Below are positions 1-64,000 of a stretch of 64,000 bases of DNA, in pieces. Under the pieces are notes generated by a model. The model searched no databases. It had not been told where the DNA came from and worked only from the letters and a program-made list of their open reading frames with translations. Within the stretch, counting starts at the first letter, position 1; every line of letters begins with the position of its first letter. The stretch comes from Bacteroidaceae bacterium (lineage in GTDB: Bacteria; Bacteroidota; Bacteroidia; Bacteroidales; Bacteroidaceae), in contig JAFRNY010000073.1 in the NCBI GenBank assembly GCA_017429945.1, forward strand, positions 1 to 64,000, written 5' to 3'. The position numbers and the translations under genes are program-made.

Positions 1-126
1 GCAAAAATAGCTCGAAAAACTGGTACTAACAAATATGCAACTTGAAGTGTTAAAATACAAAAAGTCCCTCATTTAGAGGGACTTAGTTCAAATTACTCCA
101 AGTTGTTCAGAGTTGTTTATAAGGGG
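1..126. other. Noncoding window edge downstream of mnmE
   Basis: No open frame of useful length is visible here. The only recognisable structure is the hairpin terminator at 62-84. The first 55 bases are AT-rich and show no feature I can name. Confidence 0.5.
57..84 (-). terminator. Terminator of the mnmE operon
   Basis: A perfect 9-bp stem (AAGTCCCTC at 62-70 and GAGGGACTT at 76-84, loop ATTTA) lies just beyond the mnmE stop codon. On the minus strand it is followed by a T run, which is the layout of an intrinsic terminator for the leftward operon. Confidence 0.8.
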
Positions 127-1488
127 TCACTTGCCCACGCAGAAATGGCTGAAGATATTGTTGAGGGTTTCTTGGGGAGTGATGGCACCGCCTGTGATGT
201 CGGCGAGAGCATCGAGGGTGAGGCGTAGGTCTTCGGCTATGAGGTCGGTAGGGAGTTGAGCGGTAAGGCCGTCGATGACGCGGGTGAGGGCATCGTGAGC
301 ACGTAGAAGTGCTTCGTAATGACGGGCGTTGGTGACAATGATGTCGCCCTCATGAATGTCTGGTACTCCCGCAGCCTGATAGACACGTTGTTCCAGGGAA
401 TCGAGCGTGAGCTCGTGCTTAGCACTAATTGATATGACAGTACGTCCCGCTATGCTCTCACAGTCGGACGGTGCAAGGTCACTCTTGTTGTGTACGGGTA
501 TGAGCTCTTTTCCTTCGGCGCGACGTACAATGTCAGCTATCTCTGCATCATTCGGTTGCTCATCGAAGAGCCAGAGTATGATGCGTGCCTTGGCTATGGC
601 ATCGTAGGTTTTTTGTATGCCAATCTGCTCTATGGTGTCTGTTGTTTGACGTATGCCAGCAGTGTCTATGATTCTAAAAGTTACTCCCTGAATGTCAACG
701 GTGTCTTCGATAGCATCTCTTGTTGTACCATGTATGTCGGATACTATTGCTCGCTCATCCTTAAGCAGACGGTTTAGGAGGGTTGACTTACCGACATTCG
801 TACGTCCTACTATTGCTATTGGTATTCCTTGTTTCAGGGCCTGACCTGTCTCGAACGATTGCGCGAGCGTGGTAATGCGCCTATCGATTTCCTCGGCGAG
901 AGACAGCAACTTGCCTCGGTCGGCAAACTCGAGTTCTTCGTGGTCTGAGAAGTCAAGCTCAAGCTCAAGAAGCGAAGTCAGGTGCAACAGCTGGTCGCGG
1001 AGCAACGATAGTTCTGATGAGAAATGCCCTTTCAGCTGGCTCATGGCCATCTGCTGCGAGGCTCGGTTTGTTGATGCAATAAGGTCTGCCACAGCCTCGG
1101 CCTGGCTGAGATCCATCTTGCCGTTGAGGAAGGCTCTTTGGGTAAATTCGCCTGGGCGTGCCAGTCGAGCTCCATGGCTGATAAGTTGTCTGACTACGCT
1201 GTCAAGGATATAGCGTGATCCGTGGCATGAAATCTCAGCACAATCGTCGCCAGTGTAGCTGTGTGGGGCAGGGTAGAGGGTCACTATTGCCTCATCGAGT
1301 GTCACTCCGTCCTTGTCTGTTATTGGTGTAAGAATAGCTTTACGATGAGGGGTATTCTCTGTTACACGGTTAGCAATTGAACGTATTATGCTGAATGTAT
1401 TGGCACCACTAAGCCTGACGATGCCAATGGCACCGCCTGTGGCTGTTGCGATAGCGCATATTGTGTCGTTAGAGTTTAATATTGACAA
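127..1488 (-). CDS. mnmE: tRNA modification GTPase MnmE (TrmE)
   Basis: MnmE works with MnmG to put a carboxymethylaminomethyl group on the wobble uridine of certain tRNAs. It is a cytosolic, folate-binding GTPase. The 453-residue length is normal for the family. An N-terminal formyl-folate-binding domain (about 1-120) is followed by a helical domain that is interrupted by the G domain. The G domain shows a P loop GRTNVGKST at 228-236, a G3 motif DTAG at 275-278 and an NKSD motif. The protein ends in CVGK, the C-terminal Cys-x-Gly-Lys signature whose cysteine is needed for modification. It is the last gene of a leftward unit, 16 bp after the nucleoside phosphorylase gene and before a clear terminator. 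Nothing looks unusual. Confidence 0.97.
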   Translation of the reverse strand: MSILNSNDTICAIATATGGAIGIVRLSGANTFSIIRSIANRVTENTPHRKAILTPITDKDGVTLDEAIVTLYPAPHSYTGDDCAEISCHGSRYILDSVVRQLISHGARLARPGEFTQRAFLNGKMDLSQAEAVADLIASTNRASQQMAMSQLKGHFSSELSLLRDQLLHLTSLLELELDFSDHEELEFADRGKLLSLAEEIDRRITTLAQSFETGQALKQGIPIAIVGRTNVGKSTLLNRLLKDERAIVSDIHGTTRDAIEDTVDIQGVTFRIIDTAGIRQTTDTIEQIGIQKTYDAIAKARIILWLFDEQPNDAEIADIVRRAEGKELIPVHNKSDLAPSDCESIAGRTVISISAKHELTLDSLEQRVYQAAGVPDIHEGDIIVTNARHYEALLRAHDALTRVIDGLTAQLPTDLIAEDLRLTLDALADITGGAITPQETLNNIFSHFCVGK

Positions 1489-1504
1489 ACGGCAGGGAGT
1501 GTGG

Positions 1505-2377
1505 TTAGATTCTTTCGAGAACAGTTTGAATGAGCCCGTCGATTGAGTTCTTGTATTCTGTGTTCATCTCTGTAGTGTAGCGGTTGGCGATGACCATGCA
1601 GCATGTCATTGCACGATGGCCAAGAAGTGACGCCATGCCAGCCACTGCAGAACTCTCCATCTCAAAGTTGCAGATGTGCATTCCTTTGTACTCAAAAGTT
1701 TCTACTTTTTTGTTCTGCTCAGGATCTTGAATGCGTAGCCGGAGTTGTCTGCCCTGTGGTCCATAGAATCCACCGCATGCGATCGTAATGCCGCGAACCA
1801 TGTCGTCGCCTGCAACCTTATCTACAAGTTCGGGATTAGCAATTGCTACATATGGAGCTGCCTTCAGCGGCGACCAGTTCATGTGCTGTTTGAAAGCCTC
1901 TTCGAGTTCAAGGTCGCAGACTTCGTTGCGCCCTTCGTAGTAGTTAAGTAGTCCGTCGAATCCTATGCTTTTGACGGAAGCAATATATGAGCCGGTTGGC
2001 GTGAATGGTTGTAATCCTCCACAGGTGCCAATTCGCACGATGGTCAACTGACGCAATTCATCGTTTATGGTACGCGTTTTGAAGTCGATGTTTGCCAGTG
2101 CATCGAGTTCAGTCATCACGATGTCAATATTGTCGCATCCGATGCCTGTAGAGACAACCGATATGCGCTTGTCTTTGTACCAACCAGTTATGGTATGGAA
2201 TTCACGACTCTGGATGTCGCATTCAAGGCGGTCGAAGTGCGCTGCTACAGTCTGTACGCGTCCTGGATCACCAACTAGAATTACGTTGTCTGCCAGTTGC
2301 TCTGGTTTCACATGCAAGTGGAAAATCGAACCGTCTTCATTTATAATCAGTTCGGATGATGGAATAGCTTCTTTCAT
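1505..2377 (-). CDS. Nucleoside phosphorylase (uridine phosphorylase-like)
   Basis: A member of the PNP/UDP phosphorylase family, cytosolic, which splits nucleosides with phosphate to give a base and ribose-1-phosphate. In its 290 residues one sees an N-terminal VGDPGR phosphate-site motif, STGIG and GTCGG glycine-rich segments, and near residue 240 the FEMESSA motif that binds the ribose. The family resemblance is closest to the uridine phosphorylase-like group common in Bacteroidetes. The exact substrate (uridine or purine nucleosides) cannot be read from the sequence. It sits between a PD40-like secreted protein and mnmE in one leftward run. Confidence 0.88.
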   Translation of the reverse strand: MKEAIPSSELIINEDGSIFHLHVKPEQLADNVILVGDPGRVQTVAAHFDRLECDIQSREFHTITGWYKDKRISVVSTGIGCDNIDIVMTELDALANIDFKTRTINDELRQLTIVRIGTCGGLQPFTPTGSYIASVKSIGFDGLLNYYEGRNEVCDLELEEAFKQHMNWSPLKAAPYVAIANPELVDKVAGDDMVRGITIACGGFYGPQGRQLRLRIQDPEQNKKVETFEYKGMHICNFEMESSAVAGMASLLGHRAMTCCMVIANRYTTEMNTEYKNSIDGLIQTVLERI

Positions 2378-2405
2378 AGCTGCTAGTTATTAGGTAAGTG
2401 ATTAA

Positions 2406-3692
2406 TTATTTCTGAGATATCTCGCTATTTCTTATTTCTTTAGCCAGCTGATGTAGCTTTCGGCTCATGCTTTCCTGGTTGTTTTCTAACTTTAGGATTG
2501 CAGGCCTAAGTTGCTGACGTTGAGCTTGTGATGCATCGGCAAAGCTATCACGCAGACGCTCGAGCATTGTTGCATCTGTTTGAACATTCTTATTTAGTTC
2601 CACCCATTGTAGCATCTTCTTACGCGCTTCAGTCGAGCGGAAGTCATCAAGCTTAATATAAGTCCTCTTGTCATCAATCACAAAAGAGAAATCCGTCTGA
2701 GCGACTTTACTCGGGCCCTTACCGGAGCGTAAGTCGGCCAACCTTTGCTGCGCTGCTAAGATGTTCTCTTGGTCATCGGCAGCCCATGTGCTCTTAAAGT
2801 CATCCAATCGAGCAATCGCACGAAGTTCATCTTCGGTGACATCATCGCCATAGACCTCGCGTGTGGGCTTGGGGATGAACGTGTAAACGCACACTTTACC
2901 TTCAGCCTGCCTGCGGTCTGTCACGAACCAGCCAAGTTGATTGAACTCATCGATTACCAGCAGATAGTCGTTGGCAGTGGAGTTAAATGGGAAACCTACA
3001 TTCTCAGGAGCAAGGAACGAGCCGTCCTCGCCATCGGCACGACTTACGAAAATGTCATAGCCTCCGAGCGATTCAGGCCCCTGGGCTGCATAATACAATG
3101 TCAAACCGTCGGACATCAGAAATGGATAGTTCTGACAAACGTCATCGTTCAGTCCGCTGAGCATCTTTGGCTCTGACCATTGTTCTCCGATTTTATCAGA
3201 CACAGCCAGCATTAACCGCCCTCCATTCTCCTTGTCGGTAACAGCGAGATAGCGTTTATTTGCCAACTCGTTTTCATAAATAGTGGCACCGAGTGTGTCA
3301 GCAGTATGATAGGTTGAGGCATACGAATCCACACGCCCATTGTCACGACTCAGTTTAATGGCCTGCAGCGCCGCCTCCTTGTCGCATACGATGCTGTCAA
3401 TCACCGCGATTCGTTCTGTGGCATGAAGCTTAGACCGTCCCTGCCATGCCGTGTGTAACAGGCTCTCTATCTCAGCCGTAGCCTGTTTTTTCTTCTTCAG
3501 CGCGGCAAGTTCTTTTGTCAGCAAATTGTCGGCTCGGTCAAAATCGTAGTCATGCAGAGCCTGCCGCACCTGCTCCATCACAGGTACGGCCGCTTTTTTT
3601 GAGGTAGCTTTGCGCCTTTGCGGTAAAGCCTCCACAGCCATACACATCAGCGCCAAGCAAAGGATTGTTTTCTTCAAACTATCTATATTCAT
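2406..3692 (-). CDS. Secreted PD40-repeat-like protein, function unknown
   Basis: 428 residues starting with a signal peptide (hydrophobic run about 7-24, then a basic stretch QRRKATSKKA). The N-terminal third is helical and Lys/Ala-rich, and a TPR-like fold is possible. The middle holds beta-propeller-like segments such as NYPFLMSDGLTLYYAAQGPESLGGYD, typical of PD40 repeats in Bacteroidetes envelope proteins. The C-terminal 100 residues look helical. No OmpA domain or catalytic motif is visible. It begins 4 bp after the stop of the nfnAB fusion, so the two are probably cotranscribed, although no functional link is evident. Export to the periplasm is inferred from the signal peptide only. Confidence 0.7.
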   Translation of the reverse strand: MNIDSLKKTILCLALMCMAVEALPQRRKATSKKAAVPVMEQVRQALHDYDFDRADNLLTKELAALKKKKQATAEIESLLHTAWQGRSKLHATERIAVIDSIVCDKEAALQAIKLSRDNGRVDSYASTYHTADTLGATIYENELANKRYLAVTDKENGGRLMLAVSDKIGEQWSEPKMLSGLNDDVCQNYPFLMSDGLTLYYAAQGPESLGGYDIFVSRADGEDGSFLAPENVGFPFNSTANDYLLVIDEFNQLGWFVTDRRQAEGKVCVYTFIPKPTREVYGDDVTEDELRAIARLDDFKSTWAADDQENILAAQQRLADLRSGKGPSKVAQTDFSFVIDDKRTYIKLDDFRSTEARKKMLQWVELNKNVQTDATMLERLRDSFADASQAQRQQLRPAILKLENNQESMSRKLHQLAKEIRNSEISQK

Positions 3693-3696
3693 TCTA

Positions 3697-6108
3697 TTAT
3701 TGTTTGTCTAAGAACTCATGCATAGCCTGTGCAGCCCTTCGCCCATCGCCCATAGCGAGAATTACGGTAGCTCCTCCTCGCACAATATCGCCACCAGCGA
3801 ATATAGTCGGGATATTGGTTTGCATGCCTTCGTTGACTACTATTGTATTCTTGCGCCCTAGTTCCAGACCTTCAATACTTGTTGGGACTATGGGATTTGG
3901 TGATACACCTACAGCGACAATTGCCTGATCGATCTCAATGGTCTCAGTAGCGCCAGGAATAGGCTGCGGTGAACGTCTGCCACTGGCATCGGGCTCGCCG
4001 AGTTCCATTTTTTGCAATACCACGGCTTTCACATTGCCTTGTTCGTCACCAATATATTCCAGTGGATTGTGTAAAGTCATGAACTCAATGCCCTCTTCCT
4101 TGGCATGCTTCACTTCCTCGAGTCGCGCCGGCATCTCAGCCTCGGAACGACGGTAAGCGATGAATACTCGCTCAGCCCCCAAGCGCTTGGCCGTGCGGCA
4201 TGAGTCCATTGCAGTGTTGCCACCACCAACGACCATGACGTGTTTGGCTATATGTATGGGAGTGTCGCTGTTTGAATTGGACGCATCCATAAGGTTCACG
4301 CGAGTAAGATATTCGTTTGACGACATTATACCCTTAAGATTTTCGCCAGGTATATTCATGAAATTAGGCAGACCCGCTCCGGAGCCCACGAAGATGCCTA
4401 CAAAGCCTTGCTTCTCGAGTTCTTCAACTGCAATAGTCTTACCAATAATGCAGTCTTTCACGAAGTGTACGCCCATTTTCTCAAGGTTCTGAATCTCCAC
4501 ATCTACAATGGCATTAGGCAAGCGGAACTCGGGTATGCCATATTTAAGCACACCGCCAATCTCATGCAGAGCTTCGAAAACAGTGACATCATAGCCCAGC
4601 TTGGCCATATCGCCTGCAAATGAGAGTCCTGAAGGTCCGGAGCCCACCACTGCAATCTTCTTACCGTTGGAGGGTGCACATTCAGGCACAGACATATGCC
4701 CGCTCTCGCGCTCATAATCAGCTGCGAAGCGCTCCAGGTAGCCGATGGCAACAGCCGGTTCATTCATCTTCAAATGAATGCAGCGGCTTTCGCATTGCTT
4801 CTCCTGAGGACATACACGCCCACAAACAGCTGGGAGGGCAGAAGTCTGTTTCAGCACTTTTGCCGCTCCAAGGATATTGCCACGCTCAATGTTCTTTATG
4901 AACGAAGGAATATGAATATTGACCGGGCATCCTTCCATACAGGTTGGCTTCGCACAGTCCAGACAGCGTTTGGCCTCGGTCATAGCCTGCTCGAGGGTCA
5001 AGCCTTGGTTGACTTCTTCAGTGCGAGTCGTAGCACGGTAGACAGGGTCGAGCTCGGGCATGACCACGCGGGGGATGGCAGTGCGCTCTTTGGCTTTCAT
5101 GCTCTTACGAAGCTCTTCACGCCAAGGGGCTGTGCGGTCAGTGAGGGACGCAGTGTCCTCGGTAGTGTCCGCGATGGAATCGCGGGTAGAAGACGACACA
5201 GAGGCTGATGCCTGGATGGCAGAAGCGGAGGGCGTTTGCGTTTCTTCTATGGATGCAGCCTGCTCGGATGTGGGGGCCGCTGTGGATGCTGCTGCAGTGA
5301 AGGCGGCCATTGCTTCTTGTTCTTCAGGCTTAAAGGCTGTCATGCGGGAGAGCATCTCGTCGAAGTCTACCTCGTGTCCGTCAAACTCAGGTCCATCCAC
5401 GCAGACGAACTTGGTTTTGCCGCCAACGGTTATGCGGCATGCTCCGCACATACCGGTGCCATCAACCATAATGGTGTTGAGCGAAACATCTGTGGAGATT
5501 CCATATTTTTTTGTCAGCAGACAGCAGAACTTCATCATGATTGCAGGCCCGATAGCGAAGACCTTGTTCACTTGTTCGCGCTGTATTACCTGCTCTATGC
5601 CAACAGTCACTACACCCTTTTGGCCATACGAACCGTCGTCAGTCATGATGATGACCTCATCAGAATGCTGACGCACCTCATCCTCGAGAATAATGAGATC
5701 CTTGGAGCGTCCGGCCAGCACACTGATTACTCGGTTGCCGGCAGCCTTGAGCGCTTTGATGATAGGCAGCATAGGTGCCACACCAACACCACCTCCGGCG
5801 CATACAACGGTGCCGAAGTTCTCGATGTGAGTGGCCTTGCCGAGCGGTCCCACTATGTCGGTGAGCTCATCGCCCACATTGAGGTCGCAGAGTTTTGTGG
5901 AGCTCACGCCCACTTTCTGCACTACGAGAGTAATGGTGCCTGCTTGTGTGTCGGCATCAGCTATAGTGAGCGGCATACGTTCGCCTTTCTCTCCCACGCG
6001 CACGATGACGAAATGTCCGGCTCTGCGCGCTTTTGCGATTAGCGGTGCTTCGACCACCAACTTGTATACCTTTTCTGAAAACTGTTCTTTTGCTACAATC
6101 TTGTTCAT
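3697..6108 (-). CDS. Fused NfnA-NfnB type NADH-dependent ferredoxin:NADP oxidoreductase / glutamate synthase small-chain-like flavoprotein
   Basis: 803 residues joining two proteins that are separate in many bacteria. Residues 1-260 are the ferredoxin-NADP reductase-like subunit (NfnA/DHODH-B electron transfer type), with an FAD/NAD fold and a [2Fe-2S] site in DGTGMCGACR and VCVDG (C221, C224, C236). Residues 268-335 are an Ala/Ser/Thr-rich linker. Residues 336-803 are the NfnB/GltD-like subunit, with iron-sulfur cysteines CLDCAKPTCMEGCP (C382-C394), further cysteines near 425-445, an FAD-binding GSGPSGL and an NADPH-binding GGGNTA. NfnAB couples NADH, NADPH and ferredoxin by flavin bifurcation. 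The B part alone resembles the NADPH-dependent glutamate synthase small chain, and databases often use that name. First gene of its operon, with a promoter at 6146-6178. Confidence 0.9.
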   Translation of the reverse strand: MNKIVAKEQFSEKVYKLVVEAPLIAKARRAGHFVIVRVGEKGERMPLTIADADTQAGTITLVVQKVGVSSTKLCDLNVGDELTDIVGPLGKATHIENFGTVVCAGGGVGVAPMLPIIKALKAAGNRVISVLAGRSKDLIILEDEVRQHSDEVIIMTDDGSYGQKGVVTVGIEQVIQREQVNKVFAIGPAIMMKFCCLLTKKYGISTDVSLNTIMVDGTGMCGACRITVGGKTKFVCVDGPEFDGHEVDFDEMLSRMTAFKPEEQEAMAAFTAAASTAAPTSEQAASIEETQTPSASAIQASASVSSSTRDSIADTTEDTASLTDRTAPWREELRKSMKAKERTAIPRVVMPELDPVYRATTRTEEVNQGLTLEQAMTEAKRCLDCAKPTCMEGCPVNIHIPSFIKNIERGNILGAAKVLKQTSALPAVCGRVCPQEKQCESRCIHLKMNEPAVAIGYLERFAADYERESGHMSVPECAPSNGKKIAVVGSGPSGLSFAGDMAKLGYDVTVFEALHEIGGVLKYGIPEFRLPNAIVDVEIQNLEKMGVHFVKDCIIGKTIAVEELEKQGFVGIFVGSGAGLPNFMNIPGENLKGIMSSNEYLTRVNLMDASNSNSDTPIHIAKHVMVVGGGNTAMDSCRTAKRLGAERVFIAYRRSEAEMPARLEEVKHAKEEGIEFMTLHNPLEYIGDEQGNVKAVVLQKMELGEPDASGRRSPQPIPGATETIEIDQAIVAVGVSPNPIVPTSIEGLELGRKNTIVVNEGMQTNIPTIFAGGDIVRGGATVILAMGDGRRAAQAMHEFLDKQ

Positions 6109-6145
6109 GTGTTTCCTGTGTGTGTTGAATAAAAATTATTCGTTG

Positions 6146-6178
6146 CAAATGTAATAAAAATGCGTTCGACTGGCTCAA
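6146..6178 (-). promoter_or_regulatory. Promoter for the nfnAB operon
   Basis: On the minus strand TACATTTG (plus-strand 6146-6153) matches the Bacteroidetes -7 consensus TAnnTTTG. A TTG lies 22 bp upstream (plus-strand CAA at 6176-6178). The distance to the start codon is about 35 bp. Confidence 0.65.
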
Positions 6179-6296
6179 TAATAGCCTAAAAAACTCCTCT
6201 ATACTATCTTCTTTTTGACCAAAATCATATTACAACTTCAAAAAAGCACACTTTTAATCGACATTACTCCTTATTAAAGAATATTAACGCCTTTTG

Positions 6297-6329
6297 TTGG
6301 TCAACCGCATAAAAAAGTTTGTACTTTTG
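6297..6329 (+). promoter_or_regulatory. Promoter for fcl
   Basis: TTGG at 6297-6300 and TACTTTTG at 6322-6329 match the Bacteroidetes -33/-7 promoter elements. The fcl start codon follows 32 bp downstream. Confidence 0.7.
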
Positions 6330-6361
6330 CAATTCGAAAAACAGAACTACATAACTATTCT

Positions 6362-7303
6362 ATGCTTTTAACCTCAAAAATCTACGTGGCCGGGCATCGC
6401 GGTATGGTTGGCTCGGCCATCGTCCGAGAGCTTCGTCGTCAAGGCTACAACAATATTATCACGCGTTCACACACAGAACTCGACCTTACGCGACAGGCTG
6501 ATGTCGAAGCTTTTTTTGCTGCTGAGCGACCAGAATACGTGTTCCTCGCAGCTGCCAAGGTTGGCGGTATCGTAGCCAACCAGAGTGCCCTTGCAGATTT
6601 CATGTACGAGAATATGATTCTCGAGATGAACGTCATTAATGCCGCATGGCAGAACGGTTGCAAGAAACTAGAGTTCCTGGGCAGCTCTTGCATCTATCCT
6701 CGTCTGGCGCCTCAGCCCATGAAAGAGAGTTGCTTACTCACCAGCGAGCTTGAAAAGACCAACGAGGCCTATGCCTTGGCGAAGATTTCGGGGCTCAAAT
6801 ATTGTGAGTACCTCAACCGCCAATATGGCACAGACTACATCTCCGTCATGCCCACTAATCTCTATGGCCCCAACGACAACTATCACCCTGAGCACTCTCA
6901 CGTACTGCCAGCCCTCATACGCCGTTTCCACGAAGCAAAGGTGTCAGGACTTCAGAGTGTTACTTGCTGGGGCGACGGGACTCCGCTTCGCGAGTTTCTT
7001 TATGTCGACGATCTTGCTAACCTTTGCGTCTTCCTCATGAACAACTACAGCGGTAACGAGACCGTAAATGCTGGTACCGGTAAAGAAATATCCATACACG
7101 ATCTTACTGTTCTTGTGGCTAAGGTAATCGGATACGAAGGCAAAATATGCTGGGATACAACTCGCCCCAACGGCACGCCTCGGAAACTCTTAGATGTTTC
7201 AAAGGCGACATCACTCGGATGGACCTACTCTACAGAACTTGAGGACGGCATCCGTCTTGCCTATGCCGACTTCCTCAACAATCCAGTTCGTGCTGAGCGA
7301 TAG
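6362..7303 (+). CDS. fcl: GDP-L-fucose synthase
   Basis: Converts GDP-4-keto-6-deoxy-mannose to GDP-L-fucose, an epimerase-reductase of the SDR family, for surface glycan synthesis. The 313 residues start with a Rossmann motif GHRGMVGSAI. The catalytic Ser lies in LGSSCIYP and the Tyr-Lys pair in EAYALAKISG (YxxxK). The downstream NLYGPNDNYHPEHSHVLPAL is typical of the family. The usual partner gene gmd (GDP-mannose dehydratase) is not next to it and would have to lie elsewhere. It has its own promoter and ends before a hairpin shared with the convergent small gene. Confidence 0.96.
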   Translation: MLLTSKIYVAGHRGMVGSAIVRELRRQGYNNIITRSHTELDLTRQADVEAFFAAERPEYVFLAAAKVGGIVANQSALADFMYENMILEMNVINAAWQNGCKKLEFLGSSCIYPRLAPQPMKESCLLTSELEKTNEAYALAKISGLKYCEYLNRQYGTDYISVMPTNLYGPNDNYHPEHSHVLPALIRRFHEAKVSGLQSVTCWGDGTPLREFLYVDDLANLCVFLMNNYSGNETVNAGTGKEISIHDLTVLVAKVIGYEGKICWDTTRPNGTPRKLLDVSKATSLGWTYSTELEDGIRLAYADFLNNPVRAER

Positions 7304-7377
7304 CTTTCATTGCTTGGAACCAGGTAATGAATTACCATGAATGATTCCTTGCCGGGAAAATATATGTAAAAACAAGA

Positions 7378-7413
7378 AATCCCCGCTACAGGCCATAGCC
7401 TGCGGCGGGGATT
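7378..7413. terminator. Terminator between convergent fcl and the small secreted gene
   Basis: AATCCCCGC (7378-7386) pairs with GCGGGGATT (7405-7413), and an inner CAGGC/GCCTG stem fills the loop. A T-rich tract follows on the minus strand, so it best terminates the leftward gene, but it may also serve fcl. Confidence 0.7.
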
Positions 7414-7443
7414 GTCTGTCAGTAGAAACGGTGTTACAATCGT

Positions 7444-7764
7444 TTAGTTCTTGAAGGCGTTGGCAGCTTCAGCAGCTTTCTGCTGAGCCTTGGCGTGAGC
7501 CTTCTGCGTCTTGATGACGGCTTTTGCTTCCTTCACCTCAGCCTGTGCAGCCTTGATGCGGCTCTTCACATCCTTGAGGTTGCTCTCGAGGTCGCGCTGC
7601 TTCTTCTTGAGGCTGCGGATGATTTCCTCCTGATCCTTAATCTGCTTCTCAGCCTGCTGGATGAGAGTGTTGGTGGTGTTGTCGTCAACGATGACGTTAG
7701 CGCGAATGTCCTGTGCCTGGCACATAGCAAAGGCCAGAGCGCAGATAAACAAGGTCTTTTTCAT
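7444..7764 (-). CDS. Small secreted coiled-coil protein, function unknown
   Basis: 106 residues with a clear signal peptide (MKKTLFICALAFAMCQAQ) followed by an almost continuous amphipathic helix rich in Lys, Glu, Gln and Ala, which looks like a coiled coil from about residue 35 to 105. No catalytic or binding motif is visible. Proteins of this look are common in Bacteroidales periplasms and are unassigned. It lies 63 bp after prs and may be read from the same transcript, with a terminator following. No better function can be given. Confidence 0.7.
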   Translation of the reverse strand: MKKTLFICALAFAMCQAQDIRANVIVDDNTTNTLIQQAEKQIKDQEEIIRSLKKKQRDLESNLKDVKSRIKAAQAEVKEAKAVIKTQKAHAKAQQKAAEAANAFKN

Positions 7765-7827
7765 TGTTGCTGTTGATTTAATTGTTGGTTATAAATCGTT
7801 TATTTGATGCTCTGAATGGATGATGGT

Positions 7828-8757
7828 TTAAATGAGATATTGGTCTGATATACTCTCGTTTTGTTCAACTCTTCGTATAGTCTCGGCGATGAGGTCGGCA
7901 ATAGAAATTTGCTTGACTTTGGCGCAGCGTGCGGAGTAGGGGATACTGTCGGTGAAGACCATTTCCCGCAGCTTGCTTGCCTGCACGCGCTCACTTGCAG
8001 GTCCGCTCATGACGCAGTGACTTGCTATGGCTCGAACGGATCGTGCTCCGTTCTCGATCATGAGGTCGGCGGCCTTGGTGATAGTGCCTGCTGTGTCAAC
8101 CATATCGTCAACGAGCACTACGTCGGCATCTGTGACGTCGCCGATTATCTGCATTGATGCCACTTCGTTGGGCTTGCGGCGCACTTTGTTGCAGAGCACA
8201 AGAGGGCATTGGAAATACTTGGAATAAGCCGAGGCGCGCTTGGAACCGCCGACGTCAGGCGTGGCGATGACAAGGTTCTCAAGTTTCAGACTCTCGATGT
8301 AGGGGAGCATCACACTAGAAGCGTAAAGGTGATCGACGGGAACATCAAAGAATCCTTGCTCCTGGTCGGCATGGAGGTCCATTGTGATGAGACGGCTAAT
8401 GCCTGCCACACTGAGCATGTCGGCCACGAGTTTGGCTCCGATAGCCACGCGTGGCTGGTCCTTGCGGTCCTGACGTGCCCAACCGAAATAGGGTATGACG
8501 GCGTTTATGGTTCTCGCCGATGCTCGTTTGGCAGCATCAATCATCAGGAGGAGCTCCATGAGGTTGTCGCTGTTAGGGAAGGTGCTCTGTACGAGGAATA
8601 CATCTCGGCCGCGAACGGTCTCGTTGTAGCAGACTGAGAACTCGCCGTCGGCGAAATGTGTGACGGTGCAGTTGCCCATGGGTACACCCAGACTCTGACA
8701 AATTTTCTCTGTCAGGTAGCGGGTGGCAGTGCCGGAGAAGACGATGAAGTTGTTCAT
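7828..8757 (-). CDS. prs: Ribose-phosphate pyrophosphokinase
   Basis: Makes PRPP from ribose-5-phosphate and ATP, the precursor for purines, pyrimidines, histidine, tryptophan and NAD. The 309 residues match the class I family. FSGTATRYLTEKI at the N-terminus replaces the usual SGxxxxxLA segment. The ATP-binding region YFGWARQDRKDQPRVAIGAK and the PRPP loop VVLVDDMVDTAGT are intact. A 6-bp perfect hairpin sits 7 bp upstream of the start codon (8764-8778) in what would be the leader. Confidence 0.97.
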   Translation of the reverse strand: MNNFIVFSGTATRYLTEKICQSLGVPMGNCTVTHFADGEFSVCYNETVRGRDVFLVQSTFPNSDNLMELLLMIDAAKRASARTINAVIPYFGWARQDRKDQPRVAIGAKLVADMLSVAGISRLITMDLHADQEQGFFDVPVDHLYASSVMLPYIESLKLENLVIATPDVGGSKRASAYSKYFQCPLVLCNKVRRKPNEVASMQIIGDVTDADVVLVDDMVDTAGTITKAADLMIENGARSVRAIASHCVMSGPASERVQASKLREMVFTDSIPYSARCAKVKQISIADLIAETIRRVEQNESISDQYLI

Positions 8758-8763
8758 TTTATC

Positions 8764-8778
8764 ACGGGCTTTGCCCGT
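8764..8778 (-). promoter_or_regulatory. Hairpin just upstream of the prs start codon
   Basis: ACGGGC and GCCCGT form a perfect 6-bp stem with a 3-nt loop, ending 7 bases before the prs ATG. There is no T run, so it is not a convincing terminator. A role in translation of prs is only a guess. Confidence 0.35.
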
Positions 8779-8832
8779 AGTTTTGTTTAATGTTTGAAAA
8801 TTAATGTCTAGTGCTGAGCTTGTTGGCTCGCA

Positions 8833-9441
8833 TTATCCCGCCGCTTTGCGCAGCTTGCGGAAGTGTGCTATCACCTCTTTGTAGTCGAGACCTGAGTGAA
8901 TGTTGAAACGCGTCCAAAGGTCGCCAAGGACGACCGCTCCTCCGAAACCGTAATCGGCCAGCAGCGGAAGCGTCTCGCTGTTGATGCCTCCTGCGGCCAT
9001 GACTTTGCGATCGATAATACCAGCGCGTGCGGCATCATGCAGTTGCTGCTCGGTGTAAGCAGCGTGTCGGTCGGGGTATGTTATGCTGTCGAAAACGGGG
9101 GATAGGAATACGTAGTCCATGCCTTCGCGCTGTGTCGCCAACGCTTCGAGGCTGTGGCATGAGCGACTTAGCTGCCCAGTATAGCCGACGGGCGGCTCGG
9201 GCTCGCGTTCGCTCAGATGAATGCCCCGCAGATTGAATTCGTCCTTGAGATAGAAATGCTCGTGGACTACTATGCGCGAATGCCATTCTTCGGGCAGCAG
9301 CGTCAGTAATCTTTCGGAATAGACGGGCTCGGAGTTTGGTTTGCGCAAGTGTAACAAATCGAGTCCTTCCTCGAAGAGGGCGTTAATGATAGTGTCTTCT
9401 TCGACGAAGAAATCGGATGTTGATAGTAGTATGAGTTTCAT
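8833..9441 (-). CDS. Thiamine phosphate synthase/TenI family protein
   Basis: 202 residues of a ThiE/TenI-type TIM barrel. Visible are LLHLRKP near the N-terminus, GIHLSERE in the middle, SCHSLEAL, YVFLSPVFDS and the phosphate-binding AAGGIN near residue 150. Genuine ThiE enzymes usually have a Gln-x-Asp motif after the GxH segment, for the pyrophosphate substrate; here that place reads LSERE. This makes a TenI-like (thiazole tautomerase) or diverged role as likely as thiamine phosphate synthase. No other thiamine gene is nearby. It has its own promoter at 9462-9469. Confidence 0.75.
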   Translation of the reverse strand: MKLILLSTSDFFVEEDTIINALFEEGLDLLHLRKPNSEPVYSERLLTLLPEEWHSRIVVHEHFYLKDEFNLRGIHLSEREPEPPVGYTGQLSRSCHSLEALATQREGMDYVFLSPVFDSITYPDRHAAYTEQQLHDAARAGIIDRKVMAAGGINSETLPLLADYGFGGAVVLGDLWTRFNIHSGLDYKEVIAHFRKLRKAAG

Positions 9442-9461
9442 CGCTCTTATGCTTTGCGCTG

Positions 9462-9469
9462 CAAAGATA
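9462..9469 (-). promoter_or_regulatory. -7 promoter element for the ThiE/TenI-like gene
   Basis: TATCTTTG on the minus strand fits TAnnTTTG and lies 21 bp upstream of the start codon. No convincing -33 box is visible. Confidence 0.5.
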
Positions 9470-9487
9470 ATGCTTTTTGCTGAAACG

Positions 9488-9525
9488 AAAGAAGGAAAGT
9501 GTTTTTTTTCGCACTTTCCTTCTTC
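9488..9525 (-). terminator. Hairpin terminator of the protease operon
   Basis: AGAAGGAAAGTG (9490-9501) and CACTTTCCTTCT (9512-9523) form a perfect 12-bp stem 10 bp beyond the stop of the tricorn-like gene. A modest T-rich stretch follows on the minus strand. Confidence 0.65.
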
Positions 9526-9533
9526 CTATAGCG

Positions 9534-12500
9534 TTATTTCTTCTTCAACATCAAGCCGACGGCCTGTTCAAGTTGCACATCGCGACCGTAGAGGAGGTCG
9601 CCAGGTTGGCTGATGATGAGGTGGTCGGGCTCGAGCTGTTGGTTCTCGAGGTAGCGCCCTTGACGGTCGCGCATTCCTACTTCGGGGATGCCGAAGACTA
9701 TGTCGTCGATGGTTTCCCACCACACGGCGGTCATGGTTCCTGGCACCGGTGCTCCGATGAGCTCACCTATGCCAAGTTCCTTGTAGAGCCATGGCGTGCC
9801 GTGAGCGTTGGAGTAGTCATCCTCGCAGATGAGCATACACGACGGCTTTGTCCAGCGGTTGTACGGGTCGTCGCCGATGTACTGTCCGCGCGGAGTGTAC
9901 TGCGCAGCGGCGGTGCCAGAGAGCAATTCGCAGACATCATTGTGCAACCATCCTCCGCCATTGTGGCGCACGTCAACGATGACGGCATCTCGCGTGCGGT
10001 TTTTCTCTGAGAGCAGTTTGTGATAGAGCTCGTGGAAGCTGGCTGTATTCATGGCCTTGATGTGAACGTATGCCAGACGCCCACGCGACAAGCTGTCGAC
10101 GAGCTGTTCGTTGCGTTTCACCCATCGGCGATAGAGTGCATCGGCATCGCTGCTCTCGAGGCGGACCGTATAGTCTTTCGTCTCGCCCTTGGCGTTTTTG
10201 ATGGTCAGACGTGTATAGCGGTTGGCTTTGCCTCCGAGCAGTGGGAAGTAGTCCTCGCCAGCACTTATCTTCTGCCCGTCAATATGTGTGATGACGGAGC
10301 CGGGACCGACACCCTTCTGTCGGGTGATCGGTGAGCCGGGCAGAAGTTCGAGGATGCGGAGGCCGTCGCCCGTATAGTTGTCGTCGAGGAAGGCTCCGAG
10401 CGATGCTGTCGTCAGCGTGTTGCCTGTGCCACTATTGGGACGGTAACGGCAGCCTGTATGCGAGACGTTGAGCTCTCCGAGTAACTCTGAGCACATCTCG
10501 GCAAAGTCACGTGTGTAGCCGATGTGTGGCAGGAAGCGTGCGTAGCGCGAGTGGAGCATAGTCCAGTCGGCACCGTTCATTCCGGGATCATACAACTTCT
10601 CATGGGTCTGATGCCAGATGTGCTCGAAGGTCTGCTTACGCCAACCCGAGGGATAATCGTTGTGGAAGCATTCGAAATCTACATCGGTGATCTTGCCGCC
10701 GGCGATGTCCAGCTTCTTGATGCGTCCGCCCTGGGCGTAATAGGCCGTCTTGCCCTCATCAGCGATGTCGAAGCTGGTGAAAGCCACGCCCTGTGCCTTG
10801 ATTGTAGTGGAGCCTTTATCGAGGTCGCGCTCCCAGAGGGCATTGCCGTTTGGGTAGTTAGAGGCTACGTAGTAGAGCTTGGTCCCCTCTTTGTTGACAA
10901 CAGCATCGCCGATGGAGCCGCTGTTGAAGGTCAGGCGCACGGTGCGCAACTCCAGGTCGCGCAGGTTGAACTCCGGGTTAAGGGCTTTAATGCTGTCGGC
11001 TTCCTTTTGCTCCTTTTCCTTCTTCTCACGGAGCTCTTTCTCCTTCTCGTCGGCCTTGCGCTTCTGTGCTTCAGTCATCTTGGCCCGTTTCTTGTCGGCC
11101 TGCTCCTTCTTCTCCTTAGCCTTTTTGTCGGCCTCTTCTTTGGCTTTCTTCTCGTTGTCCTTACGTTCTTTCTCGGCTTCGTCAAAGCGTTCGCGTTCCT
11201 CCTTGTTCATATTGAAACGCTCGTATGCCTCGTCGGTGAGGAAGGTGATATAGAGATCGCGCTCAGCGCCCCACGAACCATGGCTGCGCATGCCTGCACG
11301 GTCGCTCTGGAAGATGAAGGCCTTGCCGCCGAGCACCCAACGCGGGTTGCCGTCGCTGTAGCCCGAATTGGTCAGGTTTACGAGCTTGCCACTGCCATCG
11401 GCCGGCACGAGCACGACGTCGTCGAGGTTCCAGCCGCCGGAGCCGATATACTCTGAGAGCAAGTACTTGGAGTTGGGCGCCCATGAGAACGTCTGGTCGC
11501 CATCGCTATAGGAGTATTGGTTCTTGGCGGGCATGACGGTGGTAATGTGCTTCGTCTTGGCATCGAGGACGCAGAGCTCGTGGCGGTCGCGCAGGAAAGC
11601 TATTTTCTTACCTTCGGGCGAATACTCTGGTTCGAAGCAGGTCTGGTCCTCTGGTGTCAAGCGCTCTTCGTCGGTGAGCTCGGTAGCGTAGGTGAAGAGC
11701 TTCTCATCCTTCGACTTTATGCTGACGCGGTAGAGAGCCCATCGTCCGTCGCGCTCACTGTCGAAGACGAGGCTGCGGCCGTCCTCCGAGAAGGTGACGT
11801 GGCGTTCGCGCGAAGGTGAGTCGGTGATCTGTTTTGTCGTCTTATAGTCGAGACTGGTGACATAGACGTCGCCACCAAGTACAAAGGCAATCTCCTTGCC
11901 CTTGGGCGAATGGCAAACTTGCGTGGCACCGCCGCTGAAGACGAAGTGGAGTGCATCCTTCTCGTTGCTGTCGGCCACGATATCTATCTTTACCTTCTTT
12001 GGCTGTGAGCCTGCACGCATGGTGTAGAGCTCGCCGTCCCATGAGAAGCAGAGCGTGCCGTCATCGGCAGCGCTGAGATAGCGAACGGGCATCTCCGTGA
12101 ACGATGTCAACTGGCGTGCCTTGGCGCCATCGCGCATCTCCTGCGCCCACACGTTGAACGTGCCGCTGGCCTCCGAAAGCCAGTAGAAGGTATTTGTCTG
12201 CTTTACGTAGACGGGGCAGCGGTCCTCACTCTTGGTGGTTGTGAGCTGTTTGAATGAATTTCCTGCAAGCGTCACCTGCCAGAGGTCGCGTGCGATGGAA
12301 CTTGTATGGTGCTTGCGCATCGCATCCTCATAGCCCTTGATGGCATCATAGATGAGCGTGCCGCCGGGACCTACGGTGACGTTGCCGGCTGTGAGGTCGT
12401 TGACGCGCTCGGGCCTACTTCCCGCGCGCGTGCGAACTTTATATAAATGTGTATATGTGCCAGAGGGGAACTGACGGTCGACGACGGTGGGCAGTGTGGC

Positions 12501-12872
12501 GAAGTTGAAGAGCACCTCGTCCTCGGTGAGGTAGGCCAGTGGGTGCTCGGCACCTGAGTGTGTGGTCAGGCGTGTGATTTCGCCGCCCGCTGCATTCATC
12601 TCATAGATGTCAAGACTACCTTCGCGCTCGCTGGCAAAGGCTATCTTTCGGCCTGAAGGGCTCCACACGGGCGTGCCGTCCCACGCGGCATTGCTCGTAA
12701 GTTGCCGGGCCTGGCCGCCTTGAGCCGGTACTGCAAAGAGGTCGCCCTTGTAGGCAAAAACGATTGTTTGGCCGTCGGGCGAGATGGCTGAGCCACGGAG
12801 CCATAGAGGAGTAAAAGCATTAGCCGCGACAGTAGTGGCGGCTAATGCTAAGGTTAACAGAACTTTCTTCAT
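9534..12872 (-). CDS. Tricorn-like S41 family peptidase with WD40/PD40 propeller and PDZ domain
   Basis: 1112 residues when started at the ATG at 12872, which directly begins a signal peptide (MKKVLLTLALAATTVAANA). An in-frame ATG lies 24 bp further upstream. The N-terminal half has beta-propeller repeats (SPDGQTIVFAYKGDLF, WSPSGRKIAFASERE, SPEGKKIAFLRDR). A highly charged Lys/Glu stretch of about 75 residues follows (encoded near 10980-11215). Next come more propeller-like sequence, a tricorn C1-like helical part, a PDZ-like segment (GDGLRILELLPGSPI) and the S41 protease core (VDVRHNGGGWLHN, then EDDYSNAHGTPW, with the serine of YSN as likely nucleophile). It probably trims peptides in the periplasm. 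It is downstream of an M16 protease and probably in the same operon. Confidence 0.88.
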   Translation of the reverse strand: MKKVLLTLALAATTVAANAFTPLWLRGSAISPDGQTIVFAYKGDLFAVPAQGGQARQLTSNAAWDGTPVWSPSGRKIAFASEREGSLDIYEMNAAGGEITRLTTHSGAEHPLAYLTEDEVLFNFATLPTVVDRQFPSGTYTHLYKVRTRAGSRPERVNDLTAGNVTVGPGGTLIYDAIKGYEDAMRKHHTSSIARDLWQVTLAGNSFKQLTTTKSEDRCPVYVKQTNTFYWLSEASGTFNVWAQEMRDGAKARQLTSFTEMPVRYLSAADDGTLCFSWDGELYTMRAGSQPKKVKIDIVADSNEKDALHFVFSGGATQVCHSPKGKEIAFVLGGDVYVTSLDYKTTKQITDSPSRERHVTFSEDGRSLVFDSERDGRWALYRVSIKSKDEKLFTYATELTDEERLTPEDQTCFEPEYSPEGKKIAFLRDRHELCVLDAKTKHITTVMPAKNQYSYSDGDQTFSWAPNSKYLLSEYIGSGGWNLDDVVLVPADGSGKLVNLTNSGYSDGNPRWVLGGKAFIFQSDRAGMRSHGSWGAERDLYITFLTDEAYERFNMNKEERERFDEAEKERKDNEKKAKEEADKKAKEKKEQADKKRAKMTEAQKRKADEKEKELREKKEKEQKEADSIKALNPEFNLRDLELRTVRLTFNSGSIGDAVVNKEGTKLYYVASNYPNGNALWERDLDKGSTTIKAQGVAFTSFDIADEGKTAYYAQGGRIKKLDIAGGKITDVDFECFHNDYPSGWRKQTFEHIWHQTHEKLYDPGMNGADWTMLHSRYARFLPHIGYTRDFAEMCSELLGELNVSHTGCRYRPNSGTGNTLTTASLGAFLDDNYTGDGLRILELLPGSPITRQKGVGPGSVITHIDGQKISAGEDYFPLLGGKANRYTRLTIKNAKGETKDYTVRLESSDADALYRRWVKRNEQLVDSLSRGRLAYVHIKAMNTASFHELYHKLLSEKNRTRDAVIVDVRHNGGGWLHNDVCELLSGTAAAQYTPRGQYIGDDPYNRWTKPSCMLICEDDYSNAHGTPWLYKELGIGELIGAPVPGTMTAVWWETIDDIVFGIPEVGMRDRQGRYLENQQLEPDHLIISQPGDLLYGRDVQLEQAVGLMLKKK

Positions 12873-12900
12873 AAATGACAGTTCTTTAGTAGACATATCA

Positions 12901-15810
12901 TTAATACCCAAACACCTCTTCGAGGCTGACACGCTTCACGGGACCTACCTGCTGGAGAGCGGCCATGTCGAGCTCTTTCTCGTTGCCGAGGATGACGTAG
13001 CGGCGGGGCTTGCGTGCCATGAAGTTGTCGGCGAAGCGTACGATGTCGTCGAGGGTGATGTTTGGCAGTTCGTTGTAGATGCGCTCACTCACGCTGTAGT
13101 CGATACCCTGGTCGCGTGCCGTCAGCCATGCGTTGAGAATTGCATCGCGTGTGGTGCGCTCACAAGCCAGCTGCTTCGTCAGGCTCTGCTTGGCGATGTC
13201 GAATGCTTTTTGGCTTTGTGGCAGCGAGTCTACTATCTGGGTGAAGGTGCGTATGCAGTCCATCATCTTGTCGTTCTGCGAGATGATGTGCGTGAAGCTG
13301 TACTCTGGGTGGCCCTTGCGCTGCGGCACGTTGTAGTAGTAGGCTGCCGCGTTGTAGGCCAGGCCACGGCTCTCGCGCAGTTCCTGGAAGACTATGCCGT
13401 TCATGCCCGAGCCGAAGTATTCGTTGTAGAGTGCAGCGACGGGCGTACGCTCGATGTTCCAAGGCGTCTCCTCGTTGGCGATGGCGCGCATATAGATATT
13501 CTTGGCATCGTAGGGTGCTATGAGTATTTCCGTCTCGGGCGTTTTCTGTTCGCGATATTCCTCGAATGCCGGAGCAGCCATCCACTCGGCGGGCACAGCA
13601 TGCTCGGCAGCGAGCAGACGGTCGAGCTCGGCCTGAGATGCGGGACCGTAGTAGAGCACTGTGGGCTTATAGTTGCCGAGGTTGTGGAGTATGTCAACAA
13701 GCTCTTGCGGGTTTATTGCAGCGAGCTCGGCGGGTGTCAGCTGGTCGCGGGTGCTGTTGCGCGGTCCATAGACGCCGTAGGCGTAGAGTGCGTTGAAGCA
13801 CTGTCGCTGCTCGAGTTTGGCATCGGCCTTGCTCTTGTTGAAGTTAGCTACGTATGCTGCAAAGGCTGTGCTGTCGGCCTTGACGTTGGAGAGCACGTTC
13901 TCCATCAGCTTCAGCGCTTCGGGCAGGCTCTCGCCGAGTCCGCTAAGCACAATGCTCGTCTGGTAGGGTCCGGCGTAGACGCCGAAGGTGCATGCCAGGG
14001 CGTAGAAGCGTTGCTGTATCTGCTGTGCGGTGAGCGTGTCGGTGCCGAGGAGCTCGAGGTAGTCGGTGGCGGCGTCGATGCGCTTGTCGGCAGCTGTGCC
14101 GAAGGGGAGGCGGAATGTGAGCGAGAAGATGTCGTTCTCGGTGTTCTGCTTGTAGGCGAGCTCGAGGCCTTGCGATGTCTCGCCTACGGTGAGGTCTTTC
14201 TTGAAGTCGACGAAGCGTGGCTGAATAGGCTCTACCTCAGTGTCTTGTATGGCTTTGACGAAGTCGCTCATCTCGTCGCGGTTGGCTGGAATGGCTGTGA
14301 TCTCGGGTTTCTCGATTTTCTTGATGTTCGGGTCTTCGCCCTGACGCTTGAAGACGGTGACGAAGTTGTCGGTGAGGTGGCGCTGTGCGAAGGCTACGAT
14401 GTCGTCCTTGGTCAGACGTGCTATGCGGTCGATGCGTTCTACTTCGTCCTTCCATTCCTTACCGTTGATAAAGGCGTCCTCGAACATGCTTGTGCGGGCG
14501 CGGTTGTTCTCCATCTGTCGCTGCTGACGGAGCTTCATATTATTGATGATGGCAGGCAGGATATCGTCGGGGAAATCGCCTGTCTTGAGCTTGCGGAGTT
14601 CTTCTACGAGAAGGTCGCGAGCCTCCTCGAGCGTCTGTCCCTCACGCGGATTGCCGGCCATGAAGAAGAGGCTGTAGTCGTTGAGCTGGTAGTCGCCGGC
14701 TCCGGCTCCGAGCATGGTCTGCTGCTGGTTGATGTCGAGGTCGATGAGACCTGCGCGGCCGTTGCTCATGACTTCGCTGATGAGCGAAAGTGTGTCGCAG
14801 GCAGCATCCTTAGCACCGGGGAATGCCCATCCGAGGTATAGAGACTCGGCTTCGAGGCCTACGACTGTAGTGTCGACTGGAGCTGTGAGGGCTGCCACCG
14901 GTTCGTACTCAGGTCGTTTGCAGTCGGGGTTGGGCTGCCATTCGCCGAAGTATTTCTCGAGGATTTCGATTGTCTTGTCGGGGTCGAAGTCGCCGGCCAT
15001 GAAGATGGCGCAGTTGTTCGGGCAATAGTAGTTGTTGAAGTAGTTCTTGATGTTGGTAATCGACGGATTCTTCAAGTGTTCCTGCGTGCCTATGGTCGTC
15101 TGTGTGCCGTAAGGATGCGTGGGGAAAAGCTTGTAGAGGAGGGCGTTGATCATCTTGTCGCCATCGTCGGAGAGGTGCAGATTGTATTCCTCATAGACAG
15201 CCTCGAGTTCAGTGTGGAAGCCGCGGATGACCATGTTCTGGAAGCGGTCGGCCTGGATGCGGGCCCAGTTCTCAATCTCGTTCGACGGAATATTCTCCAC
15301 ATAAACCGTCTGATCGAACGATGTGTAGGCGTTGGTTCCGTCGGATCCGATAAGGGCCATCAGCTTGTCGTACTCATTGGGGATATTGTACTTAGCTGCG
15401 AGCTGCGACACGCTGTCGATCTCGTGGTAGGCTTGTCGGCGAGCGGCAGGGTCGGTCAGCTGGCGGTAGGCCTCGAAACGCTGCTCAATCTCGTCGAGCA
15501 ACGGAGCCTCGGCCACGGAGTCGGTGGTGCCGAACTGCTTGGTGCCCTTGAACATAAGGTGCTCGAGGTAGTGGGCCAGACCTGTAGTCTCGGCTGGATC
15601 GTTGCGCGAACCTGTCTTCACAGCGATGTTAGCCTGGATGCGCGGCTCGTCCTTATTTACGCTGAGGTAGACTTTCAGTCCGTTCTTGAGCGAGTAGATG
15701 CGCGTCTTCATTGGGTCGCCCTTGACGCTCTCGTAGTCGTGGCGGTTGCATGCTGTGAAGCTTATAGCTGCAGCAACTGCGCAAAGGAGTAAGAGGCTGA
15801 TTCTTTTCAT
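12901..15810 (-). CDS. M16 family zinc metallopeptidase lipoprotein (two fused M16 halves)
   Basis: 969 residues with a lipoprotein signal (FTAC, Cys21). The N-terminal half carries the inverted zinc motif HxxEH (H80, E83, H84 in GLAHYLEHLMFKG) and the distal glutamate region EAVYEEYN. The C-terminal half has the M16_C type substrate domain with the GLAYNAAAYYY segment (the R/Y element). The fused arrangement equals the pitrilysin/PqqL type in Bacteroidetes. Its role is probably peptide degradation at the envelope. It lies between a small secreted protein and the tricorn-like protease, with 28-bp and 33-bp gaps, forming a three-gene operon driven from 16310-16341. Confidence 0.92.
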   Translation of the reverse strand: MKRISLLLLCAVAAAISFTACNRHDYESVKGDPMKTRIYSLKNGLKVYLSVNKDEPRIQANIAVKTGSRNDPAETTGLAHYLEHLMFKGTKQFGTTDSVAEAPLLDEIEQRFEAYRQLTDPAARRQAYHEIDSVSQLAAKYNIPNEYDKLMALIGSDGTNAYTSFDQTVYVENIPSNEIENWARIQADRFQNMVIRGFHTELEAVYEEYNLHLSDDGDKMINALLYKLFPTHPYGTQTTIGTQEHLKNPSITNIKNYFNNYYCPNNCAIFMAGDFDPDKTIEILEKYFGEWQPNPDCKRPEYEPVAALTAPVDTTVVGLEAESLYLGWAFPGAKDAACDTLSLISEVMSNGRAGLIDLDINQQQTMLGAGAGDYQLNDYSLFFMAGNPREGQTLEEARDLLVEELRKLKTGDFPDDILPAIINNMKLRQQRQMENNRARTSMFEDAFINGKEWKDEVERIDRIARLTKDDIVAFAQRHLTDNFVTVFKRQGEDPNIKKIEKPEITAIPANRDEMSDFVKAIQDTEVEPIQPRFVDFKKDLTVGETSQGLELAYKQNTENDIFSLTFRLPFGTAADKRIDAATDYLELLGTDTLTAQQIQQRFYALACTFGVYAGPYQTSIVLSGLGESLPEALKLMENVLSNVKADSTAFAAYVANFNKSKADAKLEQRQCFNALYAYGVYGPRNSTRDQLTPAELAAINPQELVDILHNLGNYKPTVLYYGPASQAELDRLLAAEHAVPAEWMAAPAFEEYREQKTPETEILIAPYDAKNIYMRAIANEETPWNIERTPVAALYNEYFGSGMNGIVFQELRESRGLAYNAAAYYYNVPQRKGHPEYSFTHIISQNDKMMDCIRTFTQIVDSLPQSQKAFDIAKQSLTKQLACERTTRDAILNAWLTARDQGIDYSVSERIYNELPNITLDDIVRFADNFMARKPRRYVILGNEKELDMAALQQVGPVKRVSLEEVFGY

Positions 15811-15843
15811 TTTTGCTTTGTTTTATTAAATTGTTTATTTAAT

Positions 15844-16263
15844 CTATTTCACACGTTTGAAAACCAGTTCTGAAGGCAGTTTCTGCAGCTTCTTGCCAAC
15901 AACTTTCTTGAAGGGAGAACTGCCTTTCTGGCGGAGCGTCAGCAGGGAGTCGTCCTTCAGCGTGAGCTCTACCTCCTGAGTCTCAGAGCCCAGCTCGTTG
16001 GAGAAGTGTACGACAGCGTCTTTCTCATCGGCCTTTTGAATGCTCGAGACGTACCAAGTGCAGTAAAGATCGCCGCCGGCGATGTAACCGTTCATAGGTC
16101 CGAACATGCCCATTCCTGGCACATTAATACTCTCTTCGTAGAGGTCAACTACGAGCTTAATCTTATAATCAGCGCCTTCAAAGGTTCCGCGGAAGGGCTC
16201 ACCGGCGCTTGTGGCAGACGAGGTGGCCAAAGCCAAAAGGAGTGCCGACCAAAATTTTTTCAT
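15844..16263 (-). CDS. Small secreted beta-rich protein, function unknown
   Basis: 139 residues, signal peptide 1-20 ending in SAGE. The rest reads as alternating strands (FRGTFEGADYKIKLVVDLYE, YIAGGDLYCTWYVSS, VELTLKDDSLLTLRQKG), suggesting a small beta-barrel or lipocalin-like fold. No known motif was recognised. It is the first gene of the operon with the M16 and tricorn-like peptidases. Confidence 0.68.
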   Translation of the reverse strand: MKKFWSALLLALATSSATSAGEPFRGTFEGADYKIKLVVDLYEESINVPGMGMFGPMNGYIAGGDLYCTWYVSSIQKADEKDAVVHFSNELGSETQEVELTLKDDSLLTLRQKGSSPFKKVVGKKLQKLPSELVFKRVK

Positions 16264-16309
16264 TGTAGAATGATTTTATTTGCTTTTTACTTTTGCCATA
16301 TATTCGGTG

Positions 16310-16341
16310 CAAATTTAGCACAGTATCTTCTAATGACAAAA
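16310..16341 (-). promoter_or_regulatory. Promoter of the small protein-M16-tricorn operon
   Basis: Minus-strand TAAATTTG (plus 16310-16317) with TTTTG 19 bp upstream (plus CAAAA at 16337-16341). This is a textbook Bacteroidetes -33/-7 pair, about 47 bp before the start codon. Confidence 0.75.
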
Positions 16342-16438
16342 TTTATAAACGATTTTTAAGTTTCGAAAGGTTTATTGCAATTTCATGTAAAAGTAAACAC
16401 GCCCCTAAAAAGCACTTACCACGATGGGACAGATCAGG

Positions 16439-16614
16439 GGATTCAACCGGTCGAACGGGCGGATTCAACCGGTCGCGTTGGCGGATTCAACCGGTTGCAT
16501 TTGAGGATTCAACCAGTCGCATTTGCGGATTCAACCGGTCGCATTTGCGGATTCAACCAGTCGCGTTGCTTAATCTGACCGGTCATACAGGCCTGCACGA
16601 CCAGTCGTATCAGT
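16439..16614 (+). repeat. 22-bp tandem repeat array A
   Basis: Six well-conserved 22-bp units begin at 16439, 16461, 16483, 16505, 16527 and 16549. Two decayed units follow at 16571 and 16593. The shared core is ATTCAACCGGTCGCATTTGC preceded by GG. The centre CCGGT/CCAGT alternates and GACCGGTC is palindromic. Units abut without spacers, so this is not a CRISPR. It lies about 240 bp upstream of the glgA promoter. Confidence 0.92.
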
Positions 16615-16658
16615 CATAACTCCCAGTGGTTTCAAAGTAAAACAAGTTGTTTTACCGC

Positions 16659-16702
16659 AGAACCCTTTACCGTTTTGGCCATAACCCTTAACCCTTCTGA
16701 CC
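16659..16702 (+). repeat. Diverged 22-bp repeat pair after array A
   Basis: Two consecutive 22-mers (16659-16680 and 16681-16702) agree at about 17 of 22 positions: AACCCTT...CC near the start and TCTGACC/TTTGGCC at the end. The unit sequence is different from array A but the period is the same. Confidence 0.5.
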
Positions 16703-16829
16703 ATGAGCCTTAGATGATAGGTTCACAGCCCATGGTTGACATATCAAAAACCTTAAATGTAAAAAATGCGGGATTTAGGGACTAATTACTTGCAAAACTT
16801 GAAATTGTGAAATAAAAAGGCGTAAAATG

Positions 16830-16860
16830 TTGGTCACGTGCGAGAAAAGTTGTACTTTTG
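16830..16860 (+). promoter_or_regulatory. Promoter of the glycogen genes
   Basis: TTGG at 16830-16833 and TACTTTTG at 16853-16860, 20-bp spacing between the TTG and the -7 box. The start codon is at 16931, leaving a leader of about 60 nt. Confidence 0.75.
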
Positions 16861-16930
16861 CGCCCGAAAACGAGAGGGTCAACCTCGTCAACCAATCTAA
16901 AGAGCTCCGTTTAAGGCAGTTAAGTACATA

Positions 16931-18616
16931 ATGACTCAGTCTTCATTAACCCCTGATTATATATTCGAAGCGAGCTGGGAAGTTTGCAACAAAGTCGGTG
17001 GCATCTACACCGTGTTGTCCACTCGCGCCAAGACGTTGCAAGAAGCCTTTCCCGACCGCGTAGTCTTCATCGGTCCGGATTTTTGGCAAGAGAAAGAGAA
17101 TCCTCTTTTCGAAGAAGACCGTCAACTATGGGCTGATTGGCGAAAGGCTGCTGCAGCCGAGGCGCTCAATGTGCGCATCGGGCGCTGGCAGGTTCCGGGT
17201 AAGCCAGTCGTAGTGCTTGTCGATTTCAAGCCTTTCTTTGCCGTCAAGAATGATATCTATGGGGCTTTGTGGACTGATTATCAAGTCGACAGCCTGCACG
17301 CCTACGGCGACTATGACGAGGCCTCGATGTTCTCGTATGCCGCAGGAAGGGTAGTGGAGAGCTTCTACAATTATTTCCTCGACGAAACGAAACGCGTCAT
17401 CTATCAGGCACACGAGTGGATGACGGGCTTGGGTGCATTATATCTCAAGAAACACGTGCCTGCAATAGCCACAATCTTCACCACACATGCTACCACCATT
17501 GGCCGCAGTATAGCTGGCAACGGCAAGCCGCTCTACGACTATCTCTTTGCCTACAACGGCAATCAGATGGCCGAGGAACTCAACGTTCAGTCGAAGCACA
17601 GTATTGAACGCCAGACGGCTCACCACGTTGACTGCTTCACGACCGTGTCAGACGTCACGGCACGCGAGTGTGAGGAGCTGCTCGACAAGCGCCCCGACGT
17701 CGTGCTGCCCAATGGCTTCGAGATGGACTTTGTGCCTAAGGGCGTCAGCTTCGTCAATCGTCGGCGCAAGGCACGCCAGCGTATCTTCGATGTGGCTTCG
17801 GCACTGATGGGGACAACATTTGCCGACGACACACTCATCGTGGCAACAAGCGGCCGCTACGAGTGGAAGAATAAGGGCATAGACGTGTATATTGAAGCCC
17901 TCTGCCGCACTCTCCACAACAGCGACCTCAAGCGGCAGGTGCTGGCGCTAATCGAAGTGCCCGCCTGGCAAGCCGGCCCGCGCGAAGACCTTAAAGAGCG
18001 CTTGGGCGCTACAGCCGCGAAGCGCAGCACTACGCACGGCCCACTGCCTATGCCGTTTATCACCCACAATCTCTACGAACCGGGAAGCGACATGGTCACA
18101 CAGTCGCTCTACAGCCATGGCATCACCAATCGTGAGAGCGCACGAGTAAAAATAATGTTTGTGCCGTGCTACCTCGACGGTGCCGACGGCATATTCAATA
18201 TGCACTACTACGACCTCCTGCTTGGCCTCGACCTCACAGTCTATCCCTCCTACTACGAACCGTGGGGCTACACTCCGCTCGAGAGCGTGGCATTCCGCGT
18301 GCCATGCGTCACCACGACACTGGCGGGCTTCGGCTTGTGGGCCAACGACGAGAAAGCCAAGGCTGGCCAGAAAGGCTTGCCCTGCTTCCTCGACGAGGAT
18401 GGCGTGGAAGTGGTCACACGTTCCGACTACAATTTCGACGAGGTGGCAGACCATATCTCACGCGAGATCATCGGCTTTGCAGCTCTCAGCAGCAAGGAAG
18501 TTGAGCGCGCACGCAAGGCCGCTCGCCAGTTGGCCGAACGTGCACAGTGGCGCTACTTCATCGACTACTACTATCAAGCATACGACCTCGCGCTGCGCAA
18601 AGCGCAGACACGTTGA
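16931..18616 (+). CDS. Glycogen synthase, eukaryote-like GT3 type
   Basis: 561 residues. The N-terminus FEASWEVCNKVGGIYTVLSTRAKTL and the QAHEWMTG, FTTHATTIGRSIAGNG and NGFEMDFVP segments are those of GT3 glycogen synthases (the animal/fungal type) rather than the bacterial GT5 GlgA. The C-terminal YYEPWGYTPLES, near residue 440, holds the conserved glutamates of the retaining glycosyltransferase site. It extends alpha-1,4-glucan chains from a nucleotide sugar; GT3 enzymes typically use UDP-glucose, but the donor is not shown here. Probably cotranscribed with the glucan phosphorylase 93 bp downstream, although an octamer repeat lies between them. Confidence 0.9.
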   Translation: MTQSSLTPDYIFEASWEVCNKVGGIYTVLSTRAKTLQEAFPDRVVFIGPDFWQEKENPLFEEDRQLWADWRKAAAAEALNVRIGRWQVPGKPVVVLVDFKPFFAVKNDIYGALWTDYQVDSLHAYGDYDEASMFSYAAGRVVESFYNYFLDETKRVIYQAHEWMTGLGALYLKKHVPAIATIFTTHATTIGRSIAGNGKPLYDYLFAYNGNQMAEELNVQSKHSIERQTAHHVDCFTTVSDVTARECEELLDKRPDVVLPNGFEMDFVPKGVSFVNRRRKARQRIFDVASALMGTTFADDTLIVATSGRYEWKNKGIDVYIEALCRTLHNSDLKRQVLALIEVPAWQAGPREDLKERLGATAAKRSTTHGPLPMPFITHNLYEPGSDMVTQSLYSHGITNRESARVKIMFVPCYLDGADGIFNMHYYDLLLGLDLTVYPSYYEPWGYTPLESVAFRVPCVTTTLAGFGLWANDEKAKAGQKGLPCFLDEDGVEVVTRSDYNFDEVADHISREIIGFAALSSKEVERARKAARQLAERAQWRYFIDYYYQAYDLALRKAQTR

Positions 18617-18683
18617 CAGGTTATCATATTAACGAGTTAACACGTTGACAAGTTGACAAGTTAACACATTAACAGGCTAACAC
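18612..18683 (+). repeat. Octamer tandem repeat (9 copies) overlapping the glycogen synthase stop codon
   Basis: Nine consecutive 8-bp units with consensus GTTAACAM: GTTGACAG, GTTATCAT, ATTAACGA, GTTAACAC, GTTGACAA, GTTGACAA, GTTAACAC, ATTAACAG, GCTAACAC. The first unit includes the TGA stop at 18614-18616. The array fills most of the gap before the phosphorylase gene. Confidence 0.85.
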
Positions 18684-18709
18684 ATTATTTATTTTATAAC
18701 ATTCATTTT

Positions 18710-21274
18710 ATGAAAATCAAAGCAAGCAACTCCAACGACGCTCAGTGGAAGCCGGTTGTCGTCAAGAGCAACATCCCTGAGGAGCTTCTGAAGTTAGAAG
18801 AATTGGCCCATAATATGTGGTGGGCTTGGAATCACAGTGCACGAAGCCTCTTCTCGCACCTCGATCCCCAGCTCTACGAAGAATGCGGCCAGAACCCCGT
18901 GCTTATGCTCGAGCGTATCAGCTACGAGAAGCTGTCGGAGCTTTCGAAGGACAAGGACATCATCAAGCGCATGAACGAGACCTATAAGGAATTCCGCGCT
19001 TACATGGACGTCAAGCCCCGCACTGACCGCCCCAGCGTGGCTTATCTCTGCATGGAGTATGGTCTGAACCAATCGCTTAAGATATATTCCGGAGGTCTTG
19101 GCATCCTTGCCGGCGACTACGTCAAGGAGGCCAGTGACTCTAACGTCGATATGGTAGCCGTAGGTTTCCTCTATCGTTTCGGCTATTTCACTCAGACTCT
19201 TTCAATGGATGGCCAGCAGATTGCCAACTACGAAGCACAGAACTTCGGCAGCCTGCCCATTGAGCAGCAGCTCGACAGCGAAGGCAAACCCATGGTCATC
19301 GACGTGCCTTACATGAACTATCAGGTTCACGCATACGTTTGGCGCGTAAATGTCGGCCGCGTGAAGCTCTATCTCCTCGACACCGACAACGACCTCAACT
19401 CTGAGTTCGACCGTTCTATCACCCACGCCCTCTACGGCGGCGACTGGGAGAACCGCCTCAAGCAGGAAATCCTGCTCGGTATCGGTGGCGTTCTGCTGCT
19501 TAAGAAACTCGGCATCAAGAAGGACGTTTACCACTGCAACGAAGGCCACGCCGCCCTCTGCAACGTGCAGCGTCTGGCTGACTACGTCAGCGAAGGTCTC
19601 ACCTTCAACCAGGCCCTCGAGCTCGTCCGCGCTTCGTCGCTCTACACCGTCCACACCCCCGTGCCCGCTGGTCACGACTATTTCGACGAAGGTCTCTTCG
19701 GCAAGTACATGAGCGGCTATCCTCAGATGCTCGGCATATCATGGGACGAGTTCATTGGTATGGGCCGCCAGAACCCCGACGACCACGGCGAGCGCTTCTG
19801 CATGAGCACCTTCGCATGCAACACCTGCCAGGAGGTCAATGGCGTAAGCTGGCTCCACGGCGAGGTCAGCAAGAAGATGTTCCAGAACATCTGGAAGGGC
19901 TACTTCCCCGAGGAGAGCCACGTAGGCTACGTCACCAACGGCGTACACTTCCCCACATGGTGCGCTACCGAATGGCGTAAGCTCTATGCCAAGCACTTCG
20001 CACCCGAGCATCTGGCCGACCAGAGCAACGAGAACATCTGGCACGCCATCTACGAGGTGCCCGATTCAGAGATCTGGAAGACACGCATGCAGCTCAAGAC
20101 TAAGCTGGTAGACTATATCCGTGAGCAGTTCCGCGACTCGTGGCTCAAGAACCAGGGCGACCCCTCACGCGTGGTCAGCCTTATGGACAAGATCAACCCC
20201 AACGCCCTGCTCATCGGTTTCGGTCGCCGCTTCGCTACTTACAAGCGCGCACACCTCCTCTTCACCGACCTCGAGCGTCTGGAGAAGATTGTCAACAACC
20301 CCAACTATCCCGTGCAGTTCCTCTACACCGGTAAGGCGCACCCCGCAGACGGTGCCGGTCAGGGCCTCATCAAGCGTATCTATGAGATCTCGCAGCGTCC
20401 CGAGTTCCTCGGTAAGATCATCTTCCTCGAGAACTACGATATGCAACTGGCTCGCCGACTCATCTCGGGCGTAGATATCTGGATGAACACCCCGACACGT
20501 CCGCTCGAAGCCTCCGGCACCAGCGGCGAGAAGGCACTTATGAATGGTGTTGTCAACCTGTCGGTGCTCGACGGTTGGTGGCTCGAAGGCTATCGCGAGG
20601 GTGCTGGCTGGGCTCTTACCGAGAAGCGCACCTACGAGAACCAGACCTATCAGGATCAGCTCGATGCCGCTACTATCTACAGCCTGCTCGAGAACGAGAT
20701 CATGCCCACCTACTACGCACGTAACGCCAAAGGCTACAGCCCCTCGTGGATTCAGGTCATCAAGAACTCAATCGCTCGCATCGCTCCTCACTACACGATG
20801 AAGCGTCAGCTCGACGACTACTACACGAAGTTCTACACTCCGATGGCCGCACGTTCGAAGAAGCTTCAGGCCAACAACAACGCACTTGCCAAGGAGATTG
20901 CCCTGTGGAAGGAAGCCGTTGCTGAGCGTTGGGACAGCATTCGCGTTGTCAGCGCAGAGAAGGGCGATGCCCTTATCTCCGGCCATATCGAAGCTGGCAC
21001 GAAGTACGACATCAACATCGTAGTCGACGAGGCAGGTCTCGACAATGCCATCGGCATAGAGCTCGTGACCCTGACGACCGACAAGAAGGGCGACGACCAC
21101 ATCTACAGCGTAGAACCTCTCGAGGTTGTGAAGCGCGAAGGCAATCTCTACACCTTCCACGTCACTCACACCATCAACAATGCCGGCAGCTTCAAGATTG
21201 CTTACCGCATCTTCCCGAAGAACGACCTGCTGCCGCATCGTCAGGACTTCTGCTACGTCAAGTGGTTCCTCTAA
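18710..21274 (+). CDS. glgP: Alpha-glucan (glycogen) phosphorylase, DUF3417 type
   Basis: 854 residues. It releases glucose-1-phosphate from glycogen or maltodextrin. The N-terminal [20 protein letters not shown] is the DUF3417 cap of the short bacterial/archaeal-type GT35 phosphorylases. The core includes [29 protein letters not shown] and [10 protein letters not shown]. The PLP-site segment is [14 protein letters not shown], with Lys608 the expected Schiff-base lysine. About 120 C-terminal residues form an extra beta-rich domain. It partners the upstream synthase for storage polysaccharide turnover and is followed by a strong terminator. No branching or debranching enzyme is nearby. Confidence 0.95.
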
Positions 21275-21332
21275 TATCGTACGAACCCTCGCAGCTGTCA
21301 TAAACAAAGACCTGCAGCGAAGATATAAAAGA

Positions 21333-21364
21333 AAAGCGCGGATGCTCGATGGCATCCGCGCTTT
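21333..21364. terminator. Bidirectional terminator between glgP and the mutarotase-like gene
   Basis: A perfect 13-bp stem (AAAGCGCGGATGC at 21333-21345, GCATCCGCGCTTT at 21352-21364) with a 6-nt loop, A-rich on the left and T-rich on the right, placed between two converging genes. Confidence 0.88.
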
Positions 21365-21419
21365 GTTTAGATTCTACTTTAATAGTTTAATTCAGCATCG
21401 GCGTTTATCACCTTACGAA

Positions 21420-21800
21420 TCACTCGTAGAGGTGGAACATACGTTCCATCATCTGCCACTTCTCATCGCTGGTAGCACCTTCGCGGCACTGCTGGAACAA
21501 GGCCATATAATCCTCCCATTCCTGCTGGCGCGGTAGTGTGGCCAATCGAGCCATTGCTGTGTCCCAGTCGAAATCAAGCGGCGTCTCCACAATCATGAAG
21601 AGGCGTGAGCCTAGGATGTAAATCTCCATCTCGAGGATGCCCACCTGACGTATGCCGTCGAGAATCTCTTGCCAGGCCTCGCCCTCGCTGTGGCGACGGC
21701 GGTATTCCTTGATGAGCTCCGGCTCATCGCGCAGGTCCATCGTCTGGCAGTAGCGCTTGACGGGCTGAGAGTATGGCTTGACGTTGTAGCCCTCTGTCAT
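21420..21800 (-). CDS. L-rhamnose mutarotase family protein
   Basis: 126 residues of the RhaM/DUF718 family, which interconverts sugar anomers. Family marks are RYCQTMDLRDEPELIKEYRRRH, VGILEMEIYILGSRLFMIVET, DFDWDTAMARLA and the closing QQEWEDYMALFQ. Some members act on L-rhamnose and others on L-fucose; the sequence does not decide which. It lies 6 bp after rubrerythrin in the same direction, so it is likely cotranscribed, yet there is no metabolic link. It ends before a convergent terminator. Confidence 0.82.
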   Translation of the reverse strand: MTEGYNVKPYSQPVKRYCQTMDLRDEPELIKEYRRRHSEGEAWQEILDGIRQVGILEMEIYILGSRLFMIVETPLDFDWDTAMARLATLPRQQEWEDYMALFQQCREGATSDEKWQMMERMFHLYE

Positions 21801-21806
21801 TGATGA

Positions 21807-22355
21807 TTAGCCGAAGTAGCGTTTGTAGAGACCTTCGAAGCCTTTGCCATGGCGAGCTTCGTCCTTGGCCATCTCGTGAACGGTGTCGTGGATAGCGTCG
21901 AGGTCAAGAGCCTTTGCTTTCTTGGCAATGGCCATCTTACCGGCATTGGCACCTGCCTCTGCCTCCATACGCTTCTTGAGGTTCGTCTTGGTGTCCCACA
22001 CACACTCGCCGATGAGTTCGGCGTAACGGCTGGCGTGGTCGGCCTCTTCGTAAGCGTAGCGCTTGAAAGCCTCGGCAATCTCAGGATAGCCTTCGCGGTC
22101 AGCTTGGCGGGCCATGGCCAAATACATTCCTACCTCAGTGCATTCACCACGGAAATCAGCATTCAGGAAATCCCAGATCTCCTGGTCGCAGCCTTTGGCG
22201 ACACCTACTACGTGCTCGGTCACAAATTCCAGACCGCCGTCTTCTTTCAGTTCTTTGAACTTGCTGCCGGGAACTTTACATTGCGGGCAACGCTCGGGGG
22301 GCTCGGGACCTTCGTGGATATAACCACAAACGGTGCATACGAATTTCTTTGTCAT
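21807..22355 (-). CDS. Rubrerythrin with N-terminal rubredoxin domain (reverse type)
   Basis: 182 residues. A rubredoxin-like iron site (C7, C10, C23, C26: CTVCGY and CPQC) comes first, followed by the diiron ferritin-like domain with repeated Glu/His ([46 protein letters not shown]). Classical rubrerythrin has the opposite order. The reverse type works as an NADH- or rubredoxin-linked peroxidase in anaerobes. It protects against hydrogen peroxide in the cytosol. It has its own -7 box at 22421-22428. Confidence 0.93.
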
Positions 22356-22420
22356 AGTGGTTTTGGGTTAAGTTTAATGAATAGTGTTTTTTTTATACTC
22401 TCAATTGCACTTGTGCTGGG

Positions 22421-22428
22421 CAAAGATA
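22421..22428 (-). promoter_or_regulatory. -7 promoter element for rubrerythrin
   Basis: TATCTTTG on the minus strand matches TAnnTTTG, 65 bp before the start codon. The -33 box is unclear. Confidence 0.5.
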
Positions 22429-22486
22429 GTTGAAAATCGCAAATGAAGAAAGAGAATAAGGGAAAAAGTAAAAAAGAATAGAAAAA

Positions 22487-22519
22487 TTTTTCACCTTTTC
22501 ACATTTTCCTTTACCTTTG
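22487..22519 (+). promoter_or_regulatory. Promoter for nadE
   Basis: TACCTTTG at 22512-22519 matches the -7 consensus. A TTTTTC at 22487-22492 is in the right place for a weak -33 box. The chosen start ATG at 22547 leaves a leader of about 20 nt. Confidence 0.6.
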
Positions 22520-22546
22520 TGCCCGAAAAACCAAGCCAAAAAGGAA

Positions 22547-24481
22547 ATGAACTACGGATTTGTAAAGATGGCAGCCGGCGTGCCTGAAGTGCGCGTGGCT
22601 GACCCTAAATTCAATGTACAGGCTATTGAAAACCTTGTCATTCAAGCCGAAGGTCGTGGCATAGAAGTAATATGTATGCCAGAGCTCTCCATCACAGGCT
22701 ATAGCTGCGGCGACCTTTTTGCCCAACAGCTGCTGCTCGACGAGGCAGAGATGGCACTCATTCACCTGCTCAATTTCTCACGCTCGCTGGATATCATTAC
22801 TATCGTTGGACTGCCTGTGCCCTACAAAGGCTCACTGTTCAACTGTGCTGCCGTAATCCAAAAGGGTAAGATTCTTGGCATTATCCCCAAGACTTATCTG
22901 CCCAACTATCATGAGTTCTACGAGGCACGATGGTTCGCCAGCGCCCTGCAACTGCGTCCCGAAGCCGAGGTGTGGATGTGCGGACAACTGGTAAAACTCT
23001 CATCGAAGCAGCTGTTCCGCACACCGACGTGCACTTTCGGTGTAGAACTATGTGAGGATCTGTGGTCGCCGCTGCAGCCTTCTACATTCCAGACAATGTC
23101 TGGCGCAGAGATAGTCTTCAACATGAGCGCCGACAACGATGTGGTAGGCAAACAGGAATACTTGAAGCAACTACTCCGGCAGCAGACGGCAAGCACTATC
23201 AGCGGCTACATCTATAGTTCTGCAGGCTTTGGCGAGAGCACGCAAGATGTTGTGTTCAGCAGCAAGGCTTATATTGTAGAGGACGGCAAGATCCTGGCTC
23301 AGGCAAAGCCTCATTCTTTGGAACCGCAGATTGTTGAAAGCGAAATCGATATTGAACGTTTGCGCTCAGAGCGCCGACAGAACACAACCTTCACGGCTTG
23401 TGCATCACAGACGATGCGCAGTCTGTCGAGCAATTATGCTATCATCGATACGGCACTGATAGGCCAGCATCAGTTCGAAATCACCCGCCAGTTCAGGGCT
23501 AATCCCTTTGTGCCTACAGGCCCGGACCTCGACGACCGCTGCGAAGAAGTGTTTGCTATTCAGGCTGAGGGCCTGGCCAAGCGTCTGATGCACACTAAGA
23601 CCTCGACAGCAGTAATTGGTATCTCCGGTGGTCTTGATTCGACCTTGGCCCTGCTTGTGACGGTCAAGGCATTCGATTTGCTGAAGCTCGACCGCCGCGG
23701 CATCGTCGGTGTCACAATGCCGGGCTTCGGAACAACCGACCGCACATACAACAACGCTGTCGACCTCATGCATGCACTCGGTATCACGATGCAGGAGATC
23801 AATATCAGCAAGGCCGTCATGCAGCACTTCGACGACATTGACCATGACCCGCGTGTGCACGACGTCACTTATGAGAACTCACAGGCTCGCGAACGTACGC
23901 AGATTCTCATGGACTTGGCTAATCAACTTGGAGGAATGGTCATTGGCACAGGCGACCTGTCGGAGTTGGCTCTCGGGTGGTGCACTTACAACGGCGACCA
24001 CATGTCGATGTATGCCGTCAATGCCGGTGTGCCCAAGACGCTGGTGCGCCATCTCGTGCGATGGGTGGCAGAGCGCCATGAGGGTGCAGCCTCAAAGATT
24101 CTGCTTGATATTGTTGACACGCCCATTAGCCCTGAGCTCATCCCTGCCGATGCCGAAGGACAGATTACGCAGAAGACAGAAGACCTGGTTGGACCATACG
24201 AGCTGCATGACTTCTTCCTCTATTATGTCGTGCGCTGGGGCTTCCGTCCGTCGAAGATTTATTTCCTTGCCACACGTGCCTTTGCCGGGGTGTATGACAA
24301 CGATGTGATAAAGAAATGGCTAATCAACTTCTACAAGCGTTTCTTCTCGCAACAGTTTAAGCGCTCGTGCATGCCCGACGGCCCCAAGGTGGGCAGCGTA
24401 AGCCTTTCGCCACGCGGCGACTGGCGTATGCCCAGCGATGCCAGCCGCGATGCTTGGCTGTTAGAGTGCGAGGGGCTTTGA
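22547..24481 (+). CDS. nadE: Glutamine-dependent NAD+ synthetase
   Basis: 644 residues. It makes NAD from deamido-NAD, with ammonia drawn from glutamine. The N-terminal nitrilase-type glutaminase domain shows the catalytic triad regions PELSITGY (Glu), IIPKTYLPNYHEFYEARWF (Lys) and GVELCEDLW (Cys). The C-terminal synthetase has the ATP pyrophosphatase loop GISGGLDSTLAL. I chose the ATG at 22547 over an upstream one at 22517, because the upstream codon overlaps the -7 box and the conserved reading begins at MNYGFVKMAAG. It ends at a convergent terminator. Confidence 0.96.
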   Translation: MNYGFVKMAAGVPEVRVADPKFNVQAIENLVIQAEGRGIEVICMPELSITGYSCGDLFAQQLLLDEAEMALIHLLNFSRSLDIITIVGLPVPYKGSLFNCAAVIQKGKILGIIPKTYLPNYHEFYEARWFASALQLRPEAEVWMCGQLVKLSSKQLFRTPTCTFGVELCEDLWSPLQPSTFQTMSGAEIVFNMSADNDVVGKQEYLKQLLRQQTASTISGYIYSSAGFGESTQDVVFSSKAYIVEDGKILAQAKPHSLEPQIVESEIDIERLRSERRQNTTFTACASQTMRSLSSNYAIIDTALIGQHQFEITRQFRANPFVPTGPDLDDRCEEVFAIQAEGLAKRLMHTKTSTAVIGISGGLDSTLALLVTVKAFDLLKLDRRGIVGVTMPGFGTTDRTYNNAVDLMHALGITMQEINISKAVMQHFDDIDHDPRVHDVTYENSQARERTQILMDLANQLGGMVIGTGDLSELALGWCTYNGDHMSMYAVNAGVPKTLVRHLVRWVAERHEGAASKILLDIVDTPISPELIPADAEGQITQKTEDLVGPYELHDFFLYYVVRWGFRPSKIYFLATRAFAGVYDNDVIKKWLINFYKRFFSQQFKRSCMPDGPKVGSVSLSPRGDWRMPSDASRDAWLLECEGL

Positions 24482-24516
24482 GTGCGGATGCCCGCGAATA
24501 TCTTACTAGTCAAAAA

Positions 24517-24564
24517 CGAGAACACGTCGTGACGTACAGCGCTGTGCGTCCCGACGTGTTTTCG
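24517..24564. terminator. Terminator between nadE and the methionine sulfoxide reductase gene
   Basis: CGAGAACACGTCG (24517-24529) pairs with CGACGTGTTTTCG (24552-24564) with one mismatch, and an inner GACG/CGTC stem stacks in the loop. A-rich left flank and TTTT in the right arm fit a two-way terminator. Confidence 0.72.
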
Positions 24565-24586
24565 CTTCTGACCGCAATGAACCTCG

Positions 24587-25078
24587 TCAGCTGACGGTGG
24601 CTTCGAAAGCCCTGATAATGGCTTCGAGGCCTTTGCGGTCTGTCTCATCAAACGCCGCAAGGGTATCACTATCGATATCGAGCACGGCTATCACATTGCG
24701 CGCTTTATCATGAACGGGAATTACTATTTCAGAACGCGAAGCCGAGCTGCAAGCGATGTGGCCAGGGAACTGGTCGACATCAGGAACTATGATGCTTTCA
24801 TCGGCTGACCAGCAGGAGCCACAAACGCCACGGCCGAAACGAATCCGTGTGCAGGCAGCTGTGCCCTGGAATGGTCCGAGGTGGAGCCATTCGCTGTCAT
24901 GAACGCAATAGAAACCGACCCAAAAGAAGCCAAAAGCCTCGCGCAGCGCTGCGGCTGTATTGGCCATAGTGCTTATGATATCTGTCTCGCCTTCAATGTA
25001 GAGACTATAGTCAGCAAGGAACGCTTCGTAAAACTGTTCCTTGCAGAGCGTTTTCGGATATGAGAATGATTGTTCCAT
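24587..25078 (-). CDS. Free methionine-(R)-sulfoxide reductase (GAF domain)
   Basis: 163 residues forming a single GAF domain that reduces free methionine-R-sulfoxide. The three diagnostic cysteines are present with the family spacing: C76, C86 (10 apart) and C110 (24 further), in GTAACTR, GRGVCGSCWS and HIACSS. An extra cysteine is at 89. Cytosolic repair of oxidised methionine, probably with thioredoxin. Its ATG overlaps the stop of the C69 dipeptidase gene by one base (TAATG), so it is translationally coupled and last in a long operon. Confidence 0.92.
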   Translation of the reverse strand: MEQSFSYPKTLCKEQFYEAFLADYSLYIEGETDIISTMANTAAALREAFGFFWVGFYCVHDSEWLHLGPFQGTAACTRIRFGRGVCGSCWSADESIIVPDVDQFPGHIACSSASRSEIVIPVHDKARNVIAVLDIDSDTLAAFDETDRKGLEAIIRAFEATVS

Positions 25079-26706
25079 TATTTCGAAGGAGCGAGATAGC
25101 GGTTGCCGGTGGCATCGACGATGGCTTTGCGGTAGCGCTCGGGATAGCCTGTGCGGATGAGGGGCACGTGGTCGCCTCCGGCTGTCTTTTTGTACTGTCC
25201 GTTTTCTTCCGGCTTAATAGCCATATCGTTGTACTTGACAATGAGACGCTCAAAGAGTTGGCGCCAGCGATCCATCATAAGACCAGCCGCTCTTGACGAA
25301 TAGCCGGTGAGATGACGAACAGCCTCAGGCTCTGCCATAGCTTTAGCTTCATTGTCTATCTTCGCTTGCAGGGATTCAAACTCATGGTCGAGCTGGTCGC
25401 GCACGGTCTGCAGTTCGGGGAAGAGTTGACTGTAGCGTGGATAAACGAAGTTCGAGAGAGCATTAGCCATCCAATAGGCGCTCTTTGTGGAGAAAGTGAA
25501 TGGGTCTGCCGTCTTCTCTGCATAAGGCTCGGGGCAAATGGTCGTGCAGCAATAGACGGGGGCGTAAGCCACCATGTTGGCATCGTCGAAACCTACCCAG
25601 AGCACACCACCAATGTGATTGGGGAGCCATGAGCGCAACTGAGCGAGATAAGTCACGGCTGTCTGCTGCGTGGAGATGGGACGTTCGTTGAAATAGCGCT
25701 TGCCATCGACCTCGAAGTAGAGTGGGGTGGGGCGGTATGGAGCATCCCATGGTCCTGCGCCTATGTCGGAAGTCATATCGAGAGGCGTTCCCTCGAAGTG
25801 GTCGCGCATGGCTTGCTTGACTTGGTTGAGCGTTACGGGTTTGTCAGGACGTATGCACCAAGGCATCTCCTCTGTACCTTCTTCAATGCCCTGTATGTAG
25901 GGAATGTATTTTTCCATACCGCTGGCGCAGCGGTTGAAGAAGCTCCAGACGCGAGCATCGCAGATGCGTCGTGCGCCGAAATCATTGGGTGCGTAAGCGT
26001 CGCGGAAAGAGAAATCCTTATCCTTGCCGCTGAAGTAGCCTTTCTCACGTGCAAAGGAGATGACGTCCTTAGAGTAGAGGCAGTTCTTTTTGTCCTTGAG
26101 AGGGAATGTTGTTATGCGCGACTGATTGGCATGACCTGTGATGCAGTCGTCGGGCAAACGACGTGCCACCCACACAGCGCCTTTGCGCCCAGGTCCCTTG
26201 CCTATCATCTCGAGCACCCACACCTCGTTGGGGTCGGCCAAAGTGATGCTCTCGCCCTCGGAACGGTAGCCATAGGTCTCTACGAGTTTTGTCCATACGT
26301 CGATGGCTTCGCGAGCCGTCTTCGCCCGCTGGAGGGTGACGTACATCAGCGACCCATAGTCGAGCAACCCTGTGGAATCGGCCAGCTCGCTGCGACCTCC
26401 GAATGTAGTCTCCATGATTGCGAGCTGGTGCTCGTTGATTTGTCCTATTACATTATATGTATATTCCGCTTCAGGAATCTCACCGAGATAGTTGTTCGTC
26501 TCGTAGTCGTAGAGAGGACGCATCGTGCCTTTGGCATGGTGCCCGGCGGGATAAAAGTGGAGATAGCCGTATGAGCCATAGTCGTCGGCCGAATAGGTAA
26601 TCATGACCGATCCGTCGGCCGATGCGGCTTTACCAACGATAAGATTAGTGCATGCCATGGCTTTCATGGCCATGAGTGCAACAAGGATGAAGATTGTACG
26701 TTTCAT
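25078..26706 (-). CDS. C69 family dipeptidase, secreted
   Basis: 542 residues. The signal peptide MKRTIFILVALMAMKAMA is followed at once by Cys19 in CTNLIVGKAASADGS. Peptidase C69 enzymes are Ntn hydrolases whose nucleophile is this cysteine once it becomes the mature N-terminus, so here signal cleavage itself would expose the active site. GHANQSRITTFP and the DPNEVWVLEMIG segment are typical. It cleaves dipeptides in the periplasm. Its start overlaps the helicase stop codon by 4 bp (ATGA), and it is coupled to the next gene as well. Confidence 0.93.
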   Translation of the reverse strand: MKRTIFILVALMAMKAMACTNLIVGKAASADGSVMITYSADDYGSYGYLHFYPAGHHAKGTMRPLYDYETNNYLGEIPEAEYTYNVIGQINEHQLAIMETTFGGRSELADSTGLLDYGSLMYVTLQRAKTAREAIDVWTKLVETYGYRSEGESITLADPNEVWVLEMIGKGPGRKGAVWVARRLPDDCITGHANQSRITTFPLKDKKNCLYSKDVISFAREKGYFSGKDKDFSFRDAYAPNDFGARRICDARVWSFFNRCASGMEKYIPYIQGIEEGTEEMPWCIRPDKPVTLNQVKQAMRDHFEGTPLDMTSDIGAGPWDAPYRPTPLYFEVDGKRYFNERPISTQQTAVTYLAQLRSWLPNHIGGVLWVGFDDANMVAYAPVYCCTTICPEPYAEKTADPFTFSTKSAYWMANALSNFVYPRYSQLFPELQTVRDQLDHEFESLQAKIDNEAKAMAEPEAVRHLTGYSSRAAGLMMDRWRQLFERLIVKYNDMAIKPEENGQYKKTAGGDHVPLIRTGYPERYRKAIVDATGNRYLAPSK

Positions 26707-28103
26707 TGTTGTGGAATATTTTGCTGTTCGTTTTTGTCGTTATTGCCTTTCTTACGGTTGCGCCCTCCGCGTGGACGTCTGCGTTTTTTGGCGCCTTCGC
26801 CTTTCTGCGATGCCGCCTCTTTGCTTTCGACCTCGGCCGCAGGCTGACTGGCATTTTTGTTTTCGGTCTTATTACCTTTTCCACGCCCTCGGCCTCGATT
26901 CCTATCTCGTCCTCGTCCACGGTTGCGACCTCCTGATTTCTGGGCACGACCGGTATAAGCCGGAGCTTCGCCTAGCTCTTCTGGCACGGGCTCTTTGGGA
27001 ACTTCTTTCTCGAGGAAGCGTTCTATCTGACGGAAAAGAGGCTGGTCGTTTTCTGAAACGAGGGTGATGGCCCGTCCGTCCTTTCCGGCCCGAGCTGTGC
27101 GTCCGATGCGGTGGACATAATCTTCTTCATCATGAGGCACGTCGTAGTTAATTACGAGTTGAATGTCGTCGATGTCGATGCCTCGTGCCACAATGTCTGT
27201 AGCTACAAGGATATCGATTTGTCCGCTCTTGAATTTGTACATGACCTCATCGCGCTGCTGCTGCATAAGGTCGGAGTGCATGGCTTCGGCATTATAGCCT
27301 TTCCGTTTGAGCGTTATAGCCACGTCCTTGGTATGTATTTTCTTTCCGACGAAAATGATTACGCGCTCTGGCTTGCGCTGGCGGAAAAGATGCTCAATGA
27401 TCTTGAGCTTCTGTGGCTCATAGCAGATATATGCACTTTGTACGATTCCCTCAGCCGGCTTATTGAGTGCGATCTTCACTTCTACCGGGTCGTTGAGGAT
27501 AGTCTTAGCCAGCTTGACGATATCATCTGGCATCGTGGCTGAGAACATAATTGTCTGGCGCTGTGCAGGCAGGTGCTTTACAATTTGTATGATGTCGTCG
27601 TAGAAGCCCATGTCGAGCATGCGGTCAGCCTCGTCGAGTATGAAGAAACTTACGCGTGAGAAGTCCACGTTGCCGAGCGAGAGGTGACTGATGAGTCGGC
27701 CAGGTGTTGCTATGACGACGTCTGCTCCGAGAGCTAAGGCTCGCTTTTCCTGTTCGTAGCGTATGCCGTCGTTGCCTCCGTAGACGCTCACGCTCGATAC
27801 ACCATCAAGGTAGTATGAGAATCCCTGCATCGCCTGGTCAATCTGTTGCGCCAGTTCTCGTGTGGGAGCCATGATGACGCAGTTGATGGCATCGCGAGGG
27901 TAGTCGGCATCGCGCAGCCGGGAGAGCACAGGCAGCAGGTATGCAGCTGTCTTACCGGTACCTGTTTGTGCCACGCCAATTAGGTCGCGGCCTTCGAGGA
28001 GTGGTGGAATTGCTTGCTCCTGAATGGGCGTGCAGTCTGTGAAGCGCATGTCGTCGAGCGCATCGAGTATGTCGTAATTGAGGTCTAGTTCTTCGAATTG
28101 CAT
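26703..28103 (-). CDS. DEAD-box RNA helicase with basic RG-rich tail
   Basis: 466 residues. All helicase motifs are present: AQTGTGKT (I), PTRELAQQ (Ia), DEAD (II), SAT (III), VATDIVARGID (V) and HRIGRTARAG (VI). After about residue 375 the tail is low-complexity and basic: an RGRGRDRNRGRGRGKG block, then KKRRRPRGGRNRKKG, typical of RNA-binding tails in RhlE-like cold or ribosome-assembly helicases. A Q motif (CTPIQEQAIP) precedes motif I. It sits behind three tandem hairpin repeats (28121-28237) that would form its leader. Confidence 0.95.
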   Translation of the reverse strand: MQFEELDLNYDILDALDDMRFTDCTPIQEQAIPPLLEGRDLIGVAQTGTGKTAAYLLPVLSRLRDADYPRDAINCVIMAPTRELAQQIDQAMQGFSYYLDGVSSVSVYGGNDGIRYEQEKRALALGADVVIATPGRLISHLSLGNVDFSRVSFFILDEADRMLDMGFYDDIIQIVKHLPAQRQTIMFSATMPDDIVKLAKTILNDPVEVKIALNKPAEGIVQSAYICYEPQKLKIIEHLFRQRKPERVIIFVGKKIHTKDVAITLKRKGYNAEAMHSDLMQQQRDEVMYKFKSGQIDILVATDIVARGIDIDDIQLVINYDVPHDEEDYVHRIGRTARAGKDGRAITLVSENDQPLFRQIERFLEKEVPKEPVPEELGEAPAYTGRAQKSGGRNRGRGRDRNRGRGRGKGNKTENKNASQPAAEVESKEAASQKGEGAKKRRRPRGGRNRKKGNNDKNEQQNIPQQ

Positions 28104-28120
28104 AATTTAGTATTTATTGG

Positions 28121-28237
28121 GACCCGCGGGAAAAACCGCGGGCACGGTAATCTTGATAAGACCCGCGGGAAAAACCGCGGGCACGGTAATCTTGATGAGA
28201 CCCGCGAGAGAAACCGCGGGCGCGGTAATCTTTAATT
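28121..28237 (-). repeat. Three tandem 39-bp repeats, each with a GC-rich hairpin
   Basis: Units at 28121-28159, 28160-28198 and 28199-28237. Units 1 and 2 differ by one base and unit 3 is more diverged. Each contains a 7-bp perfect stem CCCGCGG/CCGCGGG (unit 3 weakened) around a short A-rich loop, followed by CACGGTAATCTTGAT. Unit 3 overlaps the stop codon of the LptF/G gene, and unit 1 ends 18 bp before the helicase ATG. Confidence 0.9.
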
Positions 28238-29353
28238 CTTTTGTGCGCGGCGGAATAGGATTATGGCCACGAGCGTAAAGATAATGTTGGGCAACCATGC
28301 CGCGAGCATGGGTGGCCAGTTGCTGTTGATAGCAAAGGTGGAACTTATGGTCTGCAATAATATATACGTAGCTGAGAGGGCGAGACCGAGTCCGAGCGCC
28401 GCTCCCATTCCTCCCTTTCGCTTGCGGAAGGATAGGCATAGTCCTATTGTCGAGAGAATGAAGGCCGCGAATGGGTCGGCATATCGTTTGTGGTATTCGA
28501 CTTCAAATACGGTGACATTTCCAGCTCCACGCAGACGTTGTCGGTCGATGTAATCAAGCAATTCACTGTTGGTCAGCGTCTGCTGCTGATTCTTAACCAC
28601 AAAGAAATCCTTTGGCTCCATGATGATAACAGAGTCGAGGAAGTGGTGCGTCGTTATTCGCTCACGCAGACCGTTGAGAGTTCTGATTTTCACATCGAAC
28701 AGCTTCCAGTGGAAACGTTCGTCAGCCAGCGAGTCATACTGTATGCGCTGTGCAGTGAGGTGGCTTACCAGACTTTTGTTTTCGAACTTGTCGAGCGAGA
28801 AACGGTAGCCGCTTTTATTGCGGAGGTCGAAGAAGTCGATGTAAGCAATGACGCCTGTGTCCACTTGCAACTGTATGTGCTCGCTAACCTCGACACGTTT
28901 CTTGCTTTTATACTTCATCTCAAATTCCACTCTCTTGACCGAGCCGCGTGGGATAACCTCTGTGCCGAGCACAAAACTCAGGACGGCAATAAAGGTGGAT
29001 GCCACCATATATGGTCGCCAGAGCCTTCTGATACTCATACCCGTACTCATCATTGCTATTATCTCTGAGTTCTCAGCAAGTTTGCTTGTGAAGAAAATCA
29101 CAGCGATGAAGACGAACAAGGCCGAGAAGAGGTTTGAGTAGAAAGGCACGAAGTTGACATAGTACTTCAGTAGAGCCATCGTCGGCGCATGGTTCATTGT
29201 CAGTCGGCCCGAATGCTCAGCAAAGTCGAAAACTACGGCAATGGAAATGATGAGGATGATGGAAAAGAAGTACGTGCCGAGAAACTTGACGATGATATAT
29301 CTGTCAAGTCTGGTGAAAAGTGCAAAGCGTATGTTTCTGAGCAGTTGCTTCAT
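28232..29353 (-). CDS. LptF/LptG family lipopolysaccharide export permease
   Basis: 373 residues. It is a membrane subunit of the LPS transporter (LptB2FG), which lifts lipopolysaccharide out of the inner membrane. Three N-terminal membrane spans (about 22-42, 60-82, 101-121), a periplasmic domain (about 130-280) and three C-terminal spans (about 295-365) match the YjgP/YjgQ layout. The segment RLDRYIIVKFLGTYFFSII is a typical start. Which of LptF or LptG it is cannot be settled; only one is present here. It lies 25 bp after tgt. Confidence 0.9.
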   Translation of the reverse strand: MKQLLRNIRFALFTRLDRYIIVKFLGTYFFSIILIISIAVVFDFAEHSGRLTMNHAPTMALLKYYVNFVPFYSNLFSALFVFIAVIFFTSKLAENSEIIAMMSTGMSIRRLWRPYMVASTFIAVLSFVLGTEVIPRGSVKRVEFEMKYKSKKRVEVSEHIQLQVDTGVIAYIDFFDLRNKSGYRFSLDKFENKSLVSHLTAQRIQYDSLADERFHWKLFDVKIRTLNGLRERITTHHFLDSVIIMEPKDFFVVKNQQQTLTNSELLDYIDRQRLRGAGNVTVFEVEYHKRYADPFAAFILSTIGLCLSFRKRKGGMGAALGLGLALSATYILLQTISSTFAINSNWPPMLAAWLPNIIFTLVAIILFRRAQKN

Positions 29354-29378
29354 ATCGTTTATCTATAGTGTGCCTTTC

Positions 29379-30509
29379 TCAGAGCCGTTGTGAGAGTCTG
29401 GGTATCATGCTGTCCTTCCACTGACGGAAGTCGCCCTCGATGATGTGGCGCCGTGCTTCACCTACGAGGCGGAGGTAGAAAGCGAGATTATGGATAGAGC
29501 CTATCTCGAGTGCCAGCAATTCCTGTGATTTATAGAGATGATGCAGGTATGCCCGAGTGTAGGCATGGTCGACGTAGCTCGTACCCTCTGGGTCTACGGG
29601 CGTGAAGTCTGTGGCCCATTTGGCATTGCGCATGTTCATTGTTCCATTGCTGGTGAAGAGCATGGCATTGCGCCCGTTGCGTGTGGGCATTACGCAGTCG
29701 AACATATCTACTCCTAAGCTTATGGCCTCGAGAATGTTGACAGGCGTGCCTACTCCCATAAGATAGCGCGGACGATCCTTAGGCAGTATTCCATTTACGA
29801 GTTCTATCATCTCGTACATAACCTCTGCCGGTTCGCCCACAGCAAGCCCGCCAATGGCATTGCCTTCAGCCTCTTTCGAAGCTACGAACTCAGCGCTTTC
29901 GGTGCGAAGGTCGCGATAGGTAACGCCCTGGACTATGGGGAAGAGTGCTTGATGATATCCGTAGCGCGGCTCTGTCTCACGGAAGCGTTTTATGCAGCGG
30001 TCGAGCCAATTGTGGGTAAGTTTAAGACTCTTCTTTGCGTAGTCGTAAGGTGCAGTTCCAGGTGGACACTCGTCGAATGCCATCATAATGTCGGCACCTA
30101 TCGATCGCTCTATGTCCATGACTCGCTCGGGCGTGAAGAAATGCTTAGAGCCGTCGATGTGACTTCGGAACTCGCATCCTTCCTCGCGAAGCTTGCGTAT
30201 GCCTGTGAGCGAGAACACTTGGAAGCCGCCAGAATCGGTGAGCATAGGGCGGTCGAAGCCGTTGAACTTATGCAAACCGCCAGCCTGCTCCAGCACGGAT
30301 GTGCCGGGGCGCAAGTAGAGGTGATAGGTATTGCCAAGGATAATCTGCGCCTTGACGTCATCGGTGAGCTCTCGCAGCTGCACTCCTTTGACCGAGGCCG
30401 CCGTACCAACGGGCATGAATATCGGCGTCTGTATGTCGCCGTGGTCAGTGTGTATGAGGCCCGCCCGTGCTGAGCTTTGAGGGTCGGTATGCTGTAGTGT
30501 GAATGTCAT
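29379..30509 (-). CDS. tgt: Queuine tRNA-ribosyltransferase (Tgt), zinc cysteines absent
   Basis: 376 residues. It exchanges guanine-34 in tRNAs with GUN anticodons for a queuosine precursor. The substrate pocket DSGGFQVFSL, the GGLAVGE motif and the catalytic aspartate region GVDMFDCVMPTRNGRN are intact. The usual zinc site is not: where the E. coli enzyme reads CDCYTC before YSRAYLHHL, this one reads GTSYVD before YTRAYLHHL, so all three cysteines are gone, while the later histidine (SIHNLAFYL) stays. It is probably still an active enzyme with a rebuilt site, but this should be noted. It lies 1 bp after lon. Confidence 0.93.
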   Translation of the reverse strand: MTFTLQHTDPQSSARAGLIHTDHGDIQTPIFMPVGTAASVKGVQLRELTDDVKAQIILGNTYHLYLRPGTSVLEQAGGLHKFNGFDRPMLTDSGGFQVFSLTGIRKLREEGCEFRSHIDGSKHFFTPERVMDIERSIGADIMMAFDECPPGTAPYDYAKKSLKLTHNWLDRCIKRFRETEPRYGYHQALFPIVQGVTYRDLRTESAEFVASKEAEGNAIGGLAVGEPAEVMYEMIELVNGILPKDRPRYLMGVGTPVNILEAISLGVDMFDCVMPTRNGRNAMLFTSNGTMNMRNAKWATDFTPVDPEGTSYVDHAYTRAYLHHLYKSQELLALEIGSIHNLAFYLRLVGEARRHIIEGDFRQWKDSMIPRLSQRL

Positions 30510-30510
30510 T

Positions 30511-32958
30511 TCAGCTGTTTTTTTCCTCGTCGAAGACGAATTTTATCGGATGAGCAACACGTTCGCGTAACAGGGCGTAGTCGAGCACTTCAAGCACATT
30601 ATTGACATAGTGGAACGTTAACCCCTTTATGTATATGCCATCGATAGCCTCGATGTCCTTACGGTTGTCCTCGCATAGTATGATGTCTGATATTCCAGCT
30701 CGCTTGGCAGCGAGGATCTTTTCTTTTATGCCGCCAACGGGCAGCACTTTACCGCGCAACGTTATCTCGCCAGTCATGGCGATGCCTTTGCGCACCTTGC
30801 GCTGCGTCAGTGCCGAGGCCAGCGAGGTGGCCATCGTAATACCAGCACTGGGGCCATCCTTAGGCACTGCTCCTTCAGGCACGTGAATGTGAATGTCGTA
30901 GTGACTGAAAATTCGCTGTTCCACTCCAATGTCCGTGGCATGTGCCTTGATGAATTCCAATGCCAGCATGGCGCTCTCTTTCATAACGTCGCCGAGGTTT
31001 CCCGTGAGCGTGAGCTTCTGCCCTTTGCCTCGGCTCAGGCTCGTCTCTATGAATAGGATCTCGCCGCCGACGCTGGTCCATGCCAGGCCTGTGACGACTC
31101 CTGCGAAACCGTTGCCTTGGTAGGTGTCACGTTGATATTTGGGCTTACCCAAAATCTTTTCGATGTCAGCGGGCTCTACGTTCAGCGCAGGGAACTCGTG
31201 GAAGCGCTCGTAGTTGAGCACAGACTTGCGGAAGAATCGGTCAAGTTCCTTCTCCAGCCCGCGCACTCCGCTTTCGCGAGTGTAGTTCTCGATGAGAAAT
31301 TCCAGCGTGGCTTTACCCATCTTGATGCTCTTGTCTGCACTCAGGCCGCACCCTTCTTTCACGCGTGGAATGAGGTGGCGCTTTGCTATCTGCACCTTCT
31401 CCTCGGTTATATAACCGCTGACCTCGATAAGCTCCATGCGGTCGAGCAAAGGTTTGGGGATGGTTGAGATGTTGTTTGCCGTGGCTATGAACATGACGTC
31501 GGAAAGATCGACGTCGACCTCAAGGAAATTGTCGTGGAACGCCTTGTTCTGTTCCGGGTCGAGCACTTCGAGTAGTGCGCTGGCAGGGTCTCCGTTGTGG
31601 GTGTTCTCTGTGATTTTATCGATCTCATCGAGCACGAAGACGGGATTGCACGACCCAGCCCTAATCAAGCTTTTGACAATGCGTCCCGGCATAGCCCCTA
31701 TATACGTCCGGCGGTGCCCCCTGATCTCGGCTTCGTCATGGAGTCCGCCAAGCGAGGCGCGGACGTACTTGCGGTTCATAGCATCGGCTATACTGCGGCA
31801 GAGCGAAGTCTTGCCTACGCCCGGAGGGCCGTAGAGGCAGAGGATTGTTGGGCGTGCCTTATCGAGGCTGTAGTAGCGCACGGCTATGTGCTCGAGGATT
31901 CGCTCCTTGACGTCGCGCATGCCATAGTGGTTCTTCTCGAGTATGGTCTCGGCCTTATGAAGGTTGTAGTTAGGCTTGGTGCGTACGTTCCAGGGAATCT
32001 GTATGAGCGTCTCCAGATAGGTCAACTCCACTTGATAGTCGGGGCTCTGCGGATTCATCCGTTCCAGTTTCTCGAGCTCGGCCTCAAAGGTCTCGCGCAC
32101 GCTGTCGTCCCACTTCAGGTCGGCCGCTTTCATACGTAGCTTTGCACCGTCGTTGCGTCCGGCGGTCCCCAGCTCTTCCTGAATATTCTCGAGTTGACGT
32201 TGCAGGAAATAGTCGCGCTGTTGCTTGTCGATATCCACTTGCGTCTTCTTGCGAATGTCGCGGCGAATATGCGCGAACTGCAACTCGCGCGATATCTCGC
32301 GAAGGAGATCAGTGGCTCGGGCTATTGGGCTCATCTGGCTGAGGAGCTTAATCTTCACCTTGACGTCGAGGGGCATGTTTGCACATACGAAATTGACAAA
32401 GAAGGGCATCGTGGCTGCATTGTTGACGGCAGGCAAGACGTCAGCGCTGAGGTCGTCGCTAAGCTGGATATACTCGCGCATCTGCGAGTGCAACGTGTCG
32501 CAGAGCAACTTGTAGGTCTTGTCCTTCATCTCGGCAAACTTTTCCTTGAGAGGTTCCACGATCGCCGTGAGGATGCCATCGGCAGCATGTGCTTCGAGTA
32601 TATGCACAGGCGAGAGGCCCTGTACGATAGCCGTCGTGGTGTCATCAGGCATCTCAAAGATACGGATGACGCGAGCAACCACTGCTACGTCATAGAGGTC
32701 GGAGCTCTGAGGCGAGTCGACTTCGGGAGAGCGCTGTGTGGCACAAAGAATCAGCGAACCGTCCTCGAAGGCATGCTTACAGATGCGAATGGAGCCCAGT
32801 CGACCGACGGCTATGGGCAGCACGACACCTGGGAACAGGGTAATGTCGCGCAGGGGCATTACCGGTAGCATATGGTCGAACTCCGTCTCGTAGATAGCAC
32901 TTTCGTCGCCATCGTATTCTGCTATGAAGGAAAATGGATTATTCTTGTCTATGTTCAT
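30511..32958 (-). CDS. lon: ATP-dependent protease Lon
   Basis: 815 residues with the standard layout: N-terminal substrate domain (about 28-230), coiled coil, AAA+ ATPase with Walker A GPPGVGKTSL and Walker B FVLDEIDKI, and a C-terminal protease domain with catalytic Ser in KDGPSAGITMA and Lys in GGIKEKILAAKRAG. It degrades misfolded and regulatory proteins in the cytosol. It is the first gene of a run lon-tgt-lptF/G-helicase-C69-fRMsr with very short gaps, and has a -7 box at 32981-32988. Confidence 0.97.
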   Translation of the reverse strand: MNIDKNNPFSFIAEYDGDESAIYETEFDHMLPVMPLRDITLFPGVVLPIAVGRLGSIRICKHAFEDGSLILCATQRSPEVDSPQSSDLYDVAVVARVIRIFEMPDDTTTAIVQGLSPVHILEAHAADGILTAIVEPLKEKFAEMKDKTYKLLCDTLHSQMREYIQLSDDLSADVLPAVNNAATMPFFVNFVCANMPLDVKVKIKLLSQMSPIARATDLLREISRELQFAHIRRDIRKKTQVDIDKQQRDYFLQRQLENIQEELGTAGRNDGAKLRMKAADLKWDDSVRETFEAELEKLERMNPQSPDYQVELTYLETLIQIPWNVRTKPNYNLHKAETILEKNHYGMRDVKERILEHIAVRYYSLDKARPTILCLYGPPGVGKTSLCRSIADAMNRKYVRASLGGLHDEAEIRGHRRTYIGAMPGRIVKSLIRAGSCNPVFVLDEIDKITENTHNGDPASALLEVLDPEQNKAFHDNFLEVDVDLSDVMFIATANNISTIPKPLLDRMELIEVSGYITEEKVQIAKRHLIPRVKEGCGLSADKSIKMGKATLEFLIENYTRESGVRGLEKELDRFFRKSVLNYERFHEFPALNVEPADIEKILGKPKYQRDTYQGNGFAGVVTGLAWTSVGGEILFIETSLSRGKGQKLTLTGNLGDVMKESAMLALEFIKAHATDIGVEQRIFSHYDIHIHVPEGAVPKDGPSAGITMATSLASALTQRKVRKGIAMTGEITLRGKVLPVGGIKEKILAAKRAGISDIILCEDNRKDIEAIDGIYIKGLTFHYVNNVLEVLDYALLRERVAHPIKFVFDEEKNS

Positions 32959-32980
32959 ACATTATTTATCTAAGAGGGCG

Positions 32981-32988
32981 CAAAGATA
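32981..32988 (-). promoter_or_regulatory. -7 promoter element for the lon operon
   Basis: TATCTTTG on the minus strand fits TAnnTTTG, 23 bp upstream of the lon start codon. A TTG-like box lies 23 bp further upstream (plus CAA at 33012-33014). Confidence 0.6.
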
Positions 32989-33256
32989 GCAATAAATATC
33001 CAAATAAGGGCCAAGTTTACAAAATTTATAAACTTTATCACGCTTTATTTCTCTGTTTATCCCTGCATGTTTGATGAAAGCCACAGCAGGTATCTTTAGA
33101 GCGCCGGGGCGGTCTGGAAAGTGAAAGAAAAGACTTAAATTTGAAAAGTTTTTTAAAATCAGGGTTCACTTACATTGTAATTAACTGATAATCAATATTC
33201 GACTGCAAAGCTTAGTCTCATCACCGATAGGCGAGGTAAGGGTAGAGGTAAATGAC

Positions 33257-33448
33257 TCAAGTTTCGCTTATTATGGAAGTTAAAGAAGTTAAAGAAGTTA
33301 AGGAAGTTAAAGACGATAGATTCGGGTATTGTTTTCAACTGGAAACGGTTGCTCGGCTAAGGTATCGTCTTTAACTTCCGTGGCCAGAGGCCACATAACT
33401 TCTTTAACTTCTTTAACTTCCAAAGCAAGCGAAGCTTGCGAAACTTGA
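33257..33448. repeat. 192-bp nested hairpin element (MITE-like)
   Basis: The ends carry an 11-bp terminal inverted repeat (TCAAGTTTCGC at 33257-33267, GCGAAACTTGA at 33438-33448). Inside, 33275-33300 is a perfect 26-bp inverted match to 33396-33421, and 33302-33318 a perfect 17-bp match to 33363-33379. The arms are built of 9-bp units (GAAGTTAAA). The right arm has a 16-bp extra piece that is itself a hairpin (GTGGCC/GGCCAC), and GCAAGC-GAA-GCTTGC lies near the right end. No open frame; the loop is 33319-33362. Confidence 0.85.
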
Positions 33449-33484
33449 ATAAATGAAATACAAAGCAGCCTGAGCCCGTTGAAT

Positions 33485-33638
33485 TATGCGCCCTATCGTA
33501 TCGGCTTATGCGCCCTAATGTATCGGCCTATGCGCCCTATCGTATCGGCCTATGCGCCCTATCGTATCGGCCTATGCACCCTAATGTATCGGCCTATGCA
33601 CCCTAATGTATCGGCCTATTCAACCGGATACATTATGC
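33485..33638 (+). repeat. 22-bp tandem repeat array B
   Basis: Six 22-bp units start at 33485, 33507, 33529, 33551, 33573 and 33595, with core TATGCGCCCTATCGTATCGG. Variants alternate GCG/GCA and ATCG/AATG. The seventh unit (33617-33638) switches to ATTCAACCGGATACATTATGC, which is almost the unit of array A. No spacers. It lies about 105 bp upstream of the next promoter. Confidence 0.92.
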
Positions 33639-33743
33639 GATGCGACATGAACCCTAATCGTACACAGGACCTATAAATGAGAAAATAATCAGGCTCGAGA
33701 GACGATTTTGAATGAAAAAGTGCTGAAATAAAGATATTTTCAA

Positions 33744-33751
33744 TACTTTTG
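33744..33751 (+). promoter_or_regulatory. -7 promoter element of the PheC-like gene cluster
   Basis: TACTTTTG matches TAnnTTTG, 15-24 bp before the candidate start codons. The -33 box is not clear. Confidence 0.6.
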
Positions 33752-33765
33752 CAGCATAAATAATA

Positions 33766-34941
33766 ATGCATCTCCACATGATTCATAAAATAAGAACCAC
33801 TTTTGCCCTCTGGCTCTTATGCTGCATTTCAGCTCTGACGGCATGTTCGCGCAACGACGCCACTCCGAGCGAAGAACGCATTGCGGCGCTGGCCGACCAA
33901 GTTTGGGCCTATAGTCAAGGCCACGCCGAAGGCTTCACTCTAGACCTGCGCTCCATGACCGAGCCGGCCGAAGGCATTGCCGTAAGCTATGCAGCCACCC
34001 AAGGCTCACACTCGCGCCAGAGCCTCAACGCCGTGGTAAGCCATGCCCTTAGCCACGACGGCTACGTAGGTGGTTGGCAAAACAGCGGCGACGGTCTTTA
34101 CTATTTCGACAGCACACGGCTCTTTCCCGAGGACTCGCTGCGCCTGGCACTTCACTTCGGGCAGGAAAATAATCAACAGTCTGCCTACATAATCTCGTCT
34201 GGCATCGACGTGCCCATAAGCGGCAAGGTGGCGGAGATATCACGACGCTGCACACTGCTCGTAGGCACTACAGGCGACTACCGCCCACTGTCGTTCTGCG
34301 AGGACGACGGCACCTACTGGGGCTTTGGCATAGAGATGGCCCGCGCCATAGCCGACGCATTGGGCGTGGAGCCAAGTTTCGTAAAAACATCGTGGCCGAC
34401 ACTCTCGGCCGACGTGCTTGCCGAACCACAACTCTTCGACCTTGCAATAGGAGGCATCACCATAACTGACGCCCGAAAAGCTGCCATGGACATGAGCGAC
34501 GGCTATCTGGCCAACGGAAAAACCATTCTCTGCCGAGCTGCTGATGCCAGCCGCTTCCGCTCACTTGCCGACATCGACAAACCGGAAGTGCGCGTGATGG
34601 TGAATCCAGGCGGACTGAATGAAAAGTTCGCGCTCGAAAACCTCACGCAAGCCACCATCATCGTACACCCGAAAAACGAGGACATACCGATGCTCGTGGC
34701 CGTTGACTCGGCCGACGTAATGATAACAGAGATTACCGAAGCACCATACTACGTGCAGACCGACCCACGACTCGCAGCGCCACTGCTCAGTCAGCCCTTC
34801 ACACACGGACAGATAGGCGTGCTCATGCAGAAAGGGCAAAACGACCTTATGCAGATTGTCAACGCCGTCATTCGGCAGATGAAGGCCGATGGCTCGCTCT
34901 TACGGCTTCATGAAAAATATGGACTAATATATAATTTCTAA
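33766..34941 (+). CDS. Periplasmic lipoprotein with cyclohexadienyl dehydratase (PheC)-like domain
   Basis: 391 residues; the start may instead be the in-frame ATG at 33778 (MIHKIRTTFALWLL). A lipobox LTAC puts Cys near residue 27. Residues 165-385 belong to the periplasmic solute-binding fold and carry features of cyclohexadienyl (arogenate/prephenate) dehydratase: GTTGDYRPLSF, YWGFGIEMARAIADALG, TSWPTL, DLAIGGITIT, VNPGGLNEKFA and MITEITEAPYY. Such enzymes make phenylpyruvate or phenylalanine outside the cytosol. Residues 30-160 form a separate domain (SYAATQGSHSRQSLN, GYVGGWQNSGDGLYYFDS) that I do not recognise. It heads a tight group with three small genes. An amino-acid-binding role remains possible. 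Confidence 0.72.
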   Translation: MHLHMIHKIRTTFALWLLCCISALTACSRNDATPSEERIAALADQVWAYSQGHAEGFTLDLRSMTEPAEGIAVSYAATQGSHSRQSLNAVVSHALSHDGYVGGWQNSGDGLYYFDSTRLFPEDSLRLALHFGQENNQQSAYIISSGIDVPISGKVAEISRRCTLLVGTTGDYRPLSFCEDDGTYWGFGIEMARAIADALGVEPSFVKTSWPTLSADVLAEPQLFDLAIGGITITDARKAAMDMSDGYLANGKTILCRAADASRFRSLADIDKPEVRVMVNPGGLNEKFALENLTQATIIVHPKNEDIPMLVAVDSADVMITEITEAPYYVQTDPRLAAPLLSQPFTHGQIGVLMQKGQNDLMQIVNAVIRQMKADGSLLRLHEKYGLIYNF

Positions 34942-34955
34942 TTACAATAACGACA

Positions 34956-35138
34956 ATGAAATACCCATGCGAAAACTGCAAGCTTCGCGCTCAGTATGAT
35001 AAAAATCCCAAATCACTAGTCGGCCGCTTCTGGCGTTGGCAAATCAATTTCTGCCCAAGCTGGAGAGGATATTTCAAATCGCTGACACCCGAGAAACAGG
35101 AGGAACTGCGAACCAAGTACAATTTTTATAAATATTAG
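34956..35138 (+). CDS. Small conserved Bacteroidetes protein, function unknown
   Basis: 60 residues, MKYPCENCKLRAQYDKNPKS followed by GRFWRWQINFCPSWRGYF and a charged helix. Three cysteines (CENC and FCP) could bind metal. It resembles a short hypothetical protein I associate with Bacteroidales genomes; no function is known to me. It starts 14 bp after the PheC-like gene and is followed 6 bp later by the DUF4250 gene, so it is probably translated from the same message. Confidence 0.7.
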   Translation: MKYPCENCKLRAQYDKNPKSLVGRFWRWQINFCPSWRGYFKSLTPEKQEELRTKYNFYKY

Positions 35139-35144
35139 ACAGAA

Positions 35145-35351
35145 ATGCCAATGGACACACTGCCCAAAGACCCCGCTATACTCGTCTCAAGCATCAACAT
35201 GCTGCTGCGCGACGATGAGTTCGACAACCTCGAAGAGCTATGCTACGCTTTCGACCGCGAGCCCGAGGAGATTACTGACTTCCTGCGACAAAACGGCTAT
35301 GTCTACGACAACGGCCAGCGCCAATTCCGCCCAGAAGGCTACGACGCATGA
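35145..35351 (+). CDS. DUF4250 family protein
   Basis: 68 residues, a recognisable DUF4250 protein: LPKDPAILVSSINMLLRDDE, FDNLEELCYAFDREPEEITDFL and GYVYDNGQRQF. It is a small helical protein with a helix-turn-helix-like look, function unknown. Its stop overlaps the start of the next gene by 4 bp (ATGA), showing translational coupling. Confidence 0.8.
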   Translation: MPMDTLPKDPAILVSSINMLLRDDEFDNLEELCYAFDREPEEITDFLRQNGYVYDNGQRQFRPEGYDA

Positions 35352-35608
35352 TCCCTATACACAGCCTACAGACAGCCTACTGCTTCCTCCACCAGAAGCG
35401 CAACGTGTACCTACATTCCACACTCGACTGGCAGAAAGACGACATAGAATACGCCATAGCCGAATACGCCGACGCGATGGACAAGCAACTGCTGATCATG
35501 CTTGCTCAAGGACGAAAAGACTTCCTGAAAGAGCACACTTGCTTCAGAGCCGATATCGACAGCGCCGTGGCTCAACTAGAAGCCATGCTGCACCAAGCTC
35601 AAGCGTAA
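35348..35608 (+). CDS. Small conserved protein, function unknown
   Basis: 86 residues without signal peptide or membrane span. The N-terminal SLQTAYCFLHQKRNVYLHST and the WQKDDIEYAIAEYADAMDKQ helix are distinctive, but I cannot name a family with certainty. It is coupled to the DUF4250 gene and ends only 4 bp before the convergent DUF486 gene. Confidence 0.68.
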   Translation: MIPIHSLQTAYCFLHQKRNVYLHSTLDWQKDDIEYAIAEYADAMDKQLLIMLAQGRKDFLKEHTCFRADIDSAVAQLEAMLHQAQA

Positions 35609-35612
35609 ACGC

Positions 35613-35978
35613 TCACTGAAAGACGAAGTATACGGCAAGAACCAGGCATACGAAGGCCGCGAGATGGTTCCAATGCAGAGACTGCCCCTGAAAAAGGAAA
35701 CCAACGATCGCCGTGAATATCGTCAGCGAGATCACCTCTTGAATCACTTTAAGCTGTACTAAAGTGAAGGGACCTCCATTGCCTTCGAAACCAATGCGGT
35801 TGGCAGGCACGGCAAAGCAGTATTCAACAAACGCGATACCCCACGAGAAAGCAATCACCCCAATCAAGGGCCACGACGTCGATATACCAGCCTGCTGAAG
35901 CCGGAGGTGACCGTACCAGGCCAGAGTCATGAAAATGTTACTTGTCAGCAGCAGAAGAATGGTCTGAAGTGCATGCAT
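35613..35978 (-). CDS. DMT family membrane protein (DUF486)
   Basis: 121 residues with four membrane spans (about 3-20, 36-56, 74-95, 101-120). The segments TLAWYGHLRL, SWGIAFVEYCFAVPANRIGF and FTLVQLKVIQEVISL are typical of DUF486, a small drug/metabolite-transporter-like family of unknown substrate. The frame is open upstream to 36167, but I start at 35978 because the conserved family sequence begins there, and the upstream part would overlap the promoter and start of the sigma factor gene. Confidence 0.85.
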   Translation of the reverse strand: MHALQTILLLLTSNIFMTLAWYGHLRLQQAGISTSWPLIGVIAFSWGIAFVEYCFAVPANRIGFEGNGGPFTLVQLKVIQEVISLTIFTAIVGFLFQGQSLHWNHLAAFVCLVLAVYFVFQ

Positions 35979-36044
35979 AATGTAAAGAAAAAAGTATTTT
36001 TTTAAAATTCGGCCGCAAAGATAGGCACTTTTCATTTTAATTAT

Positions 36045-36052
36045 TACCTTTG
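36045..36052 (+). promoter_or_regulatory. -7 promoter element for the ECF sigma gene
   Basis: TACCTTTG matches the housekeeping Bacteroidetes -7 box, 35 bp before the sigma start codon. A TTTTC at about 36029-36033 lies near the -33 position but is shifted closer than usual. Confidence 0.6.
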
Positions 36053-36087
36053 CGCCGGATTTTTTAAGGAAACAACCCAAAAAACTG

Positions 36088-36639
36088 ATGAAGGTTGAAT
36101 GGAATGAAGATGAAGTGGTAGCCGCACTGCACGACAGCAGCACCCGCGAGCGGGCATTCACACGCATCGTAGATCACTACAAGGAACGCCTCTATTGGCA
36201 GATACGCCGAATGGTGGTCTCGCACGACGATGCCGACGACGTGCTGCAGAACGTATTCCTCAAGGCATGGGCTGCCATCGACAACTTCCGCGGCGAAGCA
36301 AAGCTCTCGACGTGGCTCTTCCGCATTGCCAACAACGAGACGCTCAACTTCCTCGAACGAAAGCGGCAGGCCATAAGCATCGACGACGAAGGTGCAGTAA
36401 GCGTAGCCGCACGACTCGAAAGCGACCCATATTTCGACGGCGACGAGACAGCACGACAGCTGCAGGAAGCAATCGCCGAGCTGCCAGCGAAACAGCGTCA
36501 GGTGTTCCTGCTAAAGTACTTCGACGAGATGAAATACGAAGAAATGAGCTCGATGCTTGGCACCAGCGTAGGCGCACTTAAAGCGTCTTACCACCACGCC
36601 GTGAAGAAGATATCTGATTTTTTTACCGCACACGATTAA
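36088..36639 (+). CDS. ECF-type RNA polymerase sigma factor
   Basis: 183 residues. Region 2 shows the core-binding and -10 recognition helices (HDDADDVLQNVFLKAWAAIDNF, STWLFRIANNETLNFLERK). Region 4 shows LPAKQRQVFLLKYFDEMKYEEMSSMLGTSVGALKASYHHAVKKI, the -35-binding helix-turn-helix. It directs RNA polymerase to a small set of stress or envelope genes. It is followed by a single-span membrane protein and a Spy-like periplasmic protein that end at a common terminator, suggesting a sensing cassette. Confidence 0.94.
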   Translation: MKVEWNEDEVVAALHDSSTRERAFTRIVDHYKERLYWQIRRMVVSHDDADDVLQNVFLKAWAAIDNFRGEAKLSTWLFRIANNETLNFLERKRQAISIDDEGAVSVAARLESDPYFDGDETARQLQEAIAELPAKQRQVFLLKYFDEMKYEEMSSMLGTSVGALKASYHHAVKKISDFFTAHD

Positions 36640-36731
36640 ACCTTTTGCAACATTCCGACTCTTAATAATGTGACGACACTCAAAAACATCAATACGCACC
36701 ACACCAAGGCAGATATAGTCACGTCTCTTCA

Positions 36732-36750
36732 GCTGCTATTCTATAGCAGC
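36732..36750 (+). other. Small hairpin between sigma and membrane-protein genes
   Basis: GCTGCTAT and ATAGCAGC form an 8-bp perfect stem with a 3-nt loop in the 157-bp gap. No T run follows, so it may be a processing or attenuation structure rather than a terminator. Its function is not known. Confidence 0.45.
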
Positions 36751-36796
36751 ATCACATCATAACAAACCCTAAAAGCTTCACAGCAAGCACAGTATT

Positions 36797-37180
36797 ATGG
36801 AAAACGAGGAACTGATAAGCAAGTACGTCGGACAGGACAACCCTTTCCGAACACCCGACGGCTACTTCGAGAGTTTCACCGACCGCCTCATGCAACGCAT
36901 ACAGCAGCAAGAGCAGTCTGAGAAGCCAGCCCCCGTCATCACACTTTCACCTTGGAGGCGAGCCATGCGATGGTCTGCGGCTGCCGTCGTGGCTGCACTA
37001 TGCATTGCAGGAGGCACGTACCTCTATGTCGGAGCTGATCGCTTCAGCTCACTGGCTCGCACAGAGCAGAGCTATGAAAACCTTTCTGACGAGCAACTCG
37101 ACGAGGCCCTCGACTACGAGATAGCTTGCGGACTGGTCGACAACAACAAGATCTCCTACTATCTCACTGTCGCAGAGTAG
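36797..37180 (+). CDS. Single-span membrane protein, probable anti-sigma factor
   Basis: 127 residues: a cytosolic N-terminal part (about 1-55) with NPFRTPDGYFESFTDRLMQRI, one membrane span (about 58-78, SAAAVVAALCIAGGTYLYV), and a short outer part ending in LSDEQLDEALDYEIACGLVDNNKISYYL. The order and topology fit an anti-sigma factor placed directly after its ECF sigma gene, as is common in Bacteroidetes. No known anti-sigma zinc motif is present, so this is inferred from context and topology. Confidence 0.65.
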   Translation: MENEELISKYVGQDNPFRTPDGYFESFTDRLMQRIQQQEQSEKPAPVITLSPWRRAMRWSAAAVVAALCIAGGTYLYVGADRFSSLARTEQSYENLSDEQLDEALDYEIACGLVDNNKISYYLTVAE

Positions 37181-37259
37181 AGAGCAGTAGGAGATATTGC
37201 ATGACAACTGCTATGGATTTTGGGCTTCTCCAAGCCGAAATCCTAAACTAAGATAGAGT

Positions 37260-37727
37260 ATGAAACGACTATTATTTATAATGTTTGCGCTCACGCTGAG
37301 CATTAATGCCAGCGCACAGCGTCAGGGCGAAGGCGGAGCTCCGCGCTTCGACCCGCAAAGATTCCAGCAGATGGTTGAGGAACAGCTCTCGAGAGAAGCA
37401 TGCCTCAGCCAAGAGGAACGCACCGCATTCTTTCCAATCTACAACGAAATGCGTGCAAAACAGCGCGAGATGGGCAGACAGATTCACCAGCTGAAGAAGA
37501 GCACACCAGCTAATGCCAAAGCTGCAAGCGAAATCATCAACAAAATCAACCAGCTGAAGGTGGATATGTCAAAGCTCGAGAGCGACTACTATAAGCGCAT
37601 TATAAAAGTGGTACCACCGGAAAAAGTGCTCAAATTGATGCGTGCTGAGGACGGCGTATATCGCCGAATGGTCCAGCGTCGCGACGACCATCATGGTGAG
37701 CGCCGTAAGCCGCAAGGCGAGCGCTGA
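37260..37727 (+). CDS. Spy/CpxP-like periplasmic protein
   Basis: 155 residues with signal peptide (MKRLLFIMFALTLSINASAQ). The mature part is all helical: QMVEEQLSREACLSQEERTAFFPIYNEMRAKQREMGRQI, then a coiled stretch up to PEKVLKLM, recalling the LTxxQ-type helices of Spy, CpxP and related metal/stress sensors. The tail is basic with a pair of histidines (DDHHGERRK). It probably senses or buffers envelope stress; placement after a sigma and a membrane protein suggests it is the outer sensor. A strong terminator follows. Confidence 0.72.
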   Translation: MKRLLFIMFALTLSINASAQRQGEGGAPRFDPQRFQQMVEEQLSREACLSQEERTAFFPIYNEMRAKQREMGRQIHQLKKSTPANAKAASEIINKINQLKVDMSKLESDYYKRIIKVVPPEKVLKLMRAEDGVYRRMVQRRDDHHGERRKPQGER

Positions 37728-37747
37728 CTTCAATAGGAAGCCAATTA

Positions 37748-37796
37748 AAGGGTGACAGAGACAAGCTAATGCTCTTCTCTGTCACCCTTGTTTTTT
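37748..37796 (+). terminator. Terminator of the sigma cassette
   Basis: A perfect 13-bp stem (AAGGGTGACAGAG at 37748-37760, CTCTGTCACCCTT at 37777-37789) followed by G and a run of T (37791-37796). Confidence 0.9.
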
Positions 37797-37914
37797 ATGC
37801 GCTAAGTAATGATTATGCCGCTATGTCCAGAGGTAATAATCACTTTAATACAGCTTTTTTGTGTAAAATGTTGCAAAAAGTCAGCTTTTATGCTGCAACT
37901 GAGAGATTTATTTG

Positions 37915-37922
37915 TAACTTTG
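37915..37922 (+). promoter_or_regulatory. -7 promoter element for the Crp-family gene
   Basis: TAACTTTG matches TAnnTTTG, 17 bp before the ATG at 37940. The leader is therefore very short, about 10 nt. Confidence 0.6.
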
Positions 37923-37939
37923 CGCGCGAATAAGCAAAG

Positions 37940-38614
37940 ATGGAAGAATCGATGTTCACAACATTGCTCACCCTGCCTCTCTTTCAGGGACTGAGCTACG
38001 ACGATGTAACACGCATCGTGGAGTCGACACGCCTCGACTTCATTACCCTCAAAGAAGGCAACGTGCTATGTCGGCACGATGAGCCGTGCAACGATGTGTA
38101 CTTCATAATCGAGGGGCGCATCGCTACGCGCACACCCGCAGCCGATGGTCGATGGGCCGTGGAGGAGCAGGTGCAAGACCACTCCGTTATCGGGCTTAAC
38201 GTGCTCTATGGACGGCGGCGTACACATCCATCCACATGCACTGCACTTACCACCACGCGCATCATGGTGGTGGACAAGCGCACGATGGGCGCACTCTTCC
38301 GTTACTTTGAAGTCATGCAGCTGGGCGCGTTCAACATTCTCACGAGCGAACTGGCCGAGCGCTCGCGTCGCCTATGGCTGCCGCCGACGCAGACGCTCGA
38401 GCAGCGCATCATACGGTTCATGCTAAACCACGTAAACCGGCCAGCTGGCCCCAAGCGCTTTGAGATATCAATGGCTGTTCTCGGACTCTACCTTGGCGAA
38501 GACCAGCGCCGTATCAGCCGAGCCCTACACACGCTTGAGCGGGAAAACCTCCTCGTACTGCAACGACGAGCCATTGAAGTGCCAGCATTCGAACTACTGC
38601 TGAAACGCCCGTAA
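37940..38614 (+). CDS. Crp/Fnr family transcription regulator
   Basis: 224 residues. The N-terminal cyclic-nucleotide-binding-like beta barrel (LFQGLSYDDVTRIVESTRL, CNDVYFIIEGRIATRT) is followed by the long dimer helix and a C-terminal helix-turn-helix (AVLGLYLGEDQRRISRALHTLERENLLVL). The cysteine pattern of oxygen-sensing Fnr is absent, so it probably binds a small effector. It is upstream of an M3 peptidase gene with a 40-bp gap. Confidence 0.9.
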   Translation: MEESMFTTLLTLPLFQGLSYDDVTRIVESTRLDFITLKEGNVLCRHDEPCNDVYFIIEGRIATRTPAADGRWAVEEQVQDHSVIGLNVLYGRRRTHPSTCTALTTTRIMVVDKRTMGALFRYFEVMQLGAFNILTSELAERSRRLWLPPTQTLEQRIIRFMLNHVNRPAGPKRFEISMAVLGLYLGEDQRRISRALHTLERENLLVLQRRAIEVPAFELLLKRP

Positions 38615-38654
38615 ACAGTCAATCAACTTCTTCCGATAAAGCTACATTATATTA

Positions 38655-40760
38655 ATGCATACAAATCCACTCTTCAACAAAGACTACGGCACACCCCACA
38701 ACACAGCGCCATTCGACAAAATAGTCTTCGAGGACTATGAGCCAGCCGTAATGGAAGCCTTGAAACGTGATAAGGCTTTCATCGACCGCATCGTCTCGAA
38801 TCCCGAAGCACCTACATTCGACAACACTATAGCCATAACCACGCCCGACGACATGCTCGAGCGCGTGACAAAGATCTTCTTCAATCTGCTCTCGGCCAAC
38901 ACCAACGACGAGATGGATGCTCTGGCCCAGAAACTATCACCCATACTCACCGAACACGCCAACGACATAATATTCAATCGCGAATACTTCCGGAAGGTAA
39001 AACACGTATATGAGCTCTATCACCACGCTGATGACGCTGGGGTAGACACCGGGGTGCAGCCGCGACCGCTGACGCCCGAAGAGCAAATGCTGCTCAAGCG
39101 TGCATACGAAGGATTCGTCAGAGCTGGCGTTGACTTGCCAGAAGAACAACAGGCACGACTCCGGGAAATCAACACCCAAGCGAGCATGCTCACACTGCAG
39201 TTCTCGCAAAACCTGCTCAAGGAAACGAAAGCATTCGAGCTACGCATAACCGACACCTCTGACCTCAGCGGCCTGACAGATACAGCCATCGAAGCAGCTG
39301 CACTCGCAGCTAAGGAGAAAGGCTATGAAGGGTGGCTTTTTACGCTCAACGCGCCGTCATACGGGCCTTTTATGACCTATGCCGACAATCGAGAACTACG
39401 CCGCCAGATGTACGTCGCTAAGAACACCCTTTGCTGTCGCGACAACGAATTCAACAATGAGGAGATCGTACGTCAAATCGTCAACCTGCGCCGCGAGAAG
39501 GCTCAACTGCTCGGATTCGACACCTTCGCCGACTACGTTCTTGTAGAGCGAATGGCTGAATCACCTGCCAAGGTATACGAGTTATTAGACCAGCTTCTCG
39601 AGGCATACACCGAACCAGCACGCCAAGAGATTCGTGAGATAGAGGCTTTGGCGCATAGTCTCGAGGGCGACAACTTTGAGATGCAGCCATGGGACTTCTC
39701 GTATTACGCCCAGAAACTGCGTAAGCAGAGATTCGACATCGACAGTGAGATGCTGAGACCATATCTCGAGCTCTCCAAGGTGCGGGAAGGAGTATTCGGG
39801 TTGGCAACGAGACTTTATGGCATCACATTCCGGCGGAACACCGACATCCCGGTCTACCATCCCGATGTCGAAGCCTACGAAGTGCTTGATGCAGATGGCT
39901 CCTTCCTCGCAGTACTCTACACGGATTTCTACCCCCGCGATGGCAAGCAGGGCGGTGCTTGGATGACATCGTTCAAAGAGCAATGGATGGGTCGTGAAGA
40001 GAATGATCCGCCTACGGCTCCTCTAAAAAACAGCAGGCCGCAAGTCTCGCTTGTCATGAACTTCACCAAGCCAACCGAAACGAAGCCTTCGCTCCTGACA
40101 CTCGGAGAGGTAGAGACCTTCCTGCATGAGTTCGGGCACGCACTTCACGGCATGTTCTCCAACACTCGATTCTCATCCCTTTCAGGCACAAATGTCTATT
40201 GGGATTTCGTGGAACTGCCCTCTCAATTTATGGAGAACTTCGCCATTGAGCCAGAATTCCTGGCAACCTTCGCTCAACACTATCAGACCGGCGAAGCCCT
40301 GCCAAAGGAATATGTAGAACGTATCATCGCAAGCCGCAACTTCAATGTGGCATACGCCTGCGTGCGACAGGTCAGCTTCAGCCTGCTCGACATGGCATAC
40401 TACACACTTAAGGAACCGCTGACTGAAGACATCAAGGCGTTTGAGCACAAAGCTTGGCAGAGAGCCATTCTTCTGCCAGAGCTCGAAGGAGCATGCATGT
40501 CGGTACAGTTCTCACATATCTTCGCCGGAGGCTATGCAGCTGGATATTATTCATATAAGTGGGCCGAGGTGCTCGACGCCGATGCCTTTGCAGTATTCAA
40601 GCAGGCTGGCATTTTCGACCGTGCAACCGCGCAGCGTTTTCGCGACGAAATTCTATCGAGAGGAGGCACAGAGCACCCAATGACCCTCTATCGCCGATTC
40701 CGGAAGGGAGAACCTACCATCGACGCTCTGCTTAGGCGCAACGGGATTCTTAAAGACTAA
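38655..40760 (+). CDS. M3 family metallopeptidase (Dcp-like)
   Basis: 701 residues. The zinc motif HEFGH is at 491-495, with the downstream glutamate in WDFVELPSQFMENF. The sequence follows the peptidyl-dipeptidase Dcp/oligopeptidase A pattern (start NPLFNKDYGTPHNTAPFDKI, end HIFAGGYAAGYYSYKWAEVLDADAF). It breaks down short peptides, in the cytosol, as no signal peptide is seen. Second gene of the plus-strand run with dCMP deaminase and CtpA. Confidence 0.95.
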   Translation: MHTNPLFNKDYGTPHNTAPFDKIVFEDYEPAVMEALKRDKAFIDRIVSNPEAPTFDNTIAITTPDDMLERVTKIFFNLLSANTNDEMDALAQKLSPILTEHANDIIFNREYFRKVKHVYELYHHADDAGVDTGVQPRPLTPEEQMLLKRAYEGFVRAGVDLPEEQQARLREINTQASMLTLQFSQNLLKETKAFELRITDTSDLSGLTDTAIEAAALAAKEKGYEGWLFTLNAPSYGPFMTYADNRELRRQMYVAKNTLCCRDNEFNNEEIVRQIVNLRREKAQLLGFDTFADYVLVERMAESPAKVYELLDQLLEAYTEPARQEIREIEALAHSLEGDNFEMQPWDFSYYAQKLRKQRFDIDSEMLRPYLELSKVREGVFGLATRLYGITFRRNTDIPVYHPDVEAYEVLDADGSFLAVLYTDFYPRDGKQGGAWMTSFKEQWMGREENDPPTAPLKNSRPQVSLVMNFTKPTETKPSLLTLGEVETFLHEFGHALHGMFSNTRFSSLSGTNVYWDFVELPSQFMENFAIEPEFLATFAQHYQTGEALPKEYVERIIASRNFNVAYACVRQVSFSLLDMAYYTLKEPLTEDIKAFEHKAWQRAILLPELEGACMSVQFSHIFAGGYAAGYYSYKWAEVLDADAFAVFKQAGIFDRATAQRFRDEILSRGGTEHPMTLYRRFRKGEPTIDALLRRNGILKD

Positions 40761-40787
40761 TGATAAACTTCTAAATACAAGCCATAT

Positions 40788-41213
40788 ATGAGCACTATCC
40801 TTGATATGCGATACCTCCGCATGGCACGCATCTGGAGCGAAAACAGCTACTGCATACGTCGACAAGTAGGAGCCCTGATCGTAAAAGACAAAATGATTAT
40901 TAGCGACGGCTACAACGGCACACCTTCAGGATTCGAAAACGTTTGCGAAGAAGACGGCGTGACAAAACCATACGTGCTCCATGCCGAAGCCAACGCCATA
41001 ACGAAGATTGCCCGTTCGGGCAACAATTCGGAAGGCGCCACACTCTACGTCACCGACTCGCCATGCATTGAATGCTCAAAACTGATTATTCAGGCCGGTA
41101 TAAAGAGAGTGGTTTATGCACGCGACTACAGACTCACCGACGGCATCGACCTCCTCAATAGAGCCAATATCGAAGTCGTTCACATGCCCTTCAGTGACGA
41201 TGCTCAATCGTAA
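40788..41213 (+). CDS. dCMP deaminase
   Basis: 141 residues. It turns dCMP into dUMP, a precursor of dTMP. The zinc site is clear: HAEANAI (His and catalytic Glu) and SPCIECSKLI (two Cys). The start YLRMARIWSENSYCIRRQVGALIVKDKMIISDGYNGTPSG is typical of the Bacteroidetes enzyme, which is annotated as a cytidine/deoxycytidylate deaminase. It lies 27 bp after the M3 gene. Confidence 0.93.
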   Translation: MSTILDMRYLRMARIWSENSYCIRRQVGALIVKDKMIISDGYNGTPSGFENVCEEDGVTKPYVLHAEANAITKIARSGNNSEGATLYVTDSPCIECSKLIIQAGIKRVVYARDYRLTDGIDLLNRANIEVVHMPFSDDAQS

Positions 41214-41243
41214 TTCTCAATTCGTAAATATATTTTTTCATCA

Positions 41244-42863
41244 ATGAACTCTAAGTCTCGACTTGTTCCACTCTTGCTGGCTGTGGCTGTAGTGCTCGGT
41301 ATCGCTATAGGTACGTTCTACACCAGCCATTTCTCCGGCAAACGCCTCAATATCATCAACACCGGAAGCAACAAGTTGAACTACTTGCTGCAGATAATCG
41401 ACAACAACTACGTCGACACTATAAACACATCCGACCTCATTGAGAGCGCTATGCCGCAAATTCTTTCAGAACTCGACCCGCACTCAAGCTATATCAGTGC
41501 CGACGAGGCTGAAGAGAGCGTCGAAGAGCTCAAAGGCTCATTCTCGGGTATAGGAGTACGATTCACGGTGCAGAATGACACCGTCACCGTAATGAATATC
41601 ATCAAGGGAGGGCCCTCTGAGCGGGTGGGGGTACTGCCAGGCGACCGCATTATCGCTGCTGACGACTCTTCGCTCATCGCCGTCAGCAACCACGACATCA
41701 TAAAGCGCCTGCGAGGACCTAAGCATTCGAAAGTGCGCCTGACCGTTATCCGTAGGGCACAGAAACAACCGCTGCACTTCACCGTCATGCGCGACGATGT
41801 TCCCGTCGAGAGCGTCGATGCGTCTTTCATGCTCGATGACCAGACTGGTTATATCGCCATTCAGAACTTCGGCGAAACGACTTACCCGGAGATGCTCACA
41901 GCACTCGCACAACTCAATGCTGAAGGCATGCGAAATCTCATCATTGACCTGCGAGGCAATCGCGGAGGATATATGCAGACGGCAATACTCATTGCCAACG
42001 AATTCCTGCCGGCAGGCGAACTTGTCGTCTACACCGAAGGCCGTCGCTCCCCGCGCGAAGATTACCGCACCGATGGCCACGGGTCGTTCCAGAAGATGCC
42101 TCTCGTTATTCTCGTAGATGAGATATCTGCATCGGCATCCGAGATTCTCGCTGGCGCCATCCAGGACAACGACCGTGGCACAATCATAGGCCGTCGGACC
42201 TTCGGTAAGGGACTCGTGCAACAGCCTATAGAGTTCAAGGACCATAGCATCGTTCGTCTCACTATCGCCAGATATTACACGCCATCAGGCCGATGCATCC
42301 AGAAGCCTTATGTTAAGGGCCACGATGAAGATTACGAGAACGAACTTATAGCACGCTATGAGCGTGGCGAATTCTTCTCTGCCGACAGCATACACCAAGA
42401 TGGCCCCGAATACCACACACGGCTCGGCCGAGTAGTATATGGCGGAGGAGGCATCATGCCCGACATCTTCGTGCCCGAAGATACGACTCTCTACACCAGC
42501 TATTTCCGTGAAGCCGTCTACAACCAACTGACCATTCAGTTCGCCCTCGACTACACGGAGCGCAATCGCGACAAGTTGTCAAATTTCAAGTCCGTAGAAC
42601 AGTTTGCCAACTATCTCGAGAAGCAAAACATCGTCGAGCAGTTTGCCAACTATGCCCAAGAACACGGCCTCAAGCGTCGCAACCTGATGATACAGCGGAG
42701 CTTCCCGCTAATCAACAAGAACCTGATTGCAAACATCATCTACAACGTTGAGGAGCAAAGTGCACGATTGCAATATCTTGCAGCCGACGACAAAGCCATC
42801 AAACAAGCGCTGGACATCTTCAAGCAGAATAAAGCTTTTCCTACAGCCAACGATAAGAAGTAA
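41244..42863 (+). CDS. S41 family C-terminal processing peptidase (CtpA-like)
   Basis: 539 residues. A single N-terminal membrane anchor or uncleaved signal (about 6-24) precedes a PDZ domain (KGGPSERVGVLPGDRIIAADD) and the S41 catalytic core: SASASEIL at 295-302 with the nucleophile serine, and GRRTFGKGLVQQ with the general-base lysine. The last 100 residues form a helical tail. It trims periplasmic proteins at their C-termini. It ends before a terminator hairpin. It is a different S41 branch from the tricorn-like gene in this window. Confidence 0.94.
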   Translation: MNSKSRLVPLLLAVAVVLGIAIGTFYTSHFSGKRLNIINTGSNKLNYLLQIIDNNYVDTINTSDLIESAMPQILSELDPHSSYISADEAEESVEELKGSFSGIGVRFTVQNDTVTVMNIIKGGPSERVGVLPGDRIIAADDSSLIAVSNHDIIKRLRGPKHSKVRLTVIRRAQKQPLHFTVMRDDVPVESVDASFMLDDQTGYIAIQNFGETTYPEMLTALAQLNAEGMRNLIIDLRGNRGGYMQTAILIANEFLPAGELVVYTEGRRSPREDYRTDGHGSFQKMPLVILVDEISASASEILAGAIQDNDRGTIIGRRTFGKGLVQQPIEFKDHSIVRLTIARYYTPSGRCIQKPYVKGHDEDYENELIARYERGEFFSADSIHQDGPEYHTRLGRVVYGGGGIMPDIFVPEDTTLYTSYFREAVYNQLTIQFALDYTERNRDKLSNFKSVEQFANYLEKQNIVEQFANYAQEHGLKRRNLMIQRSFPLINKNLIANIIYNVEEQSARLQYLAADDKAIKQALDIFKQNKAFPTANDKK

Positions 42864-42871
42864 AGGCACAG

Positions 42872-42917
42872 GCATCAGACCTTTTTAAGAAAAAATGAGG
42901 TCGTATATGCTTTTTTT
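42872..42917 (+). terminator. Terminator after the CtpA-like gene
   Basis: Two stacked short stems (GCAT/ATGC and GACCT/AGGTC) followed at once by seven T (42911-42917). Confidence 0.65.
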
Positions 42918-42927
42918 GCCTGAATTC

Positions 42928-42958
42928 TTTGCGCGATAAGTAAAAAGCGCTACTTTTG
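42928..42958 (+). promoter_or_regulatory. Strong promoter of the structured-leader transcript
   Basis: TTTG (42928-42931), 19 bp, TACTTTTG (42951-42958): an ideal Bacteroidetes promoter. Transcription should start near 42965, within or before the ATG at 42971. Confidence 0.78.
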
Positions 42959-42971
42959 CACGCGAAAAATA

Positions 42972-43026
42972 TGCGCAACAATCCATGCCGGCCACGCCAC
43001 GTGGCACTCGACAGGATTGTTGCGCA
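42972..43026 (+). promoter_or_regulatory. Leader hairpin with 13-bp perfect stem
   Basis: TGCGCAACAATCC (42972-42984) pairs perfectly with GGATTGTTGCGCA (43014-43026). The loop holds an inner palindrome GCCACGTGGC. It starts only about 7 nt from the expected transcript start and precedes the small unknown gene by 136 bp. Confidence 0.75.
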
Positions 43027-43162
43027 CTTTCGTATGCGCGATAACCATCGGGTAATTAGTTCTTTTACTTATTGTTATCGTTTGTTTTCCATGCTGAAAA
43101 GAAAGAATTTCAGAAGAGCAAAAGTCAATTGCATCTGTCGATGCACACCTCAGGGAGAGGTA

Positions 43163-43573
43163 ATGATGCTGAACTACAAATTCATCAGCCAAGCTGTAGA
43201 TGACGCACTACATCTAATTGCCAATTGCCGAAGCACTGGAGTGATAGCAGCTACGGCTGTTCGAACTGGGCGATTGTGTGAAACAACAGGCCACGACCCT
43301 CTGGCGCTCAACATCTACAAGACAGCAATCAGCGCTATCACATCTATCGACAGAGACAGAGCCGAACTTTACTACGACTTCGGACCGCATCCACAAAACC
43401 CGCATTATCGCTATTGGAGCGCACGTGTCAACGATGCCGATGCGCTGGAAGTGGCAAAACGACTCGACAACCTCTACCTACGAATGGGATTCAGGGGCTT
43501 GGCACATCAGCAGCGCCGTATTAATTGGAGCTACAATGTGTTATTCCGGTCTGTATATTCTGCATGTATGTAA
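43163..43573 (+). CDS. Small hypothetical protein, function unknown
   Basis: 136 residues if started at 43163, where GGGAGAGG precedes ATGATG, an unusually good ribosome-binding site for this group. The frame stays open upstream to 42956, so a longer form from 42971 cannot be excluded, but that part would be read through the leader hairpin. The protein has an N-terminal helix (YKFISQAVDDALHLIANCR), then LYYDFGPHPQNPHYRYWSARVNDADALEVAKRL. No family is recognised. The last 53 bp overlap the 3' end of the converging helicase gene. Confidence 0.55.
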   Translation: MMLNYKFISQAVDDALHLIANCRSTGVIAATAVRTGRLCETTGHDPLALNIYKTAISAITSIDRDRAELYYDFGPHPQNPHYRYWSARVNDADALEVAKRLDNLYLRMGFRGLAHQQRRINWSYNVLFRSVYSACM

Positions 43574-46517
43574 GCAGATCGGCATAAGGCGGTGATTGCG
43601 ACAGCAACCCGAGATTACCCACGAGAATGAATTGCTCGCGGGCTCGCGTGATGGCAACATTCAGTTTGCGATCAAGCAGAAGCGGGGTGCCGTTGCAATC
43701 GCCGTCAGCCATTTCCACGGGTTGCGAAAGCACATTAAGCTGCTTAGGCGAAGATACTGTGGTTGAGAAAATTATAACATCGCGCTGCGAACCTTGATAA
43801 CGCTCTACCGTGTCTATGTTTATGCTCTCATGGTCTTCGATTGCAAGAGCTTCGAAGGCCCTGCGAATCATCGTTATCTGACCTCGGAAAGGAACAATGA
43901 CGCCGATATTTTTACTTGCATCGAGTGTAGATTTTATTGCTTTAACAATTTTAGCTACCACAGCAGCCTCACTGCCATTACTCTTTGCACTGCAGCGGCT
44001 GAGCTCGGGGACTACGTCGACGGCCAACATTCGCAAGCCACCGTAGATTCCGTTGGCATCAGCTATCTGATGGGGTAGGGGGACTGGAGATAGGCGACCT
44101 TCATAATATTTTGCACTTACATATTTTGAAATATCCTCGTGCATACGTCCCTGCCGCTCAAGCGTGCCTACGGCCTGCGTTAGGCCTTGCTTTAGTGACA
44201 GAGTATGCAGACGTTCAAACAATGAACGGCGACAGTCGGTCAGATCTATCGCCACAAGGCACGGGTCAGCGACGCGACTTGAACTCGCAGGCTGTGCTAC
44301 AACCGCTGGCAACTGCTTATGATCGCCAATAAGTATGAACTTATCTATTGCTACACAACCATCAGTAGTCGTGGCACAAAGGAGCGGCAAAAGATGTGGC
44401 TCTAAAGCTTGCGACGCTTCATCTATTATGGCCGTGTCGAACTTACGGAGCGTAAAGAGTTCTGGCGACGATGAGAGCGAAGCTATCGTGCCTACTACAA
44501 TTGGGACTGTTTGCAACCGTTCGCGCAATACAGCACGGGAAGGCTTCTCCTCAGCATTAGTTGAAAGAAGATGTGCGCGATGCTCCGCAGCACATGAGAG
44601 CGATGGGCCTAAGCGCAAATAATCGGCACTGATGCCGTTAAGCATGGCACATATCTCATCGACTGCACGGTTGGTGAAAGCCATCAACAGGAGGTTCTGT
44701 GGACGGTTGCCAGAGAGGAATTCCTGCACCATTTGCCGTAGGGCAATAGATGTTTTGCCTGATCCTGGGGGCCCTACTAGTAGATAATAGTCGCGCGCTT
44801 GCTTGGCATGAAGGATTATTCCGCGAAGGGTTTCATCGGCAATATCAAGATTCAAACCTATGGTCGTGTCGAATTCTGCCTGACGCTGACCGAGAAGGAG
44901 CTGAACGCGTCGGCGAGGAGCTCCAAGCATGGCAAAGAGGCCACGATAGAGTGTTGTGAAACCTGCATCAGCGTGAGCCGGCTCAATGGCAAAAAGCCGC
45001 GAGTTTCTGAATAGTGTGAGGTCATGTTGGGGGTAACGCAGTCGTAAGCGCAAGCCTTCAGCATGAATGCCCTCTATTATACAGCTGACGTAACTGCTGG
45101 CAGGCTGAGCTGCTCCTGAATCCTGAGGATAGAGCATCACCATATCGCCAATGCGGAAATTCGACGATTCGTCAATGGCCGTTGTCGTGGCATCGAGAGC
45201 TACAATGAGTTCGCCATCGCGAATCGGTGTAAGAGTGAGCGAAGGTATCAGGCGACCATTATCGCATTTGGCTGTTGAGTCTGCACGCCATGTGTCAGCA
45301 AAGCCTTGATGACCAGGCGAGAGCGTGATGCCCTCAACTCCTGTTTTCGCCAGCCATTGTTCACGCTCTACAAAAGCCAGCATAGTGTCGAAATAGGTCC
45401 GAGAAAGTTTATCAGCAGCTCGCAACTGATTCAGGAATAACAGGATAGAAGGTCTGGAGAATTGTTCGTAGAATCTATCGGACACACCCGAAGGATTAAA
45501 ATGCTGCTCGCTGAGAATATCGAGCAAGAGTGCGGGCTTGGAACGTAGCAAGTGTTCAAGATGCACGATGCTATTACGAACATCTATAGCCCTGTGAATG
45601 TCGGCCCGTCCCAAATGAATATTCATCAGTTCCGGATAGCGACTATAGAGCAGATGAGTGTTGACCTCAGCATATACAAGTCCTTCGTTGTAATAAAGCG
45701 ATTCTTTGTACAGTGCCATCTGCATGGCATGCTCATAGCGGTATTTTAGAGATTTACCACCCGATGATTGATTGGCCTGACGATTTCCGCTGAACTCATC
45801 GGCCTTACCGGATTTGAGCTCTACAATATTGCGATGGTCGTCGCTGAGAAAGTCCATACGTCCTTGAATGCCGAGGGCTTCACAGATGAATGCAGCTTCC
45901 AATGTGCCGCCTGAATGGAATTGGGCTGTCACGACCGAACGTATGTTCTCGAATTGCGAACGACACTGATTACTGAACTCCTGCCCGATGCCTGATGTTG
46001 TAACAAATCTAAGAGGATCAGAGCAGAAAGCTTTGGTAAGCGACTGCTTGTAAAGCTGTTCGCTGTCGCTGACTTCTTGATGATTTAGGCAATCGTCGAG
46101 GAACTGATTGGCCACATTACCAAGCATGATTGCTGAAGTCGTCACCACCGGCAGGAATTTCGAGAGCAGATGCATCGCCGGAGCATCGCCATGACGTGTG
46201 AAGCAGTGGCAGATAGATGTGACGTCGACCAGATAATCGGGATCTAAGACAATGTGCTGAGGTAAGTAGGAGCCATCTGCCTGAGGCTCTGAGAGCAAGA
46301 GGTTAAGAATGGCTCCTTGCCATAGATAAACCGTTGGCAGTAGCTGAGGATTGGCTATGCTTATGCTCCCCTCATCGCTGAAGCGCTGAAACAGAACTTC
46401 GAGAGCGGTCGCTGCCGAAGCTTCACCTGGCAATGGCAACGAATGTGCAAAGATTGTCGACTCAGTCCATGAATCGACGCACACTCGCCATATCTTGATG
46501 TAGCTTTTCTGTTCCAA
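43521..46517 (-). CDS. Dna2-like nuclease-helicase (PD-(D/E)XK + SF1B helicase)
   Basis: 998 residues. The N-terminal part holds a RecB/Cas4-type nuclease signature near 205-245: GRMDFLSDDHRNIVELKSGKA (the D, then E-x-K). From about 575 on it is a superfamily 1B helicase of the Upf1/Dna2 type: Walker A GPPGSGKTS, DEASQALEP (II), GDHKQLPA (III), ERQGRMH (IV), ERYQGSQRDVI (V) and VAITRAREQFILVG (VI). The order nuclease then helicase is that of eukaryotic Dna2. No clear four-cysteine iron-sulfur arrangement was found. It is probably a DNA repair or end-processing enzyme. It lies 12 bp after the lytic transglycosylase gene. Confidence 0.85.
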   Translation of the reverse strand: MEQKSYIKIWRVCVDSWTESTIFAHSLPLPGEASAATALEVLFQRFSDEGSISIANPQLLPTVYLWQGAILNLLLSEPQADGSYLPQHIVLDPDYLVDVTSICHCFTRHGDAPAMHLLSKFLPVVTTSAIMLGNVANQFLDDCLNHQEVSDSEQLYKQSLTKAFCSDPLRFVTTSGIGQEFSNQCRSQFENIRSVVTAQFHSGGTLEAAFICEALGIQGRMDFLSDDHRNIVELKSGKADEFSGNRQANQSSGGKSLKYRYEHAMQMALYKESLYYNEGLVYAEVNTHLLYSRYPELMNIHLGRADIHRAIDVRNSIVHLEHLLRSKPALLLDILSEQHFNPSGVSDRFYEQFSRPSILLFLNQLRAADKLSRTYFDTMLAFVEREQWLAKTGVEGITLSPGHQGFADTWRADSTAKCDNGRLIPSLTLTPIRDGELIVALDATTTAIDESSNFRIGDMVMLYPQDSGAAQPASSYVSCIIEGIHAEGLRLRLRYPQHDLTLFRNSRLFAIEPAHADAGFTTLYRGLFAMLGAPRRRVQLLLGQRQAEFDTTIGLNLDIADETLRGIILHAKQARDYYLLVGPPGSGKTSIALRQMVQEFLSGNRPQNLLLMAFTNRAVDEICAMLNGISADYLRLGPSLSCAAEHRAHLLSTNAEEKPSRAVLRERLQTVPIVVGTIASLSSSPELFTLRKFDTAIIDEASQALEPHLLPLLCATTTDGCVAIDKFILIGDHKQLPAVVAQPASSSRVADPCLVAIDLTDCRRSLFERLHTLSLKQGLTQAVGTLERQGRMHEDISKYVSAKYYEGRLSPVPLPHQIADANGIYGGLRMLAVDVVPELSRCSAKSNGSEAAVVAKIVKAIKSTLDASKNIGVIVPFRGQITMIRRAFEALAIEDHESINIDTVERYQGSQRDVIIFSTTVSSPKQLNVLSQPVEMADGDCNGTPLLLDRKLNVAITRAREQFILVGNLGLLSQSPPYADLLTYMQNIQTGITHCSSN

Positions 46518-46529
46518 AAGATTTGGCCG

Positions 46530-47717
46530 TTAATGAATTAACGTGGTGTCATTGATGAACTCCGACCGGGAACGCACGCGCGAATCCTTGTTGGAAGAGG
46601 GTAGGGGAGCGCCCGACGAATGATGAGCCGGAGCCGCACCTCGGTATGACGCCCATCGGGCCATGATCTGGCGCACGTAGCCCGATGTCTCGCTGCCACG
46701 CAAATAACCATATTTGACCACAGGGTCGCGATAATAAGCTGGTTCTGAAAGGTGAAGGATAAAGACGTCAACATCATCCCAACGCTGAGGGTTGCGCCCA
46801 TGCTTGGATGCCAGAGCCATAGCGTCACGCACGTGTCCTACACCTCCGTTGTAAGCTGCCAGCACAAAGTTAATGCGCTCCTGCCTGTTATGAATATCGG
46901 AAAATTCATTAAGCAAGAGGCGCAGATAGCGGACAGCACCGTCGATGTTGCGCTCAGGATCAAACACTTGAGCAAGCGACAGGCCCATGCGTGCTGCCGT
47001 GGCAGGCATAAGCTGCATCAGCCCTTGAGCCCCGGCCCACGAAACGGCATGGTGGTCAAAAGCTGATTCCTGATAACACTGTGCTGCCAGCAGGCGCCAG
47101 TCCCAACCAATGACCGACGAGTAGCGGATGAAGTAAGAATCCCACTGACTGATGATGCCTTTCTGGCGGGAGAGCATGGGAGGACGTGAGCTGCGTGCAG
47201 CTTGACGCCTTGGCCGCATTCGCTGCTGCTCGAGTGCCAGATAATGCTTGCGGGTGTCGTCTGTCCACCAAGCTTCGGCAGAAGCCAGCAGTTCGGGTGA
47301 ATCATCGCGTACAGTCCATTCGTTGTGAATCGTTGCCAAGCCTGCAGCTGCAGGAAGGGCTGCGGCCACCATATCGACTTCGCCATCCGTAAGCCTTCGC
47401 ACAAGTTCGGCTGTGTCGTTAGCTATTTCCATGCGCAACCGCGCACCGATACTTCCGGCAAAGGCTTCAGCAATATGAAACTGAAGGCCAAAGCCTTCAC
47501 CACGGTATTCGAAGTATGTATCGGGGCCAGACAGTGTAGCAACAATGATCTCACCAGCTGCTTGTATGTCAGCAAGATCATAATCGGAGCCACTCATGGC
47601 ATCATCACCTTGGCCGAACATGACGGATGGCATCGTCTTGCGCTCGCGGCACGAGGTCGTGAGCAACAAAGGCAATGCCACCAGTAGTATGAGGAGAATA
47701 TTCCTAAAAGTTGGCAA
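46530..47717 (-). CDS. MltF-like membrane-bound lytic murein transglycosylase
   Basis: 395 residues. Lipoprotein signal LLTTSC (Cys about 23). A periplasmic solute-binding-like segment (about 50-170) is followed by an SLT domain (about 200-340) whose catalytic glutamate is in CYQESAFDHHAVSWAGAQGLMQLMP, with FVLAAYNGGVGHV and YLRGSETSGYV behind it. It cleaves peptidoglycan strands. MltF usually has a two-lobed sensor domain of about 230 residues; here only about half is present, so the second lobe is missing. It lies 5 bp after udk. Confidence 0.88.
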   Translation of the reverse strand: MPTFRNILLILLVALPLLLTTSCRERKTMPSVMFGQGDDAMSGSDYDLADIQAAGEIIVATLSGPDTYFEYRGEGFGLQFHIAEAFAGSIGARLRMEIANDTAELVRRLTDGEVDMVAAALPAAAGLATIHNEWTVRDDSPELLASAEAWWTDDTRKHYLALEQQRMRPRRQAARSSRPPMLSRQKGIISQWDSYFIRYSSVIGWDWRLLAAQCYQESAFDHHAVSWAGAQGLMQLMPATAARMGLSLAQVFDPERNIDGAVRYLRLLLNEFSDIHNRQERINFVLAAYNGGVGHVRDAMALASKHGRNPQRWDDVDVFILHLSEPAYYRDPVVKYGYLRGSETSGYVRQIMARWASYRGAAPAHHSSGAPLPSSNKDSRVRSRSEFINDTTLIH

Positions 47718-47722
47718 GACGA

Positions 47723-48334
47723 TTAAGGTTTCAGTCGATGAATAATATAAGTGCGCATAATGTCGATGGCCTTCTGGTTGTTGCCACCCTGCGGTATGAC
47801 GAGGTCGGCGTAGCGCTTTGTGGGCTCAATGAACTCCAAGTGCATAGGCTTAAGCACATCGATATACCTGTCCATCACCATTTGCGCAGTGCGTCCGCGC
47901 TCGGCCATATCGCGTGAGATTACGCGGATAAGGCGGTCGTCGGGGTCGGCATCGACAAATATCTTCAAATCCATCAGATCGCGAAGTTCCTTGCGGCATA
48001 GCGCCATGATACCTTCGATAATTATTACCTCGCACGGCTCAATGTGCACAGTCTCCGGCAAGCGGTTGCTTTCGATGTAGGAGTAGGTCGGTTGCTCAAT
48101 AGCGCGACCGTTTCGCAACTCATTGATTTGGTGAATCAAGAGTTTCCAGTCGAAGGCATTTGGGTGGTCGAAATTGATCTTCCTGCGCTCTTCCATTGGG
48201 ATTCCAGTGTTATCGTTGTAGTAGGAGTCCTGAGGAATAACCGCCACCTGCGAATCGGGGAGCGTTTCCACGATTTTGCGCACTACGGTCGTCTTGCCCG
48301 AACCTGTGCCGCCTGCAATACCGATTATATACAT
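47723..48334 (-). CDS. udk: Uridine kinase
   Basis: 203 residues. It phosphorylates uridine and cytidine in pyrimidine salvage. P loop GIAGGTGSGKTTV at the N-terminus, the substrate region FDHPNAFDWKLL, and the lid RLIRVISRDMAERGRT are all present. It is followed closely by the mltF-like gene. Confidence 0.95.
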   Translation of the reverse strand: MYIIGIAGGTGSGKTTVVRKIVETLPDSQVAVIPQDSYYNDNTGIPMEERRKINFDHPNAFDWKLLIHQINELRNGRAIEQPTYSYIESNRLPETVHIEPCEVIIIEGIMALCRKELRDLMDLKIFVDADPDDRLIRVISRDMAERGRTAQMVMDRYIDVLKPMHLEFIEPTKRYADLVIPQGGNNQKAIDIMRTYIIHRLKP

Positions 48335-48381
48335 TTGAATTATTGATTAGAGGTTATAGAATAGAGTAGGGGGTAAAGCTT

Positions 48382-51051
48382 TTATTTGACGACAACCTTC
48401 TGTCCGCCAGCCACATAAATACCGCGAGGCAGGTTGATTGTTGCTGTGGCCCCGAGCTGTACGTAGACTTTGCCTACACTGCGGCCGTCAAGGCTATAGA
48501 TGTGAACGGTAGCACTTGCGGCGTGGGCCGTAATGGAGAGAGCACCCTGTCCGCCAACGACCTGCAGCTGTGAAGCCTGCTGTGCAGTCTGGATGGTGCC
48601 GATGCCTACGGTCTCGCCTTTGGCTTCTGCGAACTTAGCCACTTCGTCGCGAGTGAGGATGAGCCAACGTTGAGTAGTAGCTTCGTCAGCGTGGTTGAAA
48701 GTTGTTGACGCTGCGCCCGACGCTGTGGCATTCACGGCGGTATAATTGCCAGGAGCAATCAGCCAGTAAGAGGTGCCGGCGAAGGTGTAGTCATCGACGC
48801 TTGTCTGGTTGCGGGAGCCCATGAGTTGGTAGGTGGCATTGGATGCGTTTGTTGAAAGCGTGCCGCTATGGCCGATGCTCAGGTATTTGCCTGTGGCTAC
48901 ATTCTTAAAAGTATAGTAGCAGGTGTTAGGATTGAACTCAACATACCATGCGCAGGAGTCGTTTTCGAAGGCTTCGTCAGCGGTCATAGCCTCCAGACTG
49001 ACGCCTGTGGCAGAACTCTGCCGCAGGAATGATGTGGCAAGACCTCTGTTCGTAGCTTCGCTCTTGAGATAGTAGCGCTGATCATCATACTGGGTGAATG
49101 AGTATGCGGGCTTCTTGAAATCCATGTTTGGCGTCACGATGGCGTCTTCGGCCAAAGCACCTACGATGAGCGCATTAGCGCGGTAAAGCATCGGAGCGCC
49201 CGTGTCTTCGCCGGCTCCATTGATGCCGTAGGGCCACATGTGAATATTGTCGCCGTGGAGCTTAGCTGATGCATTATTGTCGAGGAACTTGACGACGCGG
49301 TCAACACGCGGGCCCAACCAATCGCCACGATCACCGTTGGTGCGGTAAATAGGATTAACCCAATCGGTGTAGTTGATTACGCCTTGACCGTGAGAGCCCT
49401 CGTGGAGAACTGTTCCTGCCTTTTGATAAGGTGTATTTTGGCTTATTCGCATGTAGCCGCCATAGCTGCAGTCGGCCGTGCCATCGCCTGCACCGGCACC
49501 CGGAACGTAGTGTGCACTGAGGTGGAAATTGCGCAAGCCTGTGATGTTATTCCACATCCAAACTGCTGTTTCACAAGCTGTTGTAATGCGGGCATTCGTG
49601 GCGTCATCGCCTGCGTTATCGTAGTCATAGGTTACATTACCAAGCGGCCTGGTCACTGTCTTCACGACATCGCCATAGGCGAGTTTGTAGCCAGAAGTAA
49701 TAATGTACGCGCGCACGTAGTAAACCGTGGCGGGCTTCACATCGGCCATTACGTAGATATCGCCATTGTTGCTGTAGCTTTCAGTCGAACGGTTATCAGC
49801 AATCGTAGGTTCGGGATTCTCACTGTAGCAGAAACCTTTCTCTTTGGCTGTGCCAGAGAATGCTCCGCGAGCAAAGATCTCCGTAGAGCCTTGAACAACA
49901 CCGAGCGTTCGTGCTGTGGGATCAGCACCGGTGCCGTTAGCAATACGGTAGGCGAGGGTAGCATCGTCCATTGCTTTAGCAGCCGCAAGCATCTCTTCGG
50001 GCGTGGCATTATCATTGTCTCTTACGGCTTCAGCAGCTGCAATAGCTGCGGCCAGCTCTTCGGCTCCTTCCTTGCCGCTGGTGTTGATGCGTGAAGCTGT
50101 GTTGATGGCTTTCTTTAGAGTTCCCTTGGCCTGATAGCTTTCGTTAGCGGCATCGTAGGCTTTTTGCAGCGCGTCTTTGACAGCCTCCACATCATCATCA
50201 GACTCTAATTTAAGCAGTTGCGCAGCAGCGTCGGAAGCCTTCTGGAGGCTTACACGATAAACTTCTGCCATGTCTGAGTCCAGTCTGACCGCAGCCCTCG
50301 TATTGAGCGTTTTCAGTTCTTTAAGAGCTTCGTTATTGGCTTTGGCGGCAGATAGGGCAGTGGCCAGCTTTGAAGCTGCGTCCCACTTTTCGTCGTCTGT
50401 CGAGCTTTCGTTTATCTCCTTGGCTGCATTTATAGCAGCGATCAGATTTTGTTTTGGAGTCGGTTGGAGACCTGCATTTGAGGATTTCTCCGTTGTGGCA
50501 AGGAAGGCTTCAGCCGCTTCAACAGCCTCATGCAGTGTAGCGACATCAGTGTTAATGTATGTTAACCTGAAGTTATCGACTGCAATCCAGTTACCAGAAG
50601 CGTTAGTGGCCTGAAAACCAATCGTTACATCAGCACCGTTTGTTGTGAAAAGCAGTTCGTAATTATCTGCAGCTGTTACATTCGTGGCGTTGGATGTTGA
50701 GCCGGCGTAGATGAGAGCGCCGGTCTGAGCAGCGTCAGAACCTTGTTGAATGTTTTGCGCTGCCACAACAAGTTTGTAGTTTCCTGCAGGCAGATTGCTC
50801 AGAGTCTGCTTTACAGAACCCGAACCGACGACCTTGCCCTTATCTGTCCATTTCTCTAAATATGTATTTCCAGCTTTCTTTGTGAACGAAGTGTTTGTCT
50901 GTGCTTTCAGATTCGATACAGTCCAACCATCAAGACCTTTCTCAAAACTTGGATTCGTGATAAAACGTGCAGTGACAACTTTGTCGGCTAAAGCACTCAA
51001 GCTCAGTGCTGAGAATGCACTTACAGCCAATAGTCTAATGTTAAGTTTCAT
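48382..51051 (-). CDS. Large secreted metalloprotease-like protein with sorting tail
   Basis: 889 residues. Signal peptide 1-22. Residues 30-168 look like a jelly-roll carbohydrate-binding domain (NPSFEKGLDGWTVSN, AVDNFRL). Residues 175-380 are Ala/Lys-rich FIVAR-like helical repeats, followed by a fibronectin-like part. A catalytic-type domain with HEGSH at 550-554 (HExxH zinc motif in VLHEGSHGQGV) comes next, then a ricin-like beta-trefoil region (about 650-790). The last 55 residues (VHIYSLDGRSVGKVYV...LPRGIYVAGGQKVVVK) resemble type IX secretion tails. It may act on host or diet glycoproteins at the cell surface; this is inferred. It has its own promoter at 51086-51115. Confidence 0.72.
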   Translation of the reverse strand: MKLNIRLLAVSAFSALSLSALADKVVTARFITNPSFEKGLDGWTVSNLKAQTNTSFTKKAGNTYLEKWTDKGKVVGSGSVKQTLSNLPAGNYKLVVAAQNIQQGSDAAQTGALIYAGSTSNATNVTAADNYELLFTTNGADVTIGFQATNASGNWIAVDNFRLTYINTDVATLHEAVEAAEAFLATTEKSSNAGLQPTPKQNLIAAINAAKEINESSTDDEKWDAASKLATALSAAKANNEALKELKTLNTRAAVRLDSDMAEVYRVSLQKASDAAAQLLKLESDDDVEAVKDALQKAYDAANESYQAKGTLKKAINTASRINTSGKEGAEELAAAIAAAEAVRDNDNATPEEMLAAAKAMDDATLAYRIANGTGADPTARTLGVVQGSTEIFARGAFSGTAKEKGFCYSENPEPTIADNRSTESYSNNGDIYVMADVKPATVYYVRAYIITSGYKLAYGDVVKTVTRPLGNVTYDYDNAGDDATNARITTACETAVWMWNNITGLRNFHLSAHYVPGAGAGDGTADCSYGGYMRISQNTPYQKAGTVLHEGSHGQGVINYTDWVNPIYRTNGDRGDWLGPRVDRVVKFLDNNASAKLHGDNIHMWPYGINGAGEDTGAPMLYRANALIVGALAEDAIVTPNMDFKKPAYSFTQYDDQRYYLKSEATNRGLATSFLRQSSATGVSLEAMTADEAFENDSCAWYVEFNPNTCYYTFKNVATGKYLSIGHSGTLSTNASNATYQLMGSRNQTSVDDYTFAGTSYWLIAPGNYTAVNATASGAASTTFNHADEATTQRWLILTRDEVAKFAEAKGETVGIGTIQTAQQASQLQVVGGQGALSITAHAASATVHIYSLDGRSVGKVYVQLGATATINLPRGIYVAGGQKVVVK

Positions 51052-51085
51052 GTGATTTTAGGAGCTTTTATTGTTTATATTGCTG

Positions 51086-51115
51086 CAAATTTACAGTAAA
51101 TTGATGACGTGACAA
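51086..51115 (-). promoter_or_regulatory. Promoter of the secreted metalloprotease-like gene
   Basis: Minus-strand TAAATTTG (plus 51086-51093) with TTG 19 bp upstream (plus CAA at 51113-51115), 35 bp before the start codon. The rest of this 281-bp gap (to 51332) shows nothing definite. Confidence 0.72.
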
Positions 51116-51332
51116 TAATAATTTGAGATTAATTTCCTTTTTACGACGATTATAGTCTCCTTAGAGATATGCCTACGGGGTTTCCTACACCCTATTAAAC
51201 ATAACACCTATTAGTTTAATTCATACGTACGAAAACCTGCCTGTGACCTATCGCCAAGATATTCGTAGCTGAACCAACGTTTCAGTCCAACAGCAGAACA
51301 TAAGACAATTTATGAAACAGATGAGAATCTTG

Positions 51333-53804
51333 TCATGAGATTATAGAGAATTTTGCGAAGCGCAATAAGAGTTGTTTTCTGCCTACATTTTCAAATTCAA
51401 CCGTAGCCTTTGCATCAATGCCCGAGCCGGACAATTCTACGATTTTGCCTCTGCCAAAACGCGAATGCAGAATCTGCAGACCAACGGTCAGCGTCCCTGC
51501 GGCCGTCTGAGTGGATTCAACTGTCGCAGGCTTAGATTCGGTATCGGATTTCCGCGAGCCAGCGTACGTCATTCCGACGGGCGGTTTATCCAGGGCTTGC
51601 AATCGGGCATTTACGCGAGCCTCATAGCCTGCACGATCACGTCGTTGTGTCGATCCGGCGGACACAGGGCGTGCGCTGCCAGACGAATCAGTATTATAGC
51701 CAGCGCCACCATAGCGCTGAGCGCCAGAATCTGCGCCCGTACTGCCAAACAGTCCGCCACGCTGTCTTCCAAAGCCCATGCCTGAGGCATCATCTCCAAA
51801 GAAATTCGTGAACTGGCGGCGGCGTGTGCCAGCTGTCGTCGACTGATCTTCCTCGAGGTATTGAGGGTCAATATCCCGTAGGAACGGGCTTGGACTGCAG
51901 AACTCACTCTTGCCGAAGCGATAACGGTTCTGCGCGTGAGTTAGAAAACATTGCTCCTGAGCACGTGTGATGGCCACATAAAACAGGCGCCGTTCCTCTT
52001 CGAGCTCGCGTGGCGAACTGGATGACATCTGGTTCGGGAATAGGTTCTCTTCCATTCCGACCACAAATACCACCCTGAATTCCAGACCCTTAGCCGCATG
52101 GACAGTCATCAGCGAGAGCTTGTCGTCGCTATCATCATCGCTCTCATCGAGGTCGCTCAGCAACGACACTTCCTGCAGATAGTGCGTCATGAATGTATTC
52201 TCACCTTCGCCTTCCTCGGTGCGGTCGTCGACGAACTGCTGCAAACCGTCGAAGAGCTCCTGAAGGTTCTCCTGCCGAGAAATATCTTCCGGCTCGCGAC
52301 CTCTGAAGATTTCTGCCTGGAGACCCGATTCGCGCGCTATGCGCAGGCCGAGCTGTGCGGCGTTTTCAGTATTGACCGCCTCTGTAAAGCTCTGAATGAG
52401 AGCCACGAACGATTCGAGTTTGGAGAGAGTGCCACGGTTAACATCCAGGTGAGCGGCCACAGGATTCGTCAGCACCTGCCACAAACTGATACCTGCATCA
52501 GCAGCCGCGTGGATGATTTTGTCGAGTGTGGTCTGCCCTATTCCACGGGCCGGATAATTGATTACGCGCTTAAGCGCTTCCTCGTCGTTGGGATTGACGG
52601 CCAGACGAAAATAAGCGATGATGTCTTTGATTTCTTTACGCTGATAGAACGACAACCCGCCATAGATGCGGTACGGAATGCCCATTTTGCGGAATGCTTC
52701 CTCAAAGGTGCGGCTCTGCGCATTAGTGCGATAAAGAATCGCTATCTCGTGCCAGGCGATATGCTCGAACCGGTTCAGGTTCTGCACCTTATGCCCTACC
52801 CCATTGGCTTCCTCGATATCGCTAAAGTATGAGAATACATGGATCGGTTGCCCCTTGCTTTTCTCGGAGAATACCTCTTTTGGAATCTGCCCGCGGTTGT
52901 GCTTGATGAGGCTGTTTGCAGCGGCCACGATGGTCTGCGTGGACCGATAGTTCTGCTCAAGCTTAAATAGCTTGGCGCCCTCGTATAAGCGTTGGAATGT
53001 CAGGATGTTATCGATATTTGCGCCACGGAAGGAATAGATCGACTGAGCATCATCACCCACGACACAGACATGACGGTGGTGCTGAGTCAGTTGCCACACG
53101 ATGGCATGCTGGGCGTAGTTAGTGTCCTGATACTCATCGACGAGCACAAACTGGAATTTCTCCTCGTAGCGAGCCAGTATTTCCGGCTTATGAGCGAAGA
53201 GGAGATAAGTGTAAAGCAGCAGGTCGTCGAAGTCCAATGCATCGGCCTGTCGGCAGCGAGCCCAATAGCGCTCGTAGATAGCGCCCGTAGCCGGTATTCG
53301 CGAGGCATTATCAGCCTGCATGATCTGGGCATCGCGCTGATATTGCGACGGCAGCAACAGGCGGTTCTTGGCGGCAGAGATATGGCTCGCCACCGTGCCG
53401 GCCTTATATTGTTTGTCATCGAGCCCCATCTCGCGTATTATGCTGCGAATGAGGCTCTTGCTGTCGGTGGCATCATAGATTGTGAAGTTCGATGAGAAGC
53501 CTATGGCCTCGTGCTCTGCGCGAAGGATTCGAGCGAAGATACTGTGGAAGGTTCCCATCCACAGTCCGCGCGTAGCATCCTCGCCCATCTGGCGAGTTAT
53601 GCGCGACTTCATCTCTTCTGCAGCCTTGTTTGTGAAGGTCAGGGCTAGTATATTCCAAGGCTTCATGCCCTGACTGAGCAGGTAAGCCACTTTATATGTC
53701 AGCACGCGCGTCTTGCCCGAGCCAGCGCCCGCAATCACGAGTGAAGGCCCGTCGGTATAGAGCACAGCCGCGCGTTGTGCTGGATTAAGTTCGTCTAAAT
53801 TCAT
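51333..53804 (-). CDS. UvrD/PcrA-type DNA helicase
   Basis: 823 residues. Superfamily 1A helicase: Walker A GAGSGKTRVL near residue 25, DEYQDTN (II), GDDAQSIYSFRGA (III), LEQNYRSTQTI (IV), VHAAKGLEFRVVFVVGMEE (V) and VAITRAQEQCFLTH (VI). The C-terminal tail has a Gly/Arg/Ser-rich linker (FGRQRGGLFGSTGADSG) and the typical end HSRFGRGKIVEL, a polymerase-interacting module in PcrA. It unwinds DNA in repair and rolling-circle replication. It lies 50 bp after the response regulator. Confidence 0.95.
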   Translation of the reverse strand: MNLDELNPAQRAAVLYTDGPSLVIAGAGSGKTRVLTYKVAYLLSQGMKPWNILALTFTNKAAEEMKSRITRQMGEDATRGLWMGTFHSIFARILRAEHEAIGFSSNFTIYDATDSKSLIRSIIREMGLDDKQYKAGTVASHISAAKNRLLLPSQYQRDAQIMQADNASRIPATGAIYERYWARCRQADALDFDDLLLYTYLLFAHKPEILARYEEKFQFVLVDEYQDTNYAQHAIVWQLTQHHRHVCVVGDDAQSIYSFRGANIDNILTFQRLYEGAKLFKLEQNYRSTQTIVAAANSLIKHNRGQIPKEVFSEKSKGQPIHVFSYFSDIEEANGVGHKVQNLNRFEHIAWHEIAILYRTNAQSRTFEEAFRKMGIPYRIYGGLSFYQRKEIKDIIAYFRLAVNPNDEEALKRVINYPARGIGQTTLDKIIHAAADAGISLWQVLTNPVAAHLDVNRGTLSKLESFVALIQSFTEAVNTENAAQLGLRIARESGLQAEIFRGREPEDISRQENLQELFDGLQQFVDDRTEEGEGENTFMTHYLQEVSLLSDLDESDDDSDDKLSLMTVHAAKGLEFRVVFVVGMEENLFPNQMSSSSPRELEEERRLFYVAITRAQEQCFLTHAQNRYRFGKSEFCSPSPFLRDIDPQYLEEDQSTTAGTRRRQFTNFFGDDASGMGFGRQRGGLFGSTGADSGAQRYGGAGYNTDSSGSARPVSAGSTQRRDRAGYEARVNARLQALDKPPVGMTYAGSRKSDTESKPATVESTQTAAGTLTVGLQILHSRFGRGKIVELSGSGIDAKATVEFENVGRKQLLLRFAKFSIIS

Positions 53805-53854
53805 TCTTTCGACGCTGTTCTATTATTCGTTTAAGTACATGAGTCCAGCGAGCA

Positions 53855-54577
53855 TCACTCGTCATCTGGCTTGAGTGTGTCGAGGTCTATGATGTGGAGC
53901 TGTAAGGCTTTCACTACGAGGCGTGTAGCATTCACGCCCGTCCGCTCGTTCGACGGGAAAAGGCGGTTGATGAGGTCCACCTGCCGCTTCTCGAGGCTCT
54001 TGGCTCCGAAGGGCATTCCCTTGAGCGAGGCTATCATATCCTTCGTGTAGCCCAGGGCCAGATGACGCAGGAATCGCTCATCGTATTCGTCTATATCATA
54101 GTCGATTACGGCATCCGAGCGGCGACTCTCACTGACAACACTCTTTTTGAAACGGGCCACGATCTTCTCGAGAATAGGCTGATTGAACACCAGGCGCCGG
54201 CCGTCCATGACGAGGCGAACGTCGTTGCGCGTCAGCAGCTCGCCGGTCTTCAGAATGATGCCATCGGTGCCGGCCTGCAAGGCATCAACCCACAGCCGCT
54301 CATTCAATATCTCGCCGGTGAAAATCAGAATCTTCACGTCGGGATAGTTGCTGTGCACTTGTCGGCAAATATCTACGCCCACGGTGGTGCTGCCGCCCAG
54401 ACCCAGGTCGAGCAGGAGGAGGTCGGGCCGTTGCTGGCGCATTAGTTTCCACAGTTCGCTCTCATTCATCGCCGTGCCGAGGATCTCGGCTTCAGGGATG
54501 TCAGAACGGAATATTTCCTCGGTGCCTTTCAGCTCGAGTTTCTCGTCTTCTACGATAATCACTTTAAACGGTTCCAT
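53855..54577 (-). CDS. Response regulator
   Basis: 240 residues. The receiver domain (1-125) has the phosphoryl-accepting Asp57 in DLLLLDLGLGG, the acidic pair E10-D11 in VEDEK and the conserved Thr/Lys (FTGE, ILKTGE). The C-terminal half (about 160-230) looks helical with a diverged LuxR-like helix-turn-helix (FLRHLALGYTKDMIASLKGM). It is the cognate partner of the sensor kinase immediately upstream (55-bp gap). Confidence 0.85.
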   Translation of the reverse strand: MEPFKVIIVEDEKLELKGTEEIFRSDIPEAEILGTAMNESELWKLMRQQRPDLLLLDLGLGGSTTVGVDICRQVHSNYPDVKILIFTGEILNERLWVDALQAGTDGIILKTGELLTRNDVRLVMDGRRLVFNQPILEKIVARFKKSVVSESRRSDAVIDYDIDEYDERFLRHLALGYTKDMIASLKGMPFGAKSLEKRQVDLINRLFPSNERTGVNATRLVVKALQLHIIDLDTLKPDDE

Positions 54578-54632
54578 CGTTCGTTCATTAATGAGTTAAG
54601 CAGTTATTATTCTATGCGTTGCGCTAAATAGC

Positions 54633-57600
54633 TCAAGCCTTGGTCAAAGGGATTGTGAACCAAATCGAATGCCCTTTGTCAGCCGCTTCGGCGTTGATTC
54701 GGCAGCCGGGATGCCCCATGAAAGTGTCATGCTCGCGAATGATTTGCTTCGCAATCAGGAATGGAATGCCCTGTGGATGAGGCGTAAACAGTCCGTGCAG
54801 TTGATCTGTCGAGAGCTCATGGTTGGGGTTGCTGATAGTGATGCGTGCAAAATTGCCGTCGATAGTGGCTTCCAGCTCCATAGGCAGCCACTCCCCCACT
54901 CCTTTACCGCTGTTGGCCAGGAAGTCGGTCTCGGCATCGAGCAAGGCGTTGAGGAGCATCAGCAGCAAATCGTTGTCGCCGCGTAGTCGCCTGTCGGAAA
55001 GCAGATTGCCGGTTTTTAGTTCAATGTTTACTCCAAGGCGACGGGTGCGATTAGCAAAGCGCGAGGCGGCCGGTCTGCAAATATCGTCGAAGGCAATACT
55101 ACTGCGGCGGAAGTTCAGCGCCTCAGACTGATGCAAAGCCTGCGACATAAGCAGTGAGTAGATCTCTTTGTAGTAACCGACAGTCTCGTTGAGCGTGGTG
55201 AGGTCGGCTTCAGGGGCTCCGGACGTCGCCATTCGGTTGACGAGCTGGTTTATCCTGCCGGGATAGTACATCGTCTCATGCTTTATCGTGGAGAGACAGT
55301 TGTCGATTATCTGATTCTGGACGTGCAGGCGGCTCTCTTCGTAGAGGCGGCGGCGGTGCTCATCCTCGGCCATCTCCACATCGGCCTGCTGACGCTCGAT
55401 ATCGGCACTCTGCTGCTGTTGCATCTGCTGCAAGCGTTCGTCGTTGAGACGTGCTACGGCGCGTGCGAATCGTGCCTGCGGCAGGAAATAGAAGAAATAG
55501 GCGGCCAAAGCGGCCAGGACAAACAAGGCTATGATGGCAGCAAGTGCCCAACGGGCCGTCAGCTGCGAACGTTCGAGCTGCTGGCAGTAGGCTTCGAGCG
55601 ATTCATCGCGGTTTACGAGCTTATAGAGGCGCGTATATACCTCATTACTACGGCGATAAAGGGCCCAGTCGTGCATGGCAAGCGCAGCCACGGCCTGCTC
55701 GTTGCGCACGCCGAGCACGAGAGAATAGTCGAGAGAGTCGCGCCCATGGCCTATCAGCGCCAGGGCTTTTTCGGCAAAGTCAAGGGCCTCGGCATGGCGG
55801 CCCTCGAGGTTGCAGAAGTACAATGAGTCGGCCAAGGCATAGGCTTCAGCAGGGAACGAGAGGACGCTTTCAGAATCTGCAGATAGCGGTTTTGTTGTCG
55901 TACGGACAGGCTCTTTGGCATGACCAAACTGCGCCGACCAGACCTGTCCGGGCGTAACGGCAAAGGCCAAAGCCAGTAATATCAGACTGACGACTCGCGG
56001 CAGACGGAACCAGAAGCGACAGCCCTTCCCCAACACGCTGTCGATGCCAAAGCGGCAGACGCGGAAGAGCGGACTCGTCTTGCGGTATTTCTCTATGATG
56101 CCTTTGCAGTTCATCAGACCGAAGCCGTAACCCTTGCGGTCGTCATCGCTGATGCGACCGGTCGCATCGGCCTCTTCAACCGGTTGCATCGGCCTCTTCA
56201 ACCGGTCGAATTCGCCTGTGCGACCGGTTGTGTTTCCGATGACTGCTGCGTCATAGACTTTATTGTTGAGAATGAGGTCGATATCAGCAGCAGAGAGACC
56301 GCAGCCAGTGTCCTGCACCGACAGCTCGACATAGCGGCCATCGTCGTCCGAGCCCTCGGCGGCGCTGATGCTAACCGTGCCACCTTCGGGCGTGAACTTG
56401 CGTGCGTTGTCGGAGAGGGTGTTGAGCATGAAGAGCGTCAGTGCACGGTCGGCTTTCACGGAGAGCGTGGTCGGCTCAACGCAGAGCTTTAGTCCTTTCT
56501 GATCGTAAGCAAAATGATTGAGGCCCATGGCATCGAAGAGCGGTGCCAGTTCGAACGAAGAAATCTGCAGACTCAGCTGGCCCTGCTCCATCTTGATCCA
56601 CTCCGTCAGCAGGTCGTTGAGTTCGTTGATGCGCCCTGTGAGTTCGCTGATATATGCGAGCGACTCCTGTCGGACCTGCCCTCGCTGCCGCATGCGTCGC
56701 ACCTCATTTATGATTCGGTCGAGGAAGGGAACGATGCCTTGAACCAGCTGCAGCTTGGCACGCTTCTCAATATTCTTCTCCTTATCGGCCAGAAGGCGCA
56801 GTTCGGTAGCCTGCTGCTGCTCAAGCAGCTGCTCCTGCTCGTCGGCAAACGCCTGCTGACTGTGCAGGGCAGCCTCTTTCACCTGCTGCATCTTCTGGCG
56901 CAACAGACGTCGCTGAGCACGTGTGCGCCTGCGCCAGCGTCGGAGCAAGCCGAAGAGGAACAGGCTGATAACGACGGCCGTAGCGATAGCACCGGCAATA
57001 AGGCGATGGAGATACGAACGTTCGTTGGAGAGCTCCACGGCGCGGCTTTCGAGCTCGGCATCCTCGCGCGTCACGTCGAGCAGATCGAGGAATATATTGC
57101 GGTTGTAGTCGCTCTCAGCTTTCATGTCGAGAGCACTATAGGCCACCGAGAGTTGCTGACGGATGCCCGAAATCCACTCCGGCACGGTCTTCACCACGGA
57201 CGAGCTCACCCATTGGCGCTCCACCGACACGGGATCGGGCGTAGAATCGTAGAGCACGAGCACTCGGCTCTCAGAATCGGGCGCGACAAGTTCGTCGGAG
57301 GCGTAGTAACACTGGTGGTGGAAGTTCACGCAGTCGAGGGCTGCGCTGTAGTAGTCTATGGCTTTTAGATAGTTGCCGGCATCGAAGCTGAGCTCACCCA
57401 GAGTGCGGAGCGCGCAGGCTTCCTGATAGAGGTCGTCGTAGCCGATAAACTCGTTCAGCGCAGCTTCTGCCAGTTTCTCGGGCAGGCTGTCGGATGGGAA
57501 AATCGACGATAGTAGGGTCTGCGCCTCTGGGAAAGCCTCGAGGGCTGCCGTGCGACGAAGCGAGTCGGCCAACAGCGTGGCCAGCGACTGCTCGGAGTTA

Positions 57601-58334
57601 CCAACGAAGAATGGGTAGTCTTCGTAGCGTGCGAGCCAGAAACACTTTAAGAGATAGTCGAACTCTTCGCGTGCAACAGCCTCTGGCTCTGTGTTTTCTG
57701 CCAAGCCACCGGAGCCACGCATATAGCAGTAGTAGAGCCACTGTGCGGTGTCGGTTGCCATTTGGCAATAGGGATAGGAAGCACGTATCTCGTCGAGCGC
57801 ACGGTCGTTTTGGTTGAGGTAGTAGAAATAGGTTGATGAGGCTATATGGTAGTCGCTGCGCCCGAAATAGAAGCGGTGGAGTTCGCGGGTCGTCATCTTC
57901 TGCTCGCGCGACGAAAGGCGCTTGATGATGCGGCCGGCATCGGCCCTATGGATGAAGAAAGAGCGGTTGTCGCTGGTGCGCTGCGCCACCTTCATCATCG
58001 TCACGTCGGCAATAAGGCGCTCGGTGAGGCTACGGCTGGCATCGGCAGCGCGCGCAGCCACCGTGAGGGCGCTGTCGAAATCCATTTGCTGGAAGCGCTC
58101 GAAGGCCAGGTTGTTGAGAGCTTCTGCCCTACCCTTCGCATACTTGCACTGTCCGGCCAGGTCATAGGCGGCTTCAGCCCATGTGCGCAGTGAGTCGATG
58201 TTCTTGTAATGCCACTTATACGCAAGGCTGTTTAGCGAATCCACCGTCTGGCGCTGCCGCAACGAAGGCCCTTCGTGGCAGGCTGTGACCACGAGAACGA
58301 TTGTCAAGGCAAGAAAGGAGTGCAGGCAACGCAC
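54633..58334 (-). CDS. Giant sensor protein with two kinase-like modules (DUF5112/DUF5113 type), 22-bp repeats in the ATP lid
   Basis: 1233 residues. Lipobox-like VVTAC near residue 19, then a TPR-rich sensor (30-430), a membrane span (about 438-460), coiled coil and an ATPase domain with DTGCGL (675-680) and GYGFGL (735-740). Next come a hydrophobic segment (about 788-812), a second periplasmic part, another span (about 940-962), a coiled coil and a second module with KHETMYYP, where His1019 is the likely phosphate acceptor. The first module shows no such H box and the second ATPase part is diverged, so the two may divide the work. Between the two ATP boxes, residues 701-727 (NTTGRTGEF...DATGR) are encoded by a 22-bp repeat. 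Followed by its response regulator. Confidence 0.8.
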   Translation of the reverse strand: MRCLHSFLALTIVLVVTACHEGPSLRQRQTVDSLNSLAYKWHYKNIDSLRTWAEAAYDLAGQCKYAKGRAEALNNLAFERFQQMDFDSALTVAARAADASRSLTERLIADVTMMKVAQRTSDNRSFFIHRADAGRIIKRLSSREQKMTTRELHRFYFGRSDYHIASSTYFYYLNQNDRALDEIRASYPYCQMATDTAQWLYYCYMRGSGGLAENTEPEAVAREEFDYLLKCFWLARYEDYPFFVGNSEQSLATLLADSLRRTAALEAFPEAQTLLSSIFPSDSLPEKLAEAALNEFIGYDDLYQEACALRTLGELSFDAGNYLKAIDYYSAALDCVNFHHQCYYASDELVAPDSESRVLVLYDSTPDPVSVERQWVSSSVVKTVPEWISGIRQQLSVAYSALDMKAESDYNRNIFLDLLDVTREDAELESRAVELSNERSYLHRLIAGAIATAVVISLFLFGLLRRWRRRTRAQRRLLRQKMQQVKEAALHSQQAFADEQEQLLEQQQATELRLLADKEKNIEKRAKLQLVQGIVPFLDRIINEVRRMRQRGQVRQESLAYISELTGRINELNDLLTEWIKMEQGQLSLQISSFELAPLFDAMGLNHFAYDQKGLKLCVEPTTLSVKADRALTLFMLNTLSDNARKFTPEGGTVSISAAEGSDDDGRYVELSVQDTGCGLSAADIDLILNNKVYDAAVIGNTTGRTGEFDRLKRPMQPVEEADATGRISDDDRKGYGFGLMNCKGIIEKYRKTSPLFRVCRFGIDSVLGKGCRFWFRLPRVVSLILLALAFAVTPGQVWSAQFGHAKEPVRTTTKPLSADSESVLSFPAEAYALADSLYFCNLEGRHAEALDFAEKALALIGHGRDSLDYSLVLGVRNEQAVAALAMHDWALYRRSNEVYTRLYKLVNRDESLEAYCQQLERSQLTARWALAAIIALFVLAALAAYFFYFLPQARFARAVARLNDERLQQMQQQQSADIERQQADVEMAEDEHRRRLYEESRLHVQNQIIDNCLSTIKHETMYYPGRINQLVNRMATSGAPEADLTTLNETVGYYKEIYSLLMSQALHQSEALNFRRSSIAFDDICRPAASRFANRTRRLGVNIELKTGNLLSDRRLRGDNDLLLMLLNALLDAETDFLANSGKGVGEWLPMELEATIDGNFARITISNPNHELSTDQLHGLFTPHPQGIPFLIAKQIIREHDTFMGHPGCRINAEAADKGHSIWFTIPLTKA
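56155..56232 (+). repeat. 22-bp repeats inside the sensor kinase gene
   Basis: Three 22-bp units (56155-56176, 56177-56198, 56199-56220) and a partial fourth (56221-56232) carry the core C(A/G)ACCGGT(C/T)G with GCATCGGCCTCTT in the first two. ATGCGACCGGTCGCAT is a perfect palindrome at the left end. The core equals that of array A. Three units make 66 bp, so the kinase reading frame is kept. Confidence 0.9.
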
Positions 58335-58345
58335 GGCAGATGATA

Positions 58346-59569
58346 TTAATTAGAATGTAAGATTCGGTCGATTTCGTCGAACTCTTTGCCCATGTTCAAA
58401 TGGAGGTAGATTCGATAAAGCGGTGGCGCCCAGCGCTGCGGCTTGTCGGGTTCGAGGGCCATGACGCGCTCCATCGGCAATTTGGCCAGGTTGTAGAGGC
58501 TTTGAATGATTTCCTGATCGCGCCGACATTGCGGATTCGTGAGGTCGGTGCAGGCTTGTTCGGTGTAGATGACCGCGAGGTTGAGCAAAGCTATACCTTT
58601 ATTGTATAGGGCATCGACATGGTCGGGAGCATACAGCAAGCACGAGTCGCAGGCGTCGATGGCTTCGCGGTCGCGCCCTTGCTTTAGCAGCACGAGACTG
58701 CGGCCGTACCAGAACAGCGGGACGGTGTCGGCCACGCTAATGGCCGAGTCGGCTATCTCAAGCGCTCGCTTCGTGTCCTGCGTATCGAGATAGTAGTCAA
58801 CCAGATGCGAGAAGAAATAACCGTGGCCCGTATGCTCGCGCAGCCCATCGTAGAGGCTTGTGAGCCAGCGTGCGGAGTCGCCTTTGGCCAAGAATGCCCG
58901 AGCGAGGTATTCCTGAACGAGATAGTTCTTGCGGCCGGCGCGCTTGGCCAGGTCGGCATTGCGTATAACGCCGTCGGAGTTCTGTGCGGCATTGGCTGCC
59001 ACTACGGCAAGATAGGCTGCCTGAGCCACGAGGCTGTCGGTCTTCTGCAGAGAATCGCGACTGAAGATAGGGTGCGAGGCCGTTGCGGCATAAGTGTCGA
59101 AGTACGGCAGTGCCTCCTTCATCTTGTCCTTGAGGAAATACCATTTGCCGCCATTGAGCAGATTGGTGCGGAACGGCATCAGCACGTCGTGGCTGCGACG
59201 GCGGTTCTGCAGGCGCACGCGCCCTTTCTCGTCGGGACACGACTCGATGGAATCAGCCAGCTCGAGGCGGCGGAATGTCTCGAGGATATTGGCATAGAAG
59301 GCAGCGGTGTCGTATTTCTGTTTCAGGTAGAGCTTAAGGTTCTGGGCTTCGTAAAGCTTCTGGCTGCACTCGGCAGCCAGCACGTAGCACTCCACGCGGT
59401 CGGCGTGGCTGGTGCCTTCCTTGACGGCTTCGGCCAGCAAGTTCTTAGCCGTCTGCTCGAGGTTCTGCTTCTTCTTCAACGCGTCCTTGGCCTGGCGTAT
59501 TACGCTGGCCGCAGAGAGGTTAAGGGAAAGCAGGCTGAATATGATGAGTAGATATTTTCGCATAATCAT
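58346..59569 (-). CDS. Secreted tetratricopeptide (TPR) protein
   Basis: 407 residues. Signal peptide (start at 59569 or at the in-frame ATG 6 bp later, MRKYLLIIFSLLSLNLSAA). The remainder is alpha-helical with TPR-like repeats (AAYLAVVAANAAQNSDGVIRNADLAKRAG, ALEIADSAISVADTVPLFWYGRSLVLLKQGRDREAIDACD, ALYNKGIALLNLAVIY). A periplasmic scaffold role is likely. It is 11 bp upstream of the sensor kinase gene and probably in one unit with it, the response regulator and the helicase; a -7 box is at 59583-59590. Confidence 0.78.
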   Translation of the reverse strand: MIMRKYLLIIFSLLSLNLSAASVIRQAKDALKKKQNLEQTAKNLLAEAVKEGTSHADRVECYVLAAECSQKLYEAQNLKLYLKQKYDTAAFYANILETFRRLELADSIESCPDEKGRVRLQNRRRSHDVLMPFRTNLLNGGKWYFLKDKMKEALPYFDTYAATASHPIFSRDSLQKTDSLVAQAAYLAVVAANAAQNSDGVIRNADLAKRAGRKNYLVQEYLARAFLAKGDSARWLTSLYDGLREHTGHGYFFSHLVDYYLDTQDTKRALEIADSAISVADTVPLFWYGRSLVLLKQGRDREAIDACDSCLLYAPDHVDALYNKGIALLNLAVIYTEQACTDLTNPQCRRDQEIIQSLYNLAKLPMERVMALEPDKPQRWAPPLYRIYLHLNMGKEFDEIDRILHSN

Positions 59570-59582
59570 TGTAATTCTGCTG

Positions 59583-59590
59583 CAAAGTTA
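59583..59590 (-). promoter_or_regulatory. -7 promoter element of the TPR-kinase-regulator-helicase unit
   Basis: TAACTTTG on the minus strand matches TAnnTTTG, 14 bp before the start codon, giving a very short leader. Confidence 0.55.
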
Positions 59591-59668
59591 CAGCAAAGCG
59601 GCCAATAATCCTGCATTTATGAGGTTAAATGTTGTCAAATTATGCTCATCGCCCTTTACGTGCGCGTA

Positions 59669-59699
59669 CAAAAAAGCCCGGGACCTTCGGTCTCGGGCT
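59669..59699 (-). terminator. Terminator after the gyrA-TPR genes
   Basis: AGCCCGGGACC (59675-59685) and GGTCTCGGGCT (59689-59699) form an 11-bp stem with one mismatch and a stable TTC loop. On the minus strand a T run (plus 59670-59675 A) follows. Confidence 0.82.
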
Positions 59700-59724
59700 G
59701 TAAAAGCTGTTAAGAAAGTGTGAG

Positions 59725-61005
59725 TTAATCGCCCACGAGCTTAGCCATCTCAGCTTCCTTGGCCTTGTTGCCGAGGATGTAGTAGACGGTGCGGAGGCGG
59801 GTTGCCCACTTGTGAGTGTTGTCCGGCTCGAGTTCCTTCACCTTGAGGAAGAAGGGCTCAGCAGCCTTGTAGGCGTCCTTGACGGGCTGCACGGCGGCAT
59901 TGAACTGGGCCTGTGTCATCTTCTTGCCGCTGAGCGACTCGTTGATGTCATATCCATAGTTGCTCCAGCATACGCCAGCGTTGTAGTAAGCATCGGAGAA
60001 CGTGGGATCGGTCTCGGTGGCTTTGGTGAAGAAGGGGATGGCCTCTTTGTACTTGTGGTCGTTCATGAAGACGAGACCCTTGGCATAGTTGCCCAGACGG
60101 CTATTGGCGTCAGCAGCCAGAACCTCGTCGGCCAGAGCCTGTGCGGAAGCGAAGTCGCCCTTGTTGAAGTAGTAAGCAAGAATGTTCTGTGCCACACCGT
60201 CGTTGCCTGCGGGGTCTGCCAGCACGACTTCCTTACCGGCCTTGAGCCAAGCCACGGTGTCGCCCTGCTCGATGAGCGAGGTGAGATAGAGCTGGTTCAC
60301 CTGATCCTTCTCCTCGGTGTACTCGCGGGCCTTGCCGATGTACTCGTTGAGCGTGGCATTGTCCTTAGCAAAGTAAGCTGCGAGGCAGGTGTAGTAGGCA
60401 ATCTGCGGAGTGGACTCATCGGCTGCAAGCGTTGCTGCATCGGGGCCGAGGATGGTGTAGGTCTGGGGATAGTTCATCCAGCGCTTGAAGGCTTCGACGG
60501 CCTTGGCGTGCTGCTGGTTCTGGAAGAACATCTGACCGCAGTAGGCTACGTAGGGACGGAACTGCAGCACCTTGAGCTTGTTCTGCAGCGTGTAGGGGTC
60601 CTTATCGCCCTTGAGGCCGAGGGTCTGCACTGCCTTGTAGCACTCTTCCATAGCGTCGAGCGAGGCGTAGATGTTCTCGGCGAGAGCCGTCGTGTCGGTA
60701 GGCTGCTTAGCGATGACATTGTTGAGCAGCGGGTTGAATGTGAACATGTGGAGCTGAGCCTTGATGTCCCAGGCGTTGGCCAGTTCCTTCTTTGTCTCGG
60801 GGCTGTTGAACACCGGGGCAATCATTTCGAAACACTCAGCAAGCTTAGCCTTGAGCTCAGCTTCCTGCTTCTCGTTGCGCTCGGGCATGGCGACGAGGTT
60901 CTGGACCTCTTCCTTAAGCACGCGAGCCTTGCGGATGACTTTGTCTTGAGCCATAGCTCCCGAAGCTACGAGAGCGAGAGCAAATGCGAATAAGACTTTT
61001 TTCAT
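59725..61005 (-). CDS. Secreted tetratricopeptide (TPR) protein
   Basis: 426 residues, signal peptide MKKVLFAFALALVASGAMAQ. The N-terminal part (KARVLKEEVQNLVAMPERNEKQEAELKAKLAECFEM) is helical. TPR units follow (EAIPFFTKATETDPTFSDAYYNAGVCWSNYG, DPAGNDGVAQNILAYYFNKGDFASAQALADEVL). It resembles the TPR protein at 58346-59569 only in general build. It is downstream of gyrA by about 100 bp. A periplasmic scaffold is the best guess. Confidence 0.8.
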   Translation of the reverse strand: MKKVLFAFALALVASGAMAQDKVIRKARVLKEEVQNLVAMPERNEKQEAELKAKLAECFEMIAPVFNSPETKKELANAWDIKAQLHMFTFNPLLNNVIAKQPTDTTALAENIYASLDAMEECYKAVQTLGLKGDKDPYTLQNKLKVLQFRPYVAYCGQMFFQNQQHAKAVEAFKRWMNYPQTYTILGPDAATLAADESTPQIAYYTCLAAYFAKDNATLNEYIGKAREYTEEKDQVNQLYLTSLIEQGDTVAWLKAGKEVVLADPAGNDGVAQNILAYYFNKGDFASAQALADEVLAADANSRLGNYAKGLVFMNDHKYKEAIPFFTKATETDPTFSDAYYNAGVCWSNYGYDINESLSGKKMTQAQFNAAVQPVKDAYKAAEPFFLKVKELEPDNTHKWATRLRTVYYILGNKAKEAEMAKLVGD

Positions 61006-61060
61006 AATTCTTCTTCTGTTAGTTTAGGTTTGTTTTTAATGTTTGCTAAATTAAAGGTAA

Positions 61061-61100
61061 ACCCTTGTCCTGTCTCTGCAACGTTTGACAGGGCAAGGGT
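61061..61100 (-). terminator. Hairpin between gyrA and the TPR gene
   Basis: ACCCTTGTCCTGTC (61061-61074) pairs with GACAGGGCAAGGGT (61087-61100), 13 of 14 positions, directly after the gyrA stop. The T-rich stretch on the minus strand is weak, so it may attenuate rather than end transcription. Confidence 0.6.
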
Positions 61101-61108
61101 CTGAAGGT

Positions 61109-63661
61109 TTATTGTTGTTCGTCGCGATCGAGGGTTATTGTCTGTCCGTCGCTCAGCTGGGTGGGGTCGGGCAGTTCGGATGCGCGGGCCTCTTCGGGCA
61201 GATCTTCCTCGTTCTCCTCTGAAGGCACTACGCATACGTTGGCAATAGTATCGTTGCGCTTCTGCAACTCGATGAGCTTGACGCCCTGCGTGGCGCGTCC
61301 CTGGATCTTTATCTTCTCGAGCTTCAGGCGGAGAGTGATGCCCGACTTGTTGATAATCATCAAGTCTTCGTCGTTGGTGACACTCTTGATAGCTGTCAGC
61401 AGGCCGGTCTTCTCCGTGACTTCGAGGGTCTTGACGCCCTTGCCGCCACGGTTTGTGATGCGGTAGTCAGCGACGTCGGAGCGCTTGCCGTAGCCACGCT
61501 CAGACACGACGAGGATTGTCTCCTCCTCAGGCTTATCGACTACGACCATGCCAACGACCTCATTGCCTTCGCCTTCGAGAGTGATGCCTCGAACGCCGGT
61601 CGAGACGCGTCCCATGGTGCGAACTGTGTTCTCATTGAAGCGTACGGCACGACCCATGCGGCTTGCGATGACAATCTCGTTGTTGCCGTTGGTCAGGGCT
61701 ACGTCAACCACGCGGTCGCCCTCAGCAATATTGATGGCGATTACGCCGTTTGTGCGCGGGCGGCTGTAGTTGGCGAGCGCTGTCTTCTTGATCGTTCCGT
61801 TCTTTGTGCAGAACACGATGTAGTGCGACTCGTTGAACTCGGGATCATTGAGCTTACGCACATAGAGGCAAGCGTTTACGGCATCGTCGGGCTCGATATT
61901 GAGCATGTTCTGTATGGCACGTCCCTTCGAAGCCTTGTTGCCCTCGGGAATGTCGTACGCCTTGAGCCAGTAGCAACGGCCTTTCTTCGTGAAGAAGAGC
62001 ATCGTGTTGTGCATCGTGGCACGATAGATGTACTCTATGAAGTCGGCATCGCGTGTCGAAGAGCCCTTCGAGCCTACGCCTCCGCGGCTCTGTGTGCGGA
62101 ACTCGGCCAGCGGCGTACGCTTGATGTAGCCGAGGTGGCTTATGGTGATCACGATCTCGTCGTCGGCATAGAAGTCCTCGGGGTTGAACTCCTCGCTGGA
62201 ATAGACAATCTCCGAGCGGCGCGGGTCGCCGAAGCGCTCTTTCACCTCGAGGAGCTCGTCCTTGATGACCTTCCAGCAAAGGGTGTCGTCGGTAAGGATC
62301 TGATTGTAGTAGGCAATCTTCTCCATGAGTTCGTCGTACTCGGCATGGAGCTTGTCCTGCTGCAGTCCTGTGAGCTGTGCCAGACGCATATCGACGATGG
62401 CCTTCGACTGAAGCTCGTCGAGCGAGAAGCGCTCCTGCAGTCGGGTGCGGGCCTCTTCGGGCGTGCGGCTAGCACGAATGATGTGAACCACCTCGTCGAT
62501 ATTGTCGCTTGCGATAATCAGTCCTTCGAGGATGTGGGCACGCTCTTCAGCCTTGCGCTTGTCGTACTCCGTGCGACGGATCACTACTTCGTGGCGATGA
62601 TCTACGAAGCATTTGATCATGTCGCGCAGCGTCATCAGCTTCGGGCGTCCGCCCACGAGGGCGATGGAGTTGACCGAGAAGCTCGTCTGCAGCTGCGTCA
62701 TCTTGAAGAGCTTGTTGAGCACCACGTTGGCGTTGAAGTCGCGCTTGACGTCTATGACGATACGCATACCTTCGCGGTCGCTCTCATCGTTGGCATTGCT
62801 GATGCCCTCGATCTTGTGCTCGTTCACGAGGTCGGCGATATTCTTGATGAGTTCGGCTTTGTTGACTCCGTAAGGTATCTCGCTGATGACAATCTTGTCG
62901 TGCTGCTCGCCCGGCTCAATCTCTGCCTTGGCACGCATGACAATACGTCCGCGACCCGTCTCATAGGCGTCGCGCACGCCTTGCATGCCATAGATGTAGG
63001 CTCCTGTGGGGAAGTCGGGAGCGGGGATATACTTCATCAGGCCTTCGACGTCGATGTCGGGGTTGTCGATGTAAGCTACACAGCCGTCGATGCACTCGCC
63101 GAGGTTGTGCGTGGGGATGTTCGTGGCCATACCTACGGCAATACCCGTGGCTCCGTTCACAAGGAGGTTGGGGAAGAGCGTGGGCAGCACGCTGGGTTCT
63201 TTCTCCTTGCCGTCGAAGTTGTCGACCATGTCCACGGTTTCCTTCTCGAGGTCTTGCATCATTGCTTCGCCCATGGCAGCGAGGCGGGCTTCGGTATAAC
63301 GCATGGCTGCCGGCGAATCGCCGTCGACTGAACCGAAGTTACCTTGTCCGTCAACGAGCGTGTAGCGCATGTTCCAGTCCTGTGCCAGGCGCACCATGGC
63401 GAAATAGACCGAGCTGTCGCCGTGGGGATGGTAGTGACCGAGCACGTTACCTACTGTGCGGGCGCACTTGCGGTAGTCACGGTCGTGAGTGTTGCCATCG
63501 ACGCGCATACCGTAGAGGATACGACGATGCACGGGCTTGAATCCGTCGCGAGCATCGGGCAGGGCACGTGCTACGATAACGGACATCGAATAATCGAGGA
63601 ACGAGCTTCGCATCTCGCGTTCGATGTCTACTTTGATAATTCTGTCTTCTGAATCTTGCAT
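61109..63661 (-). CDS. gyrA: DNA gyrase subunit A
   Basis: 850 residues. It cuts and rejoins DNA in the GyrA2GyrB2 enzyme that adds negative supercoils. The catalytic tyrosine is Tyr122 ([10 protein letters not shown]). The quinolone region reads [19 protein letters not shown]: Ser83 is present, while position 87, acidic in many species, is Phe. The GyrA box appears as [10 protein letters not shown] near residue 530, and six beta-pinwheel repeats follow. The acidic C-terminus ([15 protein letters not shown]) is typical. Its promoter is embedded in a palindrome (63778-63824). Confidence 0.97.
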
Positions 63662-63777
63662 TGCGGGTTAAATGTTATGCTTTATGCAGCTTTATTTTGT
63701 TAAGATATTTCTTATGTAAGATTTTGCTTCAGGGCGTCAGAAGGCAAATAAAGGGCTGTTTTCGGTAAAACGAGCGC

Positions 63778-63824
63778 CGGTTGCCTCAAAAAAGCGTACA
63801 AATTTAACGCTTTTCGGGCAACCG
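63778..63824. promoter_or_regulatory. Palindrome centred on the gyrA -7 box
   Basis: CGGTTGCC (63778-63785) pairs with GGCAACCG (63817-63824), and AAAAGCG (63790-63796) with CGCTTTT (63808-63814). The 11-bp centre (63797-63807) holds the -7 box. It could be an operator, or a cruciform that reports supercoiling. Confidence 0.75.
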
Positions 63825-63830
63825 ACAAAA
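63799..63830 (-). promoter_or_regulatory. gyrA promoter
   Basis: Minus-strand TAAATTTG (plus 63799-63806) with TTTTG 19 bp upstream (plus CAAAA at 63826-63830). The distance to the start codon gives a leader of about 130 nt. Confidence 0.78.
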
Positions 63831-64000
63831 TGTTTTCGATAAAAAGAAGTTAAAAGGGCTGATTTATGTCTCTGGAGCAGCGCTAAAGAGCTCTAATTCT
63901 GTCGTCAGAAGCTCTTTCGGCAGCAGCCTATGTGTTTCAGCTGCTGAGGCTGACATTACATCTTCGCCCTTGGTTTATTCGGCTGAGGCCGCAGATAGCT

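Follow-up and report, generated by a model that had tools for sequence, protein, structure and literature searches.

The locus studied here raises the question of how a short palindromic DNA repeat, which belongs to a mostly intergenic family, came to lie inside the ATP-binding domain of a signalling enzyme, and how long it has been there. The window, which is the whole stretch of 64,000 nucleotides that was analysed, belongs to a Bacteroidaceae genome (G000; 2.96 Mb, 92 contigs, 82% complete) and harbors a gene for a sensor kinase-like protein adjoined by a response regulator gene (Table 1). The repeat was found in the HATPase_c domain of the kinase, between the motifs DTGCGL (residues 675-680) and GYGFGL (residues 735-740), which we take to be the G1 and G2 boxes enclosing the ATP lid. 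An earlier note on this DNA had described an in-frame 22-bp tandem repeat with CAACCGGT cores at this site, and both the repeat and its position were confirmed. The window contains nine copies of CAACCGGT where 1.07 would be expected (0/100 shuffles as high), and members of this family also make up intergenic arrays at 16439-16564 and, with a different centre, at 33485-33619, which agrees with the proposal that the lid repeat is a DNA-level member of a mostly intergenic family. However, the earlier count of three units (66 bp, 22 codons) has to be corrected: four units were found, and the lid measured 68 aa with the array compared with 40 aa in many array-free relatives, giving an extra length of 28 codons (84 bp). 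Since 22 is not a multiple of three, the units in the lid are read in successive frames, which identifies the array as a DNA repeat rather than a protein repeat, and the reading frame of the lid survives when the copy number changes by three units (66 bp) at a time.

Table 1. Positions of the kinase locus, its lid array and the intergenic 22-bp arrays in the window
Feature	Position	Strand	Remarks
Intergenic array, ACCGGT family	16422..16587	.	6-8 units depending on caller
Intergenic 22-bp array, centre CCCTAT	33466..33647	.	About 7 units; outer ATRCG...CGYAT motif as in the ACCGGT family
Response regulator, adjoins kinase	53855..54577	-	Response_reg + DUF5932 (domain matches)
Sensor kinase-like protein, 1233 aa	54633..58334	-	DUF5112, DUF5113, HATPase_c (636-780)
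ATP-lid segment DTGCGL...GYGFGLMN, 68 codons	56109..56312	-	Used in cross-species alignment
Four 22-bp dyad-symmetric units, in frame in kinase	56151..56238	.	Encode approximately residues 700-728
ACCGGT cores of lid array	56157-56162, 56179-56184, 56201-56206, 56223-56228		

Apart from the domains listed in Table 1, a match of the kinase to DUF6377 was weak and below its cut-off, and an NCBIfam search with the kinase returned only kinase-domain models, all below their cut-offs. The best-matching named relatives of the kinase came from rumen Bacteroidaceae/Prevotellaceae assemblies. The ATP-binding boxes lie in the first half of the protein, and the second half contains a histidine that is invariant in 11 aligned proteins (H1019, IKHETMYY). 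Moreover, in the motif FLDRIIHEV the kinase of the window has Asn where the consensus of the 11 rows has His, and an alignment of 28 rows had no majority at this position.

The lid was then compared across species. From 101 kinase loci, 65 distinct lids were obtained, 31 loci having no fit to the lid pattern and five being duplicates; L040 was omitted because it is the same locus as L173. The length of these 65 lids ranged from 29 to 74 aa, in keeping with the earlier description of the ATP lid as a length-tolerant loop. Nine lids were long, namely eight of 68 aa and one of 74 aa (L176), and the remaining 56 measured 29-56 aa; the genomes of the nine were metagenome assemblies wherever a title was shown. 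A lag of 22 ranked top in eight of the long lids and was tied in the ninth, L041, and only one short lid (L060) had this lag on top, weakly (0.50). In two of the nine long lids the 22-bp periodicity was weak. The eight lids of 68 aa could be aligned gap-free, and their unit sequences mostly differed. Over the insert, their lag-22 identity was 0.40-0.71 and exceeded that of all other tested lags in seven of the eight, the remaining one being L041 (0.40 at lag 22, 0.43 at the best lag). Only three units were clear in several long lids, and three were clear by eye in L176, so that in these species the figure of four units is partly read from the length. The ACCGGT unit in the lid was common to G000 and G077 only. 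Identity between species was 23-76% in the insert versus 61-94% in the flanks, and the closest pair (L041/L175) differed at 23/96 bases and 13/32 residues in the insert versus 6/108 bases and 1/36 residues in the flanks. Across species, the residues and codons of the lid are thus poorly kept, whereas its length and phase are kept.

These comparisons bear on the age of the insert, which had been attributed to a recent invasion or expansion. Long 22-bp-periodic lids were found at the same site in nine species of one clade, eight of them with identical length, and a recent single invasion of the lid is ruled out by the site being common to the nine species. The insertion itself is therefore not recent; it is the unit sequence that looks recent, ACCGGT units having been detected, among the genomes searched, only in G000, G077 and, with two weak matches, G049. 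The expectation that copy numbers would always be multiples of three did not hold either, as the insert has four-unit length in eight species. Furthermore, the earlier note had weighed its reading against orthologs that keep the lid residues with unrelated codons; the long-lid orthologs instead have different residues, and these are mostly encoded by other 22-bp repeats. When a tree of the 65 kinases was built with the lid insert left out, the array label had to change at least four times, always within one strongly supported clade of 21 rows; these changes may represent four gains or one gain followed by several losses, so that a single gain is not established. The equal length and equal phase of the lids favour common descent, short of proof.

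Intergenic arrays were compared in two related genomes. In stretches of G077 that had been chosen for their arrays, two intergenic arrays of G000 were matched by an array in the same position, and the unit sequences were different. For approximately ten array positions of G000, a flanking gene could be located in the DNA sampled from G016; nine of them were without an array within 700 bp, and in the tenth (L090) an array lay 683 bp from the gene, in a comparison that rests on one flanking gene rather than on two-sided synteny and in which the sampled stretch sometimes ends there. Together, these two comparisons suggest that the kinase array has probably outlasted most of the intergenic arrays that could be compared.

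The distribution of the ACCGGT family was then followed through G000 and other genomes. A 32-base pattern with at most three mismatches gave 107 matches in G000 (62 forward and 45 reverse, some places being counted on both strands because the motif is partly palindromic), and the reversed control gave none. Among 61 genomes (G000 and 60 congeners), matches were obtained only in G000 and, weakly, in G049 (2). Six further genomes, reached via named loci, were searched with a slightly looser pattern, and the sole matching genome was G077 (Reindeer_1_mag_5; 93 matches, control 0), which is the sister of G000 in the kinase tree. In 41 stretches of G000, the window included, a core caller detected 223 units in 43 chains (2-9 units each), with the consensus ATDCRACCGGTYGHAT followed by a 6-bp spacer that was often GGCC-like. 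The similarity of units was 0.70 within an array versus 0.59 between arrays, and a switch of unit type in mid-array with the 22-bp register intact was seen in L104 and in L287 of G077. According to a first classification of 42 G000 arrays, eight lay inside an ORF, and two of these ORFs were real genes, namely the kinase and cobB; the other six, of 95-170 aa, were judged spurious by length, and the two that were checked against Pfam had no match. With regard to a MITE, a discrete element marked by terminal inverted repeats and a target duplication, flanking segments of the G000 arrays (86 segments of 400 bp) shared stretches between loci in 11 cases, the longest being 77 bp. An Rfam search of four array loci returned only a tRNA, and one array compared with phages gave no match.

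The second coding site, cobB, encodes cobyrinic acid a,c-diamide synthase (PRK01077 and TIGR00379 above cut-off), and in G000 a four-unit array lies in the linker joining its two domains. Eight of the 14 CobB loci tried gave a linker, and no linker match was obtained for G019, G049, G082, G002, G011 and G018. The CobB proteins of G000, G080 and G081 each had a linker segment of 69 aa, encoded with three different 22-bp units in one phase, and the linker of G010 was longer (84 aa) and showed 22-bp periodicity (0.67). Linkers without an array were found in G077 (64 aa) and in G003, G078 and G016 (66 aa); of the six loci without a linker match, two were read nevertheless, that of G002 being without 22-bp periodicity and that of G011 showing it weakly (0.60 over 30 bases) in a linker of 25 residues. 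When the three arrays were averaged, the dyad centres 165, 110, 132, 99, 143 and 121 were six of the seven best, the seventh being 169, with pairing of 0.52-0.78 at the cobB centres and a median of 0.26. The outer unit centres fell on codon boundaries in both the kinase and cobB, an agreement with a chance of approximately 1/3. In G080 and G081, the unit type differed between the kinase and cobB, which indicated that no single motif rules either genome; the idea that each species has one motif throughout its genome holds for G000 and G077 and fails for G018, G080 and G081. In L127, the cobB linker of G010, a long inverted repeat CATCAGGTCGCACAGCCT...AGGCTGTGCGACCTGATG was also observed within the coding linker.

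The dyad symmetry of the lid arrays was analysed in the eight species with 68-aa lids. The best dyad centres of the eight-species mean were columns 51, 73, 95, 62 and 84, which were the top five of 181 and recur every 11 bp, with pairing of 0.60-0.65 versus a background of approximately 0.25. The centre of the fourth unit (column 117) was weak at 0.47, and some conserved flank columns reached 0.50-0.56. When the two ACCGGT species were removed, the same five centres were still among the best six. For four hairpins placed on the unit centres, 27/32 pairs changed on both sides between species and 71% of the cells paired; the covariation score, in which sequences and not events are counted, was 0.526 versus 0.224 for shuffled (0/500 as high) and 0.085-0.177 for slid controls. 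A long hairpin spanning the array also covaried (26/36 pairs, score 0.443). Moreover, when the coding-strand RNA was folded, the z-scores of the nine long lids lay between -2.8 and -8.3 and those of three short lids between -0.2 and -1.6. Half-sites of the 223 units in the G000 family, however, did not covary, R/Y positions pairing at 0.49, as by chance; outer positions paired below expectation (z -5.3, -4.3 and -3.7), and pairing in first and last or mirror units was no better than in other units. These results speak against selection for unit hairpins within G000, which was rejected on this ground. It follows that a small number of swaps, each exchanging one palindromic unit type as a whole for another, may underlie the covariation between species, rather than many compensations.

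The genomic context of the arrays was determined by ORF calling in 40 stretches of G000. Among 38 array gaps, 18 were convergent, 16 co-directional and 4 divergent, compared with 68, 206 and 90 among 364 baseline gaps, 348 of which come from genomes other than G000 (Fisher, convergent excess p 2e-4; divergent 0.07). Arrays of G000 thus favour gene 3' ends over divergent promoters. The convergent excess was absent in the set comprising the window, G016, G003, P. koreensis and 80 kinase loci (7/28, p 0.45). A-runs preceded 12/43 arrays and T-runs followed 10/43, versus an intergenic background of 12% (p 0.005 and 0.03). The period itself extends beyond G000. Among the 9-kb kinase loci taken from 62 further Prevotellaceae/Bacteroidaceae genomes (564 kb), 22 was the commonest lag with 18 arrays, and other lags from 14 to 44 had at most 6 arrays each, except the multiple 44 (12). 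The array clade, represented by 18 loci, had seven lag-22 arrays, five of them being the lids themselves. P. koreensis had five lag-22 arrays in 160 kb, four of them with a GGGCGA-type unit, and no array was found in the 31.6 kb sampled of G010. Four genomes of other Bacteroidales families had one short array in 200 kb, two tiny contigs of G039 being excluded; all these samples are small, and the outgroup count is no more than indicative.

In this study, we consider it fairly probable that the lid array is an old REP/BIME-like 22-bp palindromic repeat that is tolerated in protein loops, held in frame by three-unit steps and overwritten by homogenisation. A palindromic tandem repeat would have entered a permissive loop of the kinase long ago, in an ancestor of the array clade, by one gain with several later losses or by a few gains at one site. 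The frame would have permitted only three-unit steps and thereby held the length of the lid, and slippage, template switching or conversion may have replaced the letters of the units, drawing on the array itself as well as on the dominant family of the genome. If this overwriting proceeded in register, the 22-bp period and the dyad would survive as the codons turn over, and the encoded loop would be a tolerated passenger. Regarding a cellular role of the repeat, we infer that the intergenic copies of G000 may serve as 3'-end or bidirectional terminator-like elements. More tentatively, Prevotellaceae/Bacteroidaceae could possess satellite-like 22-bp palindromic arrays whose period, dyad phase and sometimes position persist, the units being replaced in register genome by genome and, inside genes, the codons of an otherwise conserved protein being rewritten. 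If so, it would be a DNA repeat process rather than protein selection that sets how a loop reads in each of two enzymes, one for signalling and one for cobalamin synthesis, and the frame would be the sole visible constraint on those loops.

Several other explanations were weighed against this one. Several independent insertions into this permissive lid, each of an array copy four units long, would also produce a kinase tree on which the label changes at least four times; in G000 and G077 the lid units are of the host's own family, and four units form the smallest frame-preserving array beyond one unit. We regard this explanation as unlikely, given that total length and dyad phase are identical in eight species and that the lid motif of G018 occurs only once elsewhere in that genome, with three mismatches, which is as often as the reversed control. 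An equally unlikely explanation is that the arrays are transcribed hairpins, either tandem bidirectional terminators or mRNA-stabilising 3' structures, in which base pairing is selected, the kinase mRNA included. The convergent gaps and the excess of A- and T-runs at array ends in G000, the folding z-scores and the covariation between species are consistent with it, but half-sites do not covary within the G000 family, a T-run is absent from most arrays and from the kinase array, and a terminator within a coding region would be harmful. The terminator reading was set aside; about a quarter of the arrays carry an A- or T-run at any one end.

Independence of the half-sites is also expected of a site bound by a dimer, and for this reason a binding-site reading was kept as a rival. 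The units would be sites of a homodimeric DNA-binding protein spaced two helical turns apart, the motif would follow the turnover of the specificity of that protein, and coding sites in permissive loops would join the network. Such a protein would account for the symmetric degenerate consensus with independently varying half-sites, the fixed 22-bp spacing, the one dominant motif throughout G000 and G077 and the GGGCGA-type units in 4/5 P. koreensis arrays. It would not account for the different motifs at different loci of G018, G080 and G081, nor for the preference of G000 arrays for gene 3' ends rather than divergent promoters, and we think it rather doubtful. That the lid is simply a hypervariable protein loop in which the DNA repeats by coincidence fits the variation of lid length in the kinase family and is hardly credible otherwise: no amino-acid repeat explains an array with a period of 22 bp, which is not a multiple of three, and this explanation is contradicted by the genome-wide family with the same letters in G000, the ungapped register of the lids and the conserved dyad centres and phase.

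The old, tolerated and homogenised repeat proposed here can be compared with known systems. Rickettsia palindromic elements (RPEs) are in-frame palindromic repeats found at tolerated places in unrelated proteins and are longer single elements. The 22-bp arrays resemble them in lying in frame in unrelated genes (kinase lid and CobB linker), but they consist of tandem units, and their sequence is replaced while the position stays. REPs tagged with GTAG or CGTC are short palindromes in high copy number that lie mostly between convergent or unidirectional ORFs and in some cases inside genes (PMC3733652). REP/BIME units measure 20-40 bp, and the 22-bp arrays are like them in unit size, palindromy and the large number of intergenic copies. 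Moreover, 34/38 array gaps of G000 are convergent or co-directional, the convergent excess being absent in the other sets. The arrays differ from REP/BIME in their exact head-to-tail period, variable unit sequence and a coding site kept in several species. GTAG/CTAC was found anywhere in only 8/223 and CGTC/GACG in 20/223 G000 units, and with regard to a linked RAYT, a Y1 transposase flanked by the repeat, the one Y1_Tnp match in G000 (82% complete) lies in a 3348-bp locus without an ACCGGT-type core or 22-bp array. With the tag and the RAYT link both looked for and not found, the 22-bp repeat was not filed as a REP. The arrays also differ from CRISPR in that the units are contiguous, with similar 6-bp spacers instead of unique ones. 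In the mitochondria of Nematomorpha, coding palindromes occur in which both arms encode conserved residues (PMC6649704); these are likewise inverted repeats within functional coding sequence, whereas the residues encoded by the kinase and cobB arrays turn over. Template switching can create and keep hairpins with seemingly compensatory changes (PMC8794818); the system described is that of RNA genes, and by likeness it is a candidate mechanism for the 22-bp dyads. In the literature on Prevotella/Bacteroidales that was searched, no description of 22-bp palindromic arrays was found, which would make this a repeat system of rumen and oral bacteria without a description in that literature.

Several additional repeats were observed in the same DNA. 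In L254-L280 of G077, many ACCGGT arrays lay inside a dispersed element of 0.75-0.9 kb, the copies of which were mostly 85-95% identical and which has a large hairpin CCAATAGTTT...AAACTATTGG, and several ACCGGT matches of G077 lay less than 400 bases from a contig start. Another 22-bp type, its centres resembling AACCCTTAAG/AAGACTTT, occurred in G000 (L090:4658 and L110:2289), G077 (L287 and L290) and G019 (L085:14366). Arrays of 11-bp units such as GGGGAGTTAAA, half of the 22-bp period, were present in G000 at L107:3983-4079, L116:345-465 and L295:210-411. In the window, a 39-bp tandem repeat of 2.9 copies with 94% matches and a CCGCGG palindrome occupied positions 28121-28232. Furthermore, beside the 22-bp array with the CCCTAT centre, positions 33276-33420 contained 9-bp repeats GAAGTTAAA, followed approximately 85 bp later by inverted copies TAACTTCTT.
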